Shown: piece after piece, positions 1-64,000 of the stretch | Numbering within the stretch: position 1 is the stretch's first letter | Layout: each line of letters begins with the position of its first letter | Assembly (NCBI RefSeq): GCF_030811555.1 | Contig: NZ_JAUSQZ010000001.1 | Span: forward strand, 3,841,241-3,905,240 | Length of the DNA: 64,000 nucleotides | Origin: Kineosporia succinea | GTDB taxonomy: Bacteria; Actinomycetota; Actinomycetes; Actinomycetales; Kineosporiaceae | Direction: 5' to 3' | Made by a program: the position numbers and the translations under genes | The notes under the pieces: model-generated | Seen by the model: the letters and a program-made list of their open reading frames with translations, nothing else | Database searches by the model: none | What the model was told of the DNA's origin: nothing

Positions 1-1
1 C

Positions 2-400
2 ATCGCCACGGTGAGCATCGTCGACGAAGACCGGGTCTGGTTCGCTGCCACCCAGGGGCTCGACGGCGTGAAGCAGGTCGGCACCGAGCCCGGTCTGTGT
101 GCGTCGGTCGTGCACCACGACGGGCCCTACGTGGTGCAGGACGCCGAGAACGACCCGCGCACCGCCGACCATCCGCTGGTGACCGGCGACCTGGGGCTGC
201 GCTTCTACGCCGCGGCGCCGATCGAGGTGGAGGGCCACGCGCTCGGCACCGTCAACGTGATCGACCAGAAGAGCCGGCCGCAGCTCGACCCGACGCAGAT
301 CAGTCTGCTCGTCGACCTCGCCGCGACCGTGGCTCAGCTGATGGAGGTGCGGCTGGTCGCGCTCACCGCGATGAAGCAACGCAAGGTCGTGCAGGTCTGA
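2..400 (+). CDS. GAF-domain protein, 3' end only
   Basis: The reading frame is open from the first base of the window, so this is the C-terminal part of a longer gene. The visible 132 residues look like the second half of a GAF sensor domain: a VSIVDEDRVWF strand, a Cys in EPGLCASVV, then FYAAAPIEVEGHALGTVNVID and a closing helix. This is the pattern of small GAF proteins that precede GGDEF or ATPase modules, but the protein ends in KQRKVVQV shortly after the GAF fold, so nothing follows it. The ligand is unknown. Confident on fold, not on role. Confidence 0.8.
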   Translation: MATVSIVDEDRVWFAATQGLDGVKQVGTEPGLCASVVHHDGPYVVQDAENDPRTADHPLVTGDLGLRFYAAAPIEVEGHALGTVNVIDQKSRPQLDPTQISLLVDLAATVAQLMEVRLVALTAMKQRKVVQV

Positions 401-603
401 TCCGGGGCTGGTTTCCGGGCCGCCTGGCCGGTGAGTGTTAAGAGCCTGTCAGGCGGCATATATAAAGTCTCCACATGAAGTGACCGGCGCGGTGCGGCGG
501 TATTACATGGTCGCGAGCCCGCTGGTAAGCGGTCGGTCAGTGACTTCCGCAGCCTCGGAAAACCGCTGGTCCCGCCCGGTTTCGCTGCAGGTTCGAGCGC
601 CGG

Positions 604-657
604 CGAGGGCCGGGAACCGCGCGTCGACCCTGACCGTCTCGTGGTTCCCGGCCCTCG
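604..657 (-). terminator. inverted repeat, likely terminator
   Basis: A perfect 15-bp stem (604-618 with 643-657) around a 24-nt loop lies just past the stop of the leftward gene ending at 697. There is no T-run, which is common for hairpin terminators in high-GC actinobacteria. The rest of 401-696 holds no gene that I can support. Confidence 0.5.
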
Positions 658-696
658 TCGGCCTCACCGTTCGCGCGCCCACCGACGTTCGTGCGC

Positions 697-1731
697 CTAT
701 CGTCCGCTCGGCCATTCGTCCGGGTTGGAAGCTCTTTCGGGCTGGCCCTGCGTCAGGTCGACGATCAGGCCGAGGCCGCCGGTCCCGGAGGCACCGGAGC
801 CGCCCCGGCCGAACGCGGTGTCCAGCACCGATCCGTCCGCCGCCCGCGACACGCTCAGCCCCTCCACCGACACGCTGCCCGGCCGCACCCGGAAGTCGCC
901 GAAGATCTCCGGCAGTACGTTCGGCCCGGTGTAACGGATGAGCTGACGCAGGATCGCGATGCGCCAGATGTCCTGGTGCCCGGTGTCGTCGCGCAGGCGG
1001 CCGAACAGCGCGTCGAAAAGGGCCAGCAGCTCGGCGAACCGGTCGGTGTCCAGGCCCTGGCCGCTCTGCCGGGGCACGAACGCGACGGCGCTGCCGATGG
1101 TCCGGCGCAGTTGATCGTCGTCCATCTGCCGGATCTGCGGCAGCAGCGCGTGGGCGAGTTCGGCCACCTGGTCGCGCGCGGACTGCTGGGTGGCCCGCGA
1201 GCGCACCAGGATCGCCTTGCCCAGGATGTCGAACTCGGTGGCGCAGTCCGGGTCGAGGAATCCACGCGACGACAGGGGCAGCAGCCCGCGGGCCAGGCGT
1301 CCGAGCATCGTGCGGGCCCGGCGTTCGGGGGCGCGCACGAGCTGGGCCAGCATCAGGGCGAACCCGGTGACGACGGCGGCCGCCGGGGCGTAGGGCATCC
1401 AGCCCACCGGCGCGTAGCGGTCGATTCCCAGGTCCTGCCACCAGAACACTGCGCTGGTGGCCACGGCCCCGGCGGCGATCCAGGCGAGCAGGTCGAGCAC
1501 GGCGGCGGCGTACCCCCGACGGCCCCGGCGCCCGAAGCGCTCGGTGATCAGCCCGGCGGCGAGAGTGGCCCCGGCATCGAGGTCGGCCAGACGGTAGGGA
1601 TGGATGGCGCGGTCGACGGCGTCCGCCGCCTGCGCCCGCCGCAGCCGGCCCAGGCAGAAGGCACACAGCCCGAAGGCCACGACGGTCGCACCGAGCACGA
1701 CGTACAGGCCGATCATCTGGTCGTCGCTCAT
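697..1731 (-). CDS. membrane protein of unknown function
   Basis: 344 residues. An N-terminal membrane helix (about 5-25) and two further hydrophobic segments (about 75-97 and 112-130) are followed by a soluble, mostly helical region of about 200 residues and a Gly/Ser-rich tail. I recognise no catalytic motif or known domain. The start codon overlaps the stop of the upstream gene by four bases (ATGA), so the two proteins are translationally coupled and probably act together. A membrane scaffold or sensor is possible but not shown by the sequence. Confidence 0.7.
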   Translation of the reverse strand: MSDDQMIGLYVVLGATVVAFGLCAFCLGRLRRAQAADAVDRAIHPYRLADLDAGATLAAGLITERFGRRGRRGYAAAVLDLLAWIAAGAVATSAVFWWQDLGIDRYAPVGWMPYAPAAAVVTGFALMLAQLVRAPERRARTMLGRLARGLLPLSSRGFLDPDCATEFDILGKAILVRSRATQQSARDQVAELAHALLPQIRQMDDDQLRRTIGSAVAFVPRQSGQGLDTDRFAELLALFDALFGRLRDDTGHQDIWRIAILRQLIRYTGPNVLPEIFGDFRVRPGSVSVEGLSVSRAADGSVLDTAFGRGGSGASGTGGLGLIVDLTQGQPERASNPDEWPSGR

Positions 1732-3707
1732 GTCACCGCGTACGAGTAGCAGACCCGGTCACCGCGCAGGTGGCTCCGGATCCGGCCGGTCTGCTGCAGC
1801 ACGATCAGCGCGTGGGCCACGTCGTCGCGGTCGAACTGGGTGCCCAGGATGATGTCCACGACGTCGAGCTGCAGCCACGGACGCCGCGCCAGATAGGTCA
1901 TCACCTCGCGGGCGGTGCCGATGCGGTCCTGGCTCGGCACGAATCCGCGCGCGGCGGCTGCGGGCCGACGCTGCGGGTCGCGGCGGGGCGGCACGATGGG
2001 CGTGGCCGGTCGGGCGGGGGGCGCCGATGACGGACGTTGCTGTCGCCGCTGCGCCGGGATCGGCCCGGTGAACGCGGACGGCGACGCCGAGAAGGTCTGG
2101 CGTCCGGCCGGGGGCGGGGTCCAGACCGGGGGCGTCCAGGTGCGGGCGCGACGGGGCTGGGTGGTCGGCTCACCCCGGTCGGCGCGGTCGGCGCGGTCGG
2201 CGCGGTCGGCGCGGTCGGCGCGGTCAGTGGGGTCGGTGCGGTCGGTCGGGCCGGTGGACGCGTCCGCGACGCTTCCGGCGGCCGTCTCCCGGGTGCGGGT
2301 GGACGCGTCGGTGGACGTGGGCATCCCGGCCCGACCACCGCCGTTGAGGGCGGCCAGGAGTTGTGCGGCGAGTTCCTCGGCCTCCGGGTCGCCGGACCCT
2401 CCGGAACCCGAGGCCCCCGAACCGTTCCGGCCGGCGGACGCGGCGAGGCCGTCCGGCGCCGGGGCGCCGGCCGGGTGGCCCGGGGTGTCGCCGAGGTAGT
2501 CGCCCGTGCTGCTGCCGATGTCGGTGCCGGAGGCTGCCGCGCGCGCGGCCGGGTACGACGTGACGTCGCTGCTCATGCCCTGCTGCGCGTAGGTCTGCTG
2601 GGCGATGCTGCGTCGGCCGGCCTGCGGTGAGGGGGTGTGCGGTCGAGGTCGGTCGGAGTACGGCTGGTCCGCGAACGGCTGGTCCGCGAACGGCTGGTCC
2701 GCGAACGGCTGGTCGGAGTACGGCTGGTCTGTGTACGGCTGGTCCGCGTACCTGGTGTCCGGGTACTGGTCGTCGGTGTACCCGGGATGGTCGGTGTACT
2801 CGGGGTGGCCGGGGTAGTTCGCGGAGTCGGTGTAGTCGTCGTCCAGGTGCTGGTCGCGGGTCAGGGTGCGACGGAAGTCGGCGTGGTAGGCGGCGCGTTC
2901 GTCGGCGGGCAGGGCGTCGGCGGGCAGGGCGTCGCCGGACGGGTCGGCGTAGTAGTCCTCGTCGTCCTCGAGTTCGTCGTAGACCGGTTGTGCGGTGTAC
3001 CCGTCGTAGCCCTCGTCCTGGTACCCGTCGTCTCCGTACCCCGGGGCCGCGTGATCTCCGTCCGGTCCTCCGTCGTGCCCGCCATCGCTGTACCCAGGAT
3101 GGCCGTGGGCGTTCCGGAGCACCGCGTACGGATCCGCGTCATTCCGTCCCGCGAGACCCGCATCCCCGAAGTCGTCGCCGTACCCCGAACCCTGGTGACC
3201 AGCGTCCGCGAACCGTGCGTCCCCGAACTGTGCGTCCCCGAACTGTGCGTCCCCGAACTGTGCGTCCCCGAACTGTGCGTCCCCGAACTGCGCGTCCCCG
3301 AATCGTGCGTCCGGGAACCGTGCGTCCGGGAACCGCGCGTCCGGGAAACCCCCGGCCCCACGGGCGTCCGCCCCGAAACCCGGATGCCCGGTGGCCCCGT
3401 ACCCCGCAGCCTCGTACCCCGCGTCCTCAAACCCGGAGCCCTCAAACCCGGAGCCCTCGGCGCCCCCCGGAGCGCCGGAGAACTGATCAGAAGACGAATC
3501 CGCGTAACCCGCATAACCCGCGCCGAACGGTGCCGCGGCTGATTCCGGGCCCGCCGGCCAGCCGGCCGCGGCGTCGGACGGGAGCTCCTCACCGGCGGGA
3601 TGAGTCCCCTCGAATCCGGCCGGCTCACCGGCATTCCGCAGCGCTCGCCGACCGCGGCGGCGGGGGGAGGGCTCGGGGCCGCTGAAAGGGGTGTGGAACT
3701 CCGACAC
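1728..3707 (-). CDS. large repeat-rich disordered protein with C-terminal winged helix
   Basis: 659 residues from a GTG start. The first 90 per cent is low complexity: acidic Gly/Asp/Tyr-rich stretches, ten FGDAQ-like pentapeptides, a run of SDQPF/ADQPF pentapeptides and a DRA tripeptide run. Only the last 70 residues look folded: an IGTAREVMTYLARRPWLQL segment and the following helices resemble a small winged-helix domain. A TATAGT box six bases before the GTG suggests a leaderless transcript. The gene is coupled to the downstream membrane protein. It might be a nucleoid- or membrane-associated regulator; this is inference. The repeat number is likely to vary between strains. Confidence 0.75.
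   Translation of the reverse strand: MSEFHTPFSGPEPSPRRRGRRALRNAGEPAGFEGTHPAGEELPSDAAAGWPAGPESAAAPFGAGYAGYADSSSDQFSGAPGGAEGSGFEGSGFEDAGYEAAGYGATGHPGFGADARGAGGFPDARFPDARFPDARFGDAQFGDAQFGDAQFGDAQFGDAQFGDARFADAGHQGSGYGDDFGDAGLAGRNDADPYAVLRNAHGHPGYSDGGHDGGPDGDHAAPGYGDDGYQDEGYDGYTAQPVYDELEDDEDYYADPSGDALPADALPADERAAYHADFRRTLTRDQHLDDDYTDSANYPGHPEYTDHPGYTDDQYPDTRYADQPYTDQPYSDQPFADQPFADQPFADQPYSDRPRPHTPSPQAGRRSIAQQTYAQQGMSSDVTSYPAARAAASGTDIGSSTGDYLGDTPGHPAGAPAPDGLAASAGRNGSGASGSGGSGDPEAEELAAQLLAALNGGGRAGMPTSTDASTRTRETAAGSVADASTGPTDRTDPTDRADRADRADRADRADRGEPTTQPRRARTWTPPVWTPPPAGRQTFSASPSAFTGPIPAQRRQQRPSSAPPARPATPIVPPRRDPQRRPAAAARGFVPSQDRIGTAREVMTYLARRPWLQLDVVDIILGTQFDRDDVAHALIVLQQTGRIRSHLRGDRVCYSYAVT
2177..2221. 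repeat. 9-bp coding tandem repeat
   Basis: Five exact copies of GGTCGGCGC, encoding alternating Asp-Arg-Ala on the minus strand within the repeat-rich protein. Confidence 0.85.
2656..2752. repeat. 15-bp coding tandem repeat
   Basis: About six copies of a 15-bp unit built on ACGGCTGGTCCGCGA, encoding pentapeptides of the type ADQPF/SDQPY on the minus strand. Confidence 0.8.
3202..3351. repeat. 15-bp coding tandem repeat, ten units
   Basis: Ten 15-bp units of the form GCGTCCCCGAACTGT, some identical, encoding FGDAQ/FGDAR/FPDAR pentapeptides on the minus strand. The regular period and the near identity of the central units suggest recent slippage. Confidence 0.85.
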
Positions 3708-3713
3708 GCGGCG

Positions 3714-3719
3714 ACTATA
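3714..3719 (-). promoter_or_regulatory. TATAGT -10 box, leaderless start
   Basis: TATAGT on the minus strand is followed by six bases and then the GTG at 3707. This spacing is the known actinobacterial leaderless arrangement, in which transcription begins at the start codon. Confidence 0.5.
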
Positions 3720-3914
3720 GCTCTGGGTATTTCATTCATGGCGTTATGTGTTCACGACACCTCGGCACTACTTGGCCACGAGAACCCGGTACCGGCACTT
3801 AACGGGCCAATGCCGTCACCGCCGAAGAGATTCCGGTGGCCGGGCGGGCTACAGGTCCGGAGGGAGCGCGTCGAAGATCCAGAACAAGTACTGACCGCTT
3901 CTGGGAGGACACCG

Positions 3915-6197
3915 GTGCTGGTGGGCCGCCGTGCCTCTTTCGTCGTCGTCGTGATCGGCGTGGTTCTCGCGATCGTCTACGCGATGAACCTGAGTCCCGC
4001 CTCGAACAGCGCGGCCAGCGCGATCGTCGGCGTGGGCACCGTGCTCGCGCAGGTCGTCGGTCTGCGTCTGCACCGTCCGGTCGACAAGCTGCCCTGGGTG
4101 CTGCTGATCCTGGCCACCGTCAGCTTCTGCGGTGGCATGACGGTGCGCGCCTGGGCGGTCGGGCAGACCGGCGTGCTCCAGTTCGCCGCCGACATCTTCG
4201 CGGTCTCCGGCTATCTGCTGGCCAGCCTCGCCCTGATCACCATGCTGCGCCGCCGCGTCGGCGTGCAGCGGCACGCCGTGGTCGACGGGGTGATCGTGGC
4301 GCTCGGCGCCGGTCTGATCGCCACCGAGTTCCTCGCCCTGCCCGCCGCCCGGGTCGGCAACCGCCCCGACCTGGTCTCGGTGCTGGCCGGTCTGTACCCG
4401 CTGCTCGACATCGTGATCCTGCTGCTGGTGCTGAATCTCGGCTTCTCCACCGCCTCGGGCCTGGCCAGCTTCCGCTTCCTGGTGCTGGCCATCGCCGGCC
4501 TGTTCGTCGGTGACACCGGCTACGCGATCATCGGCGCCCGCGGCCACCTGACCGGCTCACCCCTGCTCGACCTGCCGTTCCTCCTCGGCTTCACCATGCT
4601 CGCGGCCTGCGCCCTGCACCCGTCGATGGCCGAGCTGAGTGCCATCCGGCCGCGTCCGGTGCAGGCCTGGTCGATGGCCCGGCTCAGCCTGATCCTGCCC
4701 GCGCTCGCCAGCCCGGTGGTCGCCGTGCTGGTGCTCAACGGCGGCAGCTACGACAACCTCGCGCTCGCCCTGGCCACCGGCGGCCTGATCGCTGCCCTGG
4801 TGTTCCGCGCGGTCTCGGCCGTGCGCAGCAACGCCGAGATCCAGCGCGGCCTGGTCTTCCGCGCCACCCACGACCCCCTCACCGGCCTGCCCAACCGGGA
4901 CGCGCTCACCCAGAACGTGGGGGAGATGCTGGCCTCCCGCCGCACCGAGGGGGTGTGGCTGCTCTACCTCGACCTCGACGGCTTCAAGCTGGTCAACGAT
5001 CACTGGGGGCACGAGGTCGGCGACCTGCTGCTGGTCGAGGTGTCGAAGCGGCTGCGCGACCTGACCGAGGGCACCTCCATGCTCGCCCGCATCGCCGGTG
5101 ACGAGTTCGTGGTGGCCTCCTTCGGGCAGACCGTGCACGCCGACGCGCTCGCCGAGAAGATCCAGACCGCGATGGCGCAGCCGGTCGAGCTGCCCGGCAT
5201 CGAGCTGGTGGCGGTCGCCTCGATCGGCATCGCCCCGCTGACCGACCAGCGCAGCGCCGAGTCCCTGCTGCGCGACGCCGACCTGGCCGTGAACCGGGCC
5301 AAGGCGGAGGGCCGCGGCCGGGTGCGGGTTTTCGACGCGGCCATGCGCCAGAGCGTGCGCGACCGGGTCGAGATCGAGCTCGCCCTGCGCCAGGCCGTGC
5401 AGCGCGGTCAGCTCTGGGTCTCGTACCAGCCGATCGTCGAGACCCGCACCGGCCGCCCCGTCGGCGCCGAGGCGCTGGTGCGCTGGACCCACCCGGTGCG
5501 CGGCCCGATCTCACCGGTCGAGTTCATCCCGGTCGCCGAGGAGACCGGCCTGATCGACCAGATCGGCACCTTCGTGCTCGAGGAGTCGCTGCGGCAGATG
5601 GCCCTCTGGCGCGACGAGGGCCTGCTGCCCGAGACCTTCTACATGTCGGTGAACGCCTCGGCCCGGCAGTTGCGCGACCACAGCCTGCGCCGCAAGATCG
5701 CCGACGGACTGCGGGTGTACCGGCTGGGCGGTGACCGCCTCAGCCTGGAGATCACCGAGTCCATCCTGATCGGCGACAACCGGCAGGTGCTCGAGGTTCT
5801 CGGCAGTCTGCGAGGTCTGGGCATCGGCCTGTCGGTCGACGACTTCGGCACCGGCTACTCGTCGCTGAGCTATCTCAGCCGGTTCCCCGTCACCACGGTG
5901 AAGGTGGACCGGGCGTTCGTCACCGGCCTCGGTGTCGATCCCGGTGACGAGGCGATCGTGCGGGCCATCGTCGCCATGTCCACGGCACTGCACCTGGGCG
6001 TCATCGCCGAGGGTGTCGAGACCGAGCAGCAGCGCGATGCCCTGATCGGGCTCGACGTGGCGCGCGGTCAGGGCTGGCTGTGGGGCAAGGCGGTGCCGCA
6101 CGACGAGTTCGCCGAGAAGCACCTGCGCACCCTGCTGGAGAGCCCGACCTGGAAACCGCCGGTGCCGCAGACGAAGGACAGTCTGTCCCAGGCCTAA
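3915..6197 (+). CDS. membrane-bound GGDEF-EAL protein (cyclic di-GMP turnover)
   Basis: The GTG at 3915 is chosen because a GGGAGG ribosome site lies seven bases before it; more upstream starts would run into the divergent gene. 760 residues. About 300 residues of hydrophobic helices (roughly eight to nine) precede a GGDEF domain that begins at ATHDPLTGLPNR (about 316) with the active-site loop AGDEF near 394, a variant seen in active cyclases. An EAL domain follows: EALVRW near 519, an ITES segment, DDFGTGYSSLSYL near 642 and AEGVET. Both active sites look intact, so it may make and degrade cyclic di-GMP at the membrane. The signal sensed by the membrane part is unknown. Confidence 0.9.
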   Translation: MLVGRRASFVVVVIGVVLAIVYAMNLSPASNSAASAIVGVGTVLAQVVGLRLHRPVDKLPWVLLILATVSFCGGMTVRAWAVGQTGVLQFAADIFAVSGYLLASLALITMLRRRVGVQRHAVVDGVIVALGAGLIATEFLALPAARVGNRPDLVSVLAGLYPLLDIVILLLVLNLGFSTASGLASFRFLVLAIAGLFVGDTGYAIIGARGHLTGSPLLDLPFLLGFTMLAACALHPSMAELSAIRPRPVQAWSMARLSLILPALASPVVAVLVLNGGSYDNLALALATGGLIAALVFRAVSAVRSNAEIQRGLVFRATHDPLTGLPNRDALTQNVGEMLASRRTEGVWLLYLDLDGFKLVNDHWGHEVGDLLLVEVSKRLRDLTEGTSMLARIAGDEFVVASFGQTVHADALAEKIQTAMAQPVELPGIELVAVASIGIAPLTDQRSAESLLRDADLAVNRAKAEGRGRVRVFDAAMRQSVRDRVEIELALRQAVQRGQLWVSYQPIVETRTGRPVGAEALVRWTHPVRGPISPVEFIPVAEETGLIDQIGTFVLEESLRQMALWRDEGLLPETFYMSVNASARQLRDHSLRRKIADGLRVYRLGGDRLSLEITESILIGDNRQVLEVLGSLRGLGIGLSVDDFGTGYSSLSYLSRFPVTTVKVDRAFVTGLGVDPGDEAIVRAIVAMSTALHLGVIAEGVETEQQRDALIGLDVARGQGWLWGKAVPHDEFAEKHLRTLLESPTWKPPVPQTKDSLSQA

Positions 6198-6745
6198 GCG
6201 GTTGCGGTGTCCGGGAACTCGTAGCCCCAGTAGACCTGGGCGTCGAGCTGGGCCCGCTTCAGCCCGGGCAGGTGCCGGGCCGCCATCCGCTCGATGCCCG
6301 CGGCCAGCAGACGGCGTGAGCGGTGCGAGCAGATGTCGAGCACGAACACCCCGTCGTGGGCGTTGACGGCCTCGCAGAGCTGCTCGATCAGCCGGCTCAT
6401 CGCCACGCTGCCCTGGTACTCCGGCTCCACGGCCACGAAACCCACGTACCAGATGCGCTTCGCGGCGTAGAGCTCCGGCCACTTGCGCTCGAAGTACTCC
6501 GGTGAGATCAGGTGCACCGCGTCGAGGTCGTTGGTCAGGGTCGCCAGGGCCGCGAGCCGGTCGTTCTCCTCGTCGCGCACCACGTACTTGTCCACGCGGT
6601 GGTCGAGGCACAGCTCCTTGAACTCCGCCTGCGTCATCAGGTGCCGCTGCACGGCCTGACTGCGCAGGTCCTGGAAGGCGTTCTCGTACAGCGCCCACAG
6701 GTCGCCGTCGGCGTCGTCGAGTGTGCCGGTCACGTAGTGCTCCAC
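6194..6745 (-). CDS. GNAT-like N-acetyltransferase fold protein
   Basis: 183 residues, convergent with the GGDEF-EAL gene and overlapping its stop by four bases. The central part (WYVGFVAVEPEYQGSVAMSRLI) matches the GNAT beta-4/acetyl-CoA pyrophosphate loop, with the usual glycine-rich R/Q-x-x-G-x loop reduced to YQGSVA. The N-terminal YENAF segment and the C-terminal strand DAQVYWGYEF are family-like. The substrate cannot be told. The loop variation leaves open that it binds acyl-CoA weakly or serves another role. Confidence 0.6.
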   Translation of the reverse strand: MEHYVTGTLDDADGDLWALYENAFQDLRSQAVQRHLMTQAEFKELCLDHRVDKYVVRDEENDRLAALATLTNDLDAVHLISPEYFERKWPELYAAKRIWYVGFVAVEPEYQGSVAMSRLIEQLCEAVNAHDGVFVLDICSHRSRRLLAAGIERMAARHLPGLKRAQLDAQVYWGYEFPDTATA

Positions 6746-6935
6746 CGAATGTCCTCCGAACCTGGTCCGCGAAAATCACGACACTGTGCAGTGAATGACC
6801 GAGGTGCCGGTGCGGTCCACGAGCGGGAAGGCCAGACAGGTGACGGGGCGGGCAGTTTCCGCCCACTGGGACGATCTTGGTGACGCAGGGTCAGGAAGGA
6901 TCAGATGCCGCCCGGTCCGTCGAACCGGGGAAGGG

Positions 6936-7748
6936 TCAGGCGAAGAGCGGGGGCAGCGCCAGCAGCATGACCACCGACCAGGTGACGTGGGTGGCCATCG
7001 GGGCCAGGATCCCGCCGCTGGCCCGGCGTTCCAGCCCGAGCACGGCGCCGAGCAGGAAGGCCGCGAACACCAGCATCGGGTTGCGGGTGGCGATCGTGGC
7101 CAGGGCGTAGACCACGGTCGAGATCAGCACCGGGTGCCGTCGCCCGATCGCGGCGAACAGGGCGCCGCGGAAGAAGACCTCCTCGGCCAGCCCGTTCAGC
7201 AGGGTCACGGTGGCGATCAGGGCGAACGAGCCCTCGCGTTCGTGGGCCAGGACGTGCGTCACGAAGTCACGCAGGGGCGGGATCTCGCGCACGATCAGTG
7301 CGCCCACCACGAAGACCGCGCCGGCCGCCAGACCCAGCGCGACCCCGTTGAGCAGAGGACGCCGCACGGCCCCCCGGTACGAGGTCCAGCCCAGGTGCAG
7401 GGGACCCGACGCCAGCCCGCCCACCGTCCAGACCACCGCGACCAGCAGGGTGAGCGGGTAGAAGACCGGGTCGCCGGGCTCGATCGAGAGCGAGACGCCG
7501 AGCAGCACCGCACCCGTCACCAGGGTCACGGCGGTGATGATCCGCCGGCGGCGGAACCGCGAGTCCGGCTCGCTGTGGTCGCGCGGCACCCGTTCGATGA
7601 GGGACGCGCGGAGCCAGGTCTCGAGGACGCGTCCGGCGGCGGTGCGGCGGAGGGTGAACGCGGCGAAGTGTTCCAGTCGACGGCTGGCGCGCGCCTCCAG
7701 GGTGGATCGGGTGGGGTGGTCCAGCGGTTCGGTGGGCCCGTGGCTCAA
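6936..7748 (-). CDS. CPBP-family intramembrane metalloprotease
   Basis: 270 residues with about seven to eight hydrophobic helices. The family's first motif appears as EEVFFRG and the later helix carries LAPMATHVTWS, which supplies a metal-binding His; the Abi/CPBP domain therefore covers roughly residues 130-265. Such proteins resemble the eukaryotic type II CAAX prenyl endopeptidase, but bacterial members have diverse and mostly unknown substrates. The start codon overlaps the stop of the upstream NAD(P)-binding gene by four bases, so the two are coupled. Confidence 0.85.
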   Translation of the reverse strand: MSHGPTEPLDHPTRSTLEARASRRLEHFAAFTLRRTAAGRVLETWLRASLIERVPRDHSEPDSRFRRRRIITAVTLVTGAVLLGVSLSIEPGDPVFYPLTLLVAVVWTVGGLASGPLHLGWTSYRGAVRRPLLNGVALGLAAGAVFVVGALIVREIPPLRDFVTHVLAHEREGSFALIATVTLLNGLAEEVFFRGALFAAIGRRHPVLISTVVYALATIATRNPMLVFAAFLLGAVLGLERRASGGILAPMATHVTWSVVMLLALPPLFA

Positions 7749-8695
7749 CGACCTGCCTCCTCGGCCTTCTCCCGGTCGGTCTTCTCCTGGTCGGCTTTCT
7801 CCCGATCGGCCTTCGCCCGGTCGGCCAGGGCCAGGCGCACCGACTCGTCGTAGCCGATCGTCGGGCCGGGCACGATCTCCTCGATCGAGTGGTCGCGCAC
7901 CACCACCTCGTTGATCATCGAGTCGACCAGGTTGCGGGCGGTGGCCGTGTCGACGTCGGTGACCAGCGCCAGCCAGTGCGACGACAGGCTCGGCGTGAGC
8001 AGGGGGACCGTGACGTTGGGCAGCCGTTTGTGCATGATCGCCGCGGCCCGGCCCAGCATGTCCTTGTAGCGCAGCACCTCGGGCCCGCCGATCTCGAACA
8101 CCCGGCCCCGCGCGGCCTCCGGCTCCAGCACGCCGGCCAGGTAGCGGATCACGTCGGGCAGGGCGATGGGCTGCGTCTTCGTGTTCACCCAGTGCGGGGT
8201 GACCATGGCCGGCAGGTGGTCGACCAGCTGCCGGGTGATCTCCCAGCTGATGCCGCCGTGCCCGACCACCACGGCCGCGCGCAGCACCGTGACCGGCACC
8301 CCGGCCAGGGGCAGCAGCTCCTCGACCTGGCGGCGTGAGCGCAGGTGCGGCGAGAGGTTCTCGTCGTCGACGCCGAGACCGCCCAGATAGATGATCCGCT
8401 CCAGCCCGGCCCGCTTCGCGGCCTCGCCGAAGTTCAGGGCGGCGTCGGCGTCCTTGCGCTCGAAGTCGTCGGACTCCAGCGAGTGCACCAGGTAGTAGGC
8501 GGCGTCGCAGCCCTCCATCGCGACGGCCAGGCTGTCGGCGTCGTCGACGTCGCCGAACACGGCCTCACCAGCGCCGTCGTACGTCTCCGGGTGACGGGTC
8601 ATCGCCCGGACCGTGTGACCTTCGCCCACCAGACGTTCGGCCAGGTGGGACCCGACGAATCCGGATGCGCCTGTGACCAGGACGGTTCTCGACAT
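7745..8695 (-). CDS. NAD(P)-binding atypical SDR/epimerase-like protein
   Basis: The ATG at 8695 gives a protein of 316 residues starting directly with the Rossmann motif TGASGFVGSH; longer starts would add an atypical head. The body matches the NAD(P)H-binding family that includes NmrA-like and complex I assembly-like SDRs (GDVDDADSLAVAM, AAYYLVHSL, IYLGGLG). The normal Tyr-x-x-x-Lys pair is not evident, as in atypical SDRs, so it may bind a nucleotide without catalysis. The last 30 residues are a charged ADREKADQEK-type repeat, coded by near-repeats of a 15-bp unit. It forms a two-gene operon with the CPBP protease. Confidence 0.8.
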   Translation of the reverse strand: MSRTVLVTGASGFVGSHLAERLVGEGHTVRAMTRHPETYDGAGEAVFGDVDDADSLAVAMEGCDAAYYLVHSLESDDFERKDADAALNFGEAAKRAGLERIIYLGGLGVDDENLSPHLRSRRQVEELLPLAGVPVTVLRAAVVVGHGGISWEITRQLVDHLPAMVTPHWVNTKTQPIALPDVIRYLAGVLEPEAARGRVFEIGGPEVLRYKDMLGRAAAIMHKRLPNVTVPLLTPSLSSHWLALVTDVDTATARNLVDSMINEVVVRDHSIEEIVPGPTIGYDESVRLALADRAKADREKADQEKTDREKAEEAGR

Positions 8696-8932
8696 GTGCC
8701 CAGTCTCGCGGTCCTGGCCGGAGCCGCCAGCCGGGTGTTCCGGCGCCGGGATCGTCCGGGATCGGCATCGGATGGTGAGTCCGGTGCGAGCGGTGAGGCA
8801 CAATAGTTCGCTCACCGGACATACCGAGTTCACCGTGCCGACAGCATGCCGACAGCGTGTCGACAGCACGGGGGCGGCGAGGTCTGACCGGCCTGTTGCT
8901 TCCGCAGTCCCGTTGATGGAGAGCCCGGTTCA

Positions 8933-9334
8933 ATGACGACAGTGATCACCTTCGGCACCTTCGATGTCCTGCACATCGGTCACCTGCGCATCCTCGAGCG
9001 GGCGAAGGCGCACGGCGACCGGCTGGTCGTCGGGGTGTCGTCGGACGCACTGAACATGAGCAAGAAGGGCCGCAACCCGATCTTCAGCGAGACCGAGCGC
9101 ACCGCGCTGATCCAGGCGCTCGAGGTCGTCGACGAGGTCTTCATCGAGGAGTCGCTCGAGCTCAAGGCCGACTACGTGCGCCAGTACGGCGCCGACGTGC
9201 TGGTCATGGGCGACGACTGGGCCGGTCGCTTCGACTGGATCAAGGAGTACTGCGAGGTCGTCTACCTGCCCCGCACCCCGTCGATCTCGACCACCGCGGT
9301 CATCGAGAAGATCTCGAAACTGCCCTCTGCCTGA
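8933..9334 (+). CDS. glycerol-3-phosphate cytidylyltransferase-like nucleotidyltransferase
   Basis: 133 residues, the usual length for TagD. The cytidylyltransferase motifs are present: GTFDVLHIGHL (HxGH at residues 14-17) and, near the end, RTPSISTTAVIEKI, which replaces the classical RTEGISTT. The reaction is transfer of CMP from CTP to a phosphorylated alcohol such as glycerol 3-phosphate, making CDP-glycerol for teichoic-acid-like polymers. The substrate could also be another polyol or sugar phosphate. A GGAGAG site precedes the ATG. It stands alone, divergent from the NAD(P)-binding gene. Confidence 0.85.
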   Translation: MTTVITFGTFDVLHIGHLRILERAKAHGDRLVVGVSSDALNMSKKGRNPIFSETERTALIQALEVVDEVFIEESLELKADYVRQYGADVLVMGDDWAGRFDWIKEYCEVVYLPRTPSISTTAVIEKISKLPSA

Positions 9335-9396
9335 AGAAGGCCACTTCGTGGGCGTTTACGTGCTTATGCTGGCGTAGAGCCAGAAATGCACAGGCC

Positions 9397-9436
9397 CTCG
9401 GGCGGTGCTCCGCCCCCTCCCGGAGCACCGCCCGAG
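9397..9436. terminator. strong bidirectional hairpin
   Basis: A perfect 16-bp stem (9397-9412 with 9421-9436) with an 8-nt loop lies between the two convergent genes ending at 9334 and 9598, so it can serve both as a terminator. Confidence 0.65.
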
Positions 9437-9549
9437 TCTGTCTCCCGGCAGGCGGTGCCGCCACCGCGTCCACAGGCCGGAGCACCGCCCGAGTCTGTCT
9501 CCCCGGCAGGCGGTGCCGCCACCGCGTCCACAGGCCGGAGCACCGCCCT
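9422..9549. repeat. 57-58-bp tandem repeat in an intergenic region
   Basis: Two near-identical units (9422-9478 and 9479-9536) and the start of a third (9537-9549). Each begins GGAGCACCGCCC, which is also the right arm of the terminator hairpin, so every unit can offer an alternative arm to the same left strand. This fills the 263-base gap between convergent genes; no coding sequence is seen there. Confidence 0.8.
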
Positions 9550-9597
9550 ACCCCGACGGGCCGGCGGAACCTCACCACCACGTCCGCCATTGATGTT

Positions 9598-11634
9598 CTA
9601 GGAGGGCAGGCGGCGACCCACGAGGTTGCGCCAGATCCAGCTCTCGGGCATGCGGGCGCCGGTGATCACGTACTGCGCCGTGCCCTCGCTGAGCAGCGTG
9701 GTGTGCAGTTCGCGCTGGGCCACGCGGGTGCCGGCGACGAGAAGCTCGTCGTCGAGGTGCAGTTCGGTGTCGTCGGACGGGGCGATCGTGGCCTGACCGT
9801 CGCGCAGCAGCATCAGCGGCACCACGGGCAGACGGTCGTCGCGGTCGTCCGGGTCGCGGAACAGGTCGTGGATCGTCAGCGGCACCCGCCCGACCTGACC
9901 GGCGTGCCGGATCCGGCGCTGCCGGGGCGGAACCGCGGTGGGGTCCAGGTAACCGGCGAGCGCGGGGGCCTCCCAGGCGGAGAGCTCGACGTTCCAGACG
10001 TCTTTCATGAACTGGCCGCAGCGGTCCTTGATCCGGTGGATCAGGTCGATCGCCTCGTCCTCACCGCGCTGGGGCATCTCCTCGAGGAAGCGCCACAGCA
10101 GCGGGGTGGACAACCGGGCGTAGGCCTCGCGGGCCACGATGTCGGCCGGCACCAGCAGCATGTCCAGGTGCATCGCGGTGAACAGCGACTGGTTGGTGGG
10201 CAGGTTCTGGCGGCCGGCCACGTACAGGTCGGGGTTGCGGCGGCGGGCGGCGGCGATGAGCGAGAGGTTGGTGGTGTCGTCGTCGGTGCCGGCCACGAAG
10301 CCGACGGCGCTCTGCACGTCGGCCTCGTCCATCACCTCGGGTTCCGACGCGTCGCCCTGGATCAGCCGGGGCAGCTGCTCGATCGGGATCTCCAGCTCGG
10401 CGGCGAGGAAGTCGTCGGAGGGCGGGTCCGGGTCGATGACGATGACGTCGAGGCCCTCGGCGAGCAGGTCACGCACGATCTCCTGCCCGAACCGGCCGTA
10501 GCCGCAGACGATCCACAGCCCGTCGGCCGGGGGAGTGCTGGGCGGGGGCTGCTCGGAACCGGGGCCGGCCTCGAGCCAGGAGTAGAGCCGGAACGATGCG
10601 GGTGCGCGCAGGGCCATGCGCAGGTGGTCGCCGAACCGGTCGAACGGGTTGATGACCGTGGGTGTGCCCCAGGCCAGCATCCGGTCCTGCACCGGCGCCG
10701 AGATGGTGCGCGCGAACACCGGCAGGTCGGGCCGCAGCAGGGCCGCGGTCATGGTGATGGCCAGGTTCACGTCGTCGTCGTCGGTGAGCGCGAGCACGGC
10801 CTCGCAGTGCGGGTTCTTGAGCCCGGCGAGCTTGAGGTTGAACGGGTTCGAGGCGTCGGCGGTCAGGCCCGGCGGGTCGGCGAAGTACTGGTCGACGTCG
10901 AGTGACTCGATCTTGGTGGGCTCGGAGTCGACGGCCACGAAGTTGCGGCCCAGGTGGTCCCAGGCCCGGCCCAGGCGCTGACCGGTGTGACCGTAACCGG
11001 CGATGAGCAGGAACGGCTCGCGCATGCGCTCGACCCGGCGGGTGAAGCGGCGCATGTCCAGGGCGGTGCGGAAACCGCGGTCCTGCAGCAGGGAGAGCAA
11101 CGTACCGAGCGCGTACGCCCAGCCGATCACGGTCAGGTAGATGCTGGCCGTCATCCACATGCGCTGTTCGGTGGTGAACGGGAACGGGATCTCGCCGAAG
11201 CCGATGGTGCTGGCGGTGTAGCTCATCACGTAGAAGGCGTTGAACAGGCCGATCCGGTGCGGCTCGCCCTCGGGGGTCTCGCCGGGGGCCACGGCCAGGC
11301 CGAGCGTGGTGATCGTGAAGATGATGATCAGCACGATCAGCGGGGTGCGCATGCGGCGCAGGAGCAGGAAGACCGGGGCCGACCCGGTGTCGGTGCCCCG
11401 GGAGCTGAGCGGCCCGCCGTCCGGGCCGGGCAGGTCGCCGGCCTGGCGGAACCGGGAGACCGCGGCCCACCGGTGTTCGCCGGTGATCAGCGCGTTGGTG
11501 GTGGCGGGGTCGTGCTTGAGAGGCGGCCCGGCCTTGCGCGCGGGCTCGGCCGGGCGGCTCACCCCGTGTCTGCGGCCCGGGTGCCGGTCGTGCCAGCGCT
11601 CCTGGTCGGAGCGGGGTCTCTCGGGGGGATGCAT
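9598..11634 (-). CDS. potassium channel with two RCK/TrkA-N domains
   Basis: 678 residues. A charged 85-residue N-terminus leads to two membrane helices (about 98-118 and 155-180) around a pore loop with the K+ selectivity sequence TIGFGE at 143-148. Two cytosolic nucleotide-binding RCK domains follow, each with a Rossmann motif: GYGHTGQRLG (near 210) and GYGRFGQEIV (near 380). The C-terminus (LMLLRDGQATIAPSDDTEL) resembles a TrkA-C domain. Such channels conduct K+ and are gated by nucleotides or cations at the RCK ring. The ATG overlaps the upstream stop by one base (TGATG), coupling it with the small membrane protein upstream. Confidence 0.9.
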   Translation of the reverse strand: MHPPERPRSDQERWHDRHPGRRHGVSRPAEPARKAGPPLKHDPATTNALITGEHRWAAVSRFRQAGDLPGPDGGPLSSRGTDTGSAPVFLLLRRMRTPLIVLIIIFTITTLGLAVAPGETPEGEPHRIGLFNAFYVMSYTASTIGFGEIPFPFTTEQRMWMTASIYLTVIGWAYALGTLLSLLQDRGFRTALDMRRFTRRVERMREPFLLIAGYGHTGQRLGRAWDHLGRNFVAVDSEPTKIESLDVDQYFADPPGLTADASNPFNLKLAGLKNPHCEAVLALTDDDDVNLAITMTAALLRPDLPVFARTISAPVQDRMLAWGTPTVINPFDRFGDHLRMALRAPASFRLYSWLEAGPGSEQPPPSTPPADGLWIVCGYGRFGQEIVRDLLAEGLDVIVIDPDPPSDDFLAAELEIPIEQLPRLIQGDASEPEVMDEADVQSAVGFVAGTDDDTTNLSLIAAARRRNPDLYVAGRQNLPTNQSLFTAMHLDMLLVPADIVAREAYARLSTPLLWRFLEEMPQRGEDEAIDLIHRIKDRCGQFMKDVWNVELSAWEAPALAGYLDPTAVPPRQRRIRHAGQVGRVPLTIHDLFRDPDDRDDRLPVVPLMLLRDGQATIAPSDDTELHLDDELLVAGTRVAQRELHTTLLSEGTAQYVITGARMPESWIWRNLVGRRLPS

Positions 11635-12020
11635 CAGCGGCGGTGGAACGACACGGTCTCGATCACCAGCAGCACGACCGAGACCAGGTTGGCCAGCAGC
11701 GCTCCTCCGGACAGCGACACGATGCTCGACATGGCGTGCTCGTCGAGGCCGGACGCGGACACGTGCTCGGAGTAGACCCAGACGATGGTCGCGGCGATCA
11801 GCTGGAGGTCGGCGACCAGGCTGGTGGCCAGGTGCACGGCGCCGATCTGGGTGCGGTCACCGAACTTGAGCACCGTGGTGATCAGGCTGACCACCACCGC
11901 CGCGTACAGCTCGTACTGGCTGTGCTGCTCGGCGGAACCGATGTCGCCGATGAAGAAGCCGAAGTTGAGCGTGGCTGCGAGCAGGACGAAAAAGCCGAAG
12001 ATCACTTTCTCGAGGTTCAT
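11634..12020 (-). CDS. small four-helix membrane protein, DUF6394-like
   Basis: 128 residues from the ATG at 12020, chosen because GGAGGG stands eight bases upstream. The helices include EKVIFGFFVLLAATLNFGF and a conserved-looking TTVLKFGDRTQIGAVHLATS stretch. From memory it resembles the family called DUF6394, which is often beside potassium channel genes; that name would need a search. Coupling to the channel gene suggests an accessory or regulatory subunit, or a partner in ion homeostasis. No enzymatic motif is visible. Confidence 0.75.
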   Translation of the reverse strand: MNLEKVIFGFFVLLAATLNFGFFIGDIGSAEQHSQYELYAAVVVSLITTVLKFGDRTQIGAVHLATSLVADLQLIAATIVWVYSEHVSASGLDEHAMSSIVSLSGGALLANLVSVVLLVIETVSFHRR

Positions 12021-12116
12021 CGACCCTCCGGTCGGTGGCACGGGCTGTCGGGACAGGACGTGCCGTACGTGGTGAGGTGGAGCGTCGTGCGGTCAGGACC
12101 CCAGCATCCTGCACCC

Positions 12117-13337
12117 TTACCGGTCGGCGGCGTGAACCGCCCCGGCCGGCCTGCCGATGGCGACCGAGCCCCCGACGGCCATCACCACGATCATCCCCGC
12201 GATCACGAGCATCGGCACGTTCCAGGTTCCCGTGGCCGAGTGCACCGCCCCGACGATCATCGGCCCGAGGGCGCCCAGGATGTAGCCGACACCCTGAACC
12301 GCGGCCGACATCCGCTTCGCCTCGTCGTGGTTCGCGGCCCGGGACACCACCACGCTGAAGATCACGGTGAAGCCGCCGCCCTGGGCGAAACCACCGAGGC
12401 ACGACCACAGGACCCACAGCGACGGGGCGAACGCCAGGCCCAGCGGCAGGCTGATCCAGCAGCTGCAGACCAGCAGCAGCGCGGTGCGGGCGGGCATGCC
12501 GTGGTGGATCAGGAACGGCACGCCGAACGCCGCGACCAGGGCCAGGGCCTGGAAGAACGCCGAGCTGCCGCCGGCCTGGGCGGCGGTCAGACCGCGCTCG
12601 TCGGCCAGCAGGGTGGGCAGCCAGGCGGTCACGCCGTAGTAGCTGAACGACTGGCCGGCGAAGCAGAGAACCATGCCGATGACGAGCTTGCGGCGCCAGA
12701 CCGAGGGGCCCCGGGCGGCAGCGGGCAAGGCCACCTCGGGCTGCGTGTACGGCGTCGCCATCCGCCACACCAGCGCCGCCACGACCACCAGCACCGCCCA
12801 GAGCGCGAGGGCCGGACGCCAGCCCAGCCAATCGGCGAGCGGCGCCCCCGAGGTGGTGGCGGCCAGGGCCCCGACGTTGATCGACGCCGTGTAGTAGCCG
12901 GTGACCTGCGTGGTGCGGCCGGGGAAGTCGCGGCCGATGATCACCGGCACCACGATGTTCGCGATCGTGATGCCGAACCCCAGCATCAGCGTGCCGAGCA
13001 GCACCACCGGCAGACCGCCGAGCGAGCGCACGACCACGCCGGCGAAGATGAACAGCAGGCTCACGTGGACGGCGTTGTTCAGACCCGCGCGCCGGGTCAC
13101 CATCAGGGCCAGCGGGGTGGCGAGGCCGAAGCAGATCACCGGGATCGTGGTGAGCAGGCCGGCGGTGGCGCTGTCGATGCCGAGGGAGTTCTGGATGTCG
13201 GCGATGGTCGGGGCGACCGCGATGATCGGCCCGCGCATCACCAGCCAGACGAGGACCAGCCCGGACAGGAGCAGCAGCGGCAGGGCGGCGCTTCGGGCAC
13301 GTGAGGAGGCTGCTCGGTCGGGGGCGGTGGTTGTCAC
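12117..13337 (-). CDS. MFS transporter, CynX/NimT family
   Basis: 406 residues, twelve hydrophobic segments. The sequence follows the CynX/NimT type: RGPIIAVAPTIADIQNSLGIDSATAGLLTTIP at the first helices, a GYYTASINVGALAATTSGAPLADWLGWR region and a central loop followed by KLVIGMVLCFAGQSFSYYGVTAWLP. Family members move cyanate, nitroimidazoles or unknown small molecules; the substrate is not evident. A GTG is the likely start, with TAGACT eight bases before it. It is a single gene without a regulator next to it. Confidence 0.85.
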   Translation of the reverse strand: MTTTAPDRAASSRARSAALPLLLLSGLVLVWLVMRGPIIAVAPTIADIQNSLGIDSATAGLLTTIPVICFGLATPLALMVTRRAGLNNAVHVSLLFIFAGVVVRSLGGLPVVLLGTLMLGFGITIANIVVPVIIGRDFPGRTTQVTGYYTASINVGALAATTSGAPLADWLGWRPALALWAVLVVVAALVWRMATPYTQPEVALPAAARGPSVWRRKLVIGMVLCFAGQSFSYYGVTAWLPTLLADERGLTAAQAGGSSAFFQALALVAAFGVPFLIHHGMPARTALLLVCSCWISLPLGLAFAPSLWVLWSCLGGFAQGGGFTVIFSVVVSRAANHDEAKRMSAAVQGVGYILGALGPMIVGAVHSATGTWNVPMLVIAGMIVVMAVGGSVAIGRPAGAVHAADR

Positions 13338-13480
13338 AGGCCACGAGTCTAGGCCAATTCATGGGATGAATTGGCGGGAGCGAGACCCGGGAGGTCCGGG
13401 TCGTAGTCTTCGTGCATGTCACGAGGCTCGAGGTCACGAGGCTCCCGGTCCCGAGACCCCTGGTCCCGAGGCGGGCAGCG

Positions 13481-14338
13481 ATGACCTATCTGCACCCCAG
13501 CTGGCAGCTCTCCGCGGTGTCGGCCGTCGTCCTGGCCGTGGCCTGGGGCCTGCTCACGGTGTTCAACCGCAACCGGGTGACCGAGGTGCTGCGCTCGTTC
13601 GCCCGTGAGTTCGCGGTGGTGATGACGCTGCTGGGGCTGTGGCAGTACGTCGGCCGGTTCGTGCGCACCCACGTCGAAGGCGCTTACTCGCACGCCCTGT
13701 GGGTGCAGGACGTGCAGCGGTGGCTGCACCTGCCCGACGAGCTCGAGCTGCAGCACCTGGTCCTGCCGCACGAGTGGCTGGTGCGGTCGATGAACACCTA
13801 CTACGCCTACGCGCACCTCAACGGCATGGCGCTGTTCCTGGTCTGGGTGTGGTGGCGCCGCCGCGACTCGTTCCGTGCGGTGCGCAACACCACGGTCGGC
13901 ACCACGCTGATCTGCCTTCTGGTGCAGAGCATTCCGGTGGCCCCGCCCCGGCTGCTGCCGAACTCCGGTTACGTCGACACCGCCCTGCTCTACGGGCAGT
14001 CGGTCTACGGCGAGTACGCGACCGGCGTGGCCTCGCAGCTCACCGCCATGCCGTCGGTGCACGTGGCCTGGGCGGCGATCGTGGGCTGGTACGTCACCCG
14101 GCTCGGTCGCGGGCCGTTGCGGGCGATCGGCCCGGTGCACCTGGTGCTCACCGTGCTCGTGGTGGCCGCGACCGCCAACCACTGGTGGCTCGACGGCATC
14201 GTGGCCGTGGCGATCATGCTCGCGGTCATCGAGGGGCAGCGGCTGATCTCGCGGTGGTGGTCCTCGAGGCGGCCGATGGTGGACGTGCCGGTCACCGTGA
14301 GTGGTCCGGCGGCGGTCCCGGAGGCATCGGCTTCCTGA
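13481..14338 (+). CDS. PAP2/Aur1-like membrane phosphatase or phosphotransferase
   Basis: The ATG at 13481 gives 285 residues; a GTG at 13412 would add a repetitive Arg/Pro-rich head and is less likely. Five to six membrane helices are seen. The lipid phosphatase motifs are present in Aur1 form: PSVHVAWA (His of motif 2) and NHWWLDGIVA (His-Asp of motif 3). Members transfer or remove phosphate head groups of lipids at the membrane, for example inositol-phosphoceramide synthase in fungi or inositol lipid synthesis in actinobacteria. The exact substrate is unknown. The C-terminal 30 residues are polar. Confidence 0.85.
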   Translation: MTYLHPSWQLSAVSAVVLAVAWGLLTVFNRNRVTEVLRSFAREFAVVMTLLGLWQYVGRFVRTHVEGAYSHALWVQDVQRWLHLPDELELQHLVLPHEWLVRSMNTYYAYAHLNGMALFLVWVWWRRRDSFRAVRNTTVGTTLICLLVQSIPVAPPRLLPNSGYVDTALLYGQSVYGEYATGVASQLTAMPSVHVAWAAIVGWYVTRLGRGPLRAIGPVHLVLTVLVVAATANHWWLDGIVAVAIMLAVIEGQRLISRWWSSRRPMVDVPVTVSGPAAVPEASAS

Positions 14339-14483
14339 GCCCGGTCGCAGCTGAGCCGTTCGTGCCACCCCTGCCACCCCTGCCACCCCTGCCGCTCGTG
14401 TCGGGCTGGTCGGGCTGGTCGGGCTGGCGGAGCCGGGCCGGGCTGGTGAGGTCGCTCGGGCCGCGACGCCGGCGGGAGGACAC

Positions 14484-14516
14484 ACACCCGCTATACCCGA
14501 AAGGTATAGCGGGTGT
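14484..14516. terminator. bidirectional hairpin terminator
   Basis: A perfect 14-bp stem (14484-14497 with 14503-14516) and a five-base loop CGAAA, between the convergent PAP2 and LysR genes; TCTCTTCTCCC follows on the plus strand. The rest of 14339-14483 contains short direct repeats (CCACCCCTG and GTCGGGCTG units). Confidence 0.75.
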
Positions 14517-14528
14517 CTCTTCTCCCGG

Positions 14529-15392
14529 CTATGGACGCGGTCCCTCGTACAGCTCGCGGATCAGGGTGATCAGGGCCGGCGTGAGTGGGGGAGCCTCGCC
14601 TTTCCACCAGGCCAGCCACACCGGCAGTGGCGGGGCGTCGCGCACCGGTCGGTAGACGATGCCCGGCCGCGGGTACTGCTGAACGGTCGCCTCGGCGGTC
14701 ATCCCGACGGCCTCACCGGCGGCGATGACGTTCAGCCAGGTGTCCATGGAGTGCGAGTCCACGAACTCGGCCGGTCCCTCGTCCTGCGGCCACAGGTGCG
14801 GCGTGGTGGTGCCGGTGCGGGCGTCGACCAGCACGGTGCGGCCGGTGAAGTCGCCGAGCCGCACCGACCGGCGGCGGGCCCAGGCGTCGTCCGCGGCCAT
14901 GGCGACGTAGCGAGCCTCGGTGGCGACCGGCTCGAGGCTGAACCGGGCGTCGTTGAGCGGCCGCCGCACCACGGCCAGGTCCGCCAGCCCCTCGGCCAGC
15001 CCGGCGCTCGGGGTGTTGGAGTGGATCAGCAGGAGCCGGGTCGACGGGTGGCGCCGCGCCCAGGTGCGCTGCAGCGCCGTGGTGTGCCGGCCCAGCGCCG
15101 ACCAGGCGTAGCCCAGTCGCAGTTCCGAGCGGGTCTCGTCGGCGGCCCGGCGCAGGTCCTCGACCTCGGCCAGGATCCGCCGGGCCCGGGCGATCACGGT
15201 GGCCCCGGCGGGGGACGGGTCGACCTGGCGGGTGGTGCGGCGCAGCAGGGTGACGCCCAGCGACGACTCCAGCGCCGCGACCGACCGGGACACGGCGGCC
15301 TGCGAGACGCCCAGCTCGATCGCCGCGTCGGTGAACGTGCCACAGTCGGCCACGGCCACCAGGGCCCGCAGATGACGCAGCTCGACACTCAT
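14529..15392 (-). CDS. LysR-family regulator
   Basis: 287 residues from the ATG at 15392. The N-terminal helix-turn-helix is clear (RHLRALVAVADCGTFTDAA, then VSQAAVSRSVAALE), followed by a substrate-binding domain that begins near residue 90 (ELRLGYAWSALG). It is divergent from the EamA transporter with 69 bases between starts, the classical arrangement in which a LysR protein controls its neighbour and itself. The effector is probably a substrate of that exporter. TACGAT stands six bases upstream of the ATG, so the mRNA is likely leaderless. Confidence 0.9.
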   Translation of the reverse strand: MSVELRHLRALVAVADCGTFTDAAIELGVSQAAVSRSVAALESSLGVTLLRRTTRQVDPSPAGATVIARARRILAEVEDLRRAADETRSELRLGYAWSALGRHTTALQRTWARRHPSTRLLLIHSNTPSAGLAEGLADLAVVRRPLNDARFSLEPVATEARYVAMAADDAWARRRSVRLGDFTGRTVLVDARTGTTTPHLWPQDEGPAEFVDSHSMDTWLNVIAAGEAVGMTAEATVQQYPRPGIVYRPVRDAPPLPVWLAWWKGEAPPLTPALITLIRELYEGPRP

Positions 15393-15398
15393 AACCAC

Positions 15399-15404
15399 AT
15401 CGTA
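15399..15404 (-). promoter_or_regulatory. TACGAT -10 box, leaderless start
   Basis: TACGAT on the minus strand, then six bases, then the LysR ATG. Same geometry as the boxes at 3714, 19037 and 44799. Confidence 0.45.
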
Positions 15405-15461
15405 TGAATGACCGGGGCCGTGCATTTCCCGGACCACCCGGCCGGGCCGCACATTGGGTCC

Positions 15462-16373
15462 ATGACGACGACGGCCGTGGACGCACCGGGCCGGCCGGCC
15501 CCCGCCTTCACCGGCACCGGGGGCAAGCCGGTGTCGATCGCGACCATGCTCTTCAGCGGCACCAGCACCCAGATCGGCGCGGCGGTCGGCGCGCACGCGT
15601 TCAGCGCGATCGGCCCGCCCGGCGTGGTCGCGGTGCGGCAGCTGGTGGCCGCCTGCGTGCTGCTGCCCGTCGCCCGCCCGCCGATGCACCGCTTCACCTG
15701 GCGGCAGTGGTGGCCCACGCTGCTGCTCGGCCTGGTGTTCTCGCTCATGAACCTCGGCCTCTACACCGCGATCGACCGGGTCGGCCTGGGCCTGGCCGTG
15801 ACCCTGGAGTTCCTCGGGCCGCTCGGCGTCGCGCTGGCCCGTTCCCGCACCCGGCTCGACGCGGCCTGCGCCGTCTTCGCCGGGGCGGGCGTGGTGGTGC
15901 TGGTGGCGCCCGGCCCGAGCAGCGACTGGCTCGGCATCGCGGCCGGGCTGCTCGGCGCGGCCTGCTGGGCCGCCTACATCCTGCTCAACGCCGAGGTGGG
16001 CGCCCGTCTCCCCGGACTCCAGGCGACGGCCGCCGCGTCCACCATCGCCACCCTGCTCTGCCTGCCGGTGATGATCATGCTGGCCCTGAACGGAAAGTTC
16101 ACCGCCCCGGCGGTTCTCGCCGCGATCGGCGCGGGCGTCGGCTCGTCGGTGGTGCCCTACGCCTGCGACCTGATGGTGCTGCGGCGCGTACCGGCCCAGT
16201 TCTTCGGGGTTTTCATGAGCGTCAACCCGGTACTGGCCTCGCTGGTGGGCATCGTGCTGCTCGGCGAGCTGCTCAGCGCCCGGGAATGGCTCGGCGTGGT
16301 CATGGTGATCGCGGCCAACGTCGTCACCACGACGGCGCCGGGGCGGCGGGAGAAGTTGCCGAGATCACGCTGA
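15462..16373 (+). CDS. EamA-family exporter (RhtA-like)
   Basis: 303 residues from the ATG at 15462; an upstream ATG at 15408 would add 18 residues of unlikely character. Ten hydrophobic helices in two EamA halves. The motifs SLMNLGLYTAIDRVGLGLAVTLEFLGPLGVAL and SVNPVLASLVGIVLLGE are those of RhtA/YedA-type exporters of amino acids such as threonine and homoserine. Divergent from a LysR gene that probably controls it. Which metabolite is exported is not shown. Confidence 0.85.
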   Translation: MTTTAVDAPGRPAPAFTGTGGKPVSIATMLFSGTSTQIGAAVGAHAFSAIGPPGVVAVRQLVAACVLLPVARPPMHRFTWRQWWPTLLLGLVFSLMNLGLYTAIDRVGLGLAVTLEFLGPLGVALARSRTRLDAACAVFAGAGVVVLVAPGPSSDWLGIAAGLLGAACWAAYILLNAEVGARLPGLQATAAASTIATLLCLPVMIMLALNGKFTAPAVLAAIGAGVGSSVVPYACDLMVLRRVPAQFFGVFMSVNPVLASLVGIVLLGELLSAREWLGVVMVIAANVVTTTAPGRREKLPRSR

Positions 16374-16559
16374 CACCCGGTGGAAGACGAGGTGGTCACC
16401 GGCCCCTCAGGGGTGAAACTTCGGTGGGTCGAACCGCCGGATCACTCAGGATCGCCCCGGTTCCGGCCGATGGATCACTCTGGCAGTTCCAGGTGCGCTC
16501 ACGAGCGGCAGGCCTGGAAAGCGGTGGTGGGCGGGGCACGTGAGCGAAGGGCAATTCAG

Positions 16560-18935
16560 GTGGTGGATCCGGGGCGCGACGGCGGAGTGGACTTCGTTAG
16601 CGCCGCCCGAGGCGTACTTTCGGACCTGCGGAGCTGGATCGGTCTGGAGTCGTGGGCAATTCTGCGCAGGGACGACGCCGAACTCGTCGTGATGCTCACG
16701 AACGACGACACTTTCGGCATGCATGACGGATTGACGCTGCCCTGGGCGGATTCGTACTGCTGCCAGGTGGTCGACTGGGGGCGCCCGGAAGCGGTTCCCG
16801 ACAGCTCCGACTCCTTCCTGCTGGCCCGCAGCCCCTCCACCCAGCTGTCGACGGTGCGCGCGGTCGTGATGGTCGCGCTGCGCTCGCCCGACGGCAAGAT
16901 GCTCGGCGCGCTGATGGGCGCACACAGCACCCCGGTGCCCGACGTGGAGCGCCACCTGCCCGCGATCCGGCGCCAGGCGGCCCTTCTCGGCGCCCTGCTG
17001 CGCCACGAGCTCTCCGCCCAGCAGGAGTCCCGCCGCGAGCAGAACCCCGACGCCGAGTTCACCGACCTCCTCACCGGCCTCGCCAACCGCCGCGCCTGGG
17101 ACGACGCGCTGCGCGCCGAGGACGCCCGGGCCGCCCGCTACGCCAGCTCCGCCGCCGTGCTCGTGCTCGACATCGACGGCCTGCGCCGCGTCAACGCCGG
17201 CGCCGGCCACACCAGCGGCGACGACCTGCTCATCACCACCGCCGCCGTGCTCTCCGGCCGGATGCGCTCCGTCGACTTCGTCGCCCGGATCGGCGGTGAC
17301 GAGTTCGGCGTGCTGATGCCCGAGACCACCGCCGAGGAGGCCGGCACGGTGATGGGCGACCTGCGCAAGATGCTGACCTCGGCCGGTATCTCGGCCTCGT
17401 TCGGCATCGGCCAGCGCCGCAGCAACACCGGCCTGCCCGCCGCCTGGCGCGCCGCCGACGTCGAGATGTACGCCGACAAGCTCCAGGCGGCCGGCCGCCG
17501 CATCCCCCGCCAGACCGCGGTGCCGGTGGAGGGCGAGGAACGCCCGGCCCCCGCCGACCAGAAGGACAAGGAGCCGTACACCGGCCCCGAGCGGCGCAAG
17601 GACCGGCGGCGCAGCGCCGAGGAGATCACGGCCGCCGAGGAGATCGAGGCGGCCGCCGCCGCCCTGGCCGGCAGCAACAGCATCGACCCCGGCGAGCAGA
17701 TCGAGAAGGAGGGCCAGGAGGCCGTCGTCGCCGTCGCGGCCGTCCTCGGCCGCCGCCTGACCAGCGTCGACGCCCTGCTCCAGCTGGCCAAGGACCAGCT
17801 CGGCATGGAGGTCGCCTTCCTCGGCACGTTCGAGGGCACCACCGGCCAGCAGCGCGTGCGCAACCTGATCGCCTCGGTCGCGGTGCCGCTCGTGGTCGGC
17901 CAGCTCCAGCCGGTCGACGACACCTACTGCAAGGCCATCACCGACGGCCGCATGCAGGTCGTCATCCCCGACACCGCCAAGGACCCGCTCGCCCGGGCCA
18001 TGGCGGTCACCCGCGACCTGAACATCGGCTCGCACGTGGGCGTTCCGCTGCACCGCCGCGACGGGCGCCTCTACGGCACGCTCTGCACCTGGTCGACCGG
18101 CCCCGACGAGGCCCTGCGCGAACGTGACGCCGACGTGCTGCGCGCCATCGGCAACGTGGTCATGGACCTCGTCGACATGGAGGACCGCACCGAGCGCGAC
18201 CGGCACAAGATGCTCGACCGGATGGACCGGCTGATGGCCAACGGCGGGCCCGGCGTGGTGTTCCAGGCCGTGCACGCGCTCGAGGGCCTGGACACGGTCG
18301 GCGTCGAGGCCCTCAGCCGCTTCCCCGTCGGCAGCGGCCGCCCCGACGAGTGGTTCACCTCCGCCACCCGGGCCGGCGTCGGCCTCGAGCTGGAACTCGC
18401 CGCCGTGCGCAACGCCCTCACGATCCTGCCCGCCCTGCGCGGCTTTCTGGGCATCAACGTCTCGCCCCGCACGCTGGTCTCGCCCGCCTTCGGCCGCCTG
18501 GTCACCAAGCTGCCCCTGAAGAGCATCGTCATCGAGGTCACCGAGCACGAGGCCGTCGACGACTACGACGCCCTCAACGACGTCCTGCGTCCCTGGCGCG
18601 AACGCGGCATGCGGATCGCGGTGGACGACGCCGGGGCCGGGTTCGCCAGCATGCGGCACGTGCTCACCCTGGTCCCCGACTTCATCAAGCTCGACATCTC
18701 GCTGGTGCGCGGCATCGACACCGACCCGGCCAAGCGGGCCCTGGCCGGCGCGCTCGCGGCCTTCGCCCAGAAGATCGGCAGCAGCGTGATCGCCGAGGGC
18801 ATCGAGACCGCCGCCGAGCTCAGCGTGCTGCGCGGGCTGAAGGTCGAGTTCGGCCAGGGCTACCACCTGAGTCTGCCCGGCCCGCTGGCCGACGAGATGC
18901 GCAAGGACGACGAGGTCGTGCCGGAACCCGCCTGA
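16560..18935 (+). CDS. GAF-GGDEF-GAF-EAL protein (cyclic di-GMP turnover)
   Basis: About 791 residues; the GTG at 16560 is tentative (GAAGGG about ten bases upstream), with other GTG codons at 16563 and 16590. No membrane helix. A first GAF-like domain (about 15-165) precedes a GGDEF domain (DLLTGLANRR, intact GGDEF near 244). An acidic, Arg-rich linker leads to a second GAF domain (about 397-537; CKAITDGRMQVVIPDTAKDP) and an EAL domain whose core reads EALSRF near 582, then NVSPRTL, VTEHE, DDAGAGFASM and AEGIET. Both catalytic modules appear intact, though the EAL entry lacks the usual YQPI. The two GAF domains suggest control by soluble ligands or redox state. Confidence 0.88.
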   Translation: MVDPGRDGGVDFVSAARGVLSDLRSWIGLESWAILRRDDAELVVMLTNDDTFGMHDGLTLPWADSYCCQVVDWGRPEAVPDSSDSFLLARSPSTQLSTVRAVVMVALRSPDGKMLGALMGAHSTPVPDVERHLPAIRRQAALLGALLRHELSAQQESRREQNPDAEFTDLLTGLANRRAWDDALRAEDARAARYASSAAVLVLDIDGLRRVNAGAGHTSGDDLLITTAAVLSGRMRSVDFVARIGGDEFGVLMPETTAEEAGTVMGDLRKMLTSAGISASFGIGQRRSNTGLPAAWRAADVEMYADKLQAAGRRIPRQTAVPVEGEERPAPADQKDKEPYTGPERRKDRRRSAEEITAAEEIEAAAAALAGSNSIDPGEQIEKEGQEAVVAVAAVLGRRLTSVDALLQLAKDQLGMEVAFLGTFEGTTGQQRVRNLIASVAVPLVVGQLQPVDDTYCKAITDGRMQVVIPDTAKDPLARAMAVTRDLNIGSHVGVPLHRRDGRLYGTLCTWSTGPDEALRERDADVLRAIGNVVMDLVDMEDRTERDRHKMLDRMDRLMANGGPGVVFQAVHALEGLDTVGVEALSRFPVGSGRPDEWFTSATRAGVGLELELAAVRNALTILPALRGFLGINVSPRTLVSPAFGRLVTKLPLKSIVIEVTEHEAVDDYDALNDVLRPWRERGMRIAVDDAGAGFASMRHVLTLVPDFIKLDISLVRGIDTDPAKRALAGALAAFAQKIGSSVIAEGIETAAELSVLRGLKVEFGQGYHLSLPGPLADEMRKDDEVVPEPA

Positions 18936-18948
18936 CCCGCTCGACCTG

Positions 18949-19009
18949 ACACCGGACGCGACCCAACAGCGGACGCGATCCGACACCGGACGCGACCCGA
19001 CACCGGAAG
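18949..19009. repeat. short imperfect tandem repeat
   Basis: Four imperfect copies of a unit near ACACCGGACGCGACCCG between the GGDEF-EAL gene and the sulfurtransferase gene. No function visible. Confidence 0.6.
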
Positions 19010-19036
19010 GGGCGGTCGGGCCCGGCCCGCCCGGTC

Positions 19037-19042
19037 TAGGTT
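19037..19042 (+). promoter_or_regulatory. TAGGTT -10 box, leaderless start
   Basis: TAGGTT, then six bases, then the ATG of the sulfurtransferase gene; no ribosome site is visible, which agrees with a leaderless mRNA. Confidence 0.5.
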
Positions 19043-19048
19043 GGACCG

Positions 19049-19894
19049 ATGAGCAACCCCCTCATCACCGTTGACGGCCTGCTCGCCCTCGAGGGTCCGC
19101 GGATCCTCGACGTGCGCTGGAAGCTCGGCGGCCCGCCCGGCGCCGACGAGTTCCGGGCCGGTCACCTGCCGGGCGCCGTCTACGTCGACCTGGACGAGGA
19201 ACTCGCCGCGCCCGCCGGACCCGGGGGCCGGCACCCACTGCCCGGGGCCGGGGACCTCCGCCGGGCCGCGCGCGGCTGGGGCCTGAACGACGGCGACACG
19301 GTGGTGGCCTACGACGACGCCGGGCTGCTGTCGGCCGCCCGGCTGTGGTGGCTGCTGCGCTGGGCCGGTTTCGACGGCGAGGTGCGCCTGCTCGACGGCG
19401 GGCTGCGGGCCTGGACCGAGGCCGGTCAGCCGCTGGAGACCGGTGACGCGCCCCGGCCCGCCGAGGGCGACGTGACGCTGGGCGAGGGGCAGGTGCCGAC
19501 CCTCGGGGTGGACGACGTCGAGGGCTTCGTGAGCGCCGGTGGCCTGCTGCTCGACGCGCGCCCGGCGCAGCGGTACACCGGCGAGGTGGCCTCGGTCGAC
19601 CCGCGCCCGGGGCACATCCCCGGCGCCGTGAGCGCCCCGGCCGTGGCCAACCTGGCCGAGGACGGGCGCTTCGCCGACCCGCGGGCGCTCGCCGCGCGGT
19701 TCGCCGGGCTGGGGGTGGGCGGTGACCGCGAGGTCGGCGTCTACTGCGGGTCGGGGGTCACGGCCGCACACGACCTGGTGGCCCTGGCGGTGGCCGGCAT
19801 CGATCCGGATCGGGTGGCGCTGTACCCCGGGTCGTACTCGCAGTGGGCGTCCCTGCCCTCGACGCCGGTGGTCACCGGACACGAACCGGGCTGA
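19049..19894 (+). CDS. thiosulfate/3-mercaptopyruvate sulfurtransferase
   Basis: 281 residues, the normal size for a two-domain rhodanese. The first domain (ILDVRWKLGG, HLPGAVYVDLDEEL, VVAYDD) is inactive as usual; the second (LLDARPAQRYTGE, HIPGAVSAP) holds the active-site loop CGSGVTAAH with the catalytic Cys near residue 235. It transfers sulfur from thiosulfate or mercaptopyruvate to cyanide or thiol acceptors in the cytosol. The CGSGVT loop does not by itself separate the two activities. Single gene. Confidence 0.92.
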   Translation: MSNPLITVDGLLALEGPRILDVRWKLGGPPGADEFRAGHLPGAVYVDLDEELAAPAGPGGRHPLPGAGDLRRAARGWGLNDGDTVVAYDDAGLLSAARLWWLLRWAGFDGEVRLLDGGLRAWTEAGQPLETGDAPRPAEGDVTLGEGQVPTLGVDDVEGFVSAGGLLLDARPAQRYTGEVASVDPRPGHIPGAVSAPAVANLAEDGRFADPRALAARFAGLGVGGDREVGVYCGSGVTAAHDLVALAVAGIDPDRVALYPGSYSQWASLPSTPVVTGHEPG

Positions 19895-20098
19895 GCCGCG
19901 CGCTTATCCGACCCGGCCTCGGAACCCAAGGGCCTGCGGGGCAGAGTTCACCGGCTGGAAAGGAAGCCCGGATTCCGCCTGCCGCAACGGTTTCGCCGGT
20001 CCTGACCAGGCAAGTCTCACCGAGTGTGGTCAACGTGACGCGCAGTGCGGTGCGCCTCAGGAGGCGGCTCACAGCGTCTTTGGGCACGATGAGGGATC

Positions 20099-22108
20099 AT
20101 GACGAGCACTGCCGGGTGGACCACCCACGCCGACGCCCCCACCTCCGGCCGGGCGCCCGCGCGGTCGCCCGGCAAGCGCGCGGACATCCAGGGGCTGCGC
20201 GCGATCGCCGTGGTGCTCGTCGTGATCTACCACGCGAACCTGCCTCTGCCAGCGGGTTTCGCGGGGGTCGACGTGTTCTTCGTGATCTCCGGATTCGTCA
20301 TCACCGGCCAGATCGGGCGGCTGCGCGAGGCCGGCACCTTCTCGTTCGGCTCGTTCTACGCGCGCCGCATCCGCCGCCTGCTGCCCGCGATGGTCGTGAT
20401 GCTGCTGGTCGTGCTGTTGCTCTCGTTCCTGCTGCAGTCGCCGATCGGGGCGCAGTCGAGCACGGCAGGCACGGCCCTGGCGGCGGTGCTGCTGTTCGGC
20501 AACTTCGACATCCTCAGCACCTCCGGCGACTACTTCGCGGCCGGCGCGGTGATGAACCCGCTGCTGCACGTCTGGTCGCTGAGCGTGGAAGAGCAGTTCT
20601 ACCTGGTGTTCCCGCTGCTGCTGGCGGCCACCTGGGTGTTCGGCCGACGCGGCGTCCGGCCCCAGGCGATCGCGCTCGGGCTGCTCACCGCGGTGAGTTT
20701 CGCGGTGTCGGTGTGGTTCTCGTACGGCCTGTTCCGGGTGCACAGCTACCCCTCGGCCGACGTCGCGTTCTACTCCTCGCCGACCCGGGCCTGGGAGTTC
20801 GGCGCCGGCGCACTGCTGGCGCTGTGGGTCGCGTCCCGCGCCCGCCGCGAAAAGCCGCTCCCGCACTGGATTCCCACCGTACTGAGCGTCGCGGGACTGA
20901 CGCTCCTCGTCGTCCTCAATCTGACCGTGACCGACAAGACCATCTGGCCCGGCACCGCCGCGCTGCTGCCGGTGGCGGCGACCACCCTGCTGATCCTCGC
21001 CGGAACCCTGGGCACCGGGCCGGTTCAGCGGGTGCTCTCGTCGAGAGCCTTCGTGGTCACGGGTGATCTGTCGTACAGCATCTACCTCTGGCACTGGCCG
21101 CTGATCGTGATGGCGACGCTAATGTGGCCCTCACCCTGGACCCCGGTGGCCGCGGCGCTGGTCTCGCTGCTCCCGGCCTGGCTGAGCTACCGGTTCGTGG
21201 AGCAGCCGCTGCGCCACGGCACGATGCGCCTGCCCCGGGTCTACCTCGGCGGGGCGGTGGCGGCCGGTCTGGTCGTCGTCGCGGCCGTGACCCTGCAGGT
21301 GGCCGGGCCCTGGGCGATCCCGAACGCGGCGGCCTACGCGGGGCAGCGCGGTGAGCTGACCTACGGCCGCGAGAACGGCTGCCTGGTGCGTAACCGTGCC
21401 TTCGACGAGTCCGACCTGGCCAAGTGCACCACCACCGTGCCCGACGCCAAGGGCTGGGTGATGCTGGCCGGTGACTCGCACGCCGAGGCCCTGTCCACCG
21501 GCCTGATCGAGGCCGACAAGCAGCTCGGCTACAGCACGATGGCCGTGACCGGCGCGAGCTGCCCGTTCATGCGTGACGCGGGAGCCAGCCGCGAGGTCTC
21601 GAACTGCGGACCGCTGGCTTCCACCCTGCTCGACCGGGCGACCAGCGGTGACGACCCGCCCTCGCTGGTGGTGATCGCCGAGTGGGCGCTGCCCCGCAAC
21701 GACACCGACGGCACCTGGCCCCAGCAGCTCGAGCCCGCGATCACCGAGCTGACCGACGCGGGCATCCCGGTGCTCTACGTGATGGACGTGCCCAACTACG
21801 CCACGCAGGACATGAACCGCCAGACCGCGTGCAGCGGGGGCTTCCTGAACTTCGCCTGCGACAAGAGCGAGCAGGCCATCCTCGACTACCAGGCCGAGTC
21901 CCGTCAGGCCGAGTTCGACGTGGTCAGCAGCCTGCCGGGAGTCAGCGTGTACGACCCCTGGGACCGCTTCTGCACCGACGGCACGTGCAGCCCCCTGGTC
22001 GACGGCAAGCTGGCCTACTGGGACTTCAACCACCTGAACCGCATCGGCTCCGAGGCCCTGACGTCCGACCTGCAGGACGCCGCCGGGCAGATCCTCAGCC
22101 GTCAGTAG
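20099..22108 (+). CDS. OafA/YrhL-type acyltransferase with SGNH domain
   Basis: 669 residues. The N-terminal half is an acyltransferase-3 membrane domain: DIQGLRAIAVVLVVIYH with the catalytic His, FFVISGFVITG, RRIRRLLPA and WSLSVEEQFY, in about ten helices. The C-terminal third is an extracytoplasmic SGNH domain: GDSHAEAL (catalytic Ser) and DFNHLNRIGS (Asp/His pair); Cys pairs fit an outside location. Such fused proteins carry acyl groups across the membrane and O-acetylate surface polysaccharide or peptidoglycan. The nearby fucose and glycosyltransferase genes make surface glycan a reasonable target. A GAGGGA site precedes the ATG. Confidence 0.92.
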   Translation: MTSTAGWTTHADAPTSGRAPARSPGKRADIQGLRAIAVVLVVIYHANLPLPAGFAGVDVFFVISGFVITGQIGRLREAGTFSFGSFYARRIRRLLPAMVVMLLVVLLLSFLLQSPIGAQSSTAGTALAAVLLFGNFDILSTSGDYFAAGAVMNPLLHVWSLSVEEQFYLVFPLLLAATWVFGRRGVRPQAIALGLLTAVSFAVSVWFSYGLFRVHSYPSADVAFYSSPTRAWEFGAGALLALWVASRARREKPLPHWIPTVLSVAGLTLLVVLNLTVTDKTIWPGTAALLPVAATTLLILAGTLGTGPVQRVLSSRAFVVTGDLSYSIYLWHWPLIVMATLMWPSPWTPVAAALVSLLPAWLSYRFVEQPLRHGTMRLPRVYLGGAVAAGLVVVAAVTLQVAGPWAIPNAAAYAGQRGELTYGRENGCLVRNRAFDESDLAKCTTTVPDAKGWVMLAGDSHAEALSTGLIEADKQLGYSTMAVTGASCPFMRDAGASREVSNCGPLASTLLDRATSGDDPPSLVVIAEWALPRNDTDGTWPQQLEPAITELTDAGIPVLYVMDVPNYATQDMNRQTACSGGFLNFACDKSEQAILDYQAESRQAEFDVVSSLPGVSVYDPWDRFCTDGTCSPLVDGKLAYWDFNHLNRIGSEALTSDLQDAAGQILSRQ

Positions 22109-22260
22109 CACGCGGCCCCGGGGAGGGCACGCCCGGCGTTGCTCCGAACGGTGGTCCCGAACGTCGTTTCACTCAACCGGGCGCGTCCGCTGGCGATAGC
22201 ACTCACTGTCGGCAATCAGCCGGCGAGAGCGGTGAACGGCGGAAGAGCGGAGGGCCAGGG

Positions 22261-22626
22261 ATGGCCAAGGTGCTCGTTGTCGAGGACGATCCGGACAACC
22301 GGCTGCTGCTGGAGCTGAGGCTCCAGCGCATGGGACACGACGTGCTCAGCGCGACCTGCGCGGGCGAGGCACTGGCCCTGATCGGGCTGCACGGGGTGCC
22401 CGACCTGGCGGTGCTCGACATCGTCATGGAAGGCATCGACGGGCTGGATCTGCTGATGATCCTGCGCCGCCTTCCGACCAGCGTGTCGATGCCGGCGATC
22501 ATGCTGACGGCCCGGCAGATGCTGGGCGACGAGCAGGTCGCGGCCGACCTCAACGCCGCGTTCATGCTCAAGCCGATCGTGGCGGCGGACCTGACCCGCG
22601 CGGTCGACGCGGCCCTCGCGGCCTGA
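22261..22626 (+). CDS. stand-alone response-regulator receiver protein
   Basis: 121 residues, receiver domain only. VLVVEDDPDN supplies the acidic pair, VLDIVMEGIDG the phosphorylatable Asp, LTAR the conserved Thr and LKPI the Lys. No output domain. GGAGGG lies eight bases before the ATG. A close paralogue faces it at 22977-23339. No kinase gene is nearby, so the partner is elsewhere. The signal output would be by protein contact, as for CheY- or Spo0F-like proteins. Confidence 0.9.
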   Translation: MAKVLVVEDDPDNRLLLELRLQRMGHDVLSATCAGEALALIGLHGVPDLAVLDIVMEGIDGLDLLMILRRLPTSVSMPAIMLTARQMLGDEQVAADLNAAFMLKPIVAADLTRAVDAALAA

Positions 22627-22743
22627 CCCTGCTCAGGCCCGACCCCTGCTCGGGCCCGACCCCTGCTCGGGCCCGACCCCTGATCAGGCCCGACCCCTGA
22701 TCAGGCCCGACCCCTGCTCAGGCCTGACCCCTCAGGCCCGAGC
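22621..22743. repeat. 17-bp hairpin-forming tandem array
   Basis: About seven 17-bp units of the form CCCGACCCCTGCTCGGG. Each unit can fold on itself (CCCGA with TCGGG, or CCTGA with TCAGG), and some arm variants are matched by the facing arm. It starts in the last codons of the receiver gene and lies between convergent genes, so it may act as a serial terminator. No gene is seen in 22627-22976. Confidence 0.75.
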
Positions 22744-22870
22744 CCTTCTCGGACCTGCGTCCCTCCTCAGACCTGCCGTCACCCCGAAGGCTCCCGGGGC
22801 GACGGCATCCGCGGGAACGACCCGGCGCATCTGGACCTGTCCCGAGTCGTTCCCGTCCTCCCGGCCGGCC

Positions 22871-22904
22871 GCGGGTTCCCGCCTTTCGCAGAGGCGGGAC
22901 CCGC
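22871..22904. terminator. strong GC hairpin
   Basis: Arms 22871-22884 and 22892-22904 pair over 13 bases with a single bulged T; loop TTCGCAG. It lies downstream of the leftward receiver gene at 22977 and of the rightward one at 22626, so it could end both transcripts. Confidence 0.6.
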
Positions 22905-22970
22905 GGCTACGTCGGGACCGGCACCCGCGGTCACGTCGGGACCGGCACCCGCGGCTACGTCGGGACCGGT
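22899..22970. repeat. 24-bp tandem repeat, three copies
   Basis: Three 24-bp units starting ACCCGCGGCTACGTCGGG; copy 2 differs by a two-base swap (GGTCAC for GGCTAC). Adjacent to the terminator and ending seven bases before the stop of the leftward receiver gene. Confidence 0.85.
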
Positions 22971-22976
22971 GGCTAG

Positions 22977-23339
22977 CTAGGCCAGCACCTGTTTCATCAT
23001 CCGGGTCAGGCTGGCCACCTCGATCGGTTTCTGCATCAGGTGGGCGTGCAGCTCACGTGCCACCCGGCGATCTTCCTGCAGGTCCCGCGCAGTGAGCAGG
23101 ATGACCGGCAGATCCTTCGACCGGGGCTGCTCGCGGAACCGCCGGAGCAGCTCGATGCCCGAGACGTCGCGCATCACGATGTCCAGCACGACCACGTCCG
23201 GCACCCCGTGCCGACGCACGGCCTCCTGGGCATCGTCGGCCGACGCCACGCTGATCACGGTGTGCCCCATCTGGGCCAGCCGGATCTCGAGCAACCTGCG
23301 GATGTCTTTCTCGTCCTCGACGACCAATACCTTCGACAC
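22977..23339 (-). CDS. stand-alone response-regulator receiver protein
   Basis: 120 residues from a GTG start with GGAGGT nine bases before it. All receiver residues are present: VVEDEKD (acidic pair), VVLDIVMRD (phospho-Asp), LTAR (Thr) and QKPI (Lys). It shares LVVED, RL-MGH, HGVPD, VLDIVM and LTAR with the convergent gene at 22261, so the two are paralogues from a duplication. No output domain. Confidence 0.9.
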   Translation of the reverse strand: MSKVLVVEDEKDIRRLLEIRLAQMGHTVISVASADDAQEAVRRHGVPDVVVLDIVMRDVSGIELLRRFREQPRSKDLPVILLTARDLQEDRRVARELHAHLMQKPIEVASLTRMMKQVLA

Positions 23340-23469
23340 GCTGATCCGACCTCCACGGTGAGGAGTCGTACCTGCTGTGGATCGAGCCGTCCGTCCTTCT
23401 GCTTGAGCCGGGCGACCTGTGAAAACCCCTGGGTAACGGGCACAACGACCGGGAACGGCCGGATCGGCG

Positions 23470-24051
23470 TCAGGCGCTGAGGATTTCGCCCAGATGGTCG
23501 AGGGGATCGTCGACGCGGGTCTGGGTGTCGAGCACGTCGAGCATCCAGACCCGGAAACCGGCCAGACCCTGCGCGACCATCAGCCGGGTGCGCCAGTCGG
23601 CCGGGCGCAGCGGACCACCCGGCGGCACCGCGCGGTTGACCAGGTCGGACGCCAGCTGACGCTCACGGTCGGCAAGCCGCAGGTGCGGGCTGACCCGGTC
23701 GGCCTGGGCGGCGGCGTGGTGGAAGGCGGCGAGGGCCGGCCGGTGCTCGAGCACGTACTCGGCCAGGTCGCGCAGCGCGAGGGCGAACACCGACGCCTCG
23801 TCGAGCTCCAGCGGCGCGACCGCGAAGATCTCGCGCATCCGGGTGGCCATCGCCCGCGCGGGCTCGGCCAGCAGATCTTCTTTCGTGGCGAAGTAGCGGA
23901 AGAACGTGCGCGGGGCGATCTCGGCGGCCCCGCAGATGTCGGCCACCGTCACGCTCTCGTAGCCGTGCTCCGAGAACAACCGCAGCGCCGCTTGCACAGT
24001 CTGCGCGCGAGAAGCCGCTCGCTTGCGCTCGCGCAGTCCCTCGCCCGTCAC
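23470..24051 (-). CDS. TetR-family regulator
   Basis: 193 residues from the GTG at 24051, selected because GGAGGA lies eight bases before it. The helix-turn-helix is canonical: AALRLFSEHGYESVTVADI and EIAPRTFFRYFATKEDLL. The ligand-binding C-terminal domain is of the type often annotated TetR_C with long helices (LRDLAEYVLEHRPALAAFHHA). A maleylpyruvate-isomerase-like gene lies 178 bases upstream in the same direction and may be co-controlled. Ligand unknown. Confidence 0.88.
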   Translation of the reverse strand: MTGEGLRERKRAASRAQTVQAALRLFSEHGYESVTVADICGAAEIAPRTFFRYFATKEDLLAEPARAMATRMREIFAVAPLELDEASVFALALRDLAEYVLEHRPALAAFHHAAAQADRVSPHLRLADRERQLASDLVNRAVPPGGPLRPADWRTRLMVAQGLAGFRVWMLDVLDTQTRVDDPLDHLGEILSA

Positions 24052-24228
24052 TGTTCCTCCGTCTCGGTGCCCAATGGTGGACGCGTGTGCGCACCTCTGG
24101 GGGAAACGAACCGGACGCCCCACGCGTCCCCACACGATTTGTGACCGCCCGCACACTGCTGGGGCAGGGCTGGTCTGGCCGAATGGCTGGGCCCGATCCG
24201 GACGGGGGACGCGTCGGGCCGGCGAACG

Positions 24229-24954
24229 CTACTTGGTTGCCTCGGTCATCAGGTCGCGGAGAACCCCCACACCCATGAGATCGCCCGTGAACTTGAGCTT
24301 CTCGCCGCGCGTGCGGTTGTAGAGCCACAGCTCCAGGTCGGACGCCGGGCCGTGGATCGTGGTGGCGGCCCGGCCCTCGGTGGAGATCCGCAGCGACTCG
24401 GGCTCGAAGTTGACGAACCACGAGCGGCCGGGCACCCGCACCTCGATCGGGGCGCGGCCCGCCGTGTACTCGTGCGGCTCGATGTCCGTGACGAGCATGG
24501 CCGTCAGCACCTCGTCGATGCCGTCCTCGGCCAGCCCGGCCTCGATCTCGGTCGGGGTGTGCACCGCGAGTTCAGCGTCGAAACGGTGCACGGCGGTCTC
24601 GTGAGCCATCCGCCGGATCCAGAAGGCCACGTTCTGCTCGGGCGGGAACCAGGTCCAGGCCGGGTCGTGCGGAGGGTGCTTGTCGAAGCAGTCGTCCAGC
24701 AGGGCGAACCCGCGTTCGAGAACCTGAACGGGGTCGAGCCCGGACAGGTCGGGCTCCTGCAGCGGACGGGTGTTGAGACGGATGCAGTCGACCTTGTGCA
24801 GGTAGACCTCGCCGACGTGCTGCACCAGGTCGGCGAGGGACCAGCCGGGGCACGACGGAACGCTGATCGAGGTCAGGTCGTCGTGCGCCGGAAGCACCGC
24901 CCGCAGGCGGGTGTACTCGAGATCCAGGTGACGCCGTAGCGCCGAAGTCTCCAT
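24229..24954 (-). CDS. maleylpyruvate isomerase family mycothiol-dependent protein
   Basis: 241 residues from the ATG at 24954. The N-terminal helical bundle (DinB/MDMPI_N fold) carries the metal-binding histidines in LADLVQHVGEVY and RRMAHETAVHRFDAE; the C-terminal domain (EVRVPGRSWFVNFEPESLRI, TIHGPASDLELWLYNRTR) is the alpha/beta MDMPI_C domain. Family members use mycothiol, the actinobacterial thiol, in isomerase or transferase reactions; most have no known substrate. The presence of the gene supports an actinobacterial host. Confidence 0.88.
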   Translation of the reverse strand: METSALRRHLDLEYTRLRAVLPAHDDLTSISVPSCPGWSLADLVQHVGEVYLHKVDCIRLNTRPLQEPDLSGLDPVQVLERGFALLDDCFDKHPPHDPAWTWFPPEQNVAFWIRRMAHETAVHRFDAELAVHTPTEIEAGLAEDGIDEVLTAMLVTDIEPHEYTAGRAPIEVRVPGRSWFVNFEPESLRISTEGRAATTIHGPASDLELWLYNRTRGEKLKFTGDLMGVGVLRDLMTEATK

Positions 24955-25020
24955 GGGTCCCGATCCTGACAGGGCGGGCGGTGCGGCAGCCACTGGTTAA
25001 GGCCATTCCCGCAGTAGGGC

Positions 25021-26061
25021 TCAGTGCGTGGGCAGCCCGACGAGACCGTCTTCGACGCGGATGGTGTTCAGGTTGCCGGTGAACCAGCGGTACGTGCTCT
25101 CCACCCCGTCGCGCAGCGACACCGACGGTGCCCAGCCCATGCCCCGCAGACGCGAGACGTCGAGCAGCTTGCGCGGCGTGCCGTCGGGCTTGGAGGTGTC
25201 GAACCGCAGACGTCCTGACCAGCCCACGACATCGGCGATGGTCTCGGCCAGCTCGCGGATGGTGACGTCGATACCGGTGCCGACGTTGATGGTCTCCGGC
25301 GAGTCGTAGTTCTCGAGCAGGAAGACCAGCGCCGAGGCCAGGTCGTCGACGTGCAGGAACTCGCGGCGGGGGGTGCCCGAGCCCCAGATCGTCACCTCGT
25401 CCACCCCGGCCTGCTTCGCCTCGTGGAAGCGGCGGATCAGGGCCGGCATCACGTGCGAGTTGGTGGCGTCGAAGTTGTCGCCCGGGCCGTACAGGTTGGT
25501 CGGCATCGCGCTGATGTAGGGCAGGCCGTACTGCTTGCGGATCGACTGCACCTGCATGATGCCGGCGATCTTGGCGATGGCGTACGCGTCGTTGGTGGGC
25601 TCCAGGGCCCCGGTGAGCAGCGACGACTCCTTGATCGGCTGCTCGGCGAACTTCGGGTAGATGCACGAGGAACCCAGGAACAGCAGCCGGGAGACCCCGA
25701 ACTCGCGGGCCGCGTCCATCAGGTTGACCTGGATCCGCAGGTTGTCGGAGAGGAACTCGGCCGGGTAGGTGTCGTTGGCCAGGATGCCGCCGACCCGCGC
25801 CGCCGCGACCACCATCACGTCGGGACGTTTCGCCGAGACGAAGTCCATCGTCGCCTCGCGGTCACGCAGGTCGACCTCCGAGGAGGTGGCCCCGACGAGA
25901 TGGTCGAAACCCCGCCCGGCCAGCGCTCTCCAGACGGCGGAACCGGCCAGGCCGCGGTGGCCGGCCACGTACACGCTCTGGTCGGGGGTGAGCCGGGCCG
26001 GGGAGGGCGACCGCTCGACCGAGAGGTCCGCCGCGGAGGGGGAAGACGGAATCGTGGTCAT
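25021..26061 (-). CDS. fcl: GDP-L-fucose synthase
   Basis: 346 residues, slightly long because of a 25-residue N-terminal tail. Extended SDR of the GDP-fucose synthase type: [14 protein letters not shown] (NADP loop), [27 protein letters not shown], catalytic YAIAK, and [31 protein letters not shown]. It converts GDP-4-keto-6-deoxy-mannose to GDP-L-fucose by epimerisation and NADPH reduction. It is divergent from gmd, which supplies the substrate; the 276-base gap likely holds both promoters. Confidence 0.95.
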
Positions 26062-26337
26062 GACGCCGAACGCTACTGCAGGACCGAAGCTCTGAGTGCC
26101 GGATCGGTGACTATCGGTGCATTGCCGATGCGCGTCGTCCTAAGGGGCGCCATGGCGCATCGGGCAAACGCCGGAGGTTGGCAGAACCCGACGGTAATTC
26201 CTCTCCGTGATCGTCCCGTCACGCTACGGTACGGCCAGAAGTGACTACTGTGCGAGTCCGATTCGCTGCCGGCAGTGACGCCGGTGGTGGGGTGTCTCGC
26301 GGGGCAGCACCGCACACGACGATCTGGGGGCGGCACG

Positions 26338-27348
26338 TTGGAGACTCCGAAGAAGGCGCTCATCACCGGGATCACCGGGCAGGACGGCTCGTACCTGGCT
26401 GAGCTGCTGCTGGAGAAGGGGTACGAGGTGCACGGCATCGTGCGTCGTTCCTCGCAGTTCAACACCGGCCGGATCGATCACCTGTACGTGGACTCGCACG
26501 ATCCGCGGGCCCGGCTCTTCCTGCACTACGGCGACCTGACCGACGGCTCGCGTCTGGTGACGCTGCTGGACAAGGTGCAGCCGGCCGAGGTGTACAACCT
26601 GGCGGCGCAGTCGCACGTGCGGGTGTCGTTCGACGAGCCGGAGTTCACCGGTCTGTCGACGGGCGTGGGCTCCACGCGTCTGCTCGAGGCGATCCGGATG
26701 ATCGGGCTGGAGTGCCGGTACTACCAGGCCTCGAGCTCGGAGATGTTCGGTGCGACGCCGCCGCCGCAGAACGAGAGCACGCCGTTCTGGCCGCGCAGTC
26801 CCTACGGTGCGGCGAAGGTGTACGCGTACTGGATGACGCGCAACTACCGTGAGGCCTACGGGATGTTCGCGACCAACGGCATCCTGTTCAACCACGAGAG
26901 CCCGCGTCGTGGTGAGACGTTCGTGACCCGCAAGATCTCGATGGCGGTCTCGAACATCGTCGCGGGCAAGCAGGACTACCTCTACATGGGCAACCTCGAC
27001 GCGGTGCGGGACTGGGGTTACGCCAAGGACTACGTCGAGGCGATGTGGCTGATGCTGCAGGCCGATCAGCCCGACGACTACGTGGTGGCGACCGGCACGG
27101 CGTACACGGTGCGGGACTTCCTGCAGTTCTCGTTCGAGCACGTGAATCTCGACTGGGAGAAGTACGTGCGGTTCGACGAGCGCTACCTGCGCCCGACCGA
27201 GGTGGACTCGCTGATCGGTGACGCCTCGAAGGCGCGGGACGTGCTGGGGTGGACGCCGAAGGTGCTCACGCCCGAGCTGGCCCGGCTGATGGTGGACGCC
27301 GACATGAACACCATCGACCTGCGCACGAAGCTCCCCGCGCAACTGTGA
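26338..27348 (+). CDS. gmd: GDP-mannose 4,6-dehydratase
   Basis: 336 residues from a TTG at 26338; GGGGGCGG lies five to twelve bases upstream and the protein then begins [19 protein letters not shown], which fits family length. Motifs: NAD loop [37 protein letters not shown], catalytic SSSEMFG and [10 protein letters not shown], and [16 protein letters not shown]. Converts GDP-D-mannose to GDP-4-keto-6-deoxymannose, the precursor for L-fucose (via Fcl) or rhamnose. Its stop overlaps the GTG of the following glycosyltransferase. Confidence 0.95.
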
Positions 27349-28847
27349 GCGAGTCGGCCGTTCAGGGAACGCTGCTGACGGCCGACGAGTCGACCGTGGA
27401 GAGTCAGGCGCAGTTCCGGCGGGGGATCGAATCCCTGTGGCCGGTCCGGGTGGACGACGCGCCCGGGCCGGCACTGCGTCGTTCCCGGACCCGGCTCTCG
27501 CCCGGGATGTTCCGGCGGGTGGCGGGCTGGTTCTCGCCCGTGGTGGAACCGGCCGACCCCCGTAACTCGCCACTGGCCCGGTGGGCCCGCGGTGAGGGCG
27601 AGGAGCTCGAGGCGCCGAAACTGCTGAGGCCCGGTGCGGTCGGGGCGCCGCCGCGTTCGGTGCTGGTGATCCGCACCGACGAGGTCGGCGACCTGATGAT
27701 GACGCTGCCGCTGCTGATGGCGATGCGCGCGGCCTGGCCGCAGGCCCGCGTCACGCTGGTCACCCGGGGTCCGTGGGGCGAGTTGCTGCGGGGCGCGTCA
27801 CTGGTGGACGACGTGGTCACCTGGGACGTCGAGTCGTGGACCGACTCGCTGGCCGGGCAGGCGCGCTGTTTCCGGTTCGCCCGCAAGCTGATTCGCACCG
27901 CCCGCCCGGTGCACGGGCGCTTCGACCTGGCCGTGCTGCCGCGTCGTGACGCGGAGTACTTCGGGGCCCGGTACATCGCCGGTGCCGCCGCCGTGCGCGT
28001 GGTGGCGTTCGACCCCGCCGACCGGCTGGGCCCGCTCGGCGCCCCCGAGGTCGAGCAGGAGCGCGAGCTCATCACCGACCTGGTCTGCGCCGGGGAGCCG
28101 CTGCACCACGTGGTGCAGCACGGTGAGCGCATCGCCGCCGAGATGGGCCTGACCATCACCCCGGACGCCTACGACGCTCCCGGCCTGGCGCTGATCAGCC
28201 CCTCCGACCGGGACGCGGCCCGGATCCTGCTCTCCCCGCTGTCGGCCTCGACCGGCCCGCTGGTCGCGGTGATGCTCAGCAGCCCACGTGCCCGGGGGGT
28301 GTGGCCCGCCTACGCGCAGGCGATCAACCAGGTGCGCCGGCATCTTCCGGTGCGGGTGGTGCTGCTCGGCGCCGTCGGTGACGACGCCCTGGCCGAGGAC
28401 TTCGTGCGCGCCCTGAACCCCACGGTGCCGCTGGTCAGCGCCGTCGGCCGGGCGCCGCTGCGCACGACGCTGGCCGTGCTGGCCGCCGCCGACCTCTACC
28501 TCGGGGGCGTCTGCGACACGATGCACCTGGCCTCGTCGGTCGCCACCGCCTGCGTGGCCCTGACTTGCCAGCCCGCTCACGGCAATCCGGTGAGCCCGGA
28601 CGCGCCGAACCGGATCGGCCCGTGGTCGGCCGGTTCTCAGGTCGTCGGCCCGGTGCGCCCGGCCGAGGGCTGCGGTGACGCGTGCGTCGCCGACGACGCG
28701 CACTGCATCAAGAACATCGGGCACGGTTACGTGGCCCGCGCGGTCATCGAGGTGCTGACCGGTTCGGCGATCCCGCCGACCGCCATGGTGCCCGCGCCGT
28801 CCCGCTCGCCCGAGCAGCTCGAGGCCCCGGGCCTGACCCCCGCCTGA
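27345..28847 (+). CDS. GT9-family (heptosyltransferase-like) glycosyltransferase
   Basis: 500 residues from a GTG that overlaps the gmd stop (GTGA), so translation is coupled. After an 85-residue variable N-terminus comes the GT9 core: [48 protein letters not shown], and near the C-terminus [18 protein letters not shown], the usual GG-D-x-x-x-H-L-A donor site. A Cys cluster ([12 protein letters not shown]) near 447-459 is unusual. Coupling to gmd suggests that it adds a 6-deoxy sugar or heptose to a surface glycan. Donor and acceptor are unknown. Confidence 0.85.
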
Positions 28848-29034
28848 CCCCCCGCCTGAGGCAGGCCGAGGGCGGCCGGTGACCACCGCGTCCGCAAGCC
28901 CGCCCCATCGGCCCCCGCCGAAAGAACTTGAGCACGGCCCGTCACCATTCACCCGATCGGCGGTCGCCCGGCCGGTCGCCCGCGGGTGACGCTTGCCGGA
29001 AAGTGCGCAGGCTGCGGGAGGGGTGAGGACAACG

Positions 29035-29400
29035 ATGGGGGCACGGCAGTGCGTCGTCATCCCGGTCATCGAGCGTCCCAACGGGATGATCATGACGCCG
29101 TCGTCGACGGACGGGGGATTCTTCCCGAGGGTCATCGTCGAGGGACAGGTCCGGTATTCGCGTCTCGTGGTCGACGGCACCGATGAGATCTGGGGCCCGA
29201 GTCTGGGTGACGCCCAGGAGCGGGCCGCCGCGCTGAACGCCGAATGGGGCCTGAGCAGCGACGACGTCCTGCAGATCCTGATCGGGTGGCAGGCCGCCCG
29301 CGACCAGGAGGACGCCCGCGTCTTCTGCCCCGGCTGCCGCCGTCAGTACGACTGGAGCTCCGGCGACGTCTGCCGGACCTGTGACGCCGAGCGGGGCTAG
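29035..29400 (+). CDS. small protein of unknown family with C-terminal zinc ribbon
   Basis: 121 residues from the ATG at 29035, preceded by GAGGAC. The N-terminal 85 residues are homologous to the whole of the next gene: both begin ARQCVVIP, contain VEGQVR, then a W-G-P-x-L-x-D-A segment and a final helix rich in W, A and Q. This protein adds a four-Cys motif, CPGCRRQYDWSSGDVCRTC, which looks like a zinc ribbon. I do not recognise the family. The six-base gap to the next gene points to an operon and to a tandem duplication. Confidence 0.7.
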   Translation: MGARQCVVIPVIERPNGMIMTPSSTDGGFFPRVIVEGQVRYSRLVVDGTDEIWGPSLGDAQERAAALNAEWGLSSDDVLQILIGWQAARDQEDARVFCPGCRRQYDWSSGDVCRTCDAERG

Positions 29401-29406
29401 ACCGGC

Positions 29407-29697
29407 ATGGCCCGGCAGTGCGTGGTGATCCCGCTGCTCGAGCACGTCGACGGCCGGATCCAGTACACGACCGCCACCCTCGGCGGCTTCAACGCGCTGG
29501 TCGTCGTGGAGGGTCAGGTGCGCGGAGGTCTGCTGAGCGGGCCGAGCGGCCGGCCCACCGTCTGGGGTCCCACCCTGGCCGACGCCATGCGCAAGGTCGT
29601 CGAGCAGAACCGCGCCTGGGGTCTGACCGAGGAGGACGTCACCGAGATCCTGGTCAACTTCCAGGCCGCCTACGACCTCGACGCCGGTAGCACCTAA
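29407..29697 (+). CDS. small protein of unknown family, paralogue of the preceding gene
   Basis: 96 residues. ARQCVVIPLLEHVDG, VVVEGQVRGGLL, VWGPTLADAMRKVVEQ and WGLTEEDVTEILVNFQAA align with the preceding protein along its length, but the zinc ribbon is missing, so this is the domain alone. No membrane segment or signal. The function is not known; as a cytosolic pair they may form a heteromer. An inverted repeat CTTCGG-TAA-CCGAAG lies 15-30 bases past the stop. Confidence 0.65.
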   Translation: MARQCVVIPLLEHVDGRIQYTTATLGGFNALVVVEGQVRGGLLSGPSGRPTVWGPTLADAMRKVVEQNRAWGLTEEDVTEILVNFQAAYDLDAGST

Positions 29698-29772
29698 TTT
29701 TCCTGGTGTTTTCCTTCGGTAACCGAAGCTGCGCGTAGGGTGTCCTCTTACGTCGAGTTGGAGGGACTTGTC

Positions 29773-29970
29773 GTGGGTGCTCTGATGGTGTCCGAAGGAC
29801 GCTGGGTGAAGATCGCGCTGATCGCGGCGGTCGCCATCGTGGTCGGGTCGACCATGCTGGTGACGTCGCACCGCGCCCGCACCGGCGCCGTCGAGCTGGA
29901 GCAATCCACCGACCAGTGTTCGGTGCCGGTCGAGGAGCGGGTCGGCGGCTGGCTCTGCCCGGCCGGCTGA
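29773..29970 (+). CDS. small single-pass membrane protein
   Basis: 65 residues from the GTG at 29773, which has GGAGGG seven bases upstream; TAGGGT about 30 bases before it could be the -10 element. One hydrophobic helix (KIALIAAVAIVVGSTMLV) is followed by a polar tail with two Cys (DQCSVPV and WLCPAG). If the tail is outside, the two Cys could pair. Unknown function. Confidence 0.6.
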   Translation: MGALMVSEGRWVKIALIAAVAIVVGSTMLVTSHRARTGAVELEQSTDQCSVPVEERVGGWLCPAG

Positions 29971-30021
29971 TCCCTCCGGATCCCCGGCCGGCGCCAGCTT
30001 CCTGCCCCGGGTGGCGAGGGG

Positions 30022-30499
30022 TCAGAAGTTCGGGAGGCCCTTGACGTGCCAGCCGACGAGCTCGTTGGCTCGGCGCTCGGAGGTGATGTGCACGTCCCGG
30101 GTCGAGATCTGCCGCCAGCCAGACCGTTTCGTGTCCCAGACGTAGCGGGTGTGGGTGACGGTCCAGCCGTGTTCTTCCTCGAAGATGCGCTGGCCGGCGT
30201 GCAGGGTCATCAGGACCTTGCCGTCCTTGGTCTGGCGGGTGATCCCGGTGAAGAACCCGTAAGAACTCGAGACCAGGAGCTTCTTCTTGGTCAGCACCCT
30301 GACCGGCACGGACTTCTCGTCGCTCTGCCGAACTCCGACCTGGTCCCTGCGGCCGTCACCGTCCACGTCGGCCCGCTTGACGATCCGGCAGTCGCTGAGG
30401 CCGGAGCAGACGGTCTTCCCGCCGGCCCCGGCCAGCAGGGGGGGTGGTGAGCGCGAGAGCGGCCAGGGCTCCCAGTCGGGTCCGGCGCCGGAGGCTCAT
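30022..30499 (-). pseudogene. secreted EF-loop protein with a frameshift at a G7 run
   Basis: An ATG at 30499 with an excellent GAGGAG site opens a typical signal peptide (MSLRRRTRLGALAALALTTP), but the frame is lost at a run of seven G (30438-30444, C on the coding strand). Removing one base restores an uninterrupted 158-residue protein that continues AGAGGKTVCSGLSDCRIV, then the Ca-binding-like loop DVDGDGRRDQVG and a basic C-terminus ending VKGLPNF. It is therefore either broken, phase-variable or a sequencing error. The loop resembles FG-GAP/EF-hand motifs. Function unknown; product expected to be exported. Confidence 0.75.
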
Positions 30500-30607
30500 G
30501 GGTTCTCCTCATCTGGGTCTCCAGACGAGGACGGTCATCGAACGCACGGCCCTGCGGGACGAGCGGGAGGGTGGTGAAAGACCTGATCGGACGCGAGGTG
30601 AACGATC

Positions 30608-31342
30608 TCAAACCGGGCGGGGCACCGCGAAACCGAAGGGCAGTTCGAGGCGGTACTTCGCCAGCAGAGCCTCGTCCGACAGCATCTCGGCGGTCGGGGC
30701 GTCGGCCTGGATCCGGCCGTCGGCCAGGATCAGCGACCGCGGGCACAGCTGCAGCGCGTAGGGCAGGTCGTGGGTGATCATCAGCACCGTCACGTCGAGG
30801 TCGAGCAGCACCTCGGCGAGCTCGCGGCGGGAGGCGGGGTCGAGGTTGCTCGAGGGCTCGTCGAGCACCAGGATGTCCGGGTCCATCGCCAGCACGGTCG
30901 CGACCGCGGCGCGGCGGCGCTGGCCGAACGAGAGGTGGTGCGGCGGGCGGTCGGCGACGTCGCTCAGTCGCACCGTGGCCAGGGCCTTTTCGACCCGGTC
31001 GGCGACCTCGTCGCGGGACAGGCCGAGGTTCCGCGGGCCGAAGGCCACGTCGTCGCGCACGGTGGGCATGAAGAGCTGGTCGTCCGGGTCCTGGAAGACG
31101 ATCCCGACCCGGCGCCGGATCTCGGCCAGATCGCGCTTGGCCACCGGCATTCCGCTCACCGAGACCGAGCCGGAGGTGGCCGTGTGAATACCGTTCAGGT
31201 GCAGCGCCAGGGTGGTCTTGCCCGCGCCGTTCGGGCCGAGCAGGGCCACCCGCTCGCCCTTTTCCAGCGACAGCGTCACCCCGTCCAGGGCCAGGTGGCC
31301 GTCCGGATAGCTGAACCGCAGATCCGTGATCGTGACCGTCAT
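30608..31342 (-). CDS. cbiO: ECF transporter ATPase (CbiO/NikO type)
   Basis: 244 residues. Walker A GPNGAGKTT, Q-loop VFQDPDDQLF, signature HLSFGQRRRAA (LSxGQ variant), Walker B ILVLDEPSSNLD and the switch His in MITHDLP. The energy-coupling factor Q-loop DPDDQLF is typical of CbiO-like ATPases of metal uptake systems. It powers the transporter made with the next three genes upstream (cbiQ, PDGLE protein, cbiM). The start overlaps the cbiQ stop by four bases. Confidence 0.92.
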   Translation of the reverse strand: MTVTITDLRFSYPDGHLALDGVTLSLEKGERVALLGPNGAGKTTLALHLNGIHTATSGSVSVSGMPVAKRDLAEIRRRVGIVFQDPDDQLFMPTVRDDVAFGPRNLGLSRDEVADRVEKALATVRLSDVADRPPHHLSFGQRRRAAVATVLAMDPDILVLDEPSSNLDPASRRELAEVLLDLDVTVLMITHDLPYALQLCPRSLILADGRIQADAPTAEMLSDEALLAKYRLELPFGFAVPRPV

Positions 31343-32097
31343 GTCAGTACCGCCGTCAGGGTGATGGCCGCGAACAGCAGCGGCAGGCTGAGGCCCGTGG
31401 CCCAGGTCGTGAACGATGCCGCCCCGCCGTCGGCAACCGGGATCCGGCCGGTGTAGCCCCGCGACAGCATGGCCAGGTGCACTCGCTCGCCGCGCTCGAA
31501 GCAGCGCACGAACAACGCCCCCGCGCTCGTCGCCAGCACCGGCCAGTGACGTAGCCGCCGGGCCTCGAAACCCCGCGACTCCCGGGCGATCCGCATCCGG
31601 CGCAGCTCGTCGGCGACCAGGTCGGCGTAGCGGATCATGAAGCTCATGATCTGCACGATCAGCGTCGGCACGCGCAGTTGCTCCAGGCCGGTCAGGACCT
31701 CGCGCAGGGGAGTGGTGGCCGCCAGCAGCACCGACACGGCCACGCCGAGCGTCGCCGTGGCCAGCAGCTCCCAGGCGCCCCAGAGCCCTTCGACGCTGAC
31801 GGGCAGCCCGAGCACGTGCGTGCGCTCACCGCGTGCGACGAACGGCAGCAACAGGGCGAAACCGATGAACGGTACCTCGATCAGGAGCCGCCGGGCGAGC
31901 ACGGTCAGCGGCAGCCGGGCCACGAGGGCCAGCGCCACGAGCACGACCGCGAACAGCCCGAAGGCCCAGAACCGGTCGCGGGGCGCGGCCACCACGGCGA
32001 GCACGGTCAGCACCGCCGCCACGAGCTTCACCTGGGCCGGAAGCCGGTGCAGCGGTGAGGTTCCGGGGAGGTAGAGGGTGTGATGACCGGCGCTCAT
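31339..32097 (-). CDS. cbiQ: ECF transporter T component (CbiQ/NikQ type)
   Basis: 252 residues from the ATG at 32097. Starts with SPLHRLPAQVKLVAAVLTVLAVV, the normal CbiQ opening. Five to six membrane helices and the two Ala-Arg-Gly-type coupling helices, here ARESRGFE and AMLSRGYTG, which touch the ATPase. Integral membrane subunit that couples ATP hydrolysis to substrate movement. ATGA overlaps at both ends show one operon. Confidence 0.92.
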   Translation of the reverse strand: MSAGHHTLYLPGTSPLHRLPAQVKLVAAVLTVLAVVAAPRDRFWAFGLFAVVLVALALVARLPLTVLARRLLIEVPFIGFALLLPFVARGERTHVLGLPVSVEGLWGAWELLATATLGVAVSVLLAATTPLREVLTGLEQLRVPTLIVQIMSFMIRYADLVADELRRMRIARESRGFEARRLRHWPVLATSAGALFVRCFERGERVHLAMLSRGYTGRIPVADGGAASFTTWATGLSLPLLFAAITLTAVLT

Positions 32098-32432
32098 GGG
32101 GTTTCGGCGGTGGACGTTCCGGTCGGCTCGGTCTCCCTGCCCGCCTTCCGGCGGCGCACCAGGAGAACCAGGCCGGACGCGGCCAGGAACGTCACCCCGA
32201 CCCCGGCCACCCCGGCCAGACCGGTGGAGAGGCGGGGATTGTCGACACCGCTGACGCCGTAGTCGGCCAGGGGAGAGTCGTCGAGGTCGTGATCCTTCGC
32301 CTGGCCGGCGATTCCGTGGTCTTCGCTGACCTTCTCCAGGCCGTCGGGGGAGCTGCTCGCATAGTAGCTGACCACCCCGGCGAAGAGCAGGCTGATGGCG
32401 AGCAGGGCGACGAGCAGGTTGCGGGTGCGCAT
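32094..32432 (-). CDS. PDGLE-domain small membrane protein (CbiN/NikN-like)
   Basis: 112 residues with a membrane helix at each end (about 6-26 and 75-95). The signature SSPDGLEKVSED follows the first helix, as in CbiN-like subunits of nickel/cobalt ECF transporters. The C-terminal 20 residues are polar. The protein completes the M-N-Q-O set; loss of the N subunit in characterised relatives greatly reduces uptake. Confidence 0.88.
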   Translation of the reverse strand: MRTRNLLVALLAISLLFAGVVSYYASSSPDGLEKVSEDHGIAGQAKDHDLDDSPLADYGVSGVDNPRLSTGLAGVAGVGVTFLAASGLVLLVRRRKAGRETEPTGTSTAETP

Positions 32433-33107
32433 TCAGAGCTCCTGGACCATCGGCGCGGGGGACACCGGCTCGCGCCGGAAACGATTGAGGTACACCAGGT
32501 CCGGCCGGGCCGAGGCGATCGCCGCCACGGTCAGCCCGGTGATCAGCCCCTCGCCGATGCCGATCAGCACGTGCACCCCGAGCATCGCCGCGGCCACCGT
32601 GCCGAGCGGGACGTCGGCCGTGCCCCCGAGGGCGTAGAACCCGACGAACACCAGCGAGGCCACCGGTACGGACACCCCGGCCGCGATGCCCGCCGCCGGC
32701 GCCAGGGGGACGCGGGCCCGGAAGAGCAGCAGGGCCAACGGGAATCCGATCAGCACCGTGGCCAGGGACATGTCGGTGATGTTGACCCCGAGCGCGGTGA
32801 GCCCGCCGTCCGCGAAGAGCAGCCCTTGCACGAGAAGAACGACGGCCACGCACAACGCCCCGGTCCAGGGCCCGACCAGCACGGCCGCCAGCGCCCCGCC
32901 CAGCAGGTGCCCGCTGGTGCCCGCGGCCACCGGGAAGTTCAGCATCTGCACGGCGAACACGTACACCGCGACCAGCCCGGCCAGCGGTGCGGTGCGGTCG
33001 TCGAGCTCACGCCGGGCCCCGCGCAGGCACAGGGCGATACCGCCGGCCGCCACGACGCCGGCTGCGATCGAGACCGGCGCGTCGATGAAGCCGTCGGGAG
33101 CATGCAT
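32433..33107 (-). CDS. cbiM: ECF transporter S component (CbiM/NikM type), metal-binding
   Basis: 224 residues from the ATG at 33107. This start puts the conserved MHAPDGFID at the very N-terminus, where the amino group and His2 are known to ligate Ni2+ or Co2+ in the family; a GTG/ATG further up would bury it. Further motifs: MLNFPVAAGTSGHLLGG (second metal His) and LLFADGGLTALGVNITDM. Six to seven helices. Substrate: nickel is favoured by the Nur-like operator upstream and the lack of a visible B12 riboswitch; cobalt remains possible. Confidence 0.9.
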   Translation of the reverse strand: MHAPDGFIDAPVSIAAGVVAAGGIALCLRGARRELDDRTAPLAGLVAVYVFAVQMLNFPVAAGTSGHLLGGALAAVLVGPWTGALCVAVVLLVQGLLFADGGLTALGVNITDMSLATVLIGFPLALLLFRARVPLAPAAGIAAGVSVPVASLVFVGFYALGGTADVPLGTVAAAMLGVHVLIGIGEGLITGLTVAAIASARPDLVYLNRFRREPVSPAPMVQEL

Positions 33108-33125
33108 GCGCTCAGCGTCACGCAA

Positions 33126-33142
33126 TTGCGCATGCTTTGCAA
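33126..33142 (-). promoter_or_regulatory. Nur-box-like operator
   Basis: TTGCGC-ATGCT-TTGCAA, 19 bases upstream of cbiM, matches the Nur (nickel-responsive Fur-family repressor) consensus tTGCaa-N5-ttGCAA known from Streptomyces in ten of twelve arm positions. It overlaps a palindrome CGCAATTGCG. It would repress the transporter when nickel is plentiful. Confidence 0.65.
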
Positions 33143-33152
33143 TAAGAGGGGC

Positions 33153-34061
33153 TCAACGAATGTGCTGCGACCGCGGTTCCCGCTGGGGTGGGACGGAAGG
33201 ATCCGGCAGCAGCCTCTGGGCCCAGGTACGGAAGGCGCTCACGAGGCGGCCCCGGTCACCGGCCCGTGTGGCCATCACCACGTGCCCCGGCGCGGCGTCC
33301 GAGATCGGCACCCCGACCAGGTCGGGCCGGCCGTAGTGGACGGCCCAGGGCACGATCGCGATGGCCTCACCGGCGGCCACGTGCTCGAACTTGTCCTCGA
33401 GGCTGGTGATCACCGGACCGCCCGGGGCCGGGCGGCCGTCGGGGCGCGGGTGCATCCGCCAGTAGTCGTTGAACTCCCAGTTCGGCACCTGGGGCACCGG
33501 TTCGTCGGCGATGTCGGCCATGGTGATCGACTCCCGCCCGGCCAGGCGGTGCCCGCGGTGCATCACCGCGGCCCGGGGCTCGTCGTAGAGAACCGTGACG
33601 TCCAGCCCTTCGGTGCGGAACGGCAGGCGCGCCACCACCAGGTCGACAAGCCCCTCGATCAGGGCGTCCCGGCCGGTGTTCCACTGCACGTGCCGCGCCT
33701 CGATCTCGGCGTCGGGGTAGCGTCGGCGCATCTCGGCCACCACCGGGGTGATCACCAGGCCGGGGATGTAGCCGGCGTTCAGACGGCTCGGGTCGGCCGC
33801 CGCCCGCGACTCGCCGACCGCCTGGTCGGCCAGGCGCTGCAGGGCCTTCGCCCGGGGCAGGAACGCCTCGCCGGCCCGCGTGAGCCGCGTGCCCCGGGAG
33901 GTGCGGTCGAGCAGCCGGGTGCCCACCGCGTCCTCAAGCCGTCTGATCTGCCGGCTCAGCGACGGCTGGCCGATCAGCAGCTGCTGGGCGGCCCGCCCGA
34001 AATGCTGCTGCTCGGCCACGGTGACGAAGTACCGCACCAGTCTCAGGTCCAGGTCGGTCAT
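33153..34061 (-). CDS. LysR-family regulator
   Basis: 302 residues from the ATG at 34061. DNA-binding head LVRYFVTVAEQQHFGRAA with IGQPSLSRQIRRLE; effector domain from about residue 88 (LNAGYIPGLVITPVVAEM). It is divergent from an NAD-dependent epimerase-like gene with 97 bases between starts and probably regulates it. TAGGCT lies seven bases before the ATG, so the mRNA is likely leaderless. Transcription could also run into cbiM, 45 bases downstream. Confidence 0.9.
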   Translation of the reverse strand: MTDLDLRLVRYFVTVAEQQHFGRAAQQLLIGQPSLSRQIRRLEDAVGTRLLDRTSRGTRLTRAGEAFLPRAKALQRLADQAVGESRAAADPSRLNAGYIPGLVITPVVAEMRRRYPDAEIEARHVQWNTGRDALIEGLVDLVVARLPFRTEGLDVTVLYDEPRAAVMHRGHRLAGRESITMADIADEPVPQVPNWEFNDYWRMHPRPDGRPAPGGPVITSLEDKFEHVAAGEAIAIVPWAVHYGRPDLVGVPISDAAPGHVVMATRAGDRGRLVSAFRTWAQRLLPDPSVPPQREPRSQHIR

Positions 34062-34068
34062 GGCCACC

Positions 34069-34074
34069 AGCCTA
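34069..34074 (-). promoter_or_regulatory. TAGGCT -10 box, leaderless start
   Basis: TAGGCT on the minus strand, seven bases before the LysR ATG at 34061. Confidence 0.45.
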
Positions 34075-34146
34075 ACCACCAGGAGTGATGCCCGAAACGC
34101 ATGACCGGATGAACAACCGGCCTTGGACGCGGCGCCCGGATGCGCG

Positions 34147-34152
34147 CAGGGT
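34147..34152 (+). promoter_or_regulatory. CAGGGT -10-like box
   Basis: CAGGGT six bases before the ATG at 34159, same spacing as the other leaderless starts but with C in the first position. Confidence 0.35.
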
Positions 34153-34158
34153 CGAGGC

Positions 34159-35001
34159 ATGCGCATCTTCCTCACCGGGGCGACCGGCTTCATCGGCTCG
34201 CACGTCGCCCGCGAACTGCTGTCCCACGGTCACCAGGTGGTAGGCCTCACCCGTTCCGACGACGGGGCCGCCAAGCTCGAGGCCGCCGGCGTCGAGGTCT
34301 ACCGAGGCACCATCGACGACCCGGAGACCCTGCGCCGGGGCGCCGCCGAGTCCGACGGCGTGGTGCACACCGCCTTCGACCACAGCAACCTGGCCGACCT
34401 CCCGGCCGCCGCCGTCAAGGACCTCGCCGTGTTCGAGGTGCTCGGCCCGGAGGTGACGGGCAAGCCCTTCGTCACCACCTTCGGCACCACGATGCTGACC
34501 CCGGGCGCCGTCGTCACCGAGGAGTTCCGGCCGGCCGACCCGCAGGGCCGCGCCCTGGTGGAGGCGAAGACCCTCGCTCTCGGCGGCGTCTCGGTGCGCC
34601 CCGCGACCGTCGTGCATGCGCGTCCCAACCTGGGGTTCGTCTCCCTGCTGACCGGAATCGCCCGGGAGAAAGGGGTTTCGGCCTACCCGGGTGACGGTTC
34701 CGGCCGCTGGCCCGCCGTGCACGTCACCGATCTCGCCGTGCTCTACCGTCTGGCCGTCGAGAAGACGCCGGGTGCCACGGTTCTGCACGGCATCCAGGAG
34801 GAGGGTGTGACGAGCCGGGAGATCGCCGAGGGGATCGGCCGGGTGACCGGTCTGCCGGTCGAGTCCCGCGAGTCGAGCCACTTCGGCTGGCTCGGAGGGC
34901 TGTTCGTGCTCGAGGTCCCGGCCTCGAGCGCGATCACCCGGGAGCTGACCGGCTGGGCGCCGACCGGGCCGACCCTGCTCGAGGAGCTTCAGGCCGACTG
35001 A
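34159..35001 (+). CDS. NAD-dependent epimerase/dehydratase-like SDR
   Basis: 280 residues from the ATG at 34159. Rossmann loop TGATGFIGSHVARELL at the N-terminus, then VYRGTIDDPETLRRGAAESDGVVH, the layout of atypical SDRs of the YeeZ or SDR_a5 kind. The active-site Tyr-x-x-x-Lys is replaced by a GRALVEAK segment, so catalysis in the usual way is doubtful. Divergent from a LysR regulator. The 3' end overlaps the LacI gene by 13 bases, convergent. Confidence 0.82.
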   Translation: MRIFLTGATGFIGSHVARELLSHGHQVVGLTRSDDGAAKLEAAGVEVYRGTIDDPETLRRGAAESDGVVHTAFDHSNLADLPAAAVKDLAVFEVLGPEVTGKPFVTTFGTTMLTPGAVVTEEFRPADPQGRALVEAKTLALGGVSVRPATVVHARPNLGFVSLLTGIAREKGVSAYPGDGSGRWPAVHVTDLAVLYRLAVEKTPGATVLHGIQEEGVTSREIAEGIGRVTGLPVESRESSHFGWLGGLFVLEVPASSAITRELTGWAPTGPTLLEELQAD

Positions 35002-36026
35002 CGGACGACGAGATGGGTCGGGAGCACGACGTCACCGGCCCGCTCGCCCGGGTTCTCGATCAGACGGCTCAGCGTCTGCACCATCTGCACGCCCATGTCC
35101 TCGACCGGCTGGTGGACGGTGGTGAGACTCGGGGTGGTGTGCCGGCTGATCGGGGAGTCGTCGAAACCGACGACCGCCACGTCGTCCGGCACCCGCCGCC
35201 CGGCCTGGAGCAACTCGGCCAGGGCGCCGATCGCCATCTGATCGGAGGCGCAGAAGATGGCGTCCAGGGCGGGATCCCGGGCGAGCAGCGTGCGGGCCGC
35301 GCGGCGTCCGCTGTTCTCGCTGAAGTCCCCGGCCTCGACCAGGGGCTCGAGACCGTGTGCGGCCAGGGCCTTCACGTACCCCTCGATGCGCTGCCGGCCG
35401 GCACTCTGGTCCAGCGGGCCGGTGATCGAGGCGATCCGGCGGCGGCCACTGCCGATCAGGTGCTCGATCGCGAGGGCCGCACCGCCCTCGTTGTCCATGT
35501 CGACGAAGGGCAGCGTGACCTCGGAGTGCGGCCGCCCGCCGAGCACCGCCGGAACTCCCCGGGCGGTGAGCTGGGCGGGAAGCGGGTCGTCGTCGTGCAG
35601 CGAGAGCAGCAGCACGCCGTCGACGTGCTGCCGGCTCAGGTAGTCGTTGAGCCGGCCGCGGTCGGCCTCGCGGTGCGTCATGGTGAGGAGGAGCTGCCGG
35701 GGAGTGTCGGCCATCGCGCTGGTGACCCCTCGCACCACCTGCGCGAAGAACGGCTCCCCGAACAGCCGGTCCTCGGACTCCGAGACCACCAGCGCCACCA
35801 CGTCGGTGAGCTGCGTGACCAGGGAGCGGGCGGCGCGGTTGGGCACGTAGCCCAGGTCCTGCACCGCCTGCAGCACGGCGTTCCGGGCGGTCTCGCTCAC
35901 CTGCACCGAGCCGTTGATCACCCGGGACGCCGTGCCCCGCCCGACCCCGGCCCGCTCCGCCACCTCTTCCAGCGTCGGGGGCCGGTTCGGGCTTCGCCTG
36001 CTCATCGGGCGATTATGACTGCTCAT
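34989..36026 (-). CDS. cebR: LacI-family repressor, likely CebR
   Basis: 345 residues. Helix-turn-helix PTLEEVAERAGVGRGTASRVINGS, hinge LGYVPNRAARSLVTQ, and a periplasmic-binding-like sensor domain (DNEGGAALAIEHLIGSG, ASDQMAIGAL, VGFDDSPIS). It lies at the end of the cebEFG-bglC operon and overlaps the bglC stop by 14 bases. Two perfect or near-perfect TGGGAGCGCTCCCA boxes stand before cebE, exactly the site bound by CebR/CelR of Streptomyces and Thermobifida, so this gene is the obvious repressor released by cellobiose. In Streptomyces the gene stands upstream instead. A second ATG at 36005 is possible. Confidence 0.85.
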   Translation of the reverse strand: MSSHNRPMSRRSPNRPPTLEEVAERAGVGRGTASRVINGSVQVSETARNAVLQAVQDLGYVPNRAARSLVTQLTDVVALVVSESEDRLFGEPFFAQVVRGVTSAMADTPRQLLLTMTHREADRGRLNDYLSRQHVDGVLLLSLHDDDPLPAQLTARGVPAVLGGRPHSEVTLPFVDMDNEGGAALAIEHLIGSGRRRIASITGPLDQSAGRQRIEGYVKALAAHGLEPLVEAGDFSENSGRRAARTLLARDPALDAIFCASDQMAIGALAELLQAGRRVPDDVAVVGFDDSPISRHTTPSLTTVHQPVEDMGVQMVQTLSRLIENPGERAGDVVLPTHLVVRQSA

Positions 36027-37401
36027 CCAGTGAACGGGACCGGATCACGCCGGAGTACCAGAGGGCACTGTGCTTGGGCGTGCGCACCTGGGTCTCGTAG
36101 TCGACGTGCACGGCGCCGAACCGTTTGGCGTAGCCCTCGGCCCACTCGTAGTTGTCGAAGATCGACCAGAGGAAGTAACCCTGCAGCGGCACCCCGTCGG
36201 CGATCGCCCGCTCGCAGGCCGCCAGATGACCCCGCACGTAGTCGATGCGGTCGGCGTCGTGCACCACACCGTCGTCACCCAGCGGGTCGGCGAACGCCGC
36301 CCCGTTCTCCGTGATCACGATCGGCACCGCGGGGTACTCCCGCTTCAGGCGGGTGAGCACGTCGTACAGCCCGTCCGGGTCGATCTCCCAGCCCAGGTCG
36401 GTCAGCGGCATGCCGTGCCGGACCTCGCGGGCGTGTGCCGCACCCGGGTAGGGCGAGTCGAGCTGACCGGTGCGCTTGTCGACCAGGTCGGGGTGGTCCT
36501 CCCGGCCGGTGATGACGTAGCGGGTGTAGTAGTTGACGCCGAGCAGGTCGAGCGGGCGGCTGATGATGTCCAGGTCGCCGTCGCGGACGTCGCCCATCCC
36601 GCCGAACTCGGCCGTGTCGTGCAGGATGTCCTGCGGGTAGCGGCCTTTCAGCACCGGGTCGAGGAACAGCCGGTTGTGGAAGCCGTCCACGCGACGGGCG
36701 GCGTCGGTGTCCACGGCGTCGTCGGAGGCCGGCTCCACCGCGTACAGGTTGAGCGTGATGCCGACGTGGGCCACGTTCTGCGCCCGCAGCGCGTCGACCG
36801 CCAGGCCGTGCCCGAGCAGCAGGTGGTGCACCGAGGACAGCGCGGCCGACGGGTCTTGCAGGCCGGGGGCGTGCCGGCCCGAGGCGTAGCCGATCAGGCT
36901 GGAGCAGAACGGCTCGTTCAGCGTGATCCAGTGCTTCACCCGGTCGCCGAGGTGCTCGTGCACCAGGGCCGAGTACTCCGCGAAACGGTAGGCGATGTCC
37001 CGGTTCGGCCAGCCGCCCGCGTCCTGCAGGGCCTGCGGCAGGTCCCAGTGGTAGAGCGTGATCCACGGGTCGATGCCCGCGCCGAGCAGCTCGTCGGTCA
37101 GCCGGGAGTAGAAGTCCAGGCCGGCCTCGAGCGCCGGGCCCCGCCCCTCGGGCTGGATGCGCGGCCACGACACCGAGAACCGGTACGCCTCCAGGCCGAG
37201 CGAGGCCATGATCGCCACGTCGTCCTTGTAGCGGTGGTAGTGGTCGATCGCGACGTCACCGGTGTCGCCGTTCACCACCCGGCCCTCGGTGTGCGAGAAG
37301 GTGTCCCAGATCGACGGCCCGCGGCCGCCGAGGGTGGCCGCGCCCTCGATCTGGTAGGCCGCGGTCGCGCCGCCGAAGACGAAGTCGTCGCCGAAACTCA
37401 T
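36013..37401 (-). CDS. bglC: GH1 beta-glucosidase
   Basis: 462 residues, usual GH1 length. FVFGGATAAYQIEGA at the start, acid/base Glu in TLNEPFCSS, nucleophile Glu in IVITENGAAF, and the aglycone/substrate residues WSIFDNYEWAEGYAKRFG. No signal peptide, so it acts in the cytosol on imported cellobiose or cello-oligosaccharides, releasing glucose. The start overlaps the stop of the upstream permease gene by four bases. Confidence 0.95.
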   Translation of the reverse strand: MSFGDDFVFGGATAAYQIEGAATLGGRGPSIWDTFSHTEGRVVNGDTGDVAIDHYHRYKDDVAIMASLGLEAYRFSVSWPRIQPEGRGPALEAGLDFYSRLTDELLGAGIDPWITLYHWDLPQALQDAGGWPNRDIAYRFAEYSALVHEHLGDRVKHWITLNEPFCSSLIGYASGRHAPGLQDPSAALSSVHHLLLGHGLAVDALRAQNVAHVGITLNLYAVEPASDDAVDTDAARRVDGFHNRLFLDPVLKGRYPQDILHDTAEFGGMGDVRDGDLDIISRPLDLLGVNYYTRYVITGREDHPDLVDKRTGQLDSPYPGAAHAREVRHGMPLTDLGWEIDPDGLYDVLTRLKREYPAVPIVITENGAAFADPLGDDGVVHDADRIDYVRGHLAACERAIADGVPLQGYFLWSIFDNYEWAEGYAKRFGAVHVDYETQVRTPKHSALWYSGVIRSRSLDEQS

Positions 37402-38300
37402 GATTTCACTGCTCCATCCATGATGCCGCTGATCAGCTGGCGGCCGAAGAGCACGACCACCACGAGCAGCGGGAGCGTGGCCATCAGGGTGCCCGCCATG
37501 ACCAGGGACTGGTCGGTGTAGTAGCCGCTGCTCAGCCGGGAGAGGGCGACCTGCACGGTCGGGTTCTCCGGGCTCAGGGCGACGTAGGGCCAGAGGAAGT
37601 CGTTCCAGTAGGTCATGAAGGTGAACAGGCCGAGGATAGCCGCGGCCGGCCGCAGACCGGGCAGGACGACCGACCAGAAGATGCGAATGGTCGAGGCGCC
37701 GTCCACCCGGGCGGCCTCGATCAGCTCGTCGGGGATGGCCTGGATCGCGTACTGCCGCATCAGGAAGACGCCGAAACCGCTGGCCAGGTAGGGCAGGATG
37801 ACCGTGGGCAGGGTGCCCTGGATGCCGAACCAGTCCATCATCATGTAGAGCGGCACGGTGCCCAGCTGCACCGGTACCATCATCGTCAGCACCACCGCGG
37901 CCAGCAGCACGTTGCTGCCGCGGAACCGCAGCTTGGCGAAGGCGAACCCGGCCAGGCCGGAGAAGATCACGACGCCGACCGTGATGGTGCCGGCCACGAT
38001 GAACGAGTTGATCAGGGCCTTGGCGAAGAGCACGTCCGGATTGTCGAACAGCGACGTGATGTGCTCACCGAGGTTGCCGCCGGGGGTGAGAACCGGTGGT
38101 GTCTGGACGATCTCGTCGTTGGTACGGGACGCCATGACCAGCATCCAGTACAGCGGGAAGACCGACAGGAAGAACGTGATCACCAGCACCAGGTAGTTCA
38201 GCGGGCTGGCCCGGAACAGCTGGTTGTTGCTCTCGGCGACCTTGCGGCGGAGCGGCTTGCGGGCTTCCGTCTCGGCCGGCACGTCAATGATCGTGGTCAT
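37398..38300 (-). CDS. cebG: sugar ABC transporter permease (CebG-like)
   Basis: 300 residues, six membrane helices after a 30-residue cytosolic head. MalG type: the EAA loop reads ELIEAARVDGASTIRIFWSVVLPGLRP, which binds the ATPase. The C-terminal GRQLISGIMDGAVKS is characteristic. With CebE and CebF it imports cello-oligosaccharides; the ATPase is not encoded here and is presumably a shared MsiK protein elsewhere. Confidence 0.9.
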   Translation of the reverse strand: MTTIIDVPAETEARKPLRRKVAESNNQLFRASPLNYLVLVITFFLSVFPLYWMLVMASRTNDEIVQTPPVLTPGGNLGEHITSLFDNPDVLFAKALINSFIVAGTITVGVVIFSGLAGFAFAKLRFRGSNVLLAAVVLTMMVPVQLGTVPLYMMMDWFGIQGTLPTVILPYLASGFGVFLMRQYAIQAIPDELIEAARVDGASTIRIFWSVVLPGLRPAAAILGLFTFMTYWNDFLWPYVALSPENPTVQVALSRLSSGYYTDQSLVMAGTLMATLPLLVVVVLFGRQLISGIMDGAVKS

Positions 38301-38308
38301 GTCTCTCC

Positions 38309-39259
38309 TCAGTCCGCACCGCTGATCCGGCGGACCAGCCAGATGTTGATGAGCGAGATGATCAGCACGAGCAGGAAGATCATCGCGGCGACGGCCCCGG
38401 CGTACCCGAATTCGAACCGGGTGAACCCGTTTTCGATGAGGTACATGGTCAGGGTCTGGAACTGCCGCAGGGTGCCGCCCTGGATCGCGCCGGCGCCCGG
38501 GGCGAAGAGCAGCGGTTCGGTGAACAGCTGCACGCCACCGATGATCGAGGTGATCGTGGTGAAGATCAGGGTCGGACGCAGCAGCGGCAGCGTGACCGAC
38601 CAGAACTGGCGGGTGCGGGACGCGCCGTCGATGGCCGCGGCCTCGTACAGGTCACCCGGGATGGCCTGCATGGCGGCCAGGAAGATCAGGGCGTTGTAGC
38701 CGGTCCAGCGCCAGTCGACCATGAACGAGATGGCCAGCCAGCTCGACCAGGTGTGGGCGGTCCAGTCGATCGCGGCCACCCCGACCCAGCCCAGCATCCA
38801 GTTGACCAGGCCGAACCCCTTGGCGAAGATCATGCCGAAGATCAGGGTGACGGCCGCCACCGAGGTGACGTTGGGGATGATGACGCCGATCCGGAACAGT
38901 GTGCGGGCCCGGATCTTCCGGTTCAGGGTGACGGCCAGCCAGAGCGCCAGCGTGAACTGCGGCACGGTGCTGACCACGAAGATGCCCAGTGTGTTCTTGG
39001 CCGCGTTCCAGAACTGCGGGTCCTGCAACAACTTCTGGTAGTTGTCGAGGCCGGTGAAGCTGTGCTCCCCGAGCAGGGGCCAGGCGTGCAGCGACACCCA
39101 GAAGGTGTAGAGCAGCGGGAAGGCCCCGAAGATGCCGAAGAGGATGAAGAACGGCGAGACGAACGCGTAGGGAGACCCCTTCTGGTCCCACCGGCTCAGA
39201 CGGCTCCGCCAGGGGGAGCGCGTCCGAGCCGGGGTGACCGGGATCGTGGTGTCAGACAC
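38309..39259 (-). CDS. cebF: sugar ABC transporter permease (CebF-like)
   Basis: 316 residues, six helices. MalF type with EAA loop DLYEAAAIDGASRTRQFWSVTLPLLRP and the C-terminal INIWLVRRISGAD. Its start overlaps the cebE stop by eight bases and its stop is eight bases from the cebG start, so it is the second gene of the operon. Confidence 0.9.
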   Translation of the reverse strand: MSDTTIPVTPARTRSPWRSRLSRWDQKGSPYAFVSPFFILFGIFGAFPLLYTFWVSLHAWPLLGEHSFTGLDNYQKLLQDPQFWNAAKNTLGIFVVSTVPQFTLALWLAVTLNRKIRARTLFRIGVIIPNVTSVAAVTLIFGMIFAKGFGLVNWMLGWVGVAAIDWTAHTWSSWLAISFMVDWRWTGYNALIFLAAMQAIPGDLYEAAAIDGASRTRQFWSVTLPLLRPTLIFTTITSIIGGVQLFTEPLLFAPGAGAIQGGTLRQFQTLTMYLIENGFTRFEFGYAGAVAAMIFLLVLIISLINIWLVRRISGAD

Positions 39260-40565
39260 CCGCCGCGGCCTTGGCGCTCTTGATCGCCTGCTGCCAGCCC
39301 TCGTCCGAGCTGCGCTGACCCTGCTCCACGGAGCGCAGGTCGTTCTCGATCGCGTCGCGCACGGCCTGGTTCTTGGCGCCGAGGAAGACCGGCTTCAGGT
39401 TCTTGGCGCCCTCGACGAAGATCTCGGCCACCGGGGCGTCACTGAAGTACTCGTTCTTGAAGTCCGCCAGCGCCGGGTTCTCGAAGTTCTTCGGCGACGA
39501 GGGCAGGTTGCCCGCCTCGTCGAACGCCGACATCTGGCCCTCGGGGCTGCTCAGGAACTTGGCCAGCTCGACGGCCGCCTCCTGGTGCTTGCTCTGGGTC
39601 GGGACGGCCAGGAACGAACCACCCCAGCTGCCGCTGCCCCCGGGGATCGTGGCGATGTCCCACTTACCCTCGCCGTCGGCGCCGGCCTGGCCCTTGATGT
39701 TGGCCGTCATCCAGGCGGGGCAGGCGATGGTGGCGAACTTGTCCTGCTTGAAGGCCGCGTTCCACTCGGTGGTGAAGCTCTTCAGGTTGGCCGAGAGACC
39801 GGCCGCGAGAACCTTGTTCGTGGTGTCCCAGGCGTTCTTGACGGCCGGGTTGCTGTCGAACGTCAGGTTGTTGCTCTGGTCGAAGTAGGTGTAGCCCGGA
39901 GCCTCACCGGCGTACTGCATGAGGATCGAGTTGTAGGTGTTCGTGGCCGAGTCCACGAACTTGGTGTCGCCCTTGGCGCCCTTCAGGAACTTCTCGCCGG
40001 TGGCGATGTAGTCGTCCCAGGTCGGCCACAGCTTGGAGACCTCTTCGCGGTCGGTCGGCAGGCCGGCCGCCTTGAACAGGTCGGTGCGGTAGCACATCGC
40101 CAGACCGCCGACATCGGTGCCCAGGCCGATCGTGGCCTTCCCGTCGGCCGTGGTGGCCTGGACGTTCTTCCACTCCAGCCAGTTGTCCTTGATGTCGTTG
40201 AAGCCCTCGTCCTGGAAGTTCACGAACTTGTCCGGGGCCTGCAGGAACTGGATGATCGCGCCTTCCTCGATCGCGACCACGTCACCGGCGCCGCTGCCCG
40301 CGGCGATGCGCTGGGTCAGGGCGTTGGTGTACTTGCCCAGGTCGCCCTCGTTGGACTCGACGATCTTGACGTTCGGGTGCGACGCCTCGTACTCCTTGTA
40401 GAGGGCGTCGTAGCCGAACGTCCCGAAGGTCGAGACCTTCAGGGTGATCTGCTCGTCCGAGCCGGAATCACCCTCGTCCGATCCGCAGGCGGCCATCGTC
40501 AGAGCGAGACCGGCGACTGCGGCCACGGCGACGAACTGCCGGGCGCCACGCAGGGAGGGGCTCAT
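39252..40565 (-). CDS. cebE: cellobiose-binding lipoprotein (CebE-like)
   Basis: 437 residues from the ATG at 40565, chosen for the AAAGGAG site seven bases before it. Lipoprotein signal: hydrophobic core and LTMAAC with the lipidated Cys at 27. Mature protein is a family-1 solute-binding protein (EYEASHPNVKIVE; LAKFLSSPEGQMSAF). Anchored outside the membrane, it captures the substrate for the CebF/CebG pore. Regulated by the two CebR boxes upstream. Confidence 0.92.
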   Translation of the reverse strand: MSPSLRGARQFVAVAAVAGLALTMAACGSDEGDSGSDEQITLKVSTFGTFGYDALYKEYEASHPNVKIVESNEGDLGKYTNALTQRIAAGSGAGDVVAIEEGAIIQFLQAPDKFVNFQDEGFNDIKDNWLEWKNVQATTADGKATIGLGTDVGGLAMCYRTDLFKAAGLPTDREEVSKLWPTWDDYIATGEKFLKGAKGDTKFVDSATNTYNSILMQYAGEAPGYTYFDQSNNLTFDSNPAVKNAWDTTNKVLAAGLSANLKSFTTEWNAAFKQDKFATIACPAWMTANIKGQAGADGEGKWDIATIPGGSGSWGGSFLAVPTQSKHQEAAVELAKFLSSPEGQMSAFDEAGNLPSSPKNFENPALADFKNEYFSDAPVAEIFVEGAKNLKPVFLGAKNQAVRDAIENDLRSVEQGQRSSDEGWQQAIKSAKAAAGV

Positions 40566-40612
40566 GGGATTTCTCCTTTCGGGGCCTCTTCGACCCGAGG
40601 TGCACGTCAATG

Positions 40613-40626
40613 TGGGAGCGCTCCCA
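40613..40626. promoter_or_regulatory. CebR box, perfect palindrome
   Basis: TGGGAGCGCTCCCA, 47 bases upstream of the cebE start: identical to the binding site of CebR/CelR cellobiose repressors. A candidate -35 TTGACG lies on the minus strand at 40651-40656, so the box would sit over or just beyond the -10 region. Confidence 0.9.
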
Positions 40627-40665
40627 AACGTGCGCCGTGGGCCGGGGTGCCGTCAAGGGGGTGCA

Positions 40666-40679
40666 TGGGAACGCTCCCA
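40666..40679. promoter_or_regulatory. second CebR box
   Basis: TGGGAACGCTCCCA, one base different from the perfect box and 53 bases away (centre to centre), about five helical turns, which suits looping or cooperative binding by one tetramer. Confidence 0.85.
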
Positions 40680-40775
40680 TGGTGTTACTTAGTTGTAATA
40701 AAGAGGGGACGTTGGTCACGTTCCGGTGTCGGAGGGTTGGTCCCGGCGGGGGCGACTCTCTCGAAAACCTCTGTC

Positions 40776-41270
40776 TCAGCTGGGGAAACGCTCGATCAGG
40801 AGGTCCCAGCCGGCCTGGATCCAGGGTTCGGTGCCTACCCGGAGTATCGTGGCGCCCTCGTCGGCCGCGGCCCGCGCCAGATTGGCGTCCGCCGAGGTCA
40901 TCCAGCCTTCGCGCACGGCGTTCCGGTACTCGTCCTCGTCCTCGATCTGCACCTGGCCGTCCCGCTCGGTCCAAAGCGGGTCGAGCTCCAGGTCGACGAT
41001 CGACCAGCCGTCGGCCGTGCGCTGCGGGGGCGTGCAGATGTCGAGGGAGAGCCGCCGCCCGTCGTCGCGGAGTAGCCACCAGCCCACCCAAGGGCGGCCG
41101 GGAGTGATGAGCAGGATCATCGGGTGGTGCAGGGGGTCACGGTGCCCGTCCGGCCAGACGCAGGCCTGCCCGGGACGGCCCGAGACCCAGAAACCGTGCT
41201 CGTCCTCGCGCTCGAGGTCCAGCTCGAAGAGGTAGGTGCCGGCCGGTCGCTTGATCTTCGTCAGGTTCAC
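40776..41270 (-). CDS. DUF402-like protein
   Basis: 164 residues. The sequence GQACVWPDGHRDPLHHPMILLITPG, then SIVDLELDPLWTERDGQVQIEDEDEY and MTSADANLARAA is the pattern of the DUF402/FomD-like fold, whose members include nucleotide phosphatases with a cluster of acidic metal ligands (here D-x-E-x-D...E-D-E-D-E). Cytosolic. It starts nine bases after the cobK stop in the same direction, so it may be the last gene of the cobalamin operon, though a link to that pathway is not evident. Confidence 0.75.
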   Translation of the reverse strand: MNLTKIKRPAGTYLFELDLEREDEHGFWVSGRPGQACVWPDGHRDPLHHPMILLITPGRPWVGWWLLRDDGRRLSLDICTPPQRTADGWSIVDLELDPLWTERDGQVQIEDEDEYRNAVREGWMTSADANLARAAADEGATILRVGTEPWIQAGWDLLIERFPS

Positions 41271-41279
41271 CGGCCGAAC

Positions 41280-42008
41280 CTAGAGGGCATTCAGCGCCCA
41301 GTCGACGGCACTGCGCACGTCGTGCACCACCGGTACGCCTTCGGGCAGCGGTGGGCGCTCGACCATCACCACCTCGAGGCCGAGTTCCCGCGCCGCGGTC
41401 AGCTTGGCCGCGGTCATCGGGCCGCCGCTGTTCTTGGTGACGAGAATGTCCTTGCCCGCGAGCAGTTCTCGCTCGCCGTCGAGGGTGAACGGACCGCGGT
41501 CGAGGATGACCTCGCAGCGCCGCGGCAGCGGTCCGTCGGGTGTCTCGACGGCGCGCAGCCAGAACCGCTGGGGGAGTGGGGCGAACGGTGCCGTCTCCTG
41601 GCGTCCGGTGGTCAGCATGATGTTTGAGGACGCGTCGGTGCCGGCGACGCGGTCGGCCGCGGCTTCGAGCGTGGGGACGCCGTTCCAGCGATCGCCGGGC
41701 TGAGCGACCCAGGCCGGGCGGCTCAGGATCAGCAGCGGGACGCCTTCCGCGGCCTCGGCCGCGTTGGCCGTGATCCGCTCCGCGAACGGGTGGGTCGCGT
41801 CGACCACGGCCGAGATGCCCTCGTCCACCAGGAAACCCCGCAGGCCGGTGACACCGCCGAACCCACCGACCCGCACGTCCCCCGGCGGCAGCCTCGGTGA
41901 CGAGACCCGCCCCGCCAGCGACGACACCACCGAGACCCCGGAGGCCGTGAGAGCCGCCGCGAGCTCGCGGCCCTCGCCGGTGCCGCCGAGAATCAGGACC
42001 CGGCCCAT
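41280..42008 (-). CDS. cobK: precorrin-6A reductase
   Basis: 242 residues from the ATG at 42008. RVLILGGTGEGRELAAAL at the start, VDATHPFAERITANAAEA in the middle and GPFTLDGERELL with VTKNSGGPMTAAKLTAA near the end are CobK/CbiJ signatures. NADPH-dependent reduction of precorrin-6A (or its cobalt form) to dihydroprecorrin-6. Its start overlaps the cobF stop by one base. Confidence 0.93.
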   Translation of the reverse strand: MGRVLILGGTGEGRELAAALTASGVSVVSSLAGRVSSPRLPPGDVRVGGFGGVTGLRGFLVDEGISAVVDATHPFAERITANAAEAAEGVPLLILSRPAWVAQPGDRWNGVPTLEAAADRVAGTDASSNIMLTTGRQETAPFAPLPQRFWLRAVETPDGPLPRRCEVILDRGPFTLDGERELLAGKDILVTKNSGGPMTAAKLTAARELGLEVVMVERPPLPEGVPVVHDVRSAVDWALNAL

Positions 42009-42769
42009 CAGTTCAGGCGGCGGCGCAGGAGATAGGTGTCCATGACCCAGCCCTTGCGTTCGCGGGCGGCGGCCCGCGCCTTCTCGATCTCCGGCCCGAC
42101 CTCGAGTACCGGCCCGCTGAACAGGATCTCGTCTTTCGTTCCCAGGTATGCGCCCCAGTAGATGTCCACATCCGGGTCTTTCACGTGCCGGAAGGCGCAG
42201 TCCCCGTCGAGCATGACCACGACATTGTCCAGCCCGGGCGGCATTCCGCCGGCCAGAAGGCGGCCCGGCGTGATGTGGATGGGCTCGCCGATGCGGTTCA
42301 GCGGGATCCGGTGCCGCGCGGTGAGTGAATGCAGGCTGCTGACACCAGGAATGACCTCGTAGTCGAACTTCACGTTGCCGCGCTCGAGCAGCTCCTCGAC
42401 GATCCGGATCGTGCCGTCGTACAGCGAAGGGTCGCCCCACACCAGGATCGCGCCCACGCCGTCGTCGGTGAGCTCGTCGGCGATCATCCGCTCGAAGATC
42501 TCGGCCCGGCGGTGGTGCCAGTCCTTCACCGCGTCATCGTAGGCCTCGGCGGTGCGGTCGCGTTCAGGGTCGTCGGCCTGCACGAAACGGTAGTCGTGAC
42601 CGGCGATGTGCTGCTCGCAGACGTCGCGGCGCAGCTGCACCAGGTCGTCCTTGGCGCTGCCCTTGTCGATGAGGAAGAAGACGTCCACCGTGTTCAGCGC
42701 CTTGACGGCCTGCACGGTGATGTAGTCCGGGTCACCCGCGCCGACCCCGATCAGCAGGACCTTCCGCAT
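42008..42769 (-). CDS. cobF: precorrin-6A synthase (deacetylating)
   Basis: 253 residues. Cobalamin methyltransferase fold: LLIGVGAGDPDYITVQAVKALN at the N-terminus, VWGDPSLYDGTIRIVEEL and YEVIPGVSSLHSLTARHRIPLNRIG. CobF methylates C-1 and removes the acetyl group, a step that only occurs in the aerobic (late cobalt insertion) pathway, so this organism uses that route. Confidence 0.93.
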   Translation of the reverse strand: MRKVLLIGVGAGDPDYITVQAVKALNTVDVFFLIDKGSAKDDLVQLRRDVCEQHIAGHDYRFVQADDPERDRTAEAYDDAVKDWHHRRAEIFERMIADELTDDGVGAILVWGDPSLYDGTIRIVEELLERGNVKFDYEVIPGVSSLHSLTARHRIPLNRIGEPIHITPGRLLAGGMPPGLDNVVVMLDGDCAFRHVKDPDVDIYWGAYLGTKDEILFSGPVLEVGPEIEKARAAARERKGWVMDTYLLRRRLN

Positions 42770-43512
42770 CAGTGACGGCTCCGTTCGGTGGAGTAGAGGT
42801 GGCTGTCCGGGAATTCGTGGGCCGTGAGCACCGGCCCCACGACAATGACGGCGGTGCGACGGATCCCGGCCTCGTGCACCTGCCCGGCGATGGTGCTCAG
42901 CGTGCCCCGCAGGATCTGCTCGTCGGCGCGGCTGGCCTTGGCCACCACCGCGACCGGGCCGTCGGCGCCGTAGAAGGGCGCGAGCGTCGCGACCACGTCG
43001 TCGATCTCCTGGACGGCCAGGTGCAGCACCAGCGTCGAGCGGCTCTCGGCCAGCTTCTCCAGCTCCTGGCCCTCGGGCATCGCGGTGGCCTGGCGGGCGA
43101 TGCGGGTCAGGATCACGGTCTGGCCCACGCCGGGCACCGTGAACTCACGCTTGAGAGCGGCCGCGGCGGCGGCGAAGGCGGGCACGCCGGGCACGATCTC
43201 GTAGGGGACGCGGAGGTCGTCGAGGCGGCGCATCTGCTCGGCGACGGCGCTGAACACCGACGGGTCACCGGAGTGCAGCCGGGCCACGTCCACGCCGCGG
43301 TTGTCGGCGGCCTTGAACTCGGCCATGATCTGCTCGAGATCCAGGTTGGCGGTGTCGACCAGCCGGGTGCCGAGCGAGCACTCGTCGAGCAGTTCCTTCG
43401 GCACCAGGGAGCCCGCGTACAGGCAGACCGGGGCCTTCTGCAGGATGCGCAGCCCCCGGATCGTCAGCAGGTCGGCCGCTCCCGGGCCGGCACCGATGAA
43501 ATATACGGTCAC
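42769..43512 (-). CDS. cobM: precorrin-4 C11-methyltransferase
   Basis: 247 residues from the GTG at 43512, which overlaps the cobL stop (GTGA). Motifs: VYFIGAGPGAADLLTIRG, CLYAGSLVP, RLHSGDPSVFSAVAEQM and YEIVPGVPAFAAAAAALKREFTVPG. Adds a methyl group from S-adenosylmethionine at C-11 of precorrin-4. Confidence 0.94.
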   Translation of the reverse strand: MTVYFIGAGPGAADLLTIRGLRILQKAPVCLYAGSLVPKELLDECSLGTRLVDTANLDLEQIMAEFKAADNRGVDVARLHSGDPSVFSAVAEQMRRLDDLRVPYEIVPGVPAFAAAAAALKREFTVPGVGQTVILTRIARQATAMPEGQELEKLAESRSTLVLHLAVQEIDDVVATLAPFYGADGPVAVVAKASRADEQILRGTLSTIAGQVHEAGIRRTAVIVVGPVLTAHEFPDSHLYSTERSRH

Positions 43513-44792
43513 GTCAGTTCCTTCCAGGCGACCCACTGCGTCACCGGCATGGCGGGGCGCCACCCGGTGAACCGCCCGATCGCGGTGGCCCGGGTGATCT
43601 CGATCTTCGTCAGGGTTCCGCCGTACATTGAATATGCCTCAGCCAGAAGCATTTCCGATTCCAGGGTGGTCACGTTCACGACCATCCGCCCGCCCGGGGC
43701 CAGGGCCTGCCAGCACTGGTCGAGCAGGCCGGGGGCGGTCAGCCCACCGCCGACGAAAACGGCGTCGGGGGTGGGCAGCCCGTGCAGGGCGGCGGGCGCC
43801 TCACCGGTGCGCACCTCCAGCTGGGGCACGCCCAGCAGGTCGGCGTTGCGGGTGATGCGGTCGCTGCGCCGCTGGTCGCGCTCGATGCTGACCGCCCGGC
43901 ACGAGGGGTGCGTGCGCAGCCACTCGATGCCGATGCTGCCGGCGCCACCACCGACGTCCCACAGCAGTTCGCCGGGTTCGGGGGCCAGGGCCGAGAGCGT
44001 GACGGCCCGGACGTGACGCTTGGTGAGCTGGCCGTCGTTCTCGAACGCGTCGTCGGGCAGGCCGGGGGTGCGCGAGAGGCGTTGCGGTCGGGCCCCCGGG
44101 CGGCACGTCACGGCCAGCACGGTCAGGGTCTTCGGGCCGGCCGGGGCGTGCGCCGGGTAACCGGTGGCCGGCCACTCGTCGGCGGACGCGCAGACCCGGG
44201 TCTCGTCGGCGGCGCCCAGGTTGCTCAGGGCGGTGAGCTCGCTGGGCCCGAACCCACGGTCACGCAGCAGGCCGGCGACCAGGGCGGGGGAGTCCTCGCC
44301 GGGCACCAGCACGAGCAGGCGGCGGCCGGGGGAGATGCCGGGCTGCAGGGTGGCGGCGGGACGCCCGACCAAGCTGATCACGTCGGTGTCCTGCTGCGCC
44401 CAGCCCATCCGGGCGCAGGCCAGGGAAACGCTCGAGGGGTGCGGCAGCACCTCCAGGTCGAAGCCGGGGGCGACCCGGGCGATGGTGGTGGCGATGCCGA
44501 AGAACGTGGGATCCCCGCTGGCCAGCACCACCTTGCGGGCGCCGGGGGTCTTCACCAGCAGCAGCGCCAGGGCCCTCACCAGGGGCGTCGGCCAGGCCAC
44601 CCGGTTCGCGGCGACCTCGGCGGGCAGCAGGGCGAGCTGCCGGTCGCCGCCGAACACCACGTCGGCCTCGGTCAGGGCCGCGCGGGCGGCGGTGGTGAGA
44701 CCGGCCCACCCGTCGGCGCCGATCCCGGCCACGACGAGGCGCTCACGCGGCGTGACATCGGCGGCGTCGGCGGGCGGTGGAACGGTGGGCAC
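43509..44792 (-). CDS. cobL: precorrin-6Y C5,15-methyltransferase (decarboxylating)
   Basis: 427 residues, a fusion of two enzymes. The N-terminal 200 residues are CbiE-like (VVAGIGADGWAGLTTAARAAL, LASGDPTFFGIATTIA, PSSVSLACARMGW); the C-terminal half is CbiT-like with the SAM loop LLWDVGGGAGSIGIEWLR. It methylates C-5 and C-15 and removes the acetate carboxyl at C-12. First gene of cobL-cobM-cobF-cobK. GTG start with TAGGGT six bases upstream; no B12 riboswitch is seen in the 165 bases before it. Confidence 0.94.
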   Translation of the reverse strand: MPTVPPPADAADVTPRERLVVAGIGADGWAGLTTAARAALTEADVVFGGDRQLALLPAEVAANRVAWPTPLVRALALLLVKTPGARKVVLASGDPTFFGIATTIARVAPGFDLEVLPHPSSVSLACARMGWAQQDTDVISLVGRPAATLQPGISPGRRLLVLVPGEDSPALVAGLLRDRGFGPSELTALSNLGAADETRVCASADEWPATGYPAHAPAGPKTLTVLAVTCRPGARPQRLSRTPGLPDDAFENDGQLTKRHVRAVTLSALAPEPGELLWDVGGGAGSIGIEWLRTHPSCRAVSIERDQRRSDRITRNADLLGVPQLEVRTGEAPAALHGLPTPDAVFVGGGLTAPGLLDQCWQALAPGGRMVVNVTTLESEMLLAEAYSMYGGTLTKIEITRATAIGRFTGWRPAMPVTQWVAWKELT

Positions 44793-44798
44793 GCCGAC

Positions 44799-44804
44799 AC
44801 CCTA
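44799..44804 (-). promoter_or_regulatory. TAGGGT -10 box, leaderless start of cob operon
   Basis: TAGGGT on the minus strand, six bases, then the GTG of cobL. A leaderless mRNA would leave no room for a cobalamin riboswitch in the 5' leader. Confidence 0.5.
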
Positions 44805-44922
44805 GTTGAGTGACTCTGAGCTCCTCCCCGTCACGGCCCGGCCCGATCCTCCCGGCCACCCTGGGTGGTGAGGTGTGTGCGTCCCGGTGCCGACGCGTCC
44901 CCCGCCTCGCTGGTGCTGCCCG

Positions 44923-44949
44923 GTGCGGGCCCGCTGGGCGGGCCCACAC
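44923..44949 (-). terminator. GC hairpin at end of fucosidase operon
   Basis: Arms 44923-44934 and 44938-44949 pair with one mismatch around a TGG loop, starting nine bases after the stop of the beta-helix gene. Confidence 0.6.
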
Positions 44950-44957
44950 CGGACGGA

Positions 44958-47210
44958 TCAGGCGTGCACGGTGATCTCGGTCAGCGTGGGGGTGTAGGTC
45001 TCGGACGCCTTCTTCGAGGTCAGGCTCACCCGCAGCTTCGGGGTGGTGACCTGGTCGAACGACACCGCCAGGTCGTGGCCGACGCCCTCGGACCCCTCGG
45101 CGAAGGTGACCCAGGCCGACCCGGTCCAGCGCTGCAGCTCGAAGGTCTGCACCCGGGGGTTCGTGCCCGAGTCGGTGTACTCGTCGAGCACGACCTGGCT
45201 GAACGTGGTGTCGGCGCCGAAGTCGACGTCGAGGGTGATCGGGTAGGTGGCGTCGTCGGCGGCGGCCCAGCGGGTGCTGAACGAGCCGTCGGTCAGGTTC
45301 ACCGCGCCGAGTGTGCCGCCGGCGCCCGGATGCGTCGAGCTCGCGGTGACCGGCTTGCCCAGCGCCAGGTTCGGGGCCGAGCCGTTCTCCTCGACCGGGT
45401 CGTCGTCGACCGGGTTCTTCACCCGGTCGCCGATCTTGCGCTCGGCGATACCGATGTCGGGGGCGTCACCGTAGTACAGCTTGGTGCCGAGGATGTCTTC
45501 GGCTCCGAGATGCACGTTGTAGCGACCGGCGTCGATCAGGGGGGAGGTGCTCTTGAGAGCGAAACGCTTGGCCGTGTCCTTGATTCCGGTCGCCTGGGTG
45601 TAGGTCGACGGGTCCTTCGTGAACTGCGGGTCCTCGCGGAGGCCGCGGGGGTCGGCGGGTTCTTGCGCCGAGTGCGTGCCGCCGGCCTCGTAGTAGTCGT
45701 TGTTGGAGAACACGGCCTGCCTCAGGGCACCGGTGCGCCGGTACCAGGGCGTGGTATCGGTTTTCGAGCTGTTGTAGAAGATGTTGTTCAGGAAGTAGAC
45801 CGGTGACAGGAACGTCTCGTCGTGCACGTAGTCCATGGCGGCGCCGTCGTAGACGAACGTGTTGTTGGCGAAGTATGTGGGTGAGTAGTTGGTCGAGAGC
45901 ATGTTCTTCACCAGCACGCCATTGTCGTTGACGCTGAGGTTGTACCGCGCCACCGAGTTCGAGCTGTTGCCCATGTAGGCCATCCAGCCCGCGGCGTTGT
46001 CGTGCGAATAGTTGTACTGGTAGGTGACGTTGAAGTTCGTGTACTCGAGATCCCAGGGGGTGCCGTCGTACTCGTTGGCCGGGCCGCCGTAGACCTCGTT
46101 GTACTGCATCACCGAGTCGGCGCCGGCCCACAGGTACAGGCCGCACGAGACCGCGTCGTAGCGTTCGAGGAAGCCGTTCACCTCGTTGTACTCGACCAGC
46201 ATCTGCTTGGTGTTCGCCAGCTGGATCGCGCCCTGGCCGATGCTTTCGGCGTAGTTGTGGCCGATGTAGACGTTGCGGCTGTAGAGGTCGCGGGTGCGTA
46301 CCCAGAGCTGTTCCCAGCCCTCGTGGAACTTGCCGCTCTCGTCGTACTGGCCGGAGGCCGTGCCGTCGGCGCCGAACCAGTTGAAGGCGAACTGGATGGC
46401 GTGCAGCTCGACGTGTTTGAAGGTGTTGTTCTCGATGCGGACGTCGTCGAAGTAGTAGCCGCCGGTGCCGTACTCCTGGTAGTTCTTGCTTCCGAAGACT
46501 TGGAAGTTCACGGCGCCGTAGTGGATCTTCTGCCAGGAGCTGGGGCCGTCGGTGTCGTGCACGTAGATGTCGTTGATGCGGAAATGGTTCATGATCGTGT
46601 CTGTGCCGATCTTGTCGGCGTTGATCGAGACCATGACGCCGTCGCGCACGTAGCTGCCGGTGGTGATGTCGGTGGCGAAGTCGTCGTCGTTCGACAGCTC
46701 GATCTGGTTGATGTCCCAGTACTGCTGGTTGCGGAGCACGACGGCGCCGGTCAGGCCCACGGTTTCGGGGTTCTTGGTGCCGTCGGCCCGGAACGGGCTG
46801 GGCACGTTGCCGTTGGTCGCGATGTAGGGGCGGGTCCGGGCCTGGCCGTAGGCCGAGATCGTGATCGGTTTCCCCTCGCGGCCCGAGCCTTTCGGCCAGA
46901 GCTGCTCGTCGTCCCACTGCTCGCCGGCCTTCAGCAGGATGCGGTCGCCGGGGGCGAAGGTGGTGGCGTTGGCCTTGGCCAGGGATTTCCAGGCGGTCTG
47001 CGTGCTGGTGCCGTTCGCGGTGTCGCGCCCACCGGTGGCGTCGATGTAGTAGTCGGTGCCGCCGTAGGGGTTGGCCGAATTGCCTTTCCAGTCGGTTTGT
47101 TTCGTGGTTTCAGAGCTTGCGGACGCGGTGGTCGCCGTCAGTGTCAGCGGAACGGCCAGCAGTGTGGCGAGTAGCGGTACGAGCAGGAAGCCTGACATCC
47201 GAGTTCTCAA
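44958..47210 (-). CDS. secreted parallel beta-helix protein with C-terminal F5/8 type C domain
   Basis: 750 residues. Signal peptide (MRTRMSGFLLVPLLATLLAV..., cleavage near residue 32 after ASA). Residues 50-600 hold a right-handed parallel beta-helix: repeated short strands with Asn stacks (FRINDIYVHD, VRIENNTFKHV, NVYIGHNY, LVEYNEVNGF, TYFANNTFVYD), the fold of pectate lyases and other polysaccharide lyases or epimerases. Residues 615-750 (NLALGKPVTASSTHPGAGG...) form a discoidin-like carbohydrate-binding domain. Its start overlaps the upstream gene by four bases. It probably binds or cleaves a complex glycan outside the cell; the enzymatic class cannot be stated. Confidence 0.85.
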   Translation of the reverse strand: MRTRMSGFLLVPLLATLLAVPLTLTATTASASSETTKQTDWKGNSANPYGGTDYYIDATGGRDTANGTSTQTAWKSLAKANATTFAPGDRILLKAGEQWDDEQLWPKGSGREGKPITISAYGQARTRPYIATNGNVPSPFRADGTKNPETVGLTGAVVLRNQQYWDINQIELSNDDDFATDITTGSYVRDGVMVSINADKIGTDTIMNHFRINDIYVHDTDGPSSWQKIHYGAVNFQVFGSKNYQEYGTGGYYFDDVRIENNTFKHVELHAIQFAFNWFGADGTASGQYDESGKFHEGWEQLWVRTRDLYSRNVYIGHNYAESIGQGAIQLANTKQMLVEYNEVNGFLERYDAVSCGLYLWAGADSVMQYNEVYGGPANEYDGTPWDLEYTNFNVTYQYNYSHDNAAGWMAYMGNSSNSVARYNLSVNDNGVLVKNMLSTNYSPTYFANNTFVYDGAAMDYVHDETFLSPVYFLNNIFYNSSKTDTTPWYRRTGALRQAVFSNNDYYEAGGTHSAQEPADPRGLREDPQFTKDPSTYTQATGIKDTAKRFALKSTSPLIDAGRYNVHLGAEDILGTKLYYGDAPDIGIAERKIGDRVKNPVDDDPVEENGSAPNLALGKPVTASSTHPGAGGTLGAVNLTDGSFSTRWAAADDATYPITLDVDFGADTTFSQVVLDEYTDSGTNPRVQTFELQRWTGSAWVTFAEGSEGVGHDLAVSFDQVTTPKLRVSLTSKKASETYTPTLTEITVHA

Positions 47211-48130
47211 CCCTGCACATCCTCTGCGTCGATGGCGTTCACCGCCGAGGGGTCGACGGTGAGGTCACTGGCCCCCTCTCGCTGCTCCAGGAGATCGTCG
47301 AGCTTCTCCGAGACCAGCGACTGCCGGATCCGTGCCGCGTAGGTCTGGTAGGCCTGGGCGGAATCCACGGTCTTGCTCTCGAGCTGGTAATAGGTGGTCT
47401 GGGTGGTGCCGACGACGGGCTGCGAGATCTCGCCGATGTCCAGGGTGCTCAGGATCGAGGCGAGTTCCTGGTCGTGGGCGTTGTTGCCGCTCCGGGTGAA
47501 GGTCGCCCGGCGGACGCTGGTGCCGGGTTCGGTGATCTGCCTGAGCTTCTCGGTGTCGGGAAGGGGTGCGTCCGGTTCCGTCACCAGCTCGGTGTAGGTG
47601 TAGGTGGTGGCGTTGGCGGCCCAGTCGTTCCTGTCCTGTTCGAAGGCCTGTTTCACCTCGGCCTCGCTCACCCAGAGCGGATCGCCCGGTTCCTGGCCGA
47701 GTTTCGACTGCAGCTGGGTGGTGAGATCGGTGAGACGGTGTGAATAGTATTCTTCGGGGGTGAAATCGGTGAGGCCGTAGACCGTCTCGCCGCGCTCGGT
47801 GGCGTCGGAGCGGGCCTGGTTCTCCGTCGTGACCTCCTGCATGAAGTCGCCGAAGGTGGTTGACGTCACGAGGCCCTGTTCGTGGGCCAGGGTGAGAACG
47901 GCCCGGTCGTGGCGGATGTCGTCGAAGGCCTTTTCGCTGAGGGTGTTCAGGTTGTCGTCCCAGTCGACGCTGCGCGAGAGGCGGTTCATCTGGAAGACGA
48001 GTTCGTCGCGGGTGATGGTCTCGCCGTCGAGGGTGGCCACCTGGTCGTGGTTCTGGGTGAGGTGGACGCCGGTGGTCACGAGGGCGGCGACGGCGGCGGT
48101 GGCGCCGAGGGTGAGGAGCGCGCGCTTCAT
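47207..48130 (-). CDS. membrane-anchored SurA/PpiC-like protein
   Basis: 307 residues. An N-terminal hydrophobic anchor (ALLTLGATAAVAALVTTGVH) without a clear cleavage site or lipobox Cys, followed by DGETITRDELVFQMNRL, the opening helix of SurA-like chaperone domains, and a C-terminal PPIC-like stretch with the family signature DIGEISQPVVG. The parvulin core is short, so peptidyl-prolyl isomerase activity is unsure. It is coupled to genes on both sides and may help fold the secreted beta-helix protein. Such a chaperone inside a sugar operon is uncommon. Confidence 0.7.
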   Translation of the reverse strand: MKRALLTLGATAAVAALVTTGVHLTQNHDQVATLDGETITRDELVFQMNRLSRSVDWDDNLNTLSEKAFDDIRHDRAVLTLAHEQGLVTSTTFGDFMQEVTTENQARSDATERGETVYGLTDFTPEEYYSHRLTDLTTQLQSKLGQEPGDPLWVSEAEVKQAFEQDRNDWAANATTYTYTELVTEPDAPLPDTEKLRQITEPGTSVRRATFTRSGNNAHDQELASILSTLDIGEISQPVVGTTQTTYYQLESKTVDSAQAYQTYAARIRQSLVSEKLDDLLEQREGASDLTVDPSAVNAIDAEDVQG

Positions 48131-49449
48131 GCGCCGATCACCTCGGCCCGGGTGATGACGGGGGTGGCCCGGCTCTGCGTCACGGTGATCTTCACGGCTG
48201 TCGTCACGACCGGGGGGAACGTCAGAATGCGCTGGTAGCCGACGGTATTCGCCTCCGCCAGGGTTTCCCAGCGGTCGTCGAGCCGGGCCTCGAGCAGAAC
48301 GTGCTCGATGCGCTGGCCCTGGGCGATGTCCTCGCCCAGCACCACGGCCTCCACCGCGTGAGGTGAGTCGAGAAGCAGCGTCAGTGCGTCGTCTTCACGC
48401 AGGTCGGCCTTGAGGGTGCGAGAACGGAAGTCGGCGATGCGGGCGCCCAGCCCCTCGAGGGTGGCCACGTCCTGCGGATGGATCACGCCGTCGCGGGTGG
48501 GGGGAACGTTCAGCAGGAAGGTCGCGTTGCCGCCGACCGAGTGCCGGTAGATGTCGAAGAGCTCGTCCACGGAACGCACCTCGCCGTTCTCGGACGGGTG
48601 GTGGAACCAGCCCGGCCGGATCGAGGTGTTGACCTCGGAGGGGTACCAGACGAGGTCGCTGATGCCGTGCAGGGCTTCGCGGGAGCCGAGGTCGGCGTCG
48701 TCGCTGCGGACGGTGCGGGCGAACTCGCCGTCGTCGACCTGCTGCGACTTCGCGGCGATGCGCTCCACGTCCTGCAGGGCCCGGGGCACCACGCTCCACT
48801 CGTCGGTGCGCGTCTCGCCGGCCTCGTTGCCGCACCAGCGCACGTCCGGACCGCACACGCTGATCACGGCGCTGGGCTGGAGACGGCGCACGGTGGCGTA
48901 ATACCGCTCCCAGTCGTAGGTCTGGACCTTGCCGTTGGGACCCTCGCCGTTGGCGCCGTCGAGCCAGACGCAGAACACCGGGCCGTAGCTGGTCAGGAGC
49001 TCGGTGAGCTGGGCGACGTAGAAGTCGTCGTAGGCGCGGCCGGACCCGTACGAGGCCTCGGTGCGGTCCCACGGCGACAGGTAGATCCCGAACTTCAGGC
49101 CGTGCCGGTCGGCGGCCGCCGCGACCTCGGCCACCACGTCCCCCTGCCCGTTCTTCCAGGGGGAGGAGGCGACGGAGTGCCGGGTGACGGCGCTGGGCCA
49201 GAGGCAGAAGCCGTCGTGGTGTTTGGCGGTGAGGATGACGGCCCGCAGGCCAGCGCTTTTCAGGGTGCGGACCCACTGGTCGGCGTCGAGGGCCGCGGGG
49301 TCGAACAACGCGGGATCCTCGTGGCCCAGGCCCCATTCGCGGTCGGTCATGGTGTTCATGCCGAAGTGCAGGAAGCCGTAGAACTCGAGCTGCTGCCAGG
49401 CCAGTTGCCGGGGTGACGGCCGGACCGCGGTCAGGGCGGGGACGTTCAT
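48127..49449 (-). CDS. GH29 alpha-L-fucosidase-like glycosidase
   Basis: 440 residues. GH29 pattern: FYGFLHFGMNTMTDREWG, AVILTAKHHDGFCLWPS, KFGIYLSPWD and VFCVWLDGANGEG, whose Asp is the expected nucleophile; a C-terminal beta-sandwich follows from about residue 350. No signal peptide, so the enzyme is expected in the cytosol, cutting imported fucosylated oligosaccharides. GGAGG precedes the ATG. First gene of a three-gene operon with an operator at 49488. Confidence 0.88.
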   Translation of the reverse strand: MNVPALTAVRPSPRQLAWQQLEFYGFLHFGMNTMTDREWGLGHEDPALFDPAALDADQWVRTLKSAGLRAVILTAKHHDGFCLWPSAVTRHSVASSPWKNGQGDVVAEVAAAADRHGLKFGIYLSPWDRTEASYGSGRAYDDFYVAQLTELLTSYGPVFCVWLDGANGEGPNGKVQTYDWERYYATVRRLQPSAVISVCGPDVRWCGNEAGETRTDEWSVVPRALQDVERIAAKSQQVDDGEFARTVRSDDADLGSREALHGISDLVWYPSEVNTSIRPGWFHHPSENGEVRSVDELFDIYRHSVGGNATFLLNVPPTRDGVIHPQDVATLEGLGARIADFRSRTLKADLREDDALTLLLDSPHAVEAVVLGEDIAQGQRIEHVLLEARLDDRWETLAEANTVGYQRILTFPPVVTTAVKITVTQSRATPVITRAEVIGA

Positions 49450-49487
49450 CGGAACCTCCGGTGAACAGCTGAGGGCTGGAGAACGTG

Positions 49488-49507
49488 GTTACCATGGCAT
49501 CGATAAC
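49488..49507. promoter_or_regulatory. LacI-type operator before the fucosidase gene
   Basis: GTTACCATGGCATCGATAAC, 38 bases upstream of the fucosidase start. Its last 14 bases (ATGGCATCGATAAC) recur exactly in the site at 51167 before the LacI gene. Shared sites at operon and regulator mark this as the probable operator. The rest of 49508-49742 holds no gene. Confidence 0.7.
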
Positions 49508-49742
49508 ACGAGCGGCGCAAGGGTCTGGCCCGCACCGGTGGCCGATTCGGAGCCGCGCGGTCGGTGTGCGTCCAGGTCGATGAGGCCGGGACGTTGCGAC
49601 GGGCGCCGGTCGTGGGCGCGACGCAGAGCGATGGATCGTTCGGCGGGGCCGGGTTCGGCGGGGCCGGACCGCCGAGCGCGGCTGGATCGTTGGGGGAGCC
49701 CCGGCCGTTGCCGGATTGCTCGAGGGGGCGTCGGCGGCTCGG

Positions 49743-51098
49743 TTATGTCGTGCGGGCGGTGCGGGTGGACGGGGGCGGGGCGGTGGAGGCGCGCACCGAG
49801 AGTTCGGCGGGGGCGGGCTGGTGGGAGGCGCCGGCAGCGGCATCGGTGGGGGCGGAGAGCAGCAGGTCCACCGCGGCGGCGCCGGAGGCGTAGAAGTCCT
49901 GGCGCACGGTGGTGAGCGGGGGCGAGCAGTAGGCGGCCAGCGCGATGTCGTCGACGCTGACGATCGAGACCTGGGTGGGCACGTCGCGGCCCTTCTCGCG
50001 CAGGGCCCGGACGACGCCGAACGCCATCTCGTCGCTGGCCACGAACACGGCTGTGACTTCGGGAATCAGGGCCAGGATGGAGCCCTGGTGGTGCCCCGAG
50101 CCGGGTGACCAGTCGCCCTCGAGCACCGGTGGCGGCTCGATGCCGGCCGAGGCCAGGCACTCCTGCCAGCCCTGGCGGCGCTGACGGGCCTCGATCCACT
50201 CGTCCGGGCCGGCGACGTGCCAGACCTGGCGGTGGCCGAGGTCGAGCAGGTGCTGGGTGGCGATCCGGCCGGCCTCGCGCTGGTCGATGCCGAGTACCAG
50301 GGCGCCTTCGGTGCGGGAACCGTCGACGGTGACGGTGGGGATGTCCCGGGTGATGTCCTCGATCTTCTGGGTGACCGAGATCAGCGGCACCGCAATGACA
50401 ATGCCGTCGACGTTCTGAGTGGCGAGCTTGGTCAGTGACCGCTCGAGCTGCCCGGTGTCCAGCCCCGCGATGGTCGCGATGCTGACCGCGTAACCCGCTC
50501 TCCCGGCAGCGGCCTCGACCCCGGCGGTGACGGCGGATCGCGAGTAATAGCCTCCCGACTGCAGCAGGACCAGCCCGATCGTGTGACTACGCCCGGAACT
50601 CAGCGCCTTCGCCGCATTGTTGAGGCGGTAGCCGAGCTCGTCGACGGCCGTCAGTACACGCCGCCTGGTGTCCGGACTGACGTTGGGGGAGTCCCGCAGC
50701 GCCCGCGACACCGTCTGCGCCGAAACCCCCGCGGCCCGTGCCACATCCGTCATGCTCGGCTGACGAACGGAACCACCCCGCTGCCCCCGGGCTCGTTCGA
50801 CCCAGGCTCGTTCAACCGGGGCTCCGTCAACCCCGGCCCGCCCGTTCTCAGACGGCCCGGCCCCGGTCCGCTCGCCTCGGGTCTTCTCGGTCGGGGCCTG
50901 CTGGCCTCGGGTCTTCTCGATCGGGGCCTGCTCGCCCTGGGTCTTCTCGATCGGGGCCTGCTCACCCCCGGCCTTCTCGATCCGGGCCCGCTCGATCTCC
51001 GTCCGCGCACCCTTGGACCGCCGAACCCCCGTCTGCGCGTGTCCGTGCTGCTCAACCCCGGCAGTCTCCCCCTCGGCCCTGCCTCGCTTCGCGCCCAT
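49743..51098 (-). CDS. LacI-family regulator with long disordered N-terminal extension
   Basis: 451 residues if the ATG at 51098 is used; it has GGGAG seven bases upstream. The normal LacI protein begins only near residue 111: the helix-turn-helix MTDVARAAGVSAQTVSRAL starts at 116, hinge LNNAAKALSSGRSHTIG, and the sensor domain runs to the end. The extra 110 residues are Arg/Glu/Gly-rich with 10-residue repeats (APIEKTQGEQ, APIEKTRGQQ). The alternative ATG at 50753 (residue 116) has no ribosome site and would cut into the DNA-binding helix. Likely controls the fucosidase operon through the shared operators. Confidence 0.8.
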   Translation of the reverse strand: MGAKRGRAEGETAGVEQHGHAQTGVRRSKGARTEIERARIEKAGGEQAPIEKTQGEQAPIEKTRGQQAPTEKTRGERTGAGPSENGRAGVDGAPVERAWVERARGQRGGSVRQPSMTDVARAAGVSAQTVSRALRDSPNVSPDTRRRVLTAVDELGYRLNNAAKALSSGRSHTIGLVLLQSGGYYSRSAVTAGVEAAAGRAGYAVSIATIAGLDTGQLERSLTKLATQNVDGIVIAVPLISVTQKIEDITRDIPTVTVDGSRTEGALVLGIDQREAGRIATQHLLDLGHRQVWHVAGPDEWIEARQRRQGWQECLASAGIEPPPVLEGDWSPGSGHHQGSILALIPEVTAVFVASDEMAFGVVRALREKGRDVPTQVSIVSVDDIALAAYCSPPLTTVRQDFYASGAAAVDLLLSAPTDAAAGASHQPAPAELSVRASTAPPPSTRTARTT

Positions 51099-51166
51099 GC
51101 CGCTCCCTGATTGCGTTCCCCTCCACGCGATGCGTGCCGGGCGCCATTCTGAACCATGTCGTGCCT

Positions 51167-51187
51167 GTTAATGATGGCATCGATAAC
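51167..51187. promoter_or_regulatory. LacI-type operator before the regulator gene
   Basis: GTTAATGATGGCATCGATAA followed by C, 69 bases upstream of the LacI ATG. It shares ATGGCATCGATAAC with the site at 49488, which suggests autoregulation. Confidence 0.7.
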
Positions 51188-51349
51188 AAGCTGCGTGTCC
51201 CAAAGAACGCGCCCGCCCCCCGCTCGCCGCTCGCCCGGCCCCCGCTCGCCGCTCGCCCGCCATCGCCCGGCGCTTGCCTGCCGTCCGCCTGGCCTGCCGC
51301 CTGCCCTCGCCTGCCCCGGTGCTCGCCCGCCGCCCGTCTGTCTGCCCGC

Positions 51350-51451
51350 TTGCCCGCTTGCCCGCTTGCCCGCCTGGCCGCCTGGCCGCCTGCCCGCCTG
51401 GCCGCCTGGCCGCCTGGCCGCCTGGCCGCCTGGCCGCCTGGCCGCCTGGCC
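51350..51451. repeat. 9-bp tandem repeats
   Basis: A run of GCTTGCCCGC-type nonamers changes at about 51380 into eight to nine copies of GCCTGGCCG. Noncoding; very GC-rich. Confidence 0.75.
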
Positions 51452-51468
51452 TGTAGGCCGCCTACCCG

Positions 51469-51643
51469 GCGCTTGCCTGCCGCCTGCCCGCCGGCCTGGC
51501 CCAGCGCTTGCCTGCCGCCTGCCCGCCGGCCTGGCCCAGCGCTTGCCTGCCGCCTGCCCGCCGGCCTGGCCCAGCGCTTGCCTGCCGCCTGCCCGCCGGC
51601 CTGGCCCAGCGCATGCTTGCCGCCCGCCCGCCTGGCCCAGCGC
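51469..51643. repeat. 35-bp tandem repeats
   Basis: Units start at 51469, 51504, 51539, 51574 and (degenerate) 51609; each starts GCGCTTGCCTGCCGCCTGCC and ends GGCCTGGCCCA. The first four copies are essentially identical, so the array is recent. No spacers, so not a CRISPR. Confidence 0.9.
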
Positions 51644-51757
51644 ATGCCTGCCTGCCTGCCGTCCGCCTATACGGCGCTTGCCTGCCGCCTGCCTCCCGCT
51701 GTGTCGGCGTTCGGCGCCGAGTTCGGGCGCACGTGCTCGGTGCGGCCAGAACCTGTG

Positions 51758-51781
51758 CTTTCGATTATCGATAATCGAAAG
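51758..51781. promoter_or_regulatory. 24-bp perfect palindrome
   Basis: A perfect palindrome with core ATTATCGATAAT and outer arms CTTTCG/CGAAAG, AT-rich in a very GC-rich neighbourhood. It shares ATCGATAA with the two LacI operators nearby. A protein-binding site is more likely than a terminator since it has no loop. GTATCGATG follows directly. Confidence 0.65.
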
Positions 51782-52001
51782 TATCGATGTCCCGCTTTCC
51801 CGCGCTGAAGGAATCGTCACTCGTTGCCTACTGCTGCAGGCCACGTAATGGGGCGGCGCGAGATGTGGCATGGGCAGGGGCGGTGCAAGAGCAAGGTGTT
51901 CGGGGGGCGTTCTGGGCGTAAAGCTTGGGATGCCAACGATGTGGGGGTGCTCAGCAAGGGGAGGAAAGACCGGGGCTGACCAGGTTGAAGGCTGGCGGCG
52001 T

Positions 52002-52049
52002 GGCTCAGTGGGGCGGCTCAGTGGGGCGGCTCAGTGGGGCGGCTCAGTG
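52002..52049. repeat. 13-bp tandem repeat
   Basis: Three exact copies of GGCTCAGTGGGGC and part of a fourth; related GGCTCGGTAGCC and GGCCGGCGATGTGGC segments continue to about 52270. Confidence 0.75.
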
Positions 52050-52285
52050 TGGTCGGCGATGTGGCTGAGCGGGGCCGGCGATGTGGCGACGCCGCTCGGT
52101 GGGGGCAGTGATGTGGCTCGGCGGGCCGGCGATGTGGCCCGGTGGGGCGTGACTGGCTCGGGGGCCGGCGACGTGGCTCGGTAGCCGTTCTCGTGGGTCA
52201 GTGGGCCGGCGACGTGGCTCGGTAGCCGTTCTCGTGGGTCATTGGGGCGGCTCAGTGGGCCGGCGGCGTGGCTCGGCCTGAACGG

Positions 52286-52329
52286 GTGAGAGCCCCTGGC
52301 GGCTGCGGTTTCTCGCCAGGGGCTCTCAC
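52286..52329. terminator. strong hairpin
   Basis: Perfect 16-bp stem (52286-52301 with 52314-52329) with a 12-nt loop, downstream of the leftward Pro-rich gene ending at 52447; probable terminator for it. Confidence 0.65.
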
Positions 52330-52446
52330 GTCGAGCGGGTGCTTCCGTTGTGCTGCGTGCATCGCGGTGCTCGCCAGGCGGCCACAGGCGCTCGGGTCGA
52401 CCGGCACTTCCACGCCGCGGTTGGGCTCCCGCGAGGCACTAACTGG

Positions 52447-52698
52447 TCAGAACGCGGGTTCCGGCCTGCCCGGAGGGGGAGGCACCGGATCCGTTCCCGG
52501 CCCCGGGATCGGGGGTGTGGGAGCGGGGGGTGCCGGCACCGGCCCCGGGCGCGGTGGCTCCAGCGGCGGGTCCGGCTCGGCGGGCGGCAACGTGCCGTCG
52601 CCCGGGAGCGTGAAACCGCCTGGTCGGGCCTGGCCCTGGGGGCGGGGTGGGGTGGTGTCGTCCGGGGGCAGGGTCATCCCATCGTCCGGAACGGTCAT
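52447..52698 (-). CDS. small proline-rich protein
   Basis: 83 residues from an ATG with AAAGGGGG six bases upstream. Composition is extreme: about a third Pro, with Gly and Asp, and PPRPGPVPAPPAPTPPIPGP in the middle. No signal peptide or membrane helix, no Cys. Unknown family; such proteins are unstructured. The good ribosome site and a terminator hairpin downstream support it as a gene. Confidence 0.6.
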   Translation of the reverse strand: MTVPDDGMTLPPDDTTPPRPQGQARPGGFTLPGDGTLPPAEPDPPLEPPRPGPVPAPPAPTPPIPGPGTDPVPPPPGRPEPAF

Positions 52699-52747
52699 CG
52701 TGGTCCCCCTTTCGGTCGAAGCTCGGCCGATGGATCTCCGTCCGACG

Positions 52748-52867
52748 TCAGTCGGTCAGGATCCACGCCGCCGCGTCCGACGGCAGCAGCCCGCCCTGCA
52801 CCGGCAGGCTCGACACGACCACCCTGCCCGGTGGCAGCCGGACCGCAACCTCACCCGTGTCCAGCAT
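52748..52867 (-). CDS. possible 39-residue protein
   Basis: A short frame with about 90 per cent G/C in third positions: begins MLDTGEVAVRLPPG and ends SDAAAWILTD. It lies 49 bases upstream of the Pro-rich gene in the same direction. No clear ribosome site, and a stop lies 12 codons upstream of the ATG, so it is either a small gene or a remnant. A direct repeat CCCGAGGCAGGAAT lies just upstream. Confidence 0.35.
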   Translation of the reverse strand: MLDTGEVAVRLPPGRVVVSSLPVQGGLLPSDAAAWILTD

Positions 52868-53025
52868 GCCGAATGCTGCGGGAGCCGGCCCGGCGCGTCC
52901 TCAATCCCGAGGCAGGAATCCCGAGGCAGGCCCCGGTGCGCCGCCGGGGGAGCGGCACCCGGCTTCCGTCGCGCCCTGGGTCGGTGGGCCCGAAAAGGGC
53001 GCTCTGCGCCGGTCGCCCCTTAACG

Positions 53026-53538
53026 TTACATACCGTAGGGGACCTGTCGCTCCAGCCACTGCAGCCTGAAGGCGTGCTCCTCCTCCAGCCGCTGGCTCAG
53101 TGACGCCGCGACCTCGGGCCCGCCCTTGCGGCCGAACCGTCCGTGCGTCTCGAGCTGCACGGCGATGGTGAAGCGGGTGCCCACGGTGCCGGCGGGCTCG
53201 AGAGCCAGCTGACCCACGATCTCCACCTGCGGTGCCGCGGCCAGCTCGACCAGGTACTCGCCCTGGCGGGAGCCGTTCCAGGTGGACTGCTGCCACGACT
53301 GGGTCTCGGTCATCACGGACTTGCCGCCGAAGAACCGGCGGGCGGGCATGATGTCCGCCGCCTGACGCTCGGCGACCTGCCGGAAGACGCCGGCCCGTTC
53401 CCGGAGTTCGAGGACGTGGAAGTCCTCGTACCCGAGCTGCCTCGCCTTCTCGGTGAGATGCTCGAGCCGGGTCATCGTCCGGAAAGTCACCAGTGGTGAG
53501 ATCCCGTAGACCCAGCTGAGTTCGAACTGCGCTGACAT
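53026..53538 (-). CDS. DUF2505-like (START/SRPBCC fold) protein
   Basis: 170 residues from the ATG at 53538; AAGGAGG stands about eight bases upstream. The N-terminal FELSWVYGISPLVTFRTMTRLEHLTEKARQLG and the alternating strands that follow are the pattern of DUF2505 proteins, which are predicted SRPBCC lipid-binding folds. The C-terminus HAFRLQWLERQVPYGM is helical. Unknown ligand. Divergent from ettA. Confidence 0.75.
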   Translation of the reverse strand: MSAQFELSWVYGISPLVTFRTMTRLEHLTEKARQLGYEDFHVLELRERAGVFRQVAERQAADIMPARRFFGGKSVMTETQSWQQSTWNGSRQGEYLVELAAAPQVEIVGQLALEPAGTVGTRFTIAVQLETHGRFGRKGGPEVAASLSQRLEEEHAFRLQWLERQVPYGM

Positions 53539-53682
53539 GCCTGAGTGTCCTCCTTGACGCCGGACTCTAGGACATGATCGCCACCTGTGGGACAACAGGG
53601 CATGTACGGACCTGCACAGTTACCGCGTCCGGACCCGCTGTCACGGAAATGGGGAAGGCCTTCGCTGAGATAGCCTGGCACC

Positions 53683-55365
53683 GTGGCTGAGTACATCTAC
53701 ACCATGCGTAAGGCGCGTAAGGCGCACGGCGACAAAGTCATCCTCGACGATGTGACGCTGTCGTTCCTGCCCGGCGCCAAGATCGGCGTGGTCGGGCCGA
53801 ACGGCGCGGGTAAGTCGAGCGTGCTCAAGATCATGGCCGGGATCGACCAGCCGTCGAACGGTGACGTCCGGCTGGATCCCGATGCCACGGTGGGCATCCT
53901 GATGCAGGAACCCGAACTCAACGAGAGCAAGACCGTCCTCGGCAACGTCGAGGAGGGGGTCGGCGAGATCAAGGGCAAGCTCGACCGCTTCAACGCGATC
54001 TCGGAAGAGATGGCGAGCCCCGACGCCGACTACGACAAGCTGCTGGCCGAGATGGGCGAACTGCAGGAGGCGCTCGACGCTGCCGACGCCTGGGACCTCG
54101 ACTCGCAGCTCGAGCAGGCGATGGACGCACTGCGCTGCCCGCCGCCGGACGCCGACGTCACGGTGCTCTCCGGTGGTGAGCGCCGCCGCGTCGCCCTCTG
54201 CAAGCTCCTCCTGTCCAAGCCCGACCTGCTGCTCCTCGACGAGCCCACCAACCACCTGGACGCCGAGAGCGTGCAGTGGCTGGAGCAGTTCCTGGCCTCC
54301 TACCCGGGCGCCGTCCTGGCCGTCACCCACGACCGGTACTTCCTCGACAACGTCGCGGAGTGGATCCTCGAGCTCGACCGCGGCCGGGCCTACCCCTACG
54401 AGGGCAACTACTCGACCTACCTCGAGAAGAAGGCCCAGCGTCTCGCCGTCCAGGGCAAGAAAGACGCCAAGCTGGCCAAGCGCCTGTCCGACGAGCTCGA
54501 CTGGGTGCGCCAGAACGCCAAGGGCCGCCAGACCAAGAGCAAGGCCCGTCTGGCCCGCTACGAGGAGATGGCCGCCGAGGCCGAGCGCACCCGCAAGCTC
54601 GACTTCGAGGAGATCCAGATCCCGCCGGGCCCGCGTCTGGGCTCGCTGGTGATCGAGACGCAGAAGCTCGGCAAGAGCTTCGGCGAGCGCGACCTGATCA
54701 AGAACCTCTCGTTCACGCTGCCGCGCAACGGCATCGTCGGCGTCATCGGCCCGAACGGTGTGGGTAAGACCACCCTGTTCAAGACGATCGTCGGGCTCGA
54801 GGAGCCGACCGAGGGCGTGGTGCGCGTCGGCGACACGGTGCTCACCTCGTACGTCGACCAGAACCGCGGCGGTCTCGACCCGAAGAAGAGCCTGTGGGAG
54901 ACGGTCTCCGACGGCCTCGACTACATCAAGGTCGGCCAGGTCGAGATGCCCTCGCGCGCCTACGTGGCCGCGTTCGGTTTCAAGGGCCCCGACCAGCAGA
55001 AGGCCACGGGCGTGCTGTCCGGCGGTGAGCGCAACCGCCTCAACCTGGCGCTGACGCTCAAGCAGGGCGGAAACCTGCTGCTCCTCGACGAGCCGACCAA
55101 CGACCTCGACGTCGAGACCCTCGGTTCGCTCGAGAACGCCCTGCTGGAGTTCCCGGGCTGCGCCGTGGTCATCTCCCACGACCGGTGGTTCCTCGACCGG
55201 GTGACCACGCACATCCTGGCCTACGAGGGCACCGAGGAAGACCCGTCGAACTGGTACTGGTTCGAGGGCAACTTCGAGAGCTACGAGAAGAACAAGATCG
55301 AGCGTCTGGGCGAAGACGCTGCGCGCCCGCACCGGGTCACGCACCGCAAGCTCACGCGCGACTGA
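53683..55365 (+). CDS. ettA: ABC-F protein, energy-dependent translational throttle EttA
   Basis: 560 residues from a GTG. Two ABC domains: GPNGAGKSS with LSGGERRRVALCKLL and LLLDEPTNHLD, then GPNGVGKTT with LSGGERNRLNLALTL and LLLDEPTNDLD. The arm and linker between the two (EKKAQRLAVQGKKDAKLAK...) and the start AEYIYTMRKARKAHGDK are those of EttA. Soluble; binds the ribosomal E site and gates the first elongation steps by ATP/ADP level. Confidence 0.95.
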   Translation: MAEYIYTMRKARKAHGDKVILDDVTLSFLPGAKIGVVGPNGAGKSSVLKIMAGIDQPSNGDVRLDPDATVGILMQEPELNESKTVLGNVEEGVGEIKGKLDRFNAISEEMASPDADYDKLLAEMGELQEALDAADAWDLDSQLEQAMDALRCPPPDADVTVLSGGERRRVALCKLLLSKPDLLLLDEPTNHLDAESVQWLEQFLASYPGAVLAVTHDRYFLDNVAEWILELDRGRAYPYEGNYSTYLEKKAQRLAVQGKKDAKLAKRLSDELDWVRQNAKGRQTKSKARLARYEEMAAEAERTRKLDFEEIQIPPGPRLGSLVIETQKLGKSFGERDLIKNLSFTLPRNGIVGVIGPNGVGKTTLFKTIVGLEEPTEGVVRVGDTVLTSYVDQNRGGLDPKKSLWETVSDGLDYIKVGQVEMPSRAYVAAFGFKGPDQQKATGVLSGGERNRLNLALTLKQGGNLLLLDEPTNDLDVETLGSLENALLEFPGCAVVISHDRWFLDRVTTHILAYEGTEEDPSNWYWFEGNFESYEKNKIERLGEDAARPHRVTHRKLTRD

Positions 55366-55374
55366 TCAACAGCC

Positions 55375-55424
55375 AAACCCCATGGGGGACGCGTCGGGTG
55401 ACCGACGCGTCCCCCATGGGGTTT
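55375..55424. terminator. very strong bidirectional terminator
   Basis: A 23-bp perfect stem (55375-55397 with 55402-55424), four-base loop GTGA, A-run on the left arm and TTTT on the right, between convergent ettA and the membrane protein gene at 55428. Factor-independent termination in both directions is expected. Confidence 0.9.
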
Positions 55425-55427
55425 TGG

Positions 55428-56453
55428 TTACAGAGCCCCTTGGCGACGCAGAACCACCAGGGCCAGCCAGCCGATCGGCACCCGGATCCAGAACGTGATG
55501 ACGCGGAAGAGGACGGCGGCGGAAAGGGCGGCGGTCGGGTCGACCTGGATGGCGACCAGGCCGCCGGTGAGGGCCGCCTCGGCCGCCCCGATCCCGCCCG
55601 GCACCGGCGCTGCACCCGCAAGAGCGGATCCGGCGATCACCACGACCGCGAGCAGCACCAGCGGCTTGCTCTCGCCGAACGCCGCCAGCGCCGCCCCCAG
55701 CACCCCGACGAAGCCCAGGGTCACGGTCAGGTGCCCGGCCGTCGCCAGGGCCAGCCGCCGGGGATCGGTGACGATGGTGCGCAGCTGAGGACCCGCGTCG
55801 CGGAACGGCTTGACCACGTACCGCCAGGCCAGCTGCCGTCCCCACGGCCACAACCGCAGCAGCACCACGGCGGCGAGCACGATCGCGGCCGCGATCAGCA
55901 CCGTGACCCAGGGGATGTGCGGGGCATCGCTGAACGACCGCCCCGAAGCACCCAGCAGAACCACCACGAGCACGGCCGTGACCATGACGGACATGGTCTG
56001 CACCAGCCCCACGACGGTGACCGCGACCGCCAGCGGAATGTTGCGGCGACTGAGGTAGCGGACGTTCAGGGCGAGGCCGCCGGCGCTCGCGGGCGTGATC
56101 AGGTTCACGAACGACGTGGCGAGCTGGACCAGCGTGATCTGCCCCAGCGGGACGCGCCCGGGGGCGAAGGCCAGGAAACTGATGGCGCTGCCGAGCACGG
56201 GCAGTACCGACGCCAGCACCGCGAGCAGCAGCCAGGCCGGGTCGGTGGTGCGCAGACGTTCCCAGAGGTCAGCCGGGTGCACCTGCTGCAGGAACACGTA
56301 GACGGCCACGAGCGAGGCCAGCCCCAGGACGATGCGCCCGATCAGCGTTCCCCAGCGGCGTCTCGGTTCTTCCGGTGCGGTTCCGGCAAGCGGGACGTCC
56401 GGCCCGGACGAGGGCTGCGCTGCGGGGACGTCGGAGGGCACTGACACGCTCAC
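55428..56453 (-). CDS. flippase-like membrane protein (lysylphosphatidylglycerol synthase TM region, UPF0104)
   Basis: 341 residues from the GTG at 56453 (weak choice; no clear ribosome site, GTG at 56447 also possible). Eight hydrophobic helices with the family signatures SFVNLITPASAGGLALNVRYL and AGAAPVPGGIGAAEAALTGGLV. Relatives include the flippase domain of MprF and glycan or lipid transporters of the AglD type. It lacks the lysyl transferase domain, so lipid or polyprenol flipping is the likely function. Confidence 0.85.
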   Translation of the reverse strand: MSVSVPSDVPAAQPSSGPDVPLAGTAPEEPRRRWGTLIGRIVLGLASLVAVYVFLQQVHPADLWERLRTTDPAWLLLAVLASVLPVLGSAISFLAFAPGRVPLGQITLVQLATSFVNLITPASAGGLALNVRYLSRRNIPLAVAVTVVGLVQTMSVMVTAVLVVVLLGASGRSFSDAPHIPWVTVLIAAAIVLAAVVLLRLWPWGRQLAWRYVVKPFRDAGPQLRTIVTDPRRLALATAGHLTVTLGFVGVLGAALAAFGESKPLVLLAVVVIAGSALAGAAPVPGGIGAAEAALTGGLVAIQVDPTAALSAAVLFRVITFWIRVPIGWLALVVLRRQGAL

Positions 56454-56620
56454 AGCGTTGCACAGCGGGCTGAGCAGGGAGAAAACGGGGACCGGGGAGT
56501 CAGGCGGTGGTGAGGAGGGCTGCGAGATCGTCGATCTGGCCGTGGAAGACCCTCCCCGGCGTCGGGAAGGCCGGTGCGGGCGCCCACGTCGCAGGAGCAC
56601 ACGTCCAGCTGCGTCCGCCG

Positions 56621-56638
56621 GGGAAGAAGATTCTTCCC
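56621..56638 (-). terminator. short palindrome, possible terminator
   Basis: GGGAAGAAGATTCTTCCC, 14 bases past the stop of the leftward gene at 56652. Small loop; low confidence. Confidence 0.35.
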
Positions 56639-56651
56639 GCCACCAGCGGCG

Positions 56652-57251
56652 TCAGTCTTCTTTCGCCTGGTCCTCGTCGTCGTCGCGCCTGCGGTCCTTC
56701 TCGTCGCTGGGGCCCGAGTCGCCGCGCTGGGAGTCCTCGCCCTCCTGCTGGCCCAGCCGCTGGGCCTCCTCGTGCTCGGCCTCGATGTCGGCGCGGGCCT
56801 GGGTCAGGCGCTCGAAGAGGCCCTCGATGTCGTCGCGCAGCGCCTGGAGCCGGTGCGCGAGGGCCTCGTGCTCGGCCTGCTGGGCGCCCTGCATCGCCTC
56901 GTCGACCAGGCTGACCGTGCTCTCCAGGCGGTCTTGCGAGCCGTCGAGCGCGGTCAGGCTGAGCGTGAGGTGTGAGGCCACCTCGCTGCGGCTCATCTGC
57001 TCGTTGATCTCGTCGAGCGTGCTGACGGCCCCTTCGAAGGCGTCGTCCAGCCCGGACAGCTCGCCGGTGATCTTCTCCAGCGCCTCGCCGGCGATGCTGA
57101 TCGACTGGGCCACCCCGTCCCAGCCGTGCTCGTAGGCCAGCTCGATCTGGTCGCGGGTGTATTCCAGGGTCTCATCGCCGTGGGTGGCGGACTCGGCCAC
57201 CGCCGCGCTCACCGCCTTGACGTCTGAGCTGATTTCCTCGGTGCGCGACAT
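56652..57251 (-). CDS. coiled-coil protein of unknown function
   Basis: 199 residues from the ATG at 57251; GGGAG precedes it. Almost fully helical: heptad-like patterns run from residue 1 to 160 (ISSDVKAVSAAVAES, LDEINEQMSRSEVASHL, LESTVSLVDEAMQGAQ, ALRDDIEGLFERL). The last 40 residues are highly charged (SDEKDRRRDDDEDQAKED). No signal or membrane helix. Looks like a WXG100-like or cytoskeletal coiled-coil partner, but no motif proves this. Confidence 0.65.
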   Translation of the reverse strand: MSRTEEISSDVKAVSAAVAESATHGDETLEYTRDQIELAYEHGWDGVAQSISIAGEALEKITGELSGLDDAFEGAVSTLDEINEQMSRSEVASHLTLSLTALDGSQDRLESTVSLVDEAMQGAQQAEHEALAHRLQALRDDIEGLFERLTQARADIEAEHEEAQRLGQQEGEDSQRGDSGPSDEKDRRRDDDEDQAKED

Positions 57252-57354
57252 GGGGCTCCCTGCTCGAACTGGGCGAGTTGGGAGGAGTTTAGGGCGTTCG
57301 CCCCGGTGTCCGGGCCGGCGCGGCGGGCCGGTACGCCGCGACGACACCGGCGCC

Positions 57355-58290
57355 TCATTCCGGCACGCGGAACATGCCCTCCTGGCCCACGGTGGCGAGC
57401 AGCGTGCCGTCGGACGCGTAGATCCGGGCCAGGCCCAGACCCCGGGCGCCGGACGCGGACGGGCTCTCCTCCACGAACAGCAGCCACTCGTCGAACGAGA
57501 CCGGCCGGTGGAACCACATCGCGTGGTCGAGGCTCGCCGTCTTCATGCCGGGCGTGGCCCAGGCCAGGCCGTGCGCACGAAGCGTGGGCTCGAGCACGGT
57601 GTAGTCGCTGACGTAGGCCAGCACGATCGCGTGCAGCAGGTCGCCGGCCGGCAGCGGGGAGGTCGGGCGGATCCAGACCGCCTGCTCGGCGATCTTCTCC
57701 GGGCCGGGCGTGAGGAACAGCGGGTTCTGCACGTGCCGCAGCTCGAACGGCTGCGAGCGCAGCAGCGGGCCCAGGTCTTCCAGCCGGTGACCGGCCTCGG
57801 CCAGGCGCTCGGCGATGGTGGGCAGCTCGTGCGGACGCGGGACCTCGGGCATCGGTGCCTGGTGGTCGAGTCCCCCGGAGGGGATCTGGAACGACGCGAT
57901 CATCGACAGGATCGGCTTGCCGTGCTGCACGGCCTGCACCCGGCGGGCGCTGAACGACCGCCCGTCGCGCAGCCGCTCGACGGCCAGCTCGATCGGCACC
58001 GACGGGTCGCCCGGCCGCAGGAAGTATCCGTGGAAGGAATGCGGCGGACGGTCGTCGCCGACCGTCTTGGTGGCCGCGGCGAGCGCCTGGGCCAGTACCT
58101 GCCCGCCGAAGATCCGGCCGTTCGGTGCGTGGTAGTTGTGCCCCAGGAAGCGGTCGTCGCCGGCTTCCTCGACATCCAGAATGCTCACCAGCGCGTCGAT
58201 CGGGACCGTCACCGACGGGTTCGCCGACGTCCCCGCGTCCACCCCCGTGATCGCGGCCAGCGCGTCGCGCGCCGGGTCGTTGCTCGTCAC
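57355..58290 (-). CDS. tesB: acyl-CoA thioesterase II
   Basis: 311 residues from a GTG with AGGAGAG five bases upstream. Double hot-dog fold: FLGHNYHAPNGRIFGGQVLAQALAAA, HSFHGYFLRPGDPSVPI (first domain) and MKTASLDHAMWFHRPVSFDEWLLF with the catalytic Asp/Gln region at the end (second domain). Hydrolyses medium- and long-chain acyl-CoA in the cytosol. A TetR gene starts upstream in the same direction and may control it. Confidence 0.93.
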   Translation of the reverse strand: MTSNDPARDALAAITGVDAGTSANPSVTVPIDALVSILDVEEAGDDRFLGHNYHAPNGRIFGGQVLAQALAAATKTVGDDRPPHSFHGYFLRPGDPSVPIELAVERLRDGRSFSARRVQAVQHGKPILSMIASFQIPSGGLDHQAPMPEVPRPHELPTIAERLAEAGHRLEDLGPLLRSQPFELRHVQNPLFLTPGPEKIAEQAVWIRPTSPLPAGDLLHAIVLAYVSDYTVLEPTLRAHGLAWATPGMKTASLDHAMWFHRPVSFDEWLLFVEESPSASGARGLGLARIYASDGTLLATVGQEGMFRVPE

Positions 58291-58369
58291 TCGTTCTCTC
58301 CTAAGCCCCTTCGGGCCGATGAGGCCCTCCGGGCGGTAAGCCGTGTCAGGCCGTCAGGCAATCAGGCCG

Positions 58370-59005
58370 TCAGGCCGTTTCGGGCCGGGCACACACCATG
58401 CGGGTGGCCAGGTCCGCGTACAGTTCCCCGATCTCCGCGGCGGTGCGGCTGCCCCGGGGGTCGTACCAGCGGGCCACGTCGACGCTCAGGGAGAGCAGGG
58501 CCCGCGCCACCGCCCGGGGGTCGGGCACGTCCATCTCACCACTCGCGTTCCCGGCCCCGAGCTGGGCCTCCACCACTCCCTCGATGCGACGGCGCACGTC
58601 GAGCACGTGCTGCCGGTCGGCGTCGGCCAGGGCGGCGATCTCGTGGTGCACGACCCGCGCGACCCGGTGCCGTTCGGCGTGCCAGGCGGTGAAGTCGCGG
58701 ATGACGGCCTGCAGCCGCTGCAGGGCGGTGCCCTCGAGCGCGGCCGAGGCGGTCACCAGCTCGAGCGCGGCCTCGTGCCCGAACACGCTGATCTCGGCCA
58801 GCAGCGCCTGTTTGGAGGGGAAGTGCACGTAGAGCGCCGCCGGGCTGAGCCCCACCCGGGTCGCGATGTCGCGGGTCGTGGTCGCGTGGTAGCCACGTTC
58901 GGCGAACGCCTCGATCGCGGCCTCGATGAGACGCCGCGAGGAGTCACCCGAACGGGAGTCGCGATCGTCTTCGTCCGTCCAGCTCGCCGCCGACCGGGTC
59001 ACCAT
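58370..59005 (-). CDS. TetR-family regulator
   Basis: 211 residues. Helix-turn-helix LIEAAIEAFAERGYHATTTRDIA and GLSPAALYVHFPSKQALL; the C-terminal part (FTAWHAERHRVARVVHHEIAALADADRQ) is like KstR2- or FadR-type actinobacterial TetR proteins. Divergent from an SDR gene and followed by tesB, so control of fatty-acid or sterol-type acyl-CoA metabolism is plausible. Confidence 0.88.
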   Translation of the reverse strand: MVTRSAASWTDEDDRDSRSGDSSRRLIEAAIEAFAERGYHATTTRDIATRVGLSPAALYVHFPSKQALLAEISVFGHEAALELVTASAALEGTALQRLQAVIRDFTAWHAERHRVARVVHHEIAALADADRQHVLDVRRRIEGVVEAQLGAGNASGEMDVPDPRAVARALLSLSVDVARWYDPRGSRTAAEIGELYADLATRMVCARPETA

Positions 59006-59197
59006 GGCGGGAGCATGTCATGGACGGGCGCTCAGTCAAGGTCGGGGAGAAGCTGTTCCCAGGCCGAACGGCCGGGTGATGTGACCGTGATCATGTGTCA
59101 GGCTTCCGGATGATTCGTGCATCCCGGGCGCCGCAGGCGTGGTCCGGGAACCCCGTTCCGGGTGCGACGGCGCATCCGGTGTGGATGAGGAGGGCAC

Positions 59198-60004
59198 ATG
59201 CGTCTCGACGAGGAGACGGCGATCCAGGTCGTGCGGGCCGAACCGGCCCGCCGGTTCGAGGGCCGGGTCGCCGTGGTGACAGGGGCCAGCCGGGGCATCG
59301 GGCTGGCGATCGCCCACCGGCTGGTGGCCGAGGGGGCCAGGGTCTGCGTCACGGCCAGGAAGCCCGGCCCGCTGGAGGACGCGGTGACACAGCTGGGCGG
59401 GGCCGCGTCGGCTGTCGGGGTGGCCGGGCGGGCCGACGACGCCGAGCACCGCGGGCACGCGGTGCGCACCGCGCTGGAGGCCTTCGGCCGGCTCGACGTG
59501 CTGGTCAACAACACCGGCATCAACCCGGTGTACGGCCCGGTGAGCGAGGCCGACGCCGGGGCCGCGGCCAAGGTGTTCGACGTGAACGTGATCGCCGCGC
59601 TCTCCTGGACCGAGGAGGTGCGCAAGCTCGGCCTGGGCCACCAGGACGGGGCCGCGATCGTGAACGTGGCCTCCACCGCCGGTCAGCGGCCGGCGCCGGG
59701 CATCGGGGTGTACGGCGCCAGCAAGGCCGCGCTGATCCACGTGACCGCGCAGCTCGCGCTCGAGCTGGCCCCGCGTATCCGGGTGAACGCGGTGGCCCCG
59801 GCCGTGGTGAAGACCCGGTTCGCCACCGCGCTCTACGAGGGGCGGGAGCAGGAGGTCGCCGAGGGGTATCCGCTCGGCCGGCTCGGGCACCCGGACGACG
59901 TGGCCGCCGCGGTCGCGTTCCTGGCCAGCGACGACGCCTCGTGGATCACCGGGCAGACGCTGACCCTCGACGGCGGGGTGGGGCTGCGCGGCGGTTTCGG
60001 CTGA
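59198..60004 (+). CDS. SDR-family oxidoreductase
   Basis: 268 residues; GAGGAGGG just upstream of the ATG. Classical SDR: VTGASRGIGLAIAHRL (cofactor loop), NNTGINPVYGP, VASTAGQRPAPGIGVYGASKAALIH with the catalytic Ser/Tyr/Lys, and SWITGQTLTLDGGVGLRGGF at the C-terminus. FabG-like. Together with the next genes (quinone oxidoreductase, thioesterases, TetR) it could belong to a fatty acyl or steroid-type pathway. Substrate unknown. Confidence 0.9.
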   Translation: MRLDEETAIQVVRAEPARRFEGRVAVVTGASRGIGLAIAHRLVAEGARVCVTARKPGPLEDAVTQLGGAASAVGVAGRADDAEHRGHAVRTALEAFGRLDVLVNNTGINPVYGPVSEADAGAAAKVFDVNVIAALSWTEEVRKLGLGHQDGAAIVNVASTAGQRPAPGIGVYGASKAALIHVTAQLALELAPRIRVNAVAPAVVKTRFATALYEGREQEVAEGYPLGRLGHPDDVAAAVAFLASDDASWITGQTLTLDGGVGLRGGFG

Positions 60005-60154
60005 GGGGCGCGGGCCTGATGGCGGGCCGGTCCTCCGGGCTCCCGCGGTCAGGTCCGACGCGTCCCACCGTTCCCTTCGGTTGACTTCAGTTGACCTGGT
60101 GGGTGACGGGACGGTTCAGTGTGTCCCGGTTGATTCCGTCTGCCGGAGGTATGA

Positions 60155-61210
60155 GTGAGCACCGAGGCGTCCGCCCCTGTTTCGGGGACACTCGACACCG
60201 GCAGCACGATGCGGGCCTGGCGGGTCACCGGCCCCGGTGATCCACTGCGGGTGCTGCGCACGGAGACGGTGCCGTTGCCCTCGCCCGGCGCCGGTCAGGT
60301 GCTGGTGCAGGTCGCCGCGGCCGGGCTCGGTCTCACCGATGTGGCTCTGGCGCAGGGTCTTTCGGTGCACGCCCCGCCTCCGCCGTTCACCCCCGGCCTG
60401 GAGCTGTGCGGTGAGATCGTGGGCGTCGGGCCGGGTGTCTCGCAGTACCGGCTGGGCGAGCGCGTGATCGGCCAGACCACGTTGCCCCACGGCGCCCTCG
60501 CCCCCTACGCGATCGCCCGGGCGCAGGACGTGTTCCCGGCCCCGACCGCGCTCGACGACGAACCCGCCGCGGTCTTCCACCTGGCCTACCTGACGGCCTG
60601 GCTCGGGCTCTACCGCCGGGCCGCCGTGCGGGTGGGGGAGTGGGTGGTCGTGTTCGGCGCCGCCGGTGGTCTGGGCAGCGCCGCGGTGCAGCTGGCGCTG
60701 GCCGCCGGGGCCAAGGTGGTCGCGGTCGTCGGTTCGGACGAGAAGTTCAAGGTGGCGAGGGCTCTCGGCGCGAACGTGGTGCTGCACCGGCAGCAGCACG
60801 ACATCGAGGCGGCCGTGCGGGAGCTCACCGGCGGCAAGGGCGCGCAGGTCGTGTTCGACCCGGTGGGCGGGCCGATGTTCGAGCTGTCGTGCCGGCTGGT
60901 CGGGTTCGAGGGCCGGATCGTGGTGGCCGGGTTCGCGTCGCAGCAGGCCGTGCCGGTCGCCCCGGAGCAGGTGCGGGCCGCGAACTTCACCGTGCTGGGC
61001 GTGAACTCGGCGCTCTACCGGGAACGGGAGCCCGAGCTGGTGCAGCGGGCGCACACCGATCTGACCAACCTGCTGGACGCCGGGGCGCTGAAGCCCCAGC
61101 TGGCCGAGACGCTGCAGTTCGAGCAGGCGGCGCAGGGCATCGCGCGGCTCGCGGCGGGAGATGCCGTCGGGCGTCTCGTGGTCTCGCTGCGCCCCTCGTT
61201 CCAGACCTGA
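60155..61210 (+). CDS. NADPH:quinone oxidoreductase-type MDR protein
   Basis: 351 residues from a GTG with GGAGG seven bases upstream. GroES-like N-terminal domain (MRAWRVTGPGDPLRVLRTETVPLPSP, GLELCGEIVGVGPGVSQYRLGERVIGQ), then the NADPH Rossmann motif VFGAAGGLGSAAVQLALAAGA. Zinc ligands are absent, as in quinone/enoyl reductases of the MDR superfamily. Reduces quinones or enoyl thioesters; the substrate is open. A few residues at the N-terminus (STEASAPVSGTLDTGST) are extra. Confidence 0.9.
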   Translation: MSTEASAPVSGTLDTGSTMRAWRVTGPGDPLRVLRTETVPLPSPGAGQVLVQVAAAGLGLTDVALAQGLSVHAPPPPFTPGLELCGEIVGVGPGVSQYRLGERVIGQTTLPHGALAPYAIARAQDVFPAPTALDDEPAAVFHLAYLTAWLGLYRRAAVRVGEWVVVFGAAGGLGSAAVQLALAAGAKVVAVVGSDEKFKVARALGANVVLHRQQHDIEAAVRELTGGKGAQVVFDPVGGPMFELSCRLVGFEGRIVVAGFASQQAVPVAPEQVRAANFTVLGVNSALYREREPELVQRAHTDLTNLLDAGALKPQLAETLQFEQAAQGIARLAAGDAVGRLVVSLRPSFQT

Positions 61211-61428
61211 GACCCGAGGACCCCCGAAGACAAGTCGCACCCACGGACCGGCGCCGGCCAGGCCCCTCCTCCTTCCCGACGCCCGGTCCGGGGTGCTGTC
61301 ATTGCATCGGTCACCCGGCTCGCCCCTTGACCCCTGACTTTCTGTGACCCACGCCACCCAGGGCGACCGCCGCGTCCACCATCGGCCCCCTGCACCGGTG
61401 GCCGCCGCGGATACGGGACCATGGGCGG

Positions 61429-61872
61429 GTGCCTCGCCAAACCGTGCTGATCCCGCTCCGATGGAGTGACGTCGACGCCTTCGGGCACGTCAACAACGTC
61501 ATGACCGTGCGCATGCTCGAGGAGGCGAGGGTCGCGCTGCTCGGCGAGAACCTGCTCGAGCAGAAGGCGGCGGGCGTCGGCCTGCTGGTGGCGCGGCAGG
61601 AGATCGAGTACGTGGCCCCGCTGAACTACCGGCTGGAGCCGGTTCCGGTCGACGTCTGGGTGACGCGCGTGGGGGCGGCCGACTTCGAGCTGGGCTACGA
61701 GGTGCGGGGCGAGAACGGGGTGCACGCCGTCGCCGAGACCACCCTGTTCGCCTTCGACCTGGCGGGCGAACGCCCGCAGCGGCTCGCGGGCCCGCTGCGC
61801 GAGCGCCTGCTGCAGTGGCAGGACGAGCCGATCCGCTGGCGCCGTCGCCGCGACAAGGTGGCGCCGAAATGA
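61429..61872 (+). CDS. hot-dog acyl-CoA thioesterase (4HBT type)
   Basis: 147 residues from a GTG. RWSDVDAFGHVNNVMTVRMLEEARVALL is the typical 4HBT/YbgC active-site segment with the catalytic Asp. VARQEIEYVAPLNYRLEPVPVDVWVTRVGA follows. Cleaves acyl-CoA or acyl-thioester. Its stop overlaps the ATG of the next gene (ATGA). Confidence 0.9.
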   Translation: MPRQTVLIPLRWSDVDAFGHVNNVMTVRMLEEARVALLGENLLEQKAAGVGLLVARQEIEYVAPLNYRLEPVPVDVWVTRVGAADFELGYEVRGENGVHAVAETTLFAFDLAGERPQRLAGPLRERLLQWQDEPIRWRRRRDKVAPK

Positions 61873-62570
61873 ACCTCCTGCTGCCCGATCTCAGCTCGCT
61901 GACCGATGTGCGCACGTTCGTCGGGCGGGCCCGGCAGATCGACGAGGGCGGCGCGATCCGCCTGGTCGGTCACGGGCCCACGCTCGCGATGTACGCCTGC
62001 GCGCTGCACGGGGCCGGCGGCCCGACGGTGCTCGCGCTGCGGGTGCTGGCGCTGGCCGAGCCCGCCGAGGTGGACGCGACGGTGCCGCTGGCCTCGATGG
62101 CCGACCGGTTCGCGCGCATCGACCGGCTGATGGCCGGCAGCCGCCCGACCCCGCGCAGTGTGGGCAAGCCGATCGAGATGCCGGTGCCGCCGACCACGGC
62201 GACCAACGCGTCGTGGGCGGGCGTGGCACCGCCGCGGTCGGGCTGGGACGTGCACGGAGTGGTGCCGTTCGCCCTGCTGCGGCAGGCCGCGCGGGCCGGC
62301 ATCGACGAGGTCGCGGCCGGGGTGCCCGCCGGGTCGGGGGCGTCGGCGGTGGCCCGGTTGCGGGGGCTGGTGTGGGGACGCACGTTGCTGGAAGACGCGT
62401 CGACGGGCGCCTCGGTCGGGGTGCCCGCCGGGGCGGCGTTCGCGGCCGAGGCCTTCGGGTTCCTGGGGAAGACCGAAGACGACTCGGCCAGCCTGCACTC
62501 GGCCGGGCCCTGGTGGCGGCTGAGCACGGCCCGAGGGCACGTGCTGGCCCGGGGGTCCAGTCTGTTCTGA
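61869..62570 (+). CDS. unknown protein coupled to the thioesterase
   Basis: 233 residues, start overlapping the thioesterase stop. Contains LTDVRTFVGRARQIDEGGAIRLVGHGPTLAM and, later, GWDVHGVVPFALLRQAARAGIDEVAAG. No membrane helix or signal; Ala-rich. I do not recognise the fold. Coupling suggests that the two proteins serve one process. Confidence 0.75.
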   Translation: MNLLLPDLSSLTDVRTFVGRARQIDEGGAIRLVGHGPTLAMYACALHGAGGPTVLALRVLALAEPAEVDATVPLASMADRFARIDRLMAGSRPTPRSVGKPIEMPVPPTTATNASWAGVAPPRSGWDVHGVVPFALLRQAARAGIDEVAAGVPAGSGASAVARLRGLVWGRTLLEDASTGASVGVPAGAAFAAEAFGFLGKTEDDSASLHSAGPWWRLSTARGHVLARGSSLF

Positions 62571-62573
62571 GTC

Positions 62574-63029
62574 TCAGCCGGGTGTGTTCTGCAGGCTGAA
62601 GGCGGCGCGCTCCAGGTAGTCCCAGAGCATGCGCTCGAGCTCGGGATGCAGGTCGAGGCTGTCGACGCCTGCCCGCATGTGCTTGAGCCAGCGGTCGCGG
62701 GCGTCACTGTCGACCTTGAACGGCATGTGACGCATACGCAGACGCGGGTGCCCGCGCTGCTGGCTGTAGGTGGTGGGGCCGCCCCAGTACTGCTCGAGGA
62801 ACATCAGCAGACGCTCCTGCGCCGGGCCCAGGTCTTCTTCGGGGTACATCGGGCGCAGAACCTCGTCGTCCGCGATGCCCTGATAGAAGACGTGCACCAG
62901 CTTCGCGAACGTCTCCCGCCCGCCGACCGCCTCGTAGAAGGTGATCTTCTCGCCGTCGGCCTGACCGGCCGCCGCGGCCGGTCTGGCCCCGGTCGGCACC
63001 ACGCCCAGGGTCGTCTTCTCGTCCGCCAT
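62574..63029 (-). CDS. glbO: group II truncated haemoglobin
   Basis: 151 residues from the ATG at 63029. After a 30-residue variable head comes the 2-on-2 globin fold: [59 protein letters not shown]; the proximal His is in [11 protein letters not shown], the group II WG8 region follows (DRWLKHM). Binds haem and O2 or NO in the cytosol; in mycobacteria the homologue helps respiration or protects from oxidative stress. Confidence 0.93.
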
Positions 63030-63177
63030 GCTTCCCAGTCTCACCTATCGCCCGGCGATCAACGAAGCCAGCCCGGCCTTCGCCGCCGCCCTGCCCCACG
63101 CGATCGTCACCCAGGTGCTGCTGGTGGCCGTGTTCGCGGCGCACGGGGTGCGGGCGTACCGGCGGCTGGGGCGGTGA
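63028..63177 (+). pseudogene. short coding remnant, possible C-terminus of a membrane protein
   Basis: A 49-codon frame that overlaps the start of glbO on the other strand. Almost every third base is G or C, and the product ends HAIVTQVLLVAVFAAHGVRAYRRLGR-like after a hydrophobic helix, as a C-terminal membrane segment would. It has no ribosome site of its own, so a remnant of a deleted gene is more likely than a real short gene. Confidence 0.35.
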
Positions 63178-63226
63178 GCGCTCGGCCCTTGTCCGCAGGA
63201 TCCAAGACCGGGGGAGGTGCGGGTCC

Positions 63227-63232
63227 TAGCGT
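63227..63232 (+). promoter_or_regulatory. TAGCGT -10 box, leaderless start
   Basis: TAGCGT, seven bases, then the ATG of the VOC gene. Confidence 0.4.
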
Positions 63233-63239
63233 GACGGAC

Positions 63240-63638
63240 ATGAAGCTCCGACTCGCCGTCATCGAATTCGTCGTCTCCGACATGGCCGCCACGCTGGCCT
63301 TCTACCGCCTGCTCGGGCTGGACCTGCCCGATCCGGCGGTGGCCGGGGGCGAGCCCCACGTGCAGGCCGATCTCGGGGGGATCCAGCTCGCGTTCGACAC
63401 CGAGGAGACCATCCGGTCGTTCCACCCGGAGTGGACCCGGCCCCCGGCCGGTGCCGGCCAGTCGGCCGTGGCGCTGCTCGCCGGGTCCCCGGGAGAGGTG
63501 GACGAGGCCTACGCGGCCGTCGTGGCGGCCGGGTACGAGGGCGAACTGGCGCCCTGGGACGCGGTGTGGGGGCAGCGGTACGCCGTGGTGCGTGACCCGG
63601 ACGGGAACCAGGTCGACCTCTTCGCGCCGCTGGGCTGA
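63240..63638 (+). CDS. VOC-family (glyoxalase/bleomycin-resistance fold) protein
   Basis: 132 residues from the ATG at 63240 (GTG at 63231 also in frame). LAVIEFVVSDMAATLAFYRLLGLDLP opens the first beta-alpha-beta-beta-beta unit; RYAVVRDPDGNQVDLFAPLG closes the second. The metal site usual for glyoxalases is not complete (FVVSDM has no His), so it may bind a small molecule rather than catalyse. Located 190 bases before the putative RiPP precursor gene, same direction. Confidence 0.88.
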   Translation: MKLRLAVIEFVVSDMAATLAFYRLLGLDLPDPAVAGGEPHVQADLGGIQLAFDTEETIRSFHPEWTRPPAGAGQSAVALLAGSPGEVDEAYAAVVAAGYEGELAPWDAVWGQRYAVVRDPDGNQVDLFAPLG

Positions 63639-63731
63639 GCGGCGTGCGGGGACGTGCCGCCGCGGCTGCTCGATCGGGCAGCTACTCGTTCGGCTGAAAA
63701 TGCTTGCCGCACAGGGGAAGAAATGGATCTG

Positions 63732-63776
63732 AGGCAACCCGGGATGCTTGCCTGGGGTAACTGAATCGGACATATG
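63732..63776 (+). promoter_or_regulatory. possible promoter/operator of the precursor peptide gene
   Basis: AGGCAA-N10-TTGCCT (63732-63753) is an inverted repeat whose right arm could serve as a -35; CATATG stands 17 bases further (63771-63776) and could be a weak -10. The segment 63690-63830 is clearly less GC-rich than the surroundings. A 5' leader of about 45 bases would result. Confidence 0.35.
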
Positions 63777-63827
63777 GGGCGTACAACTGGGTGATCGTTG
63801 TCAGCTGATCAGAAGGGACGGCCGCGC

Positions 63828-63908
63828 ATGACCATCATTCGCTCGCTCCAGAAGAAGATCGCTCACCGTCGCAGTCTGAAGAGCAAGGCCTGGTACGGCT
63901 GGATCTGA
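63828..63908 (+). CDS. candidate atropopeptide (tryptorubin-like) RiPP precursor
   Basis: A 26-residue peptide from the ATG at 63828, with AAGGGA nine bases upstream. The leader is short and basic (MTIIRSLQKKIAHRRSLKSK) and ends in an RSLK motif; the C-terminus is AWYGWI. As I recall, the tryptorubin A precursor has the same plan: about 25-30 residues, a KSLK-type motif and the core AWYIWY, which a cytochrome P450 cross-links through its aromatic residues. Trp2, Tyr3 and Trp5 of the core are kept; position 4 is Gly and position 6 is Ile, so the third aromatic partner is missing. The next gene starts 61 bases downstream. No similarity search was possible. Confidence 0.72.
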   Translation: MTIIRSLQKKIAHRRSLKSKAWYGWI

Positions 63909-63915
63909 TGCGTCA

Positions 63916-63950
63916 CCGGCCCGGCGGGCAGTCACCTCCCGCCGGGCCGG
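63916..63950 (+). terminator. hairpin between precursor and downstream gene, possible attenuator
   Basis: Perfect 13-bp stem (63916-63928 with 63938-63950), nine-base loop, no T-run. It starts seven bases after the precursor stop. Partial termination here would give more precursor than enzyme, a usual arrangement in RiPP operons. Confidence 0.65.
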
Positions 63951-63969
63951 CCGCCGAAAGGGGTTGCCG

Positions 63970-64000
63970 ATGACCGCTGATCGGGCCACCGTACTGGCGC
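63970..64000 (+). CDS. start of a gene cut by the window end
   Basis: Ten codons (MTADRATVLA) after a GAAAGGGG site eight to fifteen bases upstream. Too short to identify. Position right after the precursor makes a cytochrome P450 the main hypothesis; this is inference only. Confidence 0.5.
   Translation, partial: MTADRATVLA

Follow-up and report, generated by a model that had tools for sequence, protein, structure and literature searches.

At the end of the window, a short precursor gene and the P450 gene that follows it almost certainly form a minimal two-gene atropopeptide cluster, composed of a tryptorubin-family precursor and its modifying P450. The window is the whole analysed stretch of 64,000 nucleotides, positions 3841241-3905240 of the one-contig Kineosporia succinea genome (8,065,021 bases), and the precursor gene, an intergenic hairpin and the start of the P450 gene are all located within its last 173 bases. 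Judged by the sequence features described below, the pair belongs to an already described family.

Precursor gene and adjacent P450 gene

An overview of the locus is given in Table 1. The translated product of the precursor gene is MTIIRSLQKKIAHRRSLKSKAWYGWI (26 aa). A preliminary description of this DNA had reported a 26-codon gene with its own ribosome site, an RSLK motif and a C-terminal AWYGWI, followed by a hairpin and a new gene start, and each of these elements is found in the sequence. Its assignment of the peptide to the atropopeptide precursors is borne out as well, both by a family model and by the nature of the next gene. The curated NCBI model NF038372 (NCBIfam tryptorubin_fam, 'tryptorubin family RiPP precursor'; cut-off 33 bits) matches the precursor over residues 1-26 of 26 with 37.9 bits (E 1.5e-9). 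In a six-frame scan with the same model, the precursor is the sole match in its own genome (35.3 bits, E 1.9e-7), scoring below two Streptomyces-like precursors (51.5 and 55.9 bits), and a match was found in 0 of 14 control genomes. Among the sampled genomes, own genome counted, matches occur in 3 of 394 from the class and 2 of 396 from the phylum.

According to the available part of PMC11450843, atropopeptides are recognized by a precursor of 10-40 aa, a motif of the KSLK group (KSLK, RSLK, ESLK, KSRK, KPLK or PSLK) located around residues 17-20, a core in which W2 is conserved and which usually shows the pattern xWxxWx with an aromatic pair, and an adjacent P450. The 26-residue precursor consists of a leader and a C-terminal core; RSLK stands where the AWYIWY precursor of genome G315 has KSLK; and the core A-W-Y-G-W-I contains W2, the xWxxWx pattern and the aromatic pair. 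The adjacent P450 is of the atropopeptide-modifying kind, with a PF00067 match and 53-60% identity to P450s located beside such precursors. A new RiPP class was rejected, as every testable atropopeptide feature is present.

Table 1 Features of the precursor-P450 locus (positions without prefix are those of the window)
Feature	Position	Strand	Remarks
Glyoxalase/VOC-family protein (upstream neighbour)	63240-63638	+	PF00903, E 1e-17
Shine-Dalgarno-like AGAAGGGA of precursor gene	63811-63818	+	9 nt 5' of ATG; read from sequence
Precursor gene	63828-63908	+	ATG 63828; last codon ends 63905; TGA 63906-63908; 26 codons plus stop
Precursor leader MTIIRSLQKKIAHRRSLKSK			followed by the core AWYGWI, the last six residues
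RSLK motif, residues 15-18	63870-63881	+	proposed family recognition motif; RSLK is named in the available part of PMC11450843
Core hexapeptide AWYGWI	63888-63905	+	from sequence; identical core adjoins homologous P450s in at least five other loci
Intergenic hairpin	63916-63950	+	13 G-C pairs, 9-nt loop; between precursor stop and P450 start
Shine-Dalgarno-like GAAAGGGG of P450 gene	63956-63963		upstream of ATG 63970
P450 gene start	63970-64000	+	continues to genome position 3906238 including stop (L003:7211-8239)
Prolyl-oligopeptidase-family gene	L003:10629-12815	-	about 2.4 kb downstream of P450
M1 aminopeptidase gene	L003:17282-18988	-	about 9 kb downstream of P450

Whether the next gene encodes a P450 had been named as a check in the preliminary description, and it does: the product has 342 residues and matches Pfam PF00067 with E 7.7e-12 and 45.2 bits (gathering score 22.8), the match being limited to residues 212-307 in the C-terminal third. 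The protein carries an E-x-x-R motif (ETLR) and the haem-thiolate stretch FGHVQERCWG, and its best PDB sequence matches are P450s as well. The usual P450 haem motif has a Gly four residues before the Cys. This Gly is absent from the motif of the window P450 (P0001; FGHVQERC, residues 286-293) and from all members with the pattern FGHxxERC, which is found in 75 of 76 compared family P450s, window included; the P450 of locus L089 lacks the whole pattern. The P450 of G315, outside that set of 76, reads FGHGSERC with the Gly present. For the K. mesophila ortholog, a model built with 23 relatives in the alignment (mean pLDDT 78.1, pTM 0.81) predicts a P450 fold. P450s are among the 50 PDB matches listed for this model (best E 4.6e-7), with TM-scores by query length of 0.43-0.60 and an rmsd of 6.9-11.5.

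Downstream of the P450 gene, an AraC-type regulator is encoded on the opposite strand, and no protease or known tailoring enzyme is encoded by the genes directly flanking the pair. Further downstream, genes for an MscS-type channel, a prolyl-oligopeptidase-family protein, a 4-alpha-glucanotransferase and an M1 aminopeptidase are found. The prolyl-oligopeptidase-family and M1 aminopeptidase genes are possible, unlinked candidates for the removal of the leader or of Ala1.

Conservation in Kineosporia and in other genera

Orthologs of the P450 are present in three of six Kineosporia genomes, own included, namely in G003 (76% identity) and in K. mesophila JCM 16902 (G002; 70%). The match in G004 is only 31% identical and covers query residues 190-319 (L032 region). 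The precursors of G003 and K. mesophila are MAIINSVKRRIARRTSLKNKVWYAWI and MAMIRLMTQKITHRKSLKSKAWYAWI, respectively, and share 15 and 17 of 26 residues with that of the window. The congener cores are AWYAWI and VWYAWI, the latter in G003, and like the window core, both contain Tyr3. Across the six genomes of the genus, NF038372 reaches E 0.001 in two and its cut-off in one, so that the model alone undercounts. The earlier remark that so short a gene is easily missed by annotation thus applies to the copies in K. mesophila (31.4 bits, under the cut-off) and G003 (short of E 0.001) but not to that of the window, which the curated model catches.

In a comparison of 14-kb stretches, the only DNA matching K. 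mesophila is the precursor-P450 pair. In G003, a single inverted stretch of 560 columns is matched as well, separated from the pair by about 8 kb in the window's genome. Going by these alignments, the two-gene cassette occupies different surroundings in the three Kineosporia genomes. The precursor gene can be regarded as more than a chance frame, because NF038372 matches it at full length with no match in the 14 controls, a P450 gene lies downstream and the pair is kept in two congeners.

A P450-alignment scan of the species-genome collection gave 221 stretches, 157 of them relatives. The analysis covers the best 80 of these 157, representing 79 loci, and all counts in this survey refer to them. 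Full-length P450 matches outside Kineosporia are 53-60% identical to the window P450. L111, a fragment of a Mycobacterium MAG with 39% identity, is hardly a family member. In 76 of the 79 loci, the P450 gene is preceded by a precursor-like frame, sought as a short frame that carries a KSLK-type motif and ends in W-x-x-aromatic; no such frame was found at L105, L110 and L111. Other cores would escape the survey, since the search pattern presupposes a core of this type.

The core tally comprises 79 frames in 77 loci, with the window included and G003 outside it. The most frequent cores are AWYIWY (18), AWYFWY (16) and AWYLWY (16), followed by AWYGWI (6, window included), AWYHWY (5) and SWYIWY (5). 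Thirteen cores occur once each, including AWPRF, a second frame in L058 that was judged to be chance. Beside a homologous P450, AWYGWI is encoded in Streptomyces diastatochromogenes, S. noursei, S. sp. A 4/2, S. sp. CB02959 and Umezawaea endophytica, and AWYGWL in Saccharothrix obliqua. The core had been described as new; with AWYGWI in at least five other actinobacterial loci and AWYGWL in at least one, this is ruled out, and AWYGWI is not new to sequence databases. A search of the literature for AWYGWI-type cores, with supplements and figures outside its scope, gave no atropopeptide paper among the matches listed.

Several loci of the survey show features of their own. The motifs TSLK (G003/L028 and Kutzneria L092), QSLK (L040, L094) and RSFK (L068) are found in precursors adjoining family P450s; such clusters would escape the refined CoreFinder, as these motifs are off its required list as given in the available part of PMC11450843. 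In the Xanthomonas loci L084, L104 and L105, the P450 frames from the match start are short (95, 154 and 191 residues), so that these genes are probably broken or misassembled. Two successive precursor genes with the cores SWPHWY and AWEGYISY precede one P450 in L106 (Xanthomonas sp. GPE 39). Atropopeptide-type pairs are also encoded in Pseudomonadota beyond Xanthomonas, namely in Burkholderia multivorans (L098), Collimonas humicola (L053) and a Luteibacter MAG (L066).

The phylogenetic reconstruction comprises 76 P450s, i.e. those of 74 of the 79 loci, the window and G003, with five short or partial ones omitted; it is a quick tree without bootstrap and with midpoint rooting only. The three Kineosporia P450s group together on a single long branch (SH-aLRT 100); a separate clade (SH-aLRT 99) is formed by the six WYGW P450s of other genera. 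A clade of the window and these six that leaves out the other Kineosporia P450s is rejected by the AU test (p 4e-5), and one uniting all three Kineosporia P450s with the six is tolerated (p 0.42). The p values are indicative only, since the tree is a quick, midpoint-rooted one and the groups were named after it had been viewed. Read on this tree, Gly4 either arose twice or became Ala in the other Kineosporia.

Predicted product, hairpin and alternative readings

By analogy to characterized relatives, the leader and the RSLK motif would anchor the peptide to the P450. This enzyme would then oxidatively link Trp2 to both Trp5 and Tyr3 and bond Trp5 to a backbone nitrogen, and cell proteases would take off the leader and perhaps Ala1. 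In atropopeptides, the P450-made biaryl and C-N cross-links have a fixed atropisomer, and the leader is cleaved off by a protease from outside the cluster. Since the core retains W2, Y3 and W5, the side chains that are bonded in varsorubin B1, the tryptorubin bond pattern is the default expectation. The preliminary description had correctly stated that the core keeps Trp2, Tyr3 and Trp5 with Gly4 and Ile6, and had concluded that fewer or different cross-links would be formed. Gly4 and Ile6 do not entail this, since varsorubin B1 (WYQWL), with Gln4 and Leu6 and thus neither Ile4 nor Tyr6, reaches three bonds: a Trp-Trp C-C, a Trp-Tyr C-N and a Trp-backbone C-N bond (PMC11450843, available part). 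As four H are lost in forming these three bonds, the suggested mass criterion of minus 2 H per cross-link is inexact. The calculated mass of AWYGWI equals that of the varsorubin core WYQWL, because Ala and Gly together weigh the same as Gln. The calculated [M+H]+ values are 795.3824 for linear AWYGWI (793.3668 and 791.3511 after loss of 2 and 4 H), 724.3453 for WYGWI (722.3297 and 720.3140) and 611.2613 for WYGW (609.2456 and 607.2300).

The same source reports that the varsorubin P450 also yields a one-bond product, so that sequence allows either bond count. It is possible, if less than probable, that the main product of the same gene pair is monocyclic and, like scabrirubin or varsorubin B2a, has Trp2-Trp5 as its one bond; it would perhaps be trimmed to WYGW. 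The solved products of ScaB have only a C-N Trp-Trp bond, including those from WYIWY and WYQWL cores, and all but one of the changes made between its two Trp are tolerated, including Ala, with Gly outside the set (PMC12352619, available part). The long separate Kineosporia P450 branch likewise means that the bond pattern need not follow that of tryptorubin. On the other hand, the three Kineosporia cores all retain Tyr3, and LauA and SvaA, both WYxW precursors, yield tryptorubin B and varsorubin B1, each with three bonds, when combined with their own first P450 (PMC11450843, available part). A silent or decaying cluster, with intact yet unexpressed genes, is very unlikely. It would agree with the presence of the P450 ortholog in only half of the six sampled Kineosporia genomes and with the absence of a sigma-70-type promoter match from L003 6850-8400. 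However, both frames are open and appear constrained, given the identities of precursors and P450s among the congeners, and the promoter scan used a single consensus for which shuffles average 0.1 matches, so that its silence says little.

The ORF is short and the GC-rich hairpin after it could conceivably be an attenuator; on this reading, the frame would have arisen by chance or would encode a leader peptide that regulates the P450 gene, and the peptide would not be a substrate. This can practically be dismissed in view of the full-length NF038372 match, of the proven products of the family (PMC11450843, available part), and of the 76 loci, out of 79, that show the same arrangement with a conserved motif and a WxxW/Y core; the family model, the neighbouring P450 and the congeners speak against a chance ORF in particular. 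The hairpin itself is present in all three Kineosporia genomes with 13, 14 and 15 pairs, within +8 to +44 after the stop; in G003 and K. mesophila, its letters differ from those of the window with the pairing intact (G-U allowed). Stems of at least 9 pairs, G-U included, were counted over the 70 nt that follow the precursor: 39 of 77 loci have one, versus 14 of 77 for the upstream control. This count was made without G003, and some of its stretches extend into the P450 gene. The fold z-score is below -2 in 39 of 77 loci, and in shuffles the longest stem averages 6.8. A hairpin after the precursor is common, not universal, in loci of the family.

No T-run terminator was found by a scan at the hairpin region. 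Shuffles predict almost none of these and almost no promoters, and both nulls are therefore uninformative. Insertion of a ribosome site before the P450 gene of the sva cluster raised the yield 100-fold (PMC11450843, available part), a gain that would fit limiting P450 expression in that cluster and is silent on hairpins. The words hairpin, terminator and intergenic are absent from the main texts of PMC11450843 and PMC12352619. Speculatively, the intergenic hairpin may lower P450 expression relative to the precursor. A wider reading, which we consider rather doubtful, is that the separate long-branched Kineosporia P450 lineage with WY[G/A]WI cores (small residue 4, Ile6) and the WYGW[I/L] clusters found in actinobacteria outside the genus form a sub-branch specialized for compact cores. 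Within it, Gly4 would have arisen twice or been lost to Ala in Kineosporia, and the hairpin, kept with changed letters, would tune the substrate:enzyme ratio.

Taken as a two-gene atropopeptide cluster, the locus offers a natural, intact pair for a WYGWI core in Kineosporia. Its P450 could widen the set of P450 macrocyclases, as it shares only 53-60% identity with those outside the genus; the separate branch and the hairpin are of minor interest. The wider value is modest, because more than 650 atropopeptide clusters have already been counted (PMC11450843, available part). A literature search for Kineosporia and RiPP gave nothing beyond a general review.

Comparison with known systems

The AWYGWI and AWYGWL pairs of other genera have the same or nearly the same core and a homologous P450 downstream, and differ from the window in the leader, e.g. 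MKFVRLVKRMRTEKSLKAY in S. noursei, and in the separate clade of their P450s. A biarylitide is rejected, as these have a five-residue precursor in an 18-bp gene (PMC13417212, available part) compared to 26 residues here. The tryptorubin A cluster (AWYIWY, P450 TryB) likewise comprises a precursor gene and, after it, a P450 gene; its precursor has a KSLK-type motif as well as W2, Y3 and W5. In the window, RSLK replaces KSLK, Gly4 replaces Ile4 and Ile6 replaces Tyr6, and the P450 is located on its own Kineosporia branch; for this enzyme, the comparison is with the P450 of G315. The G315 P450, beside an AWYIWY precursor of 26 residues with the motif at 15-18, is 55% identical to that of the window, and the G174 P450, beside an AWYLWY precursor, 58%.

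The varsorubin cluster (sva, SWYQWL), likened by core and products (PMC11450843, available part), shares W2, Y3, W5 and an aliphatic residue 6 with the window core and differs in Ser1, Gln4 and Leu6. Amycolatopsis xylanica, the amyxirubin producer according to the same source, carries a pair of the same architecture (L096, AWYIWW). Its P450 is 54% identical over 338 columns, whereas core residues 4 and 6 differ and the leader is shorter than that of the window.
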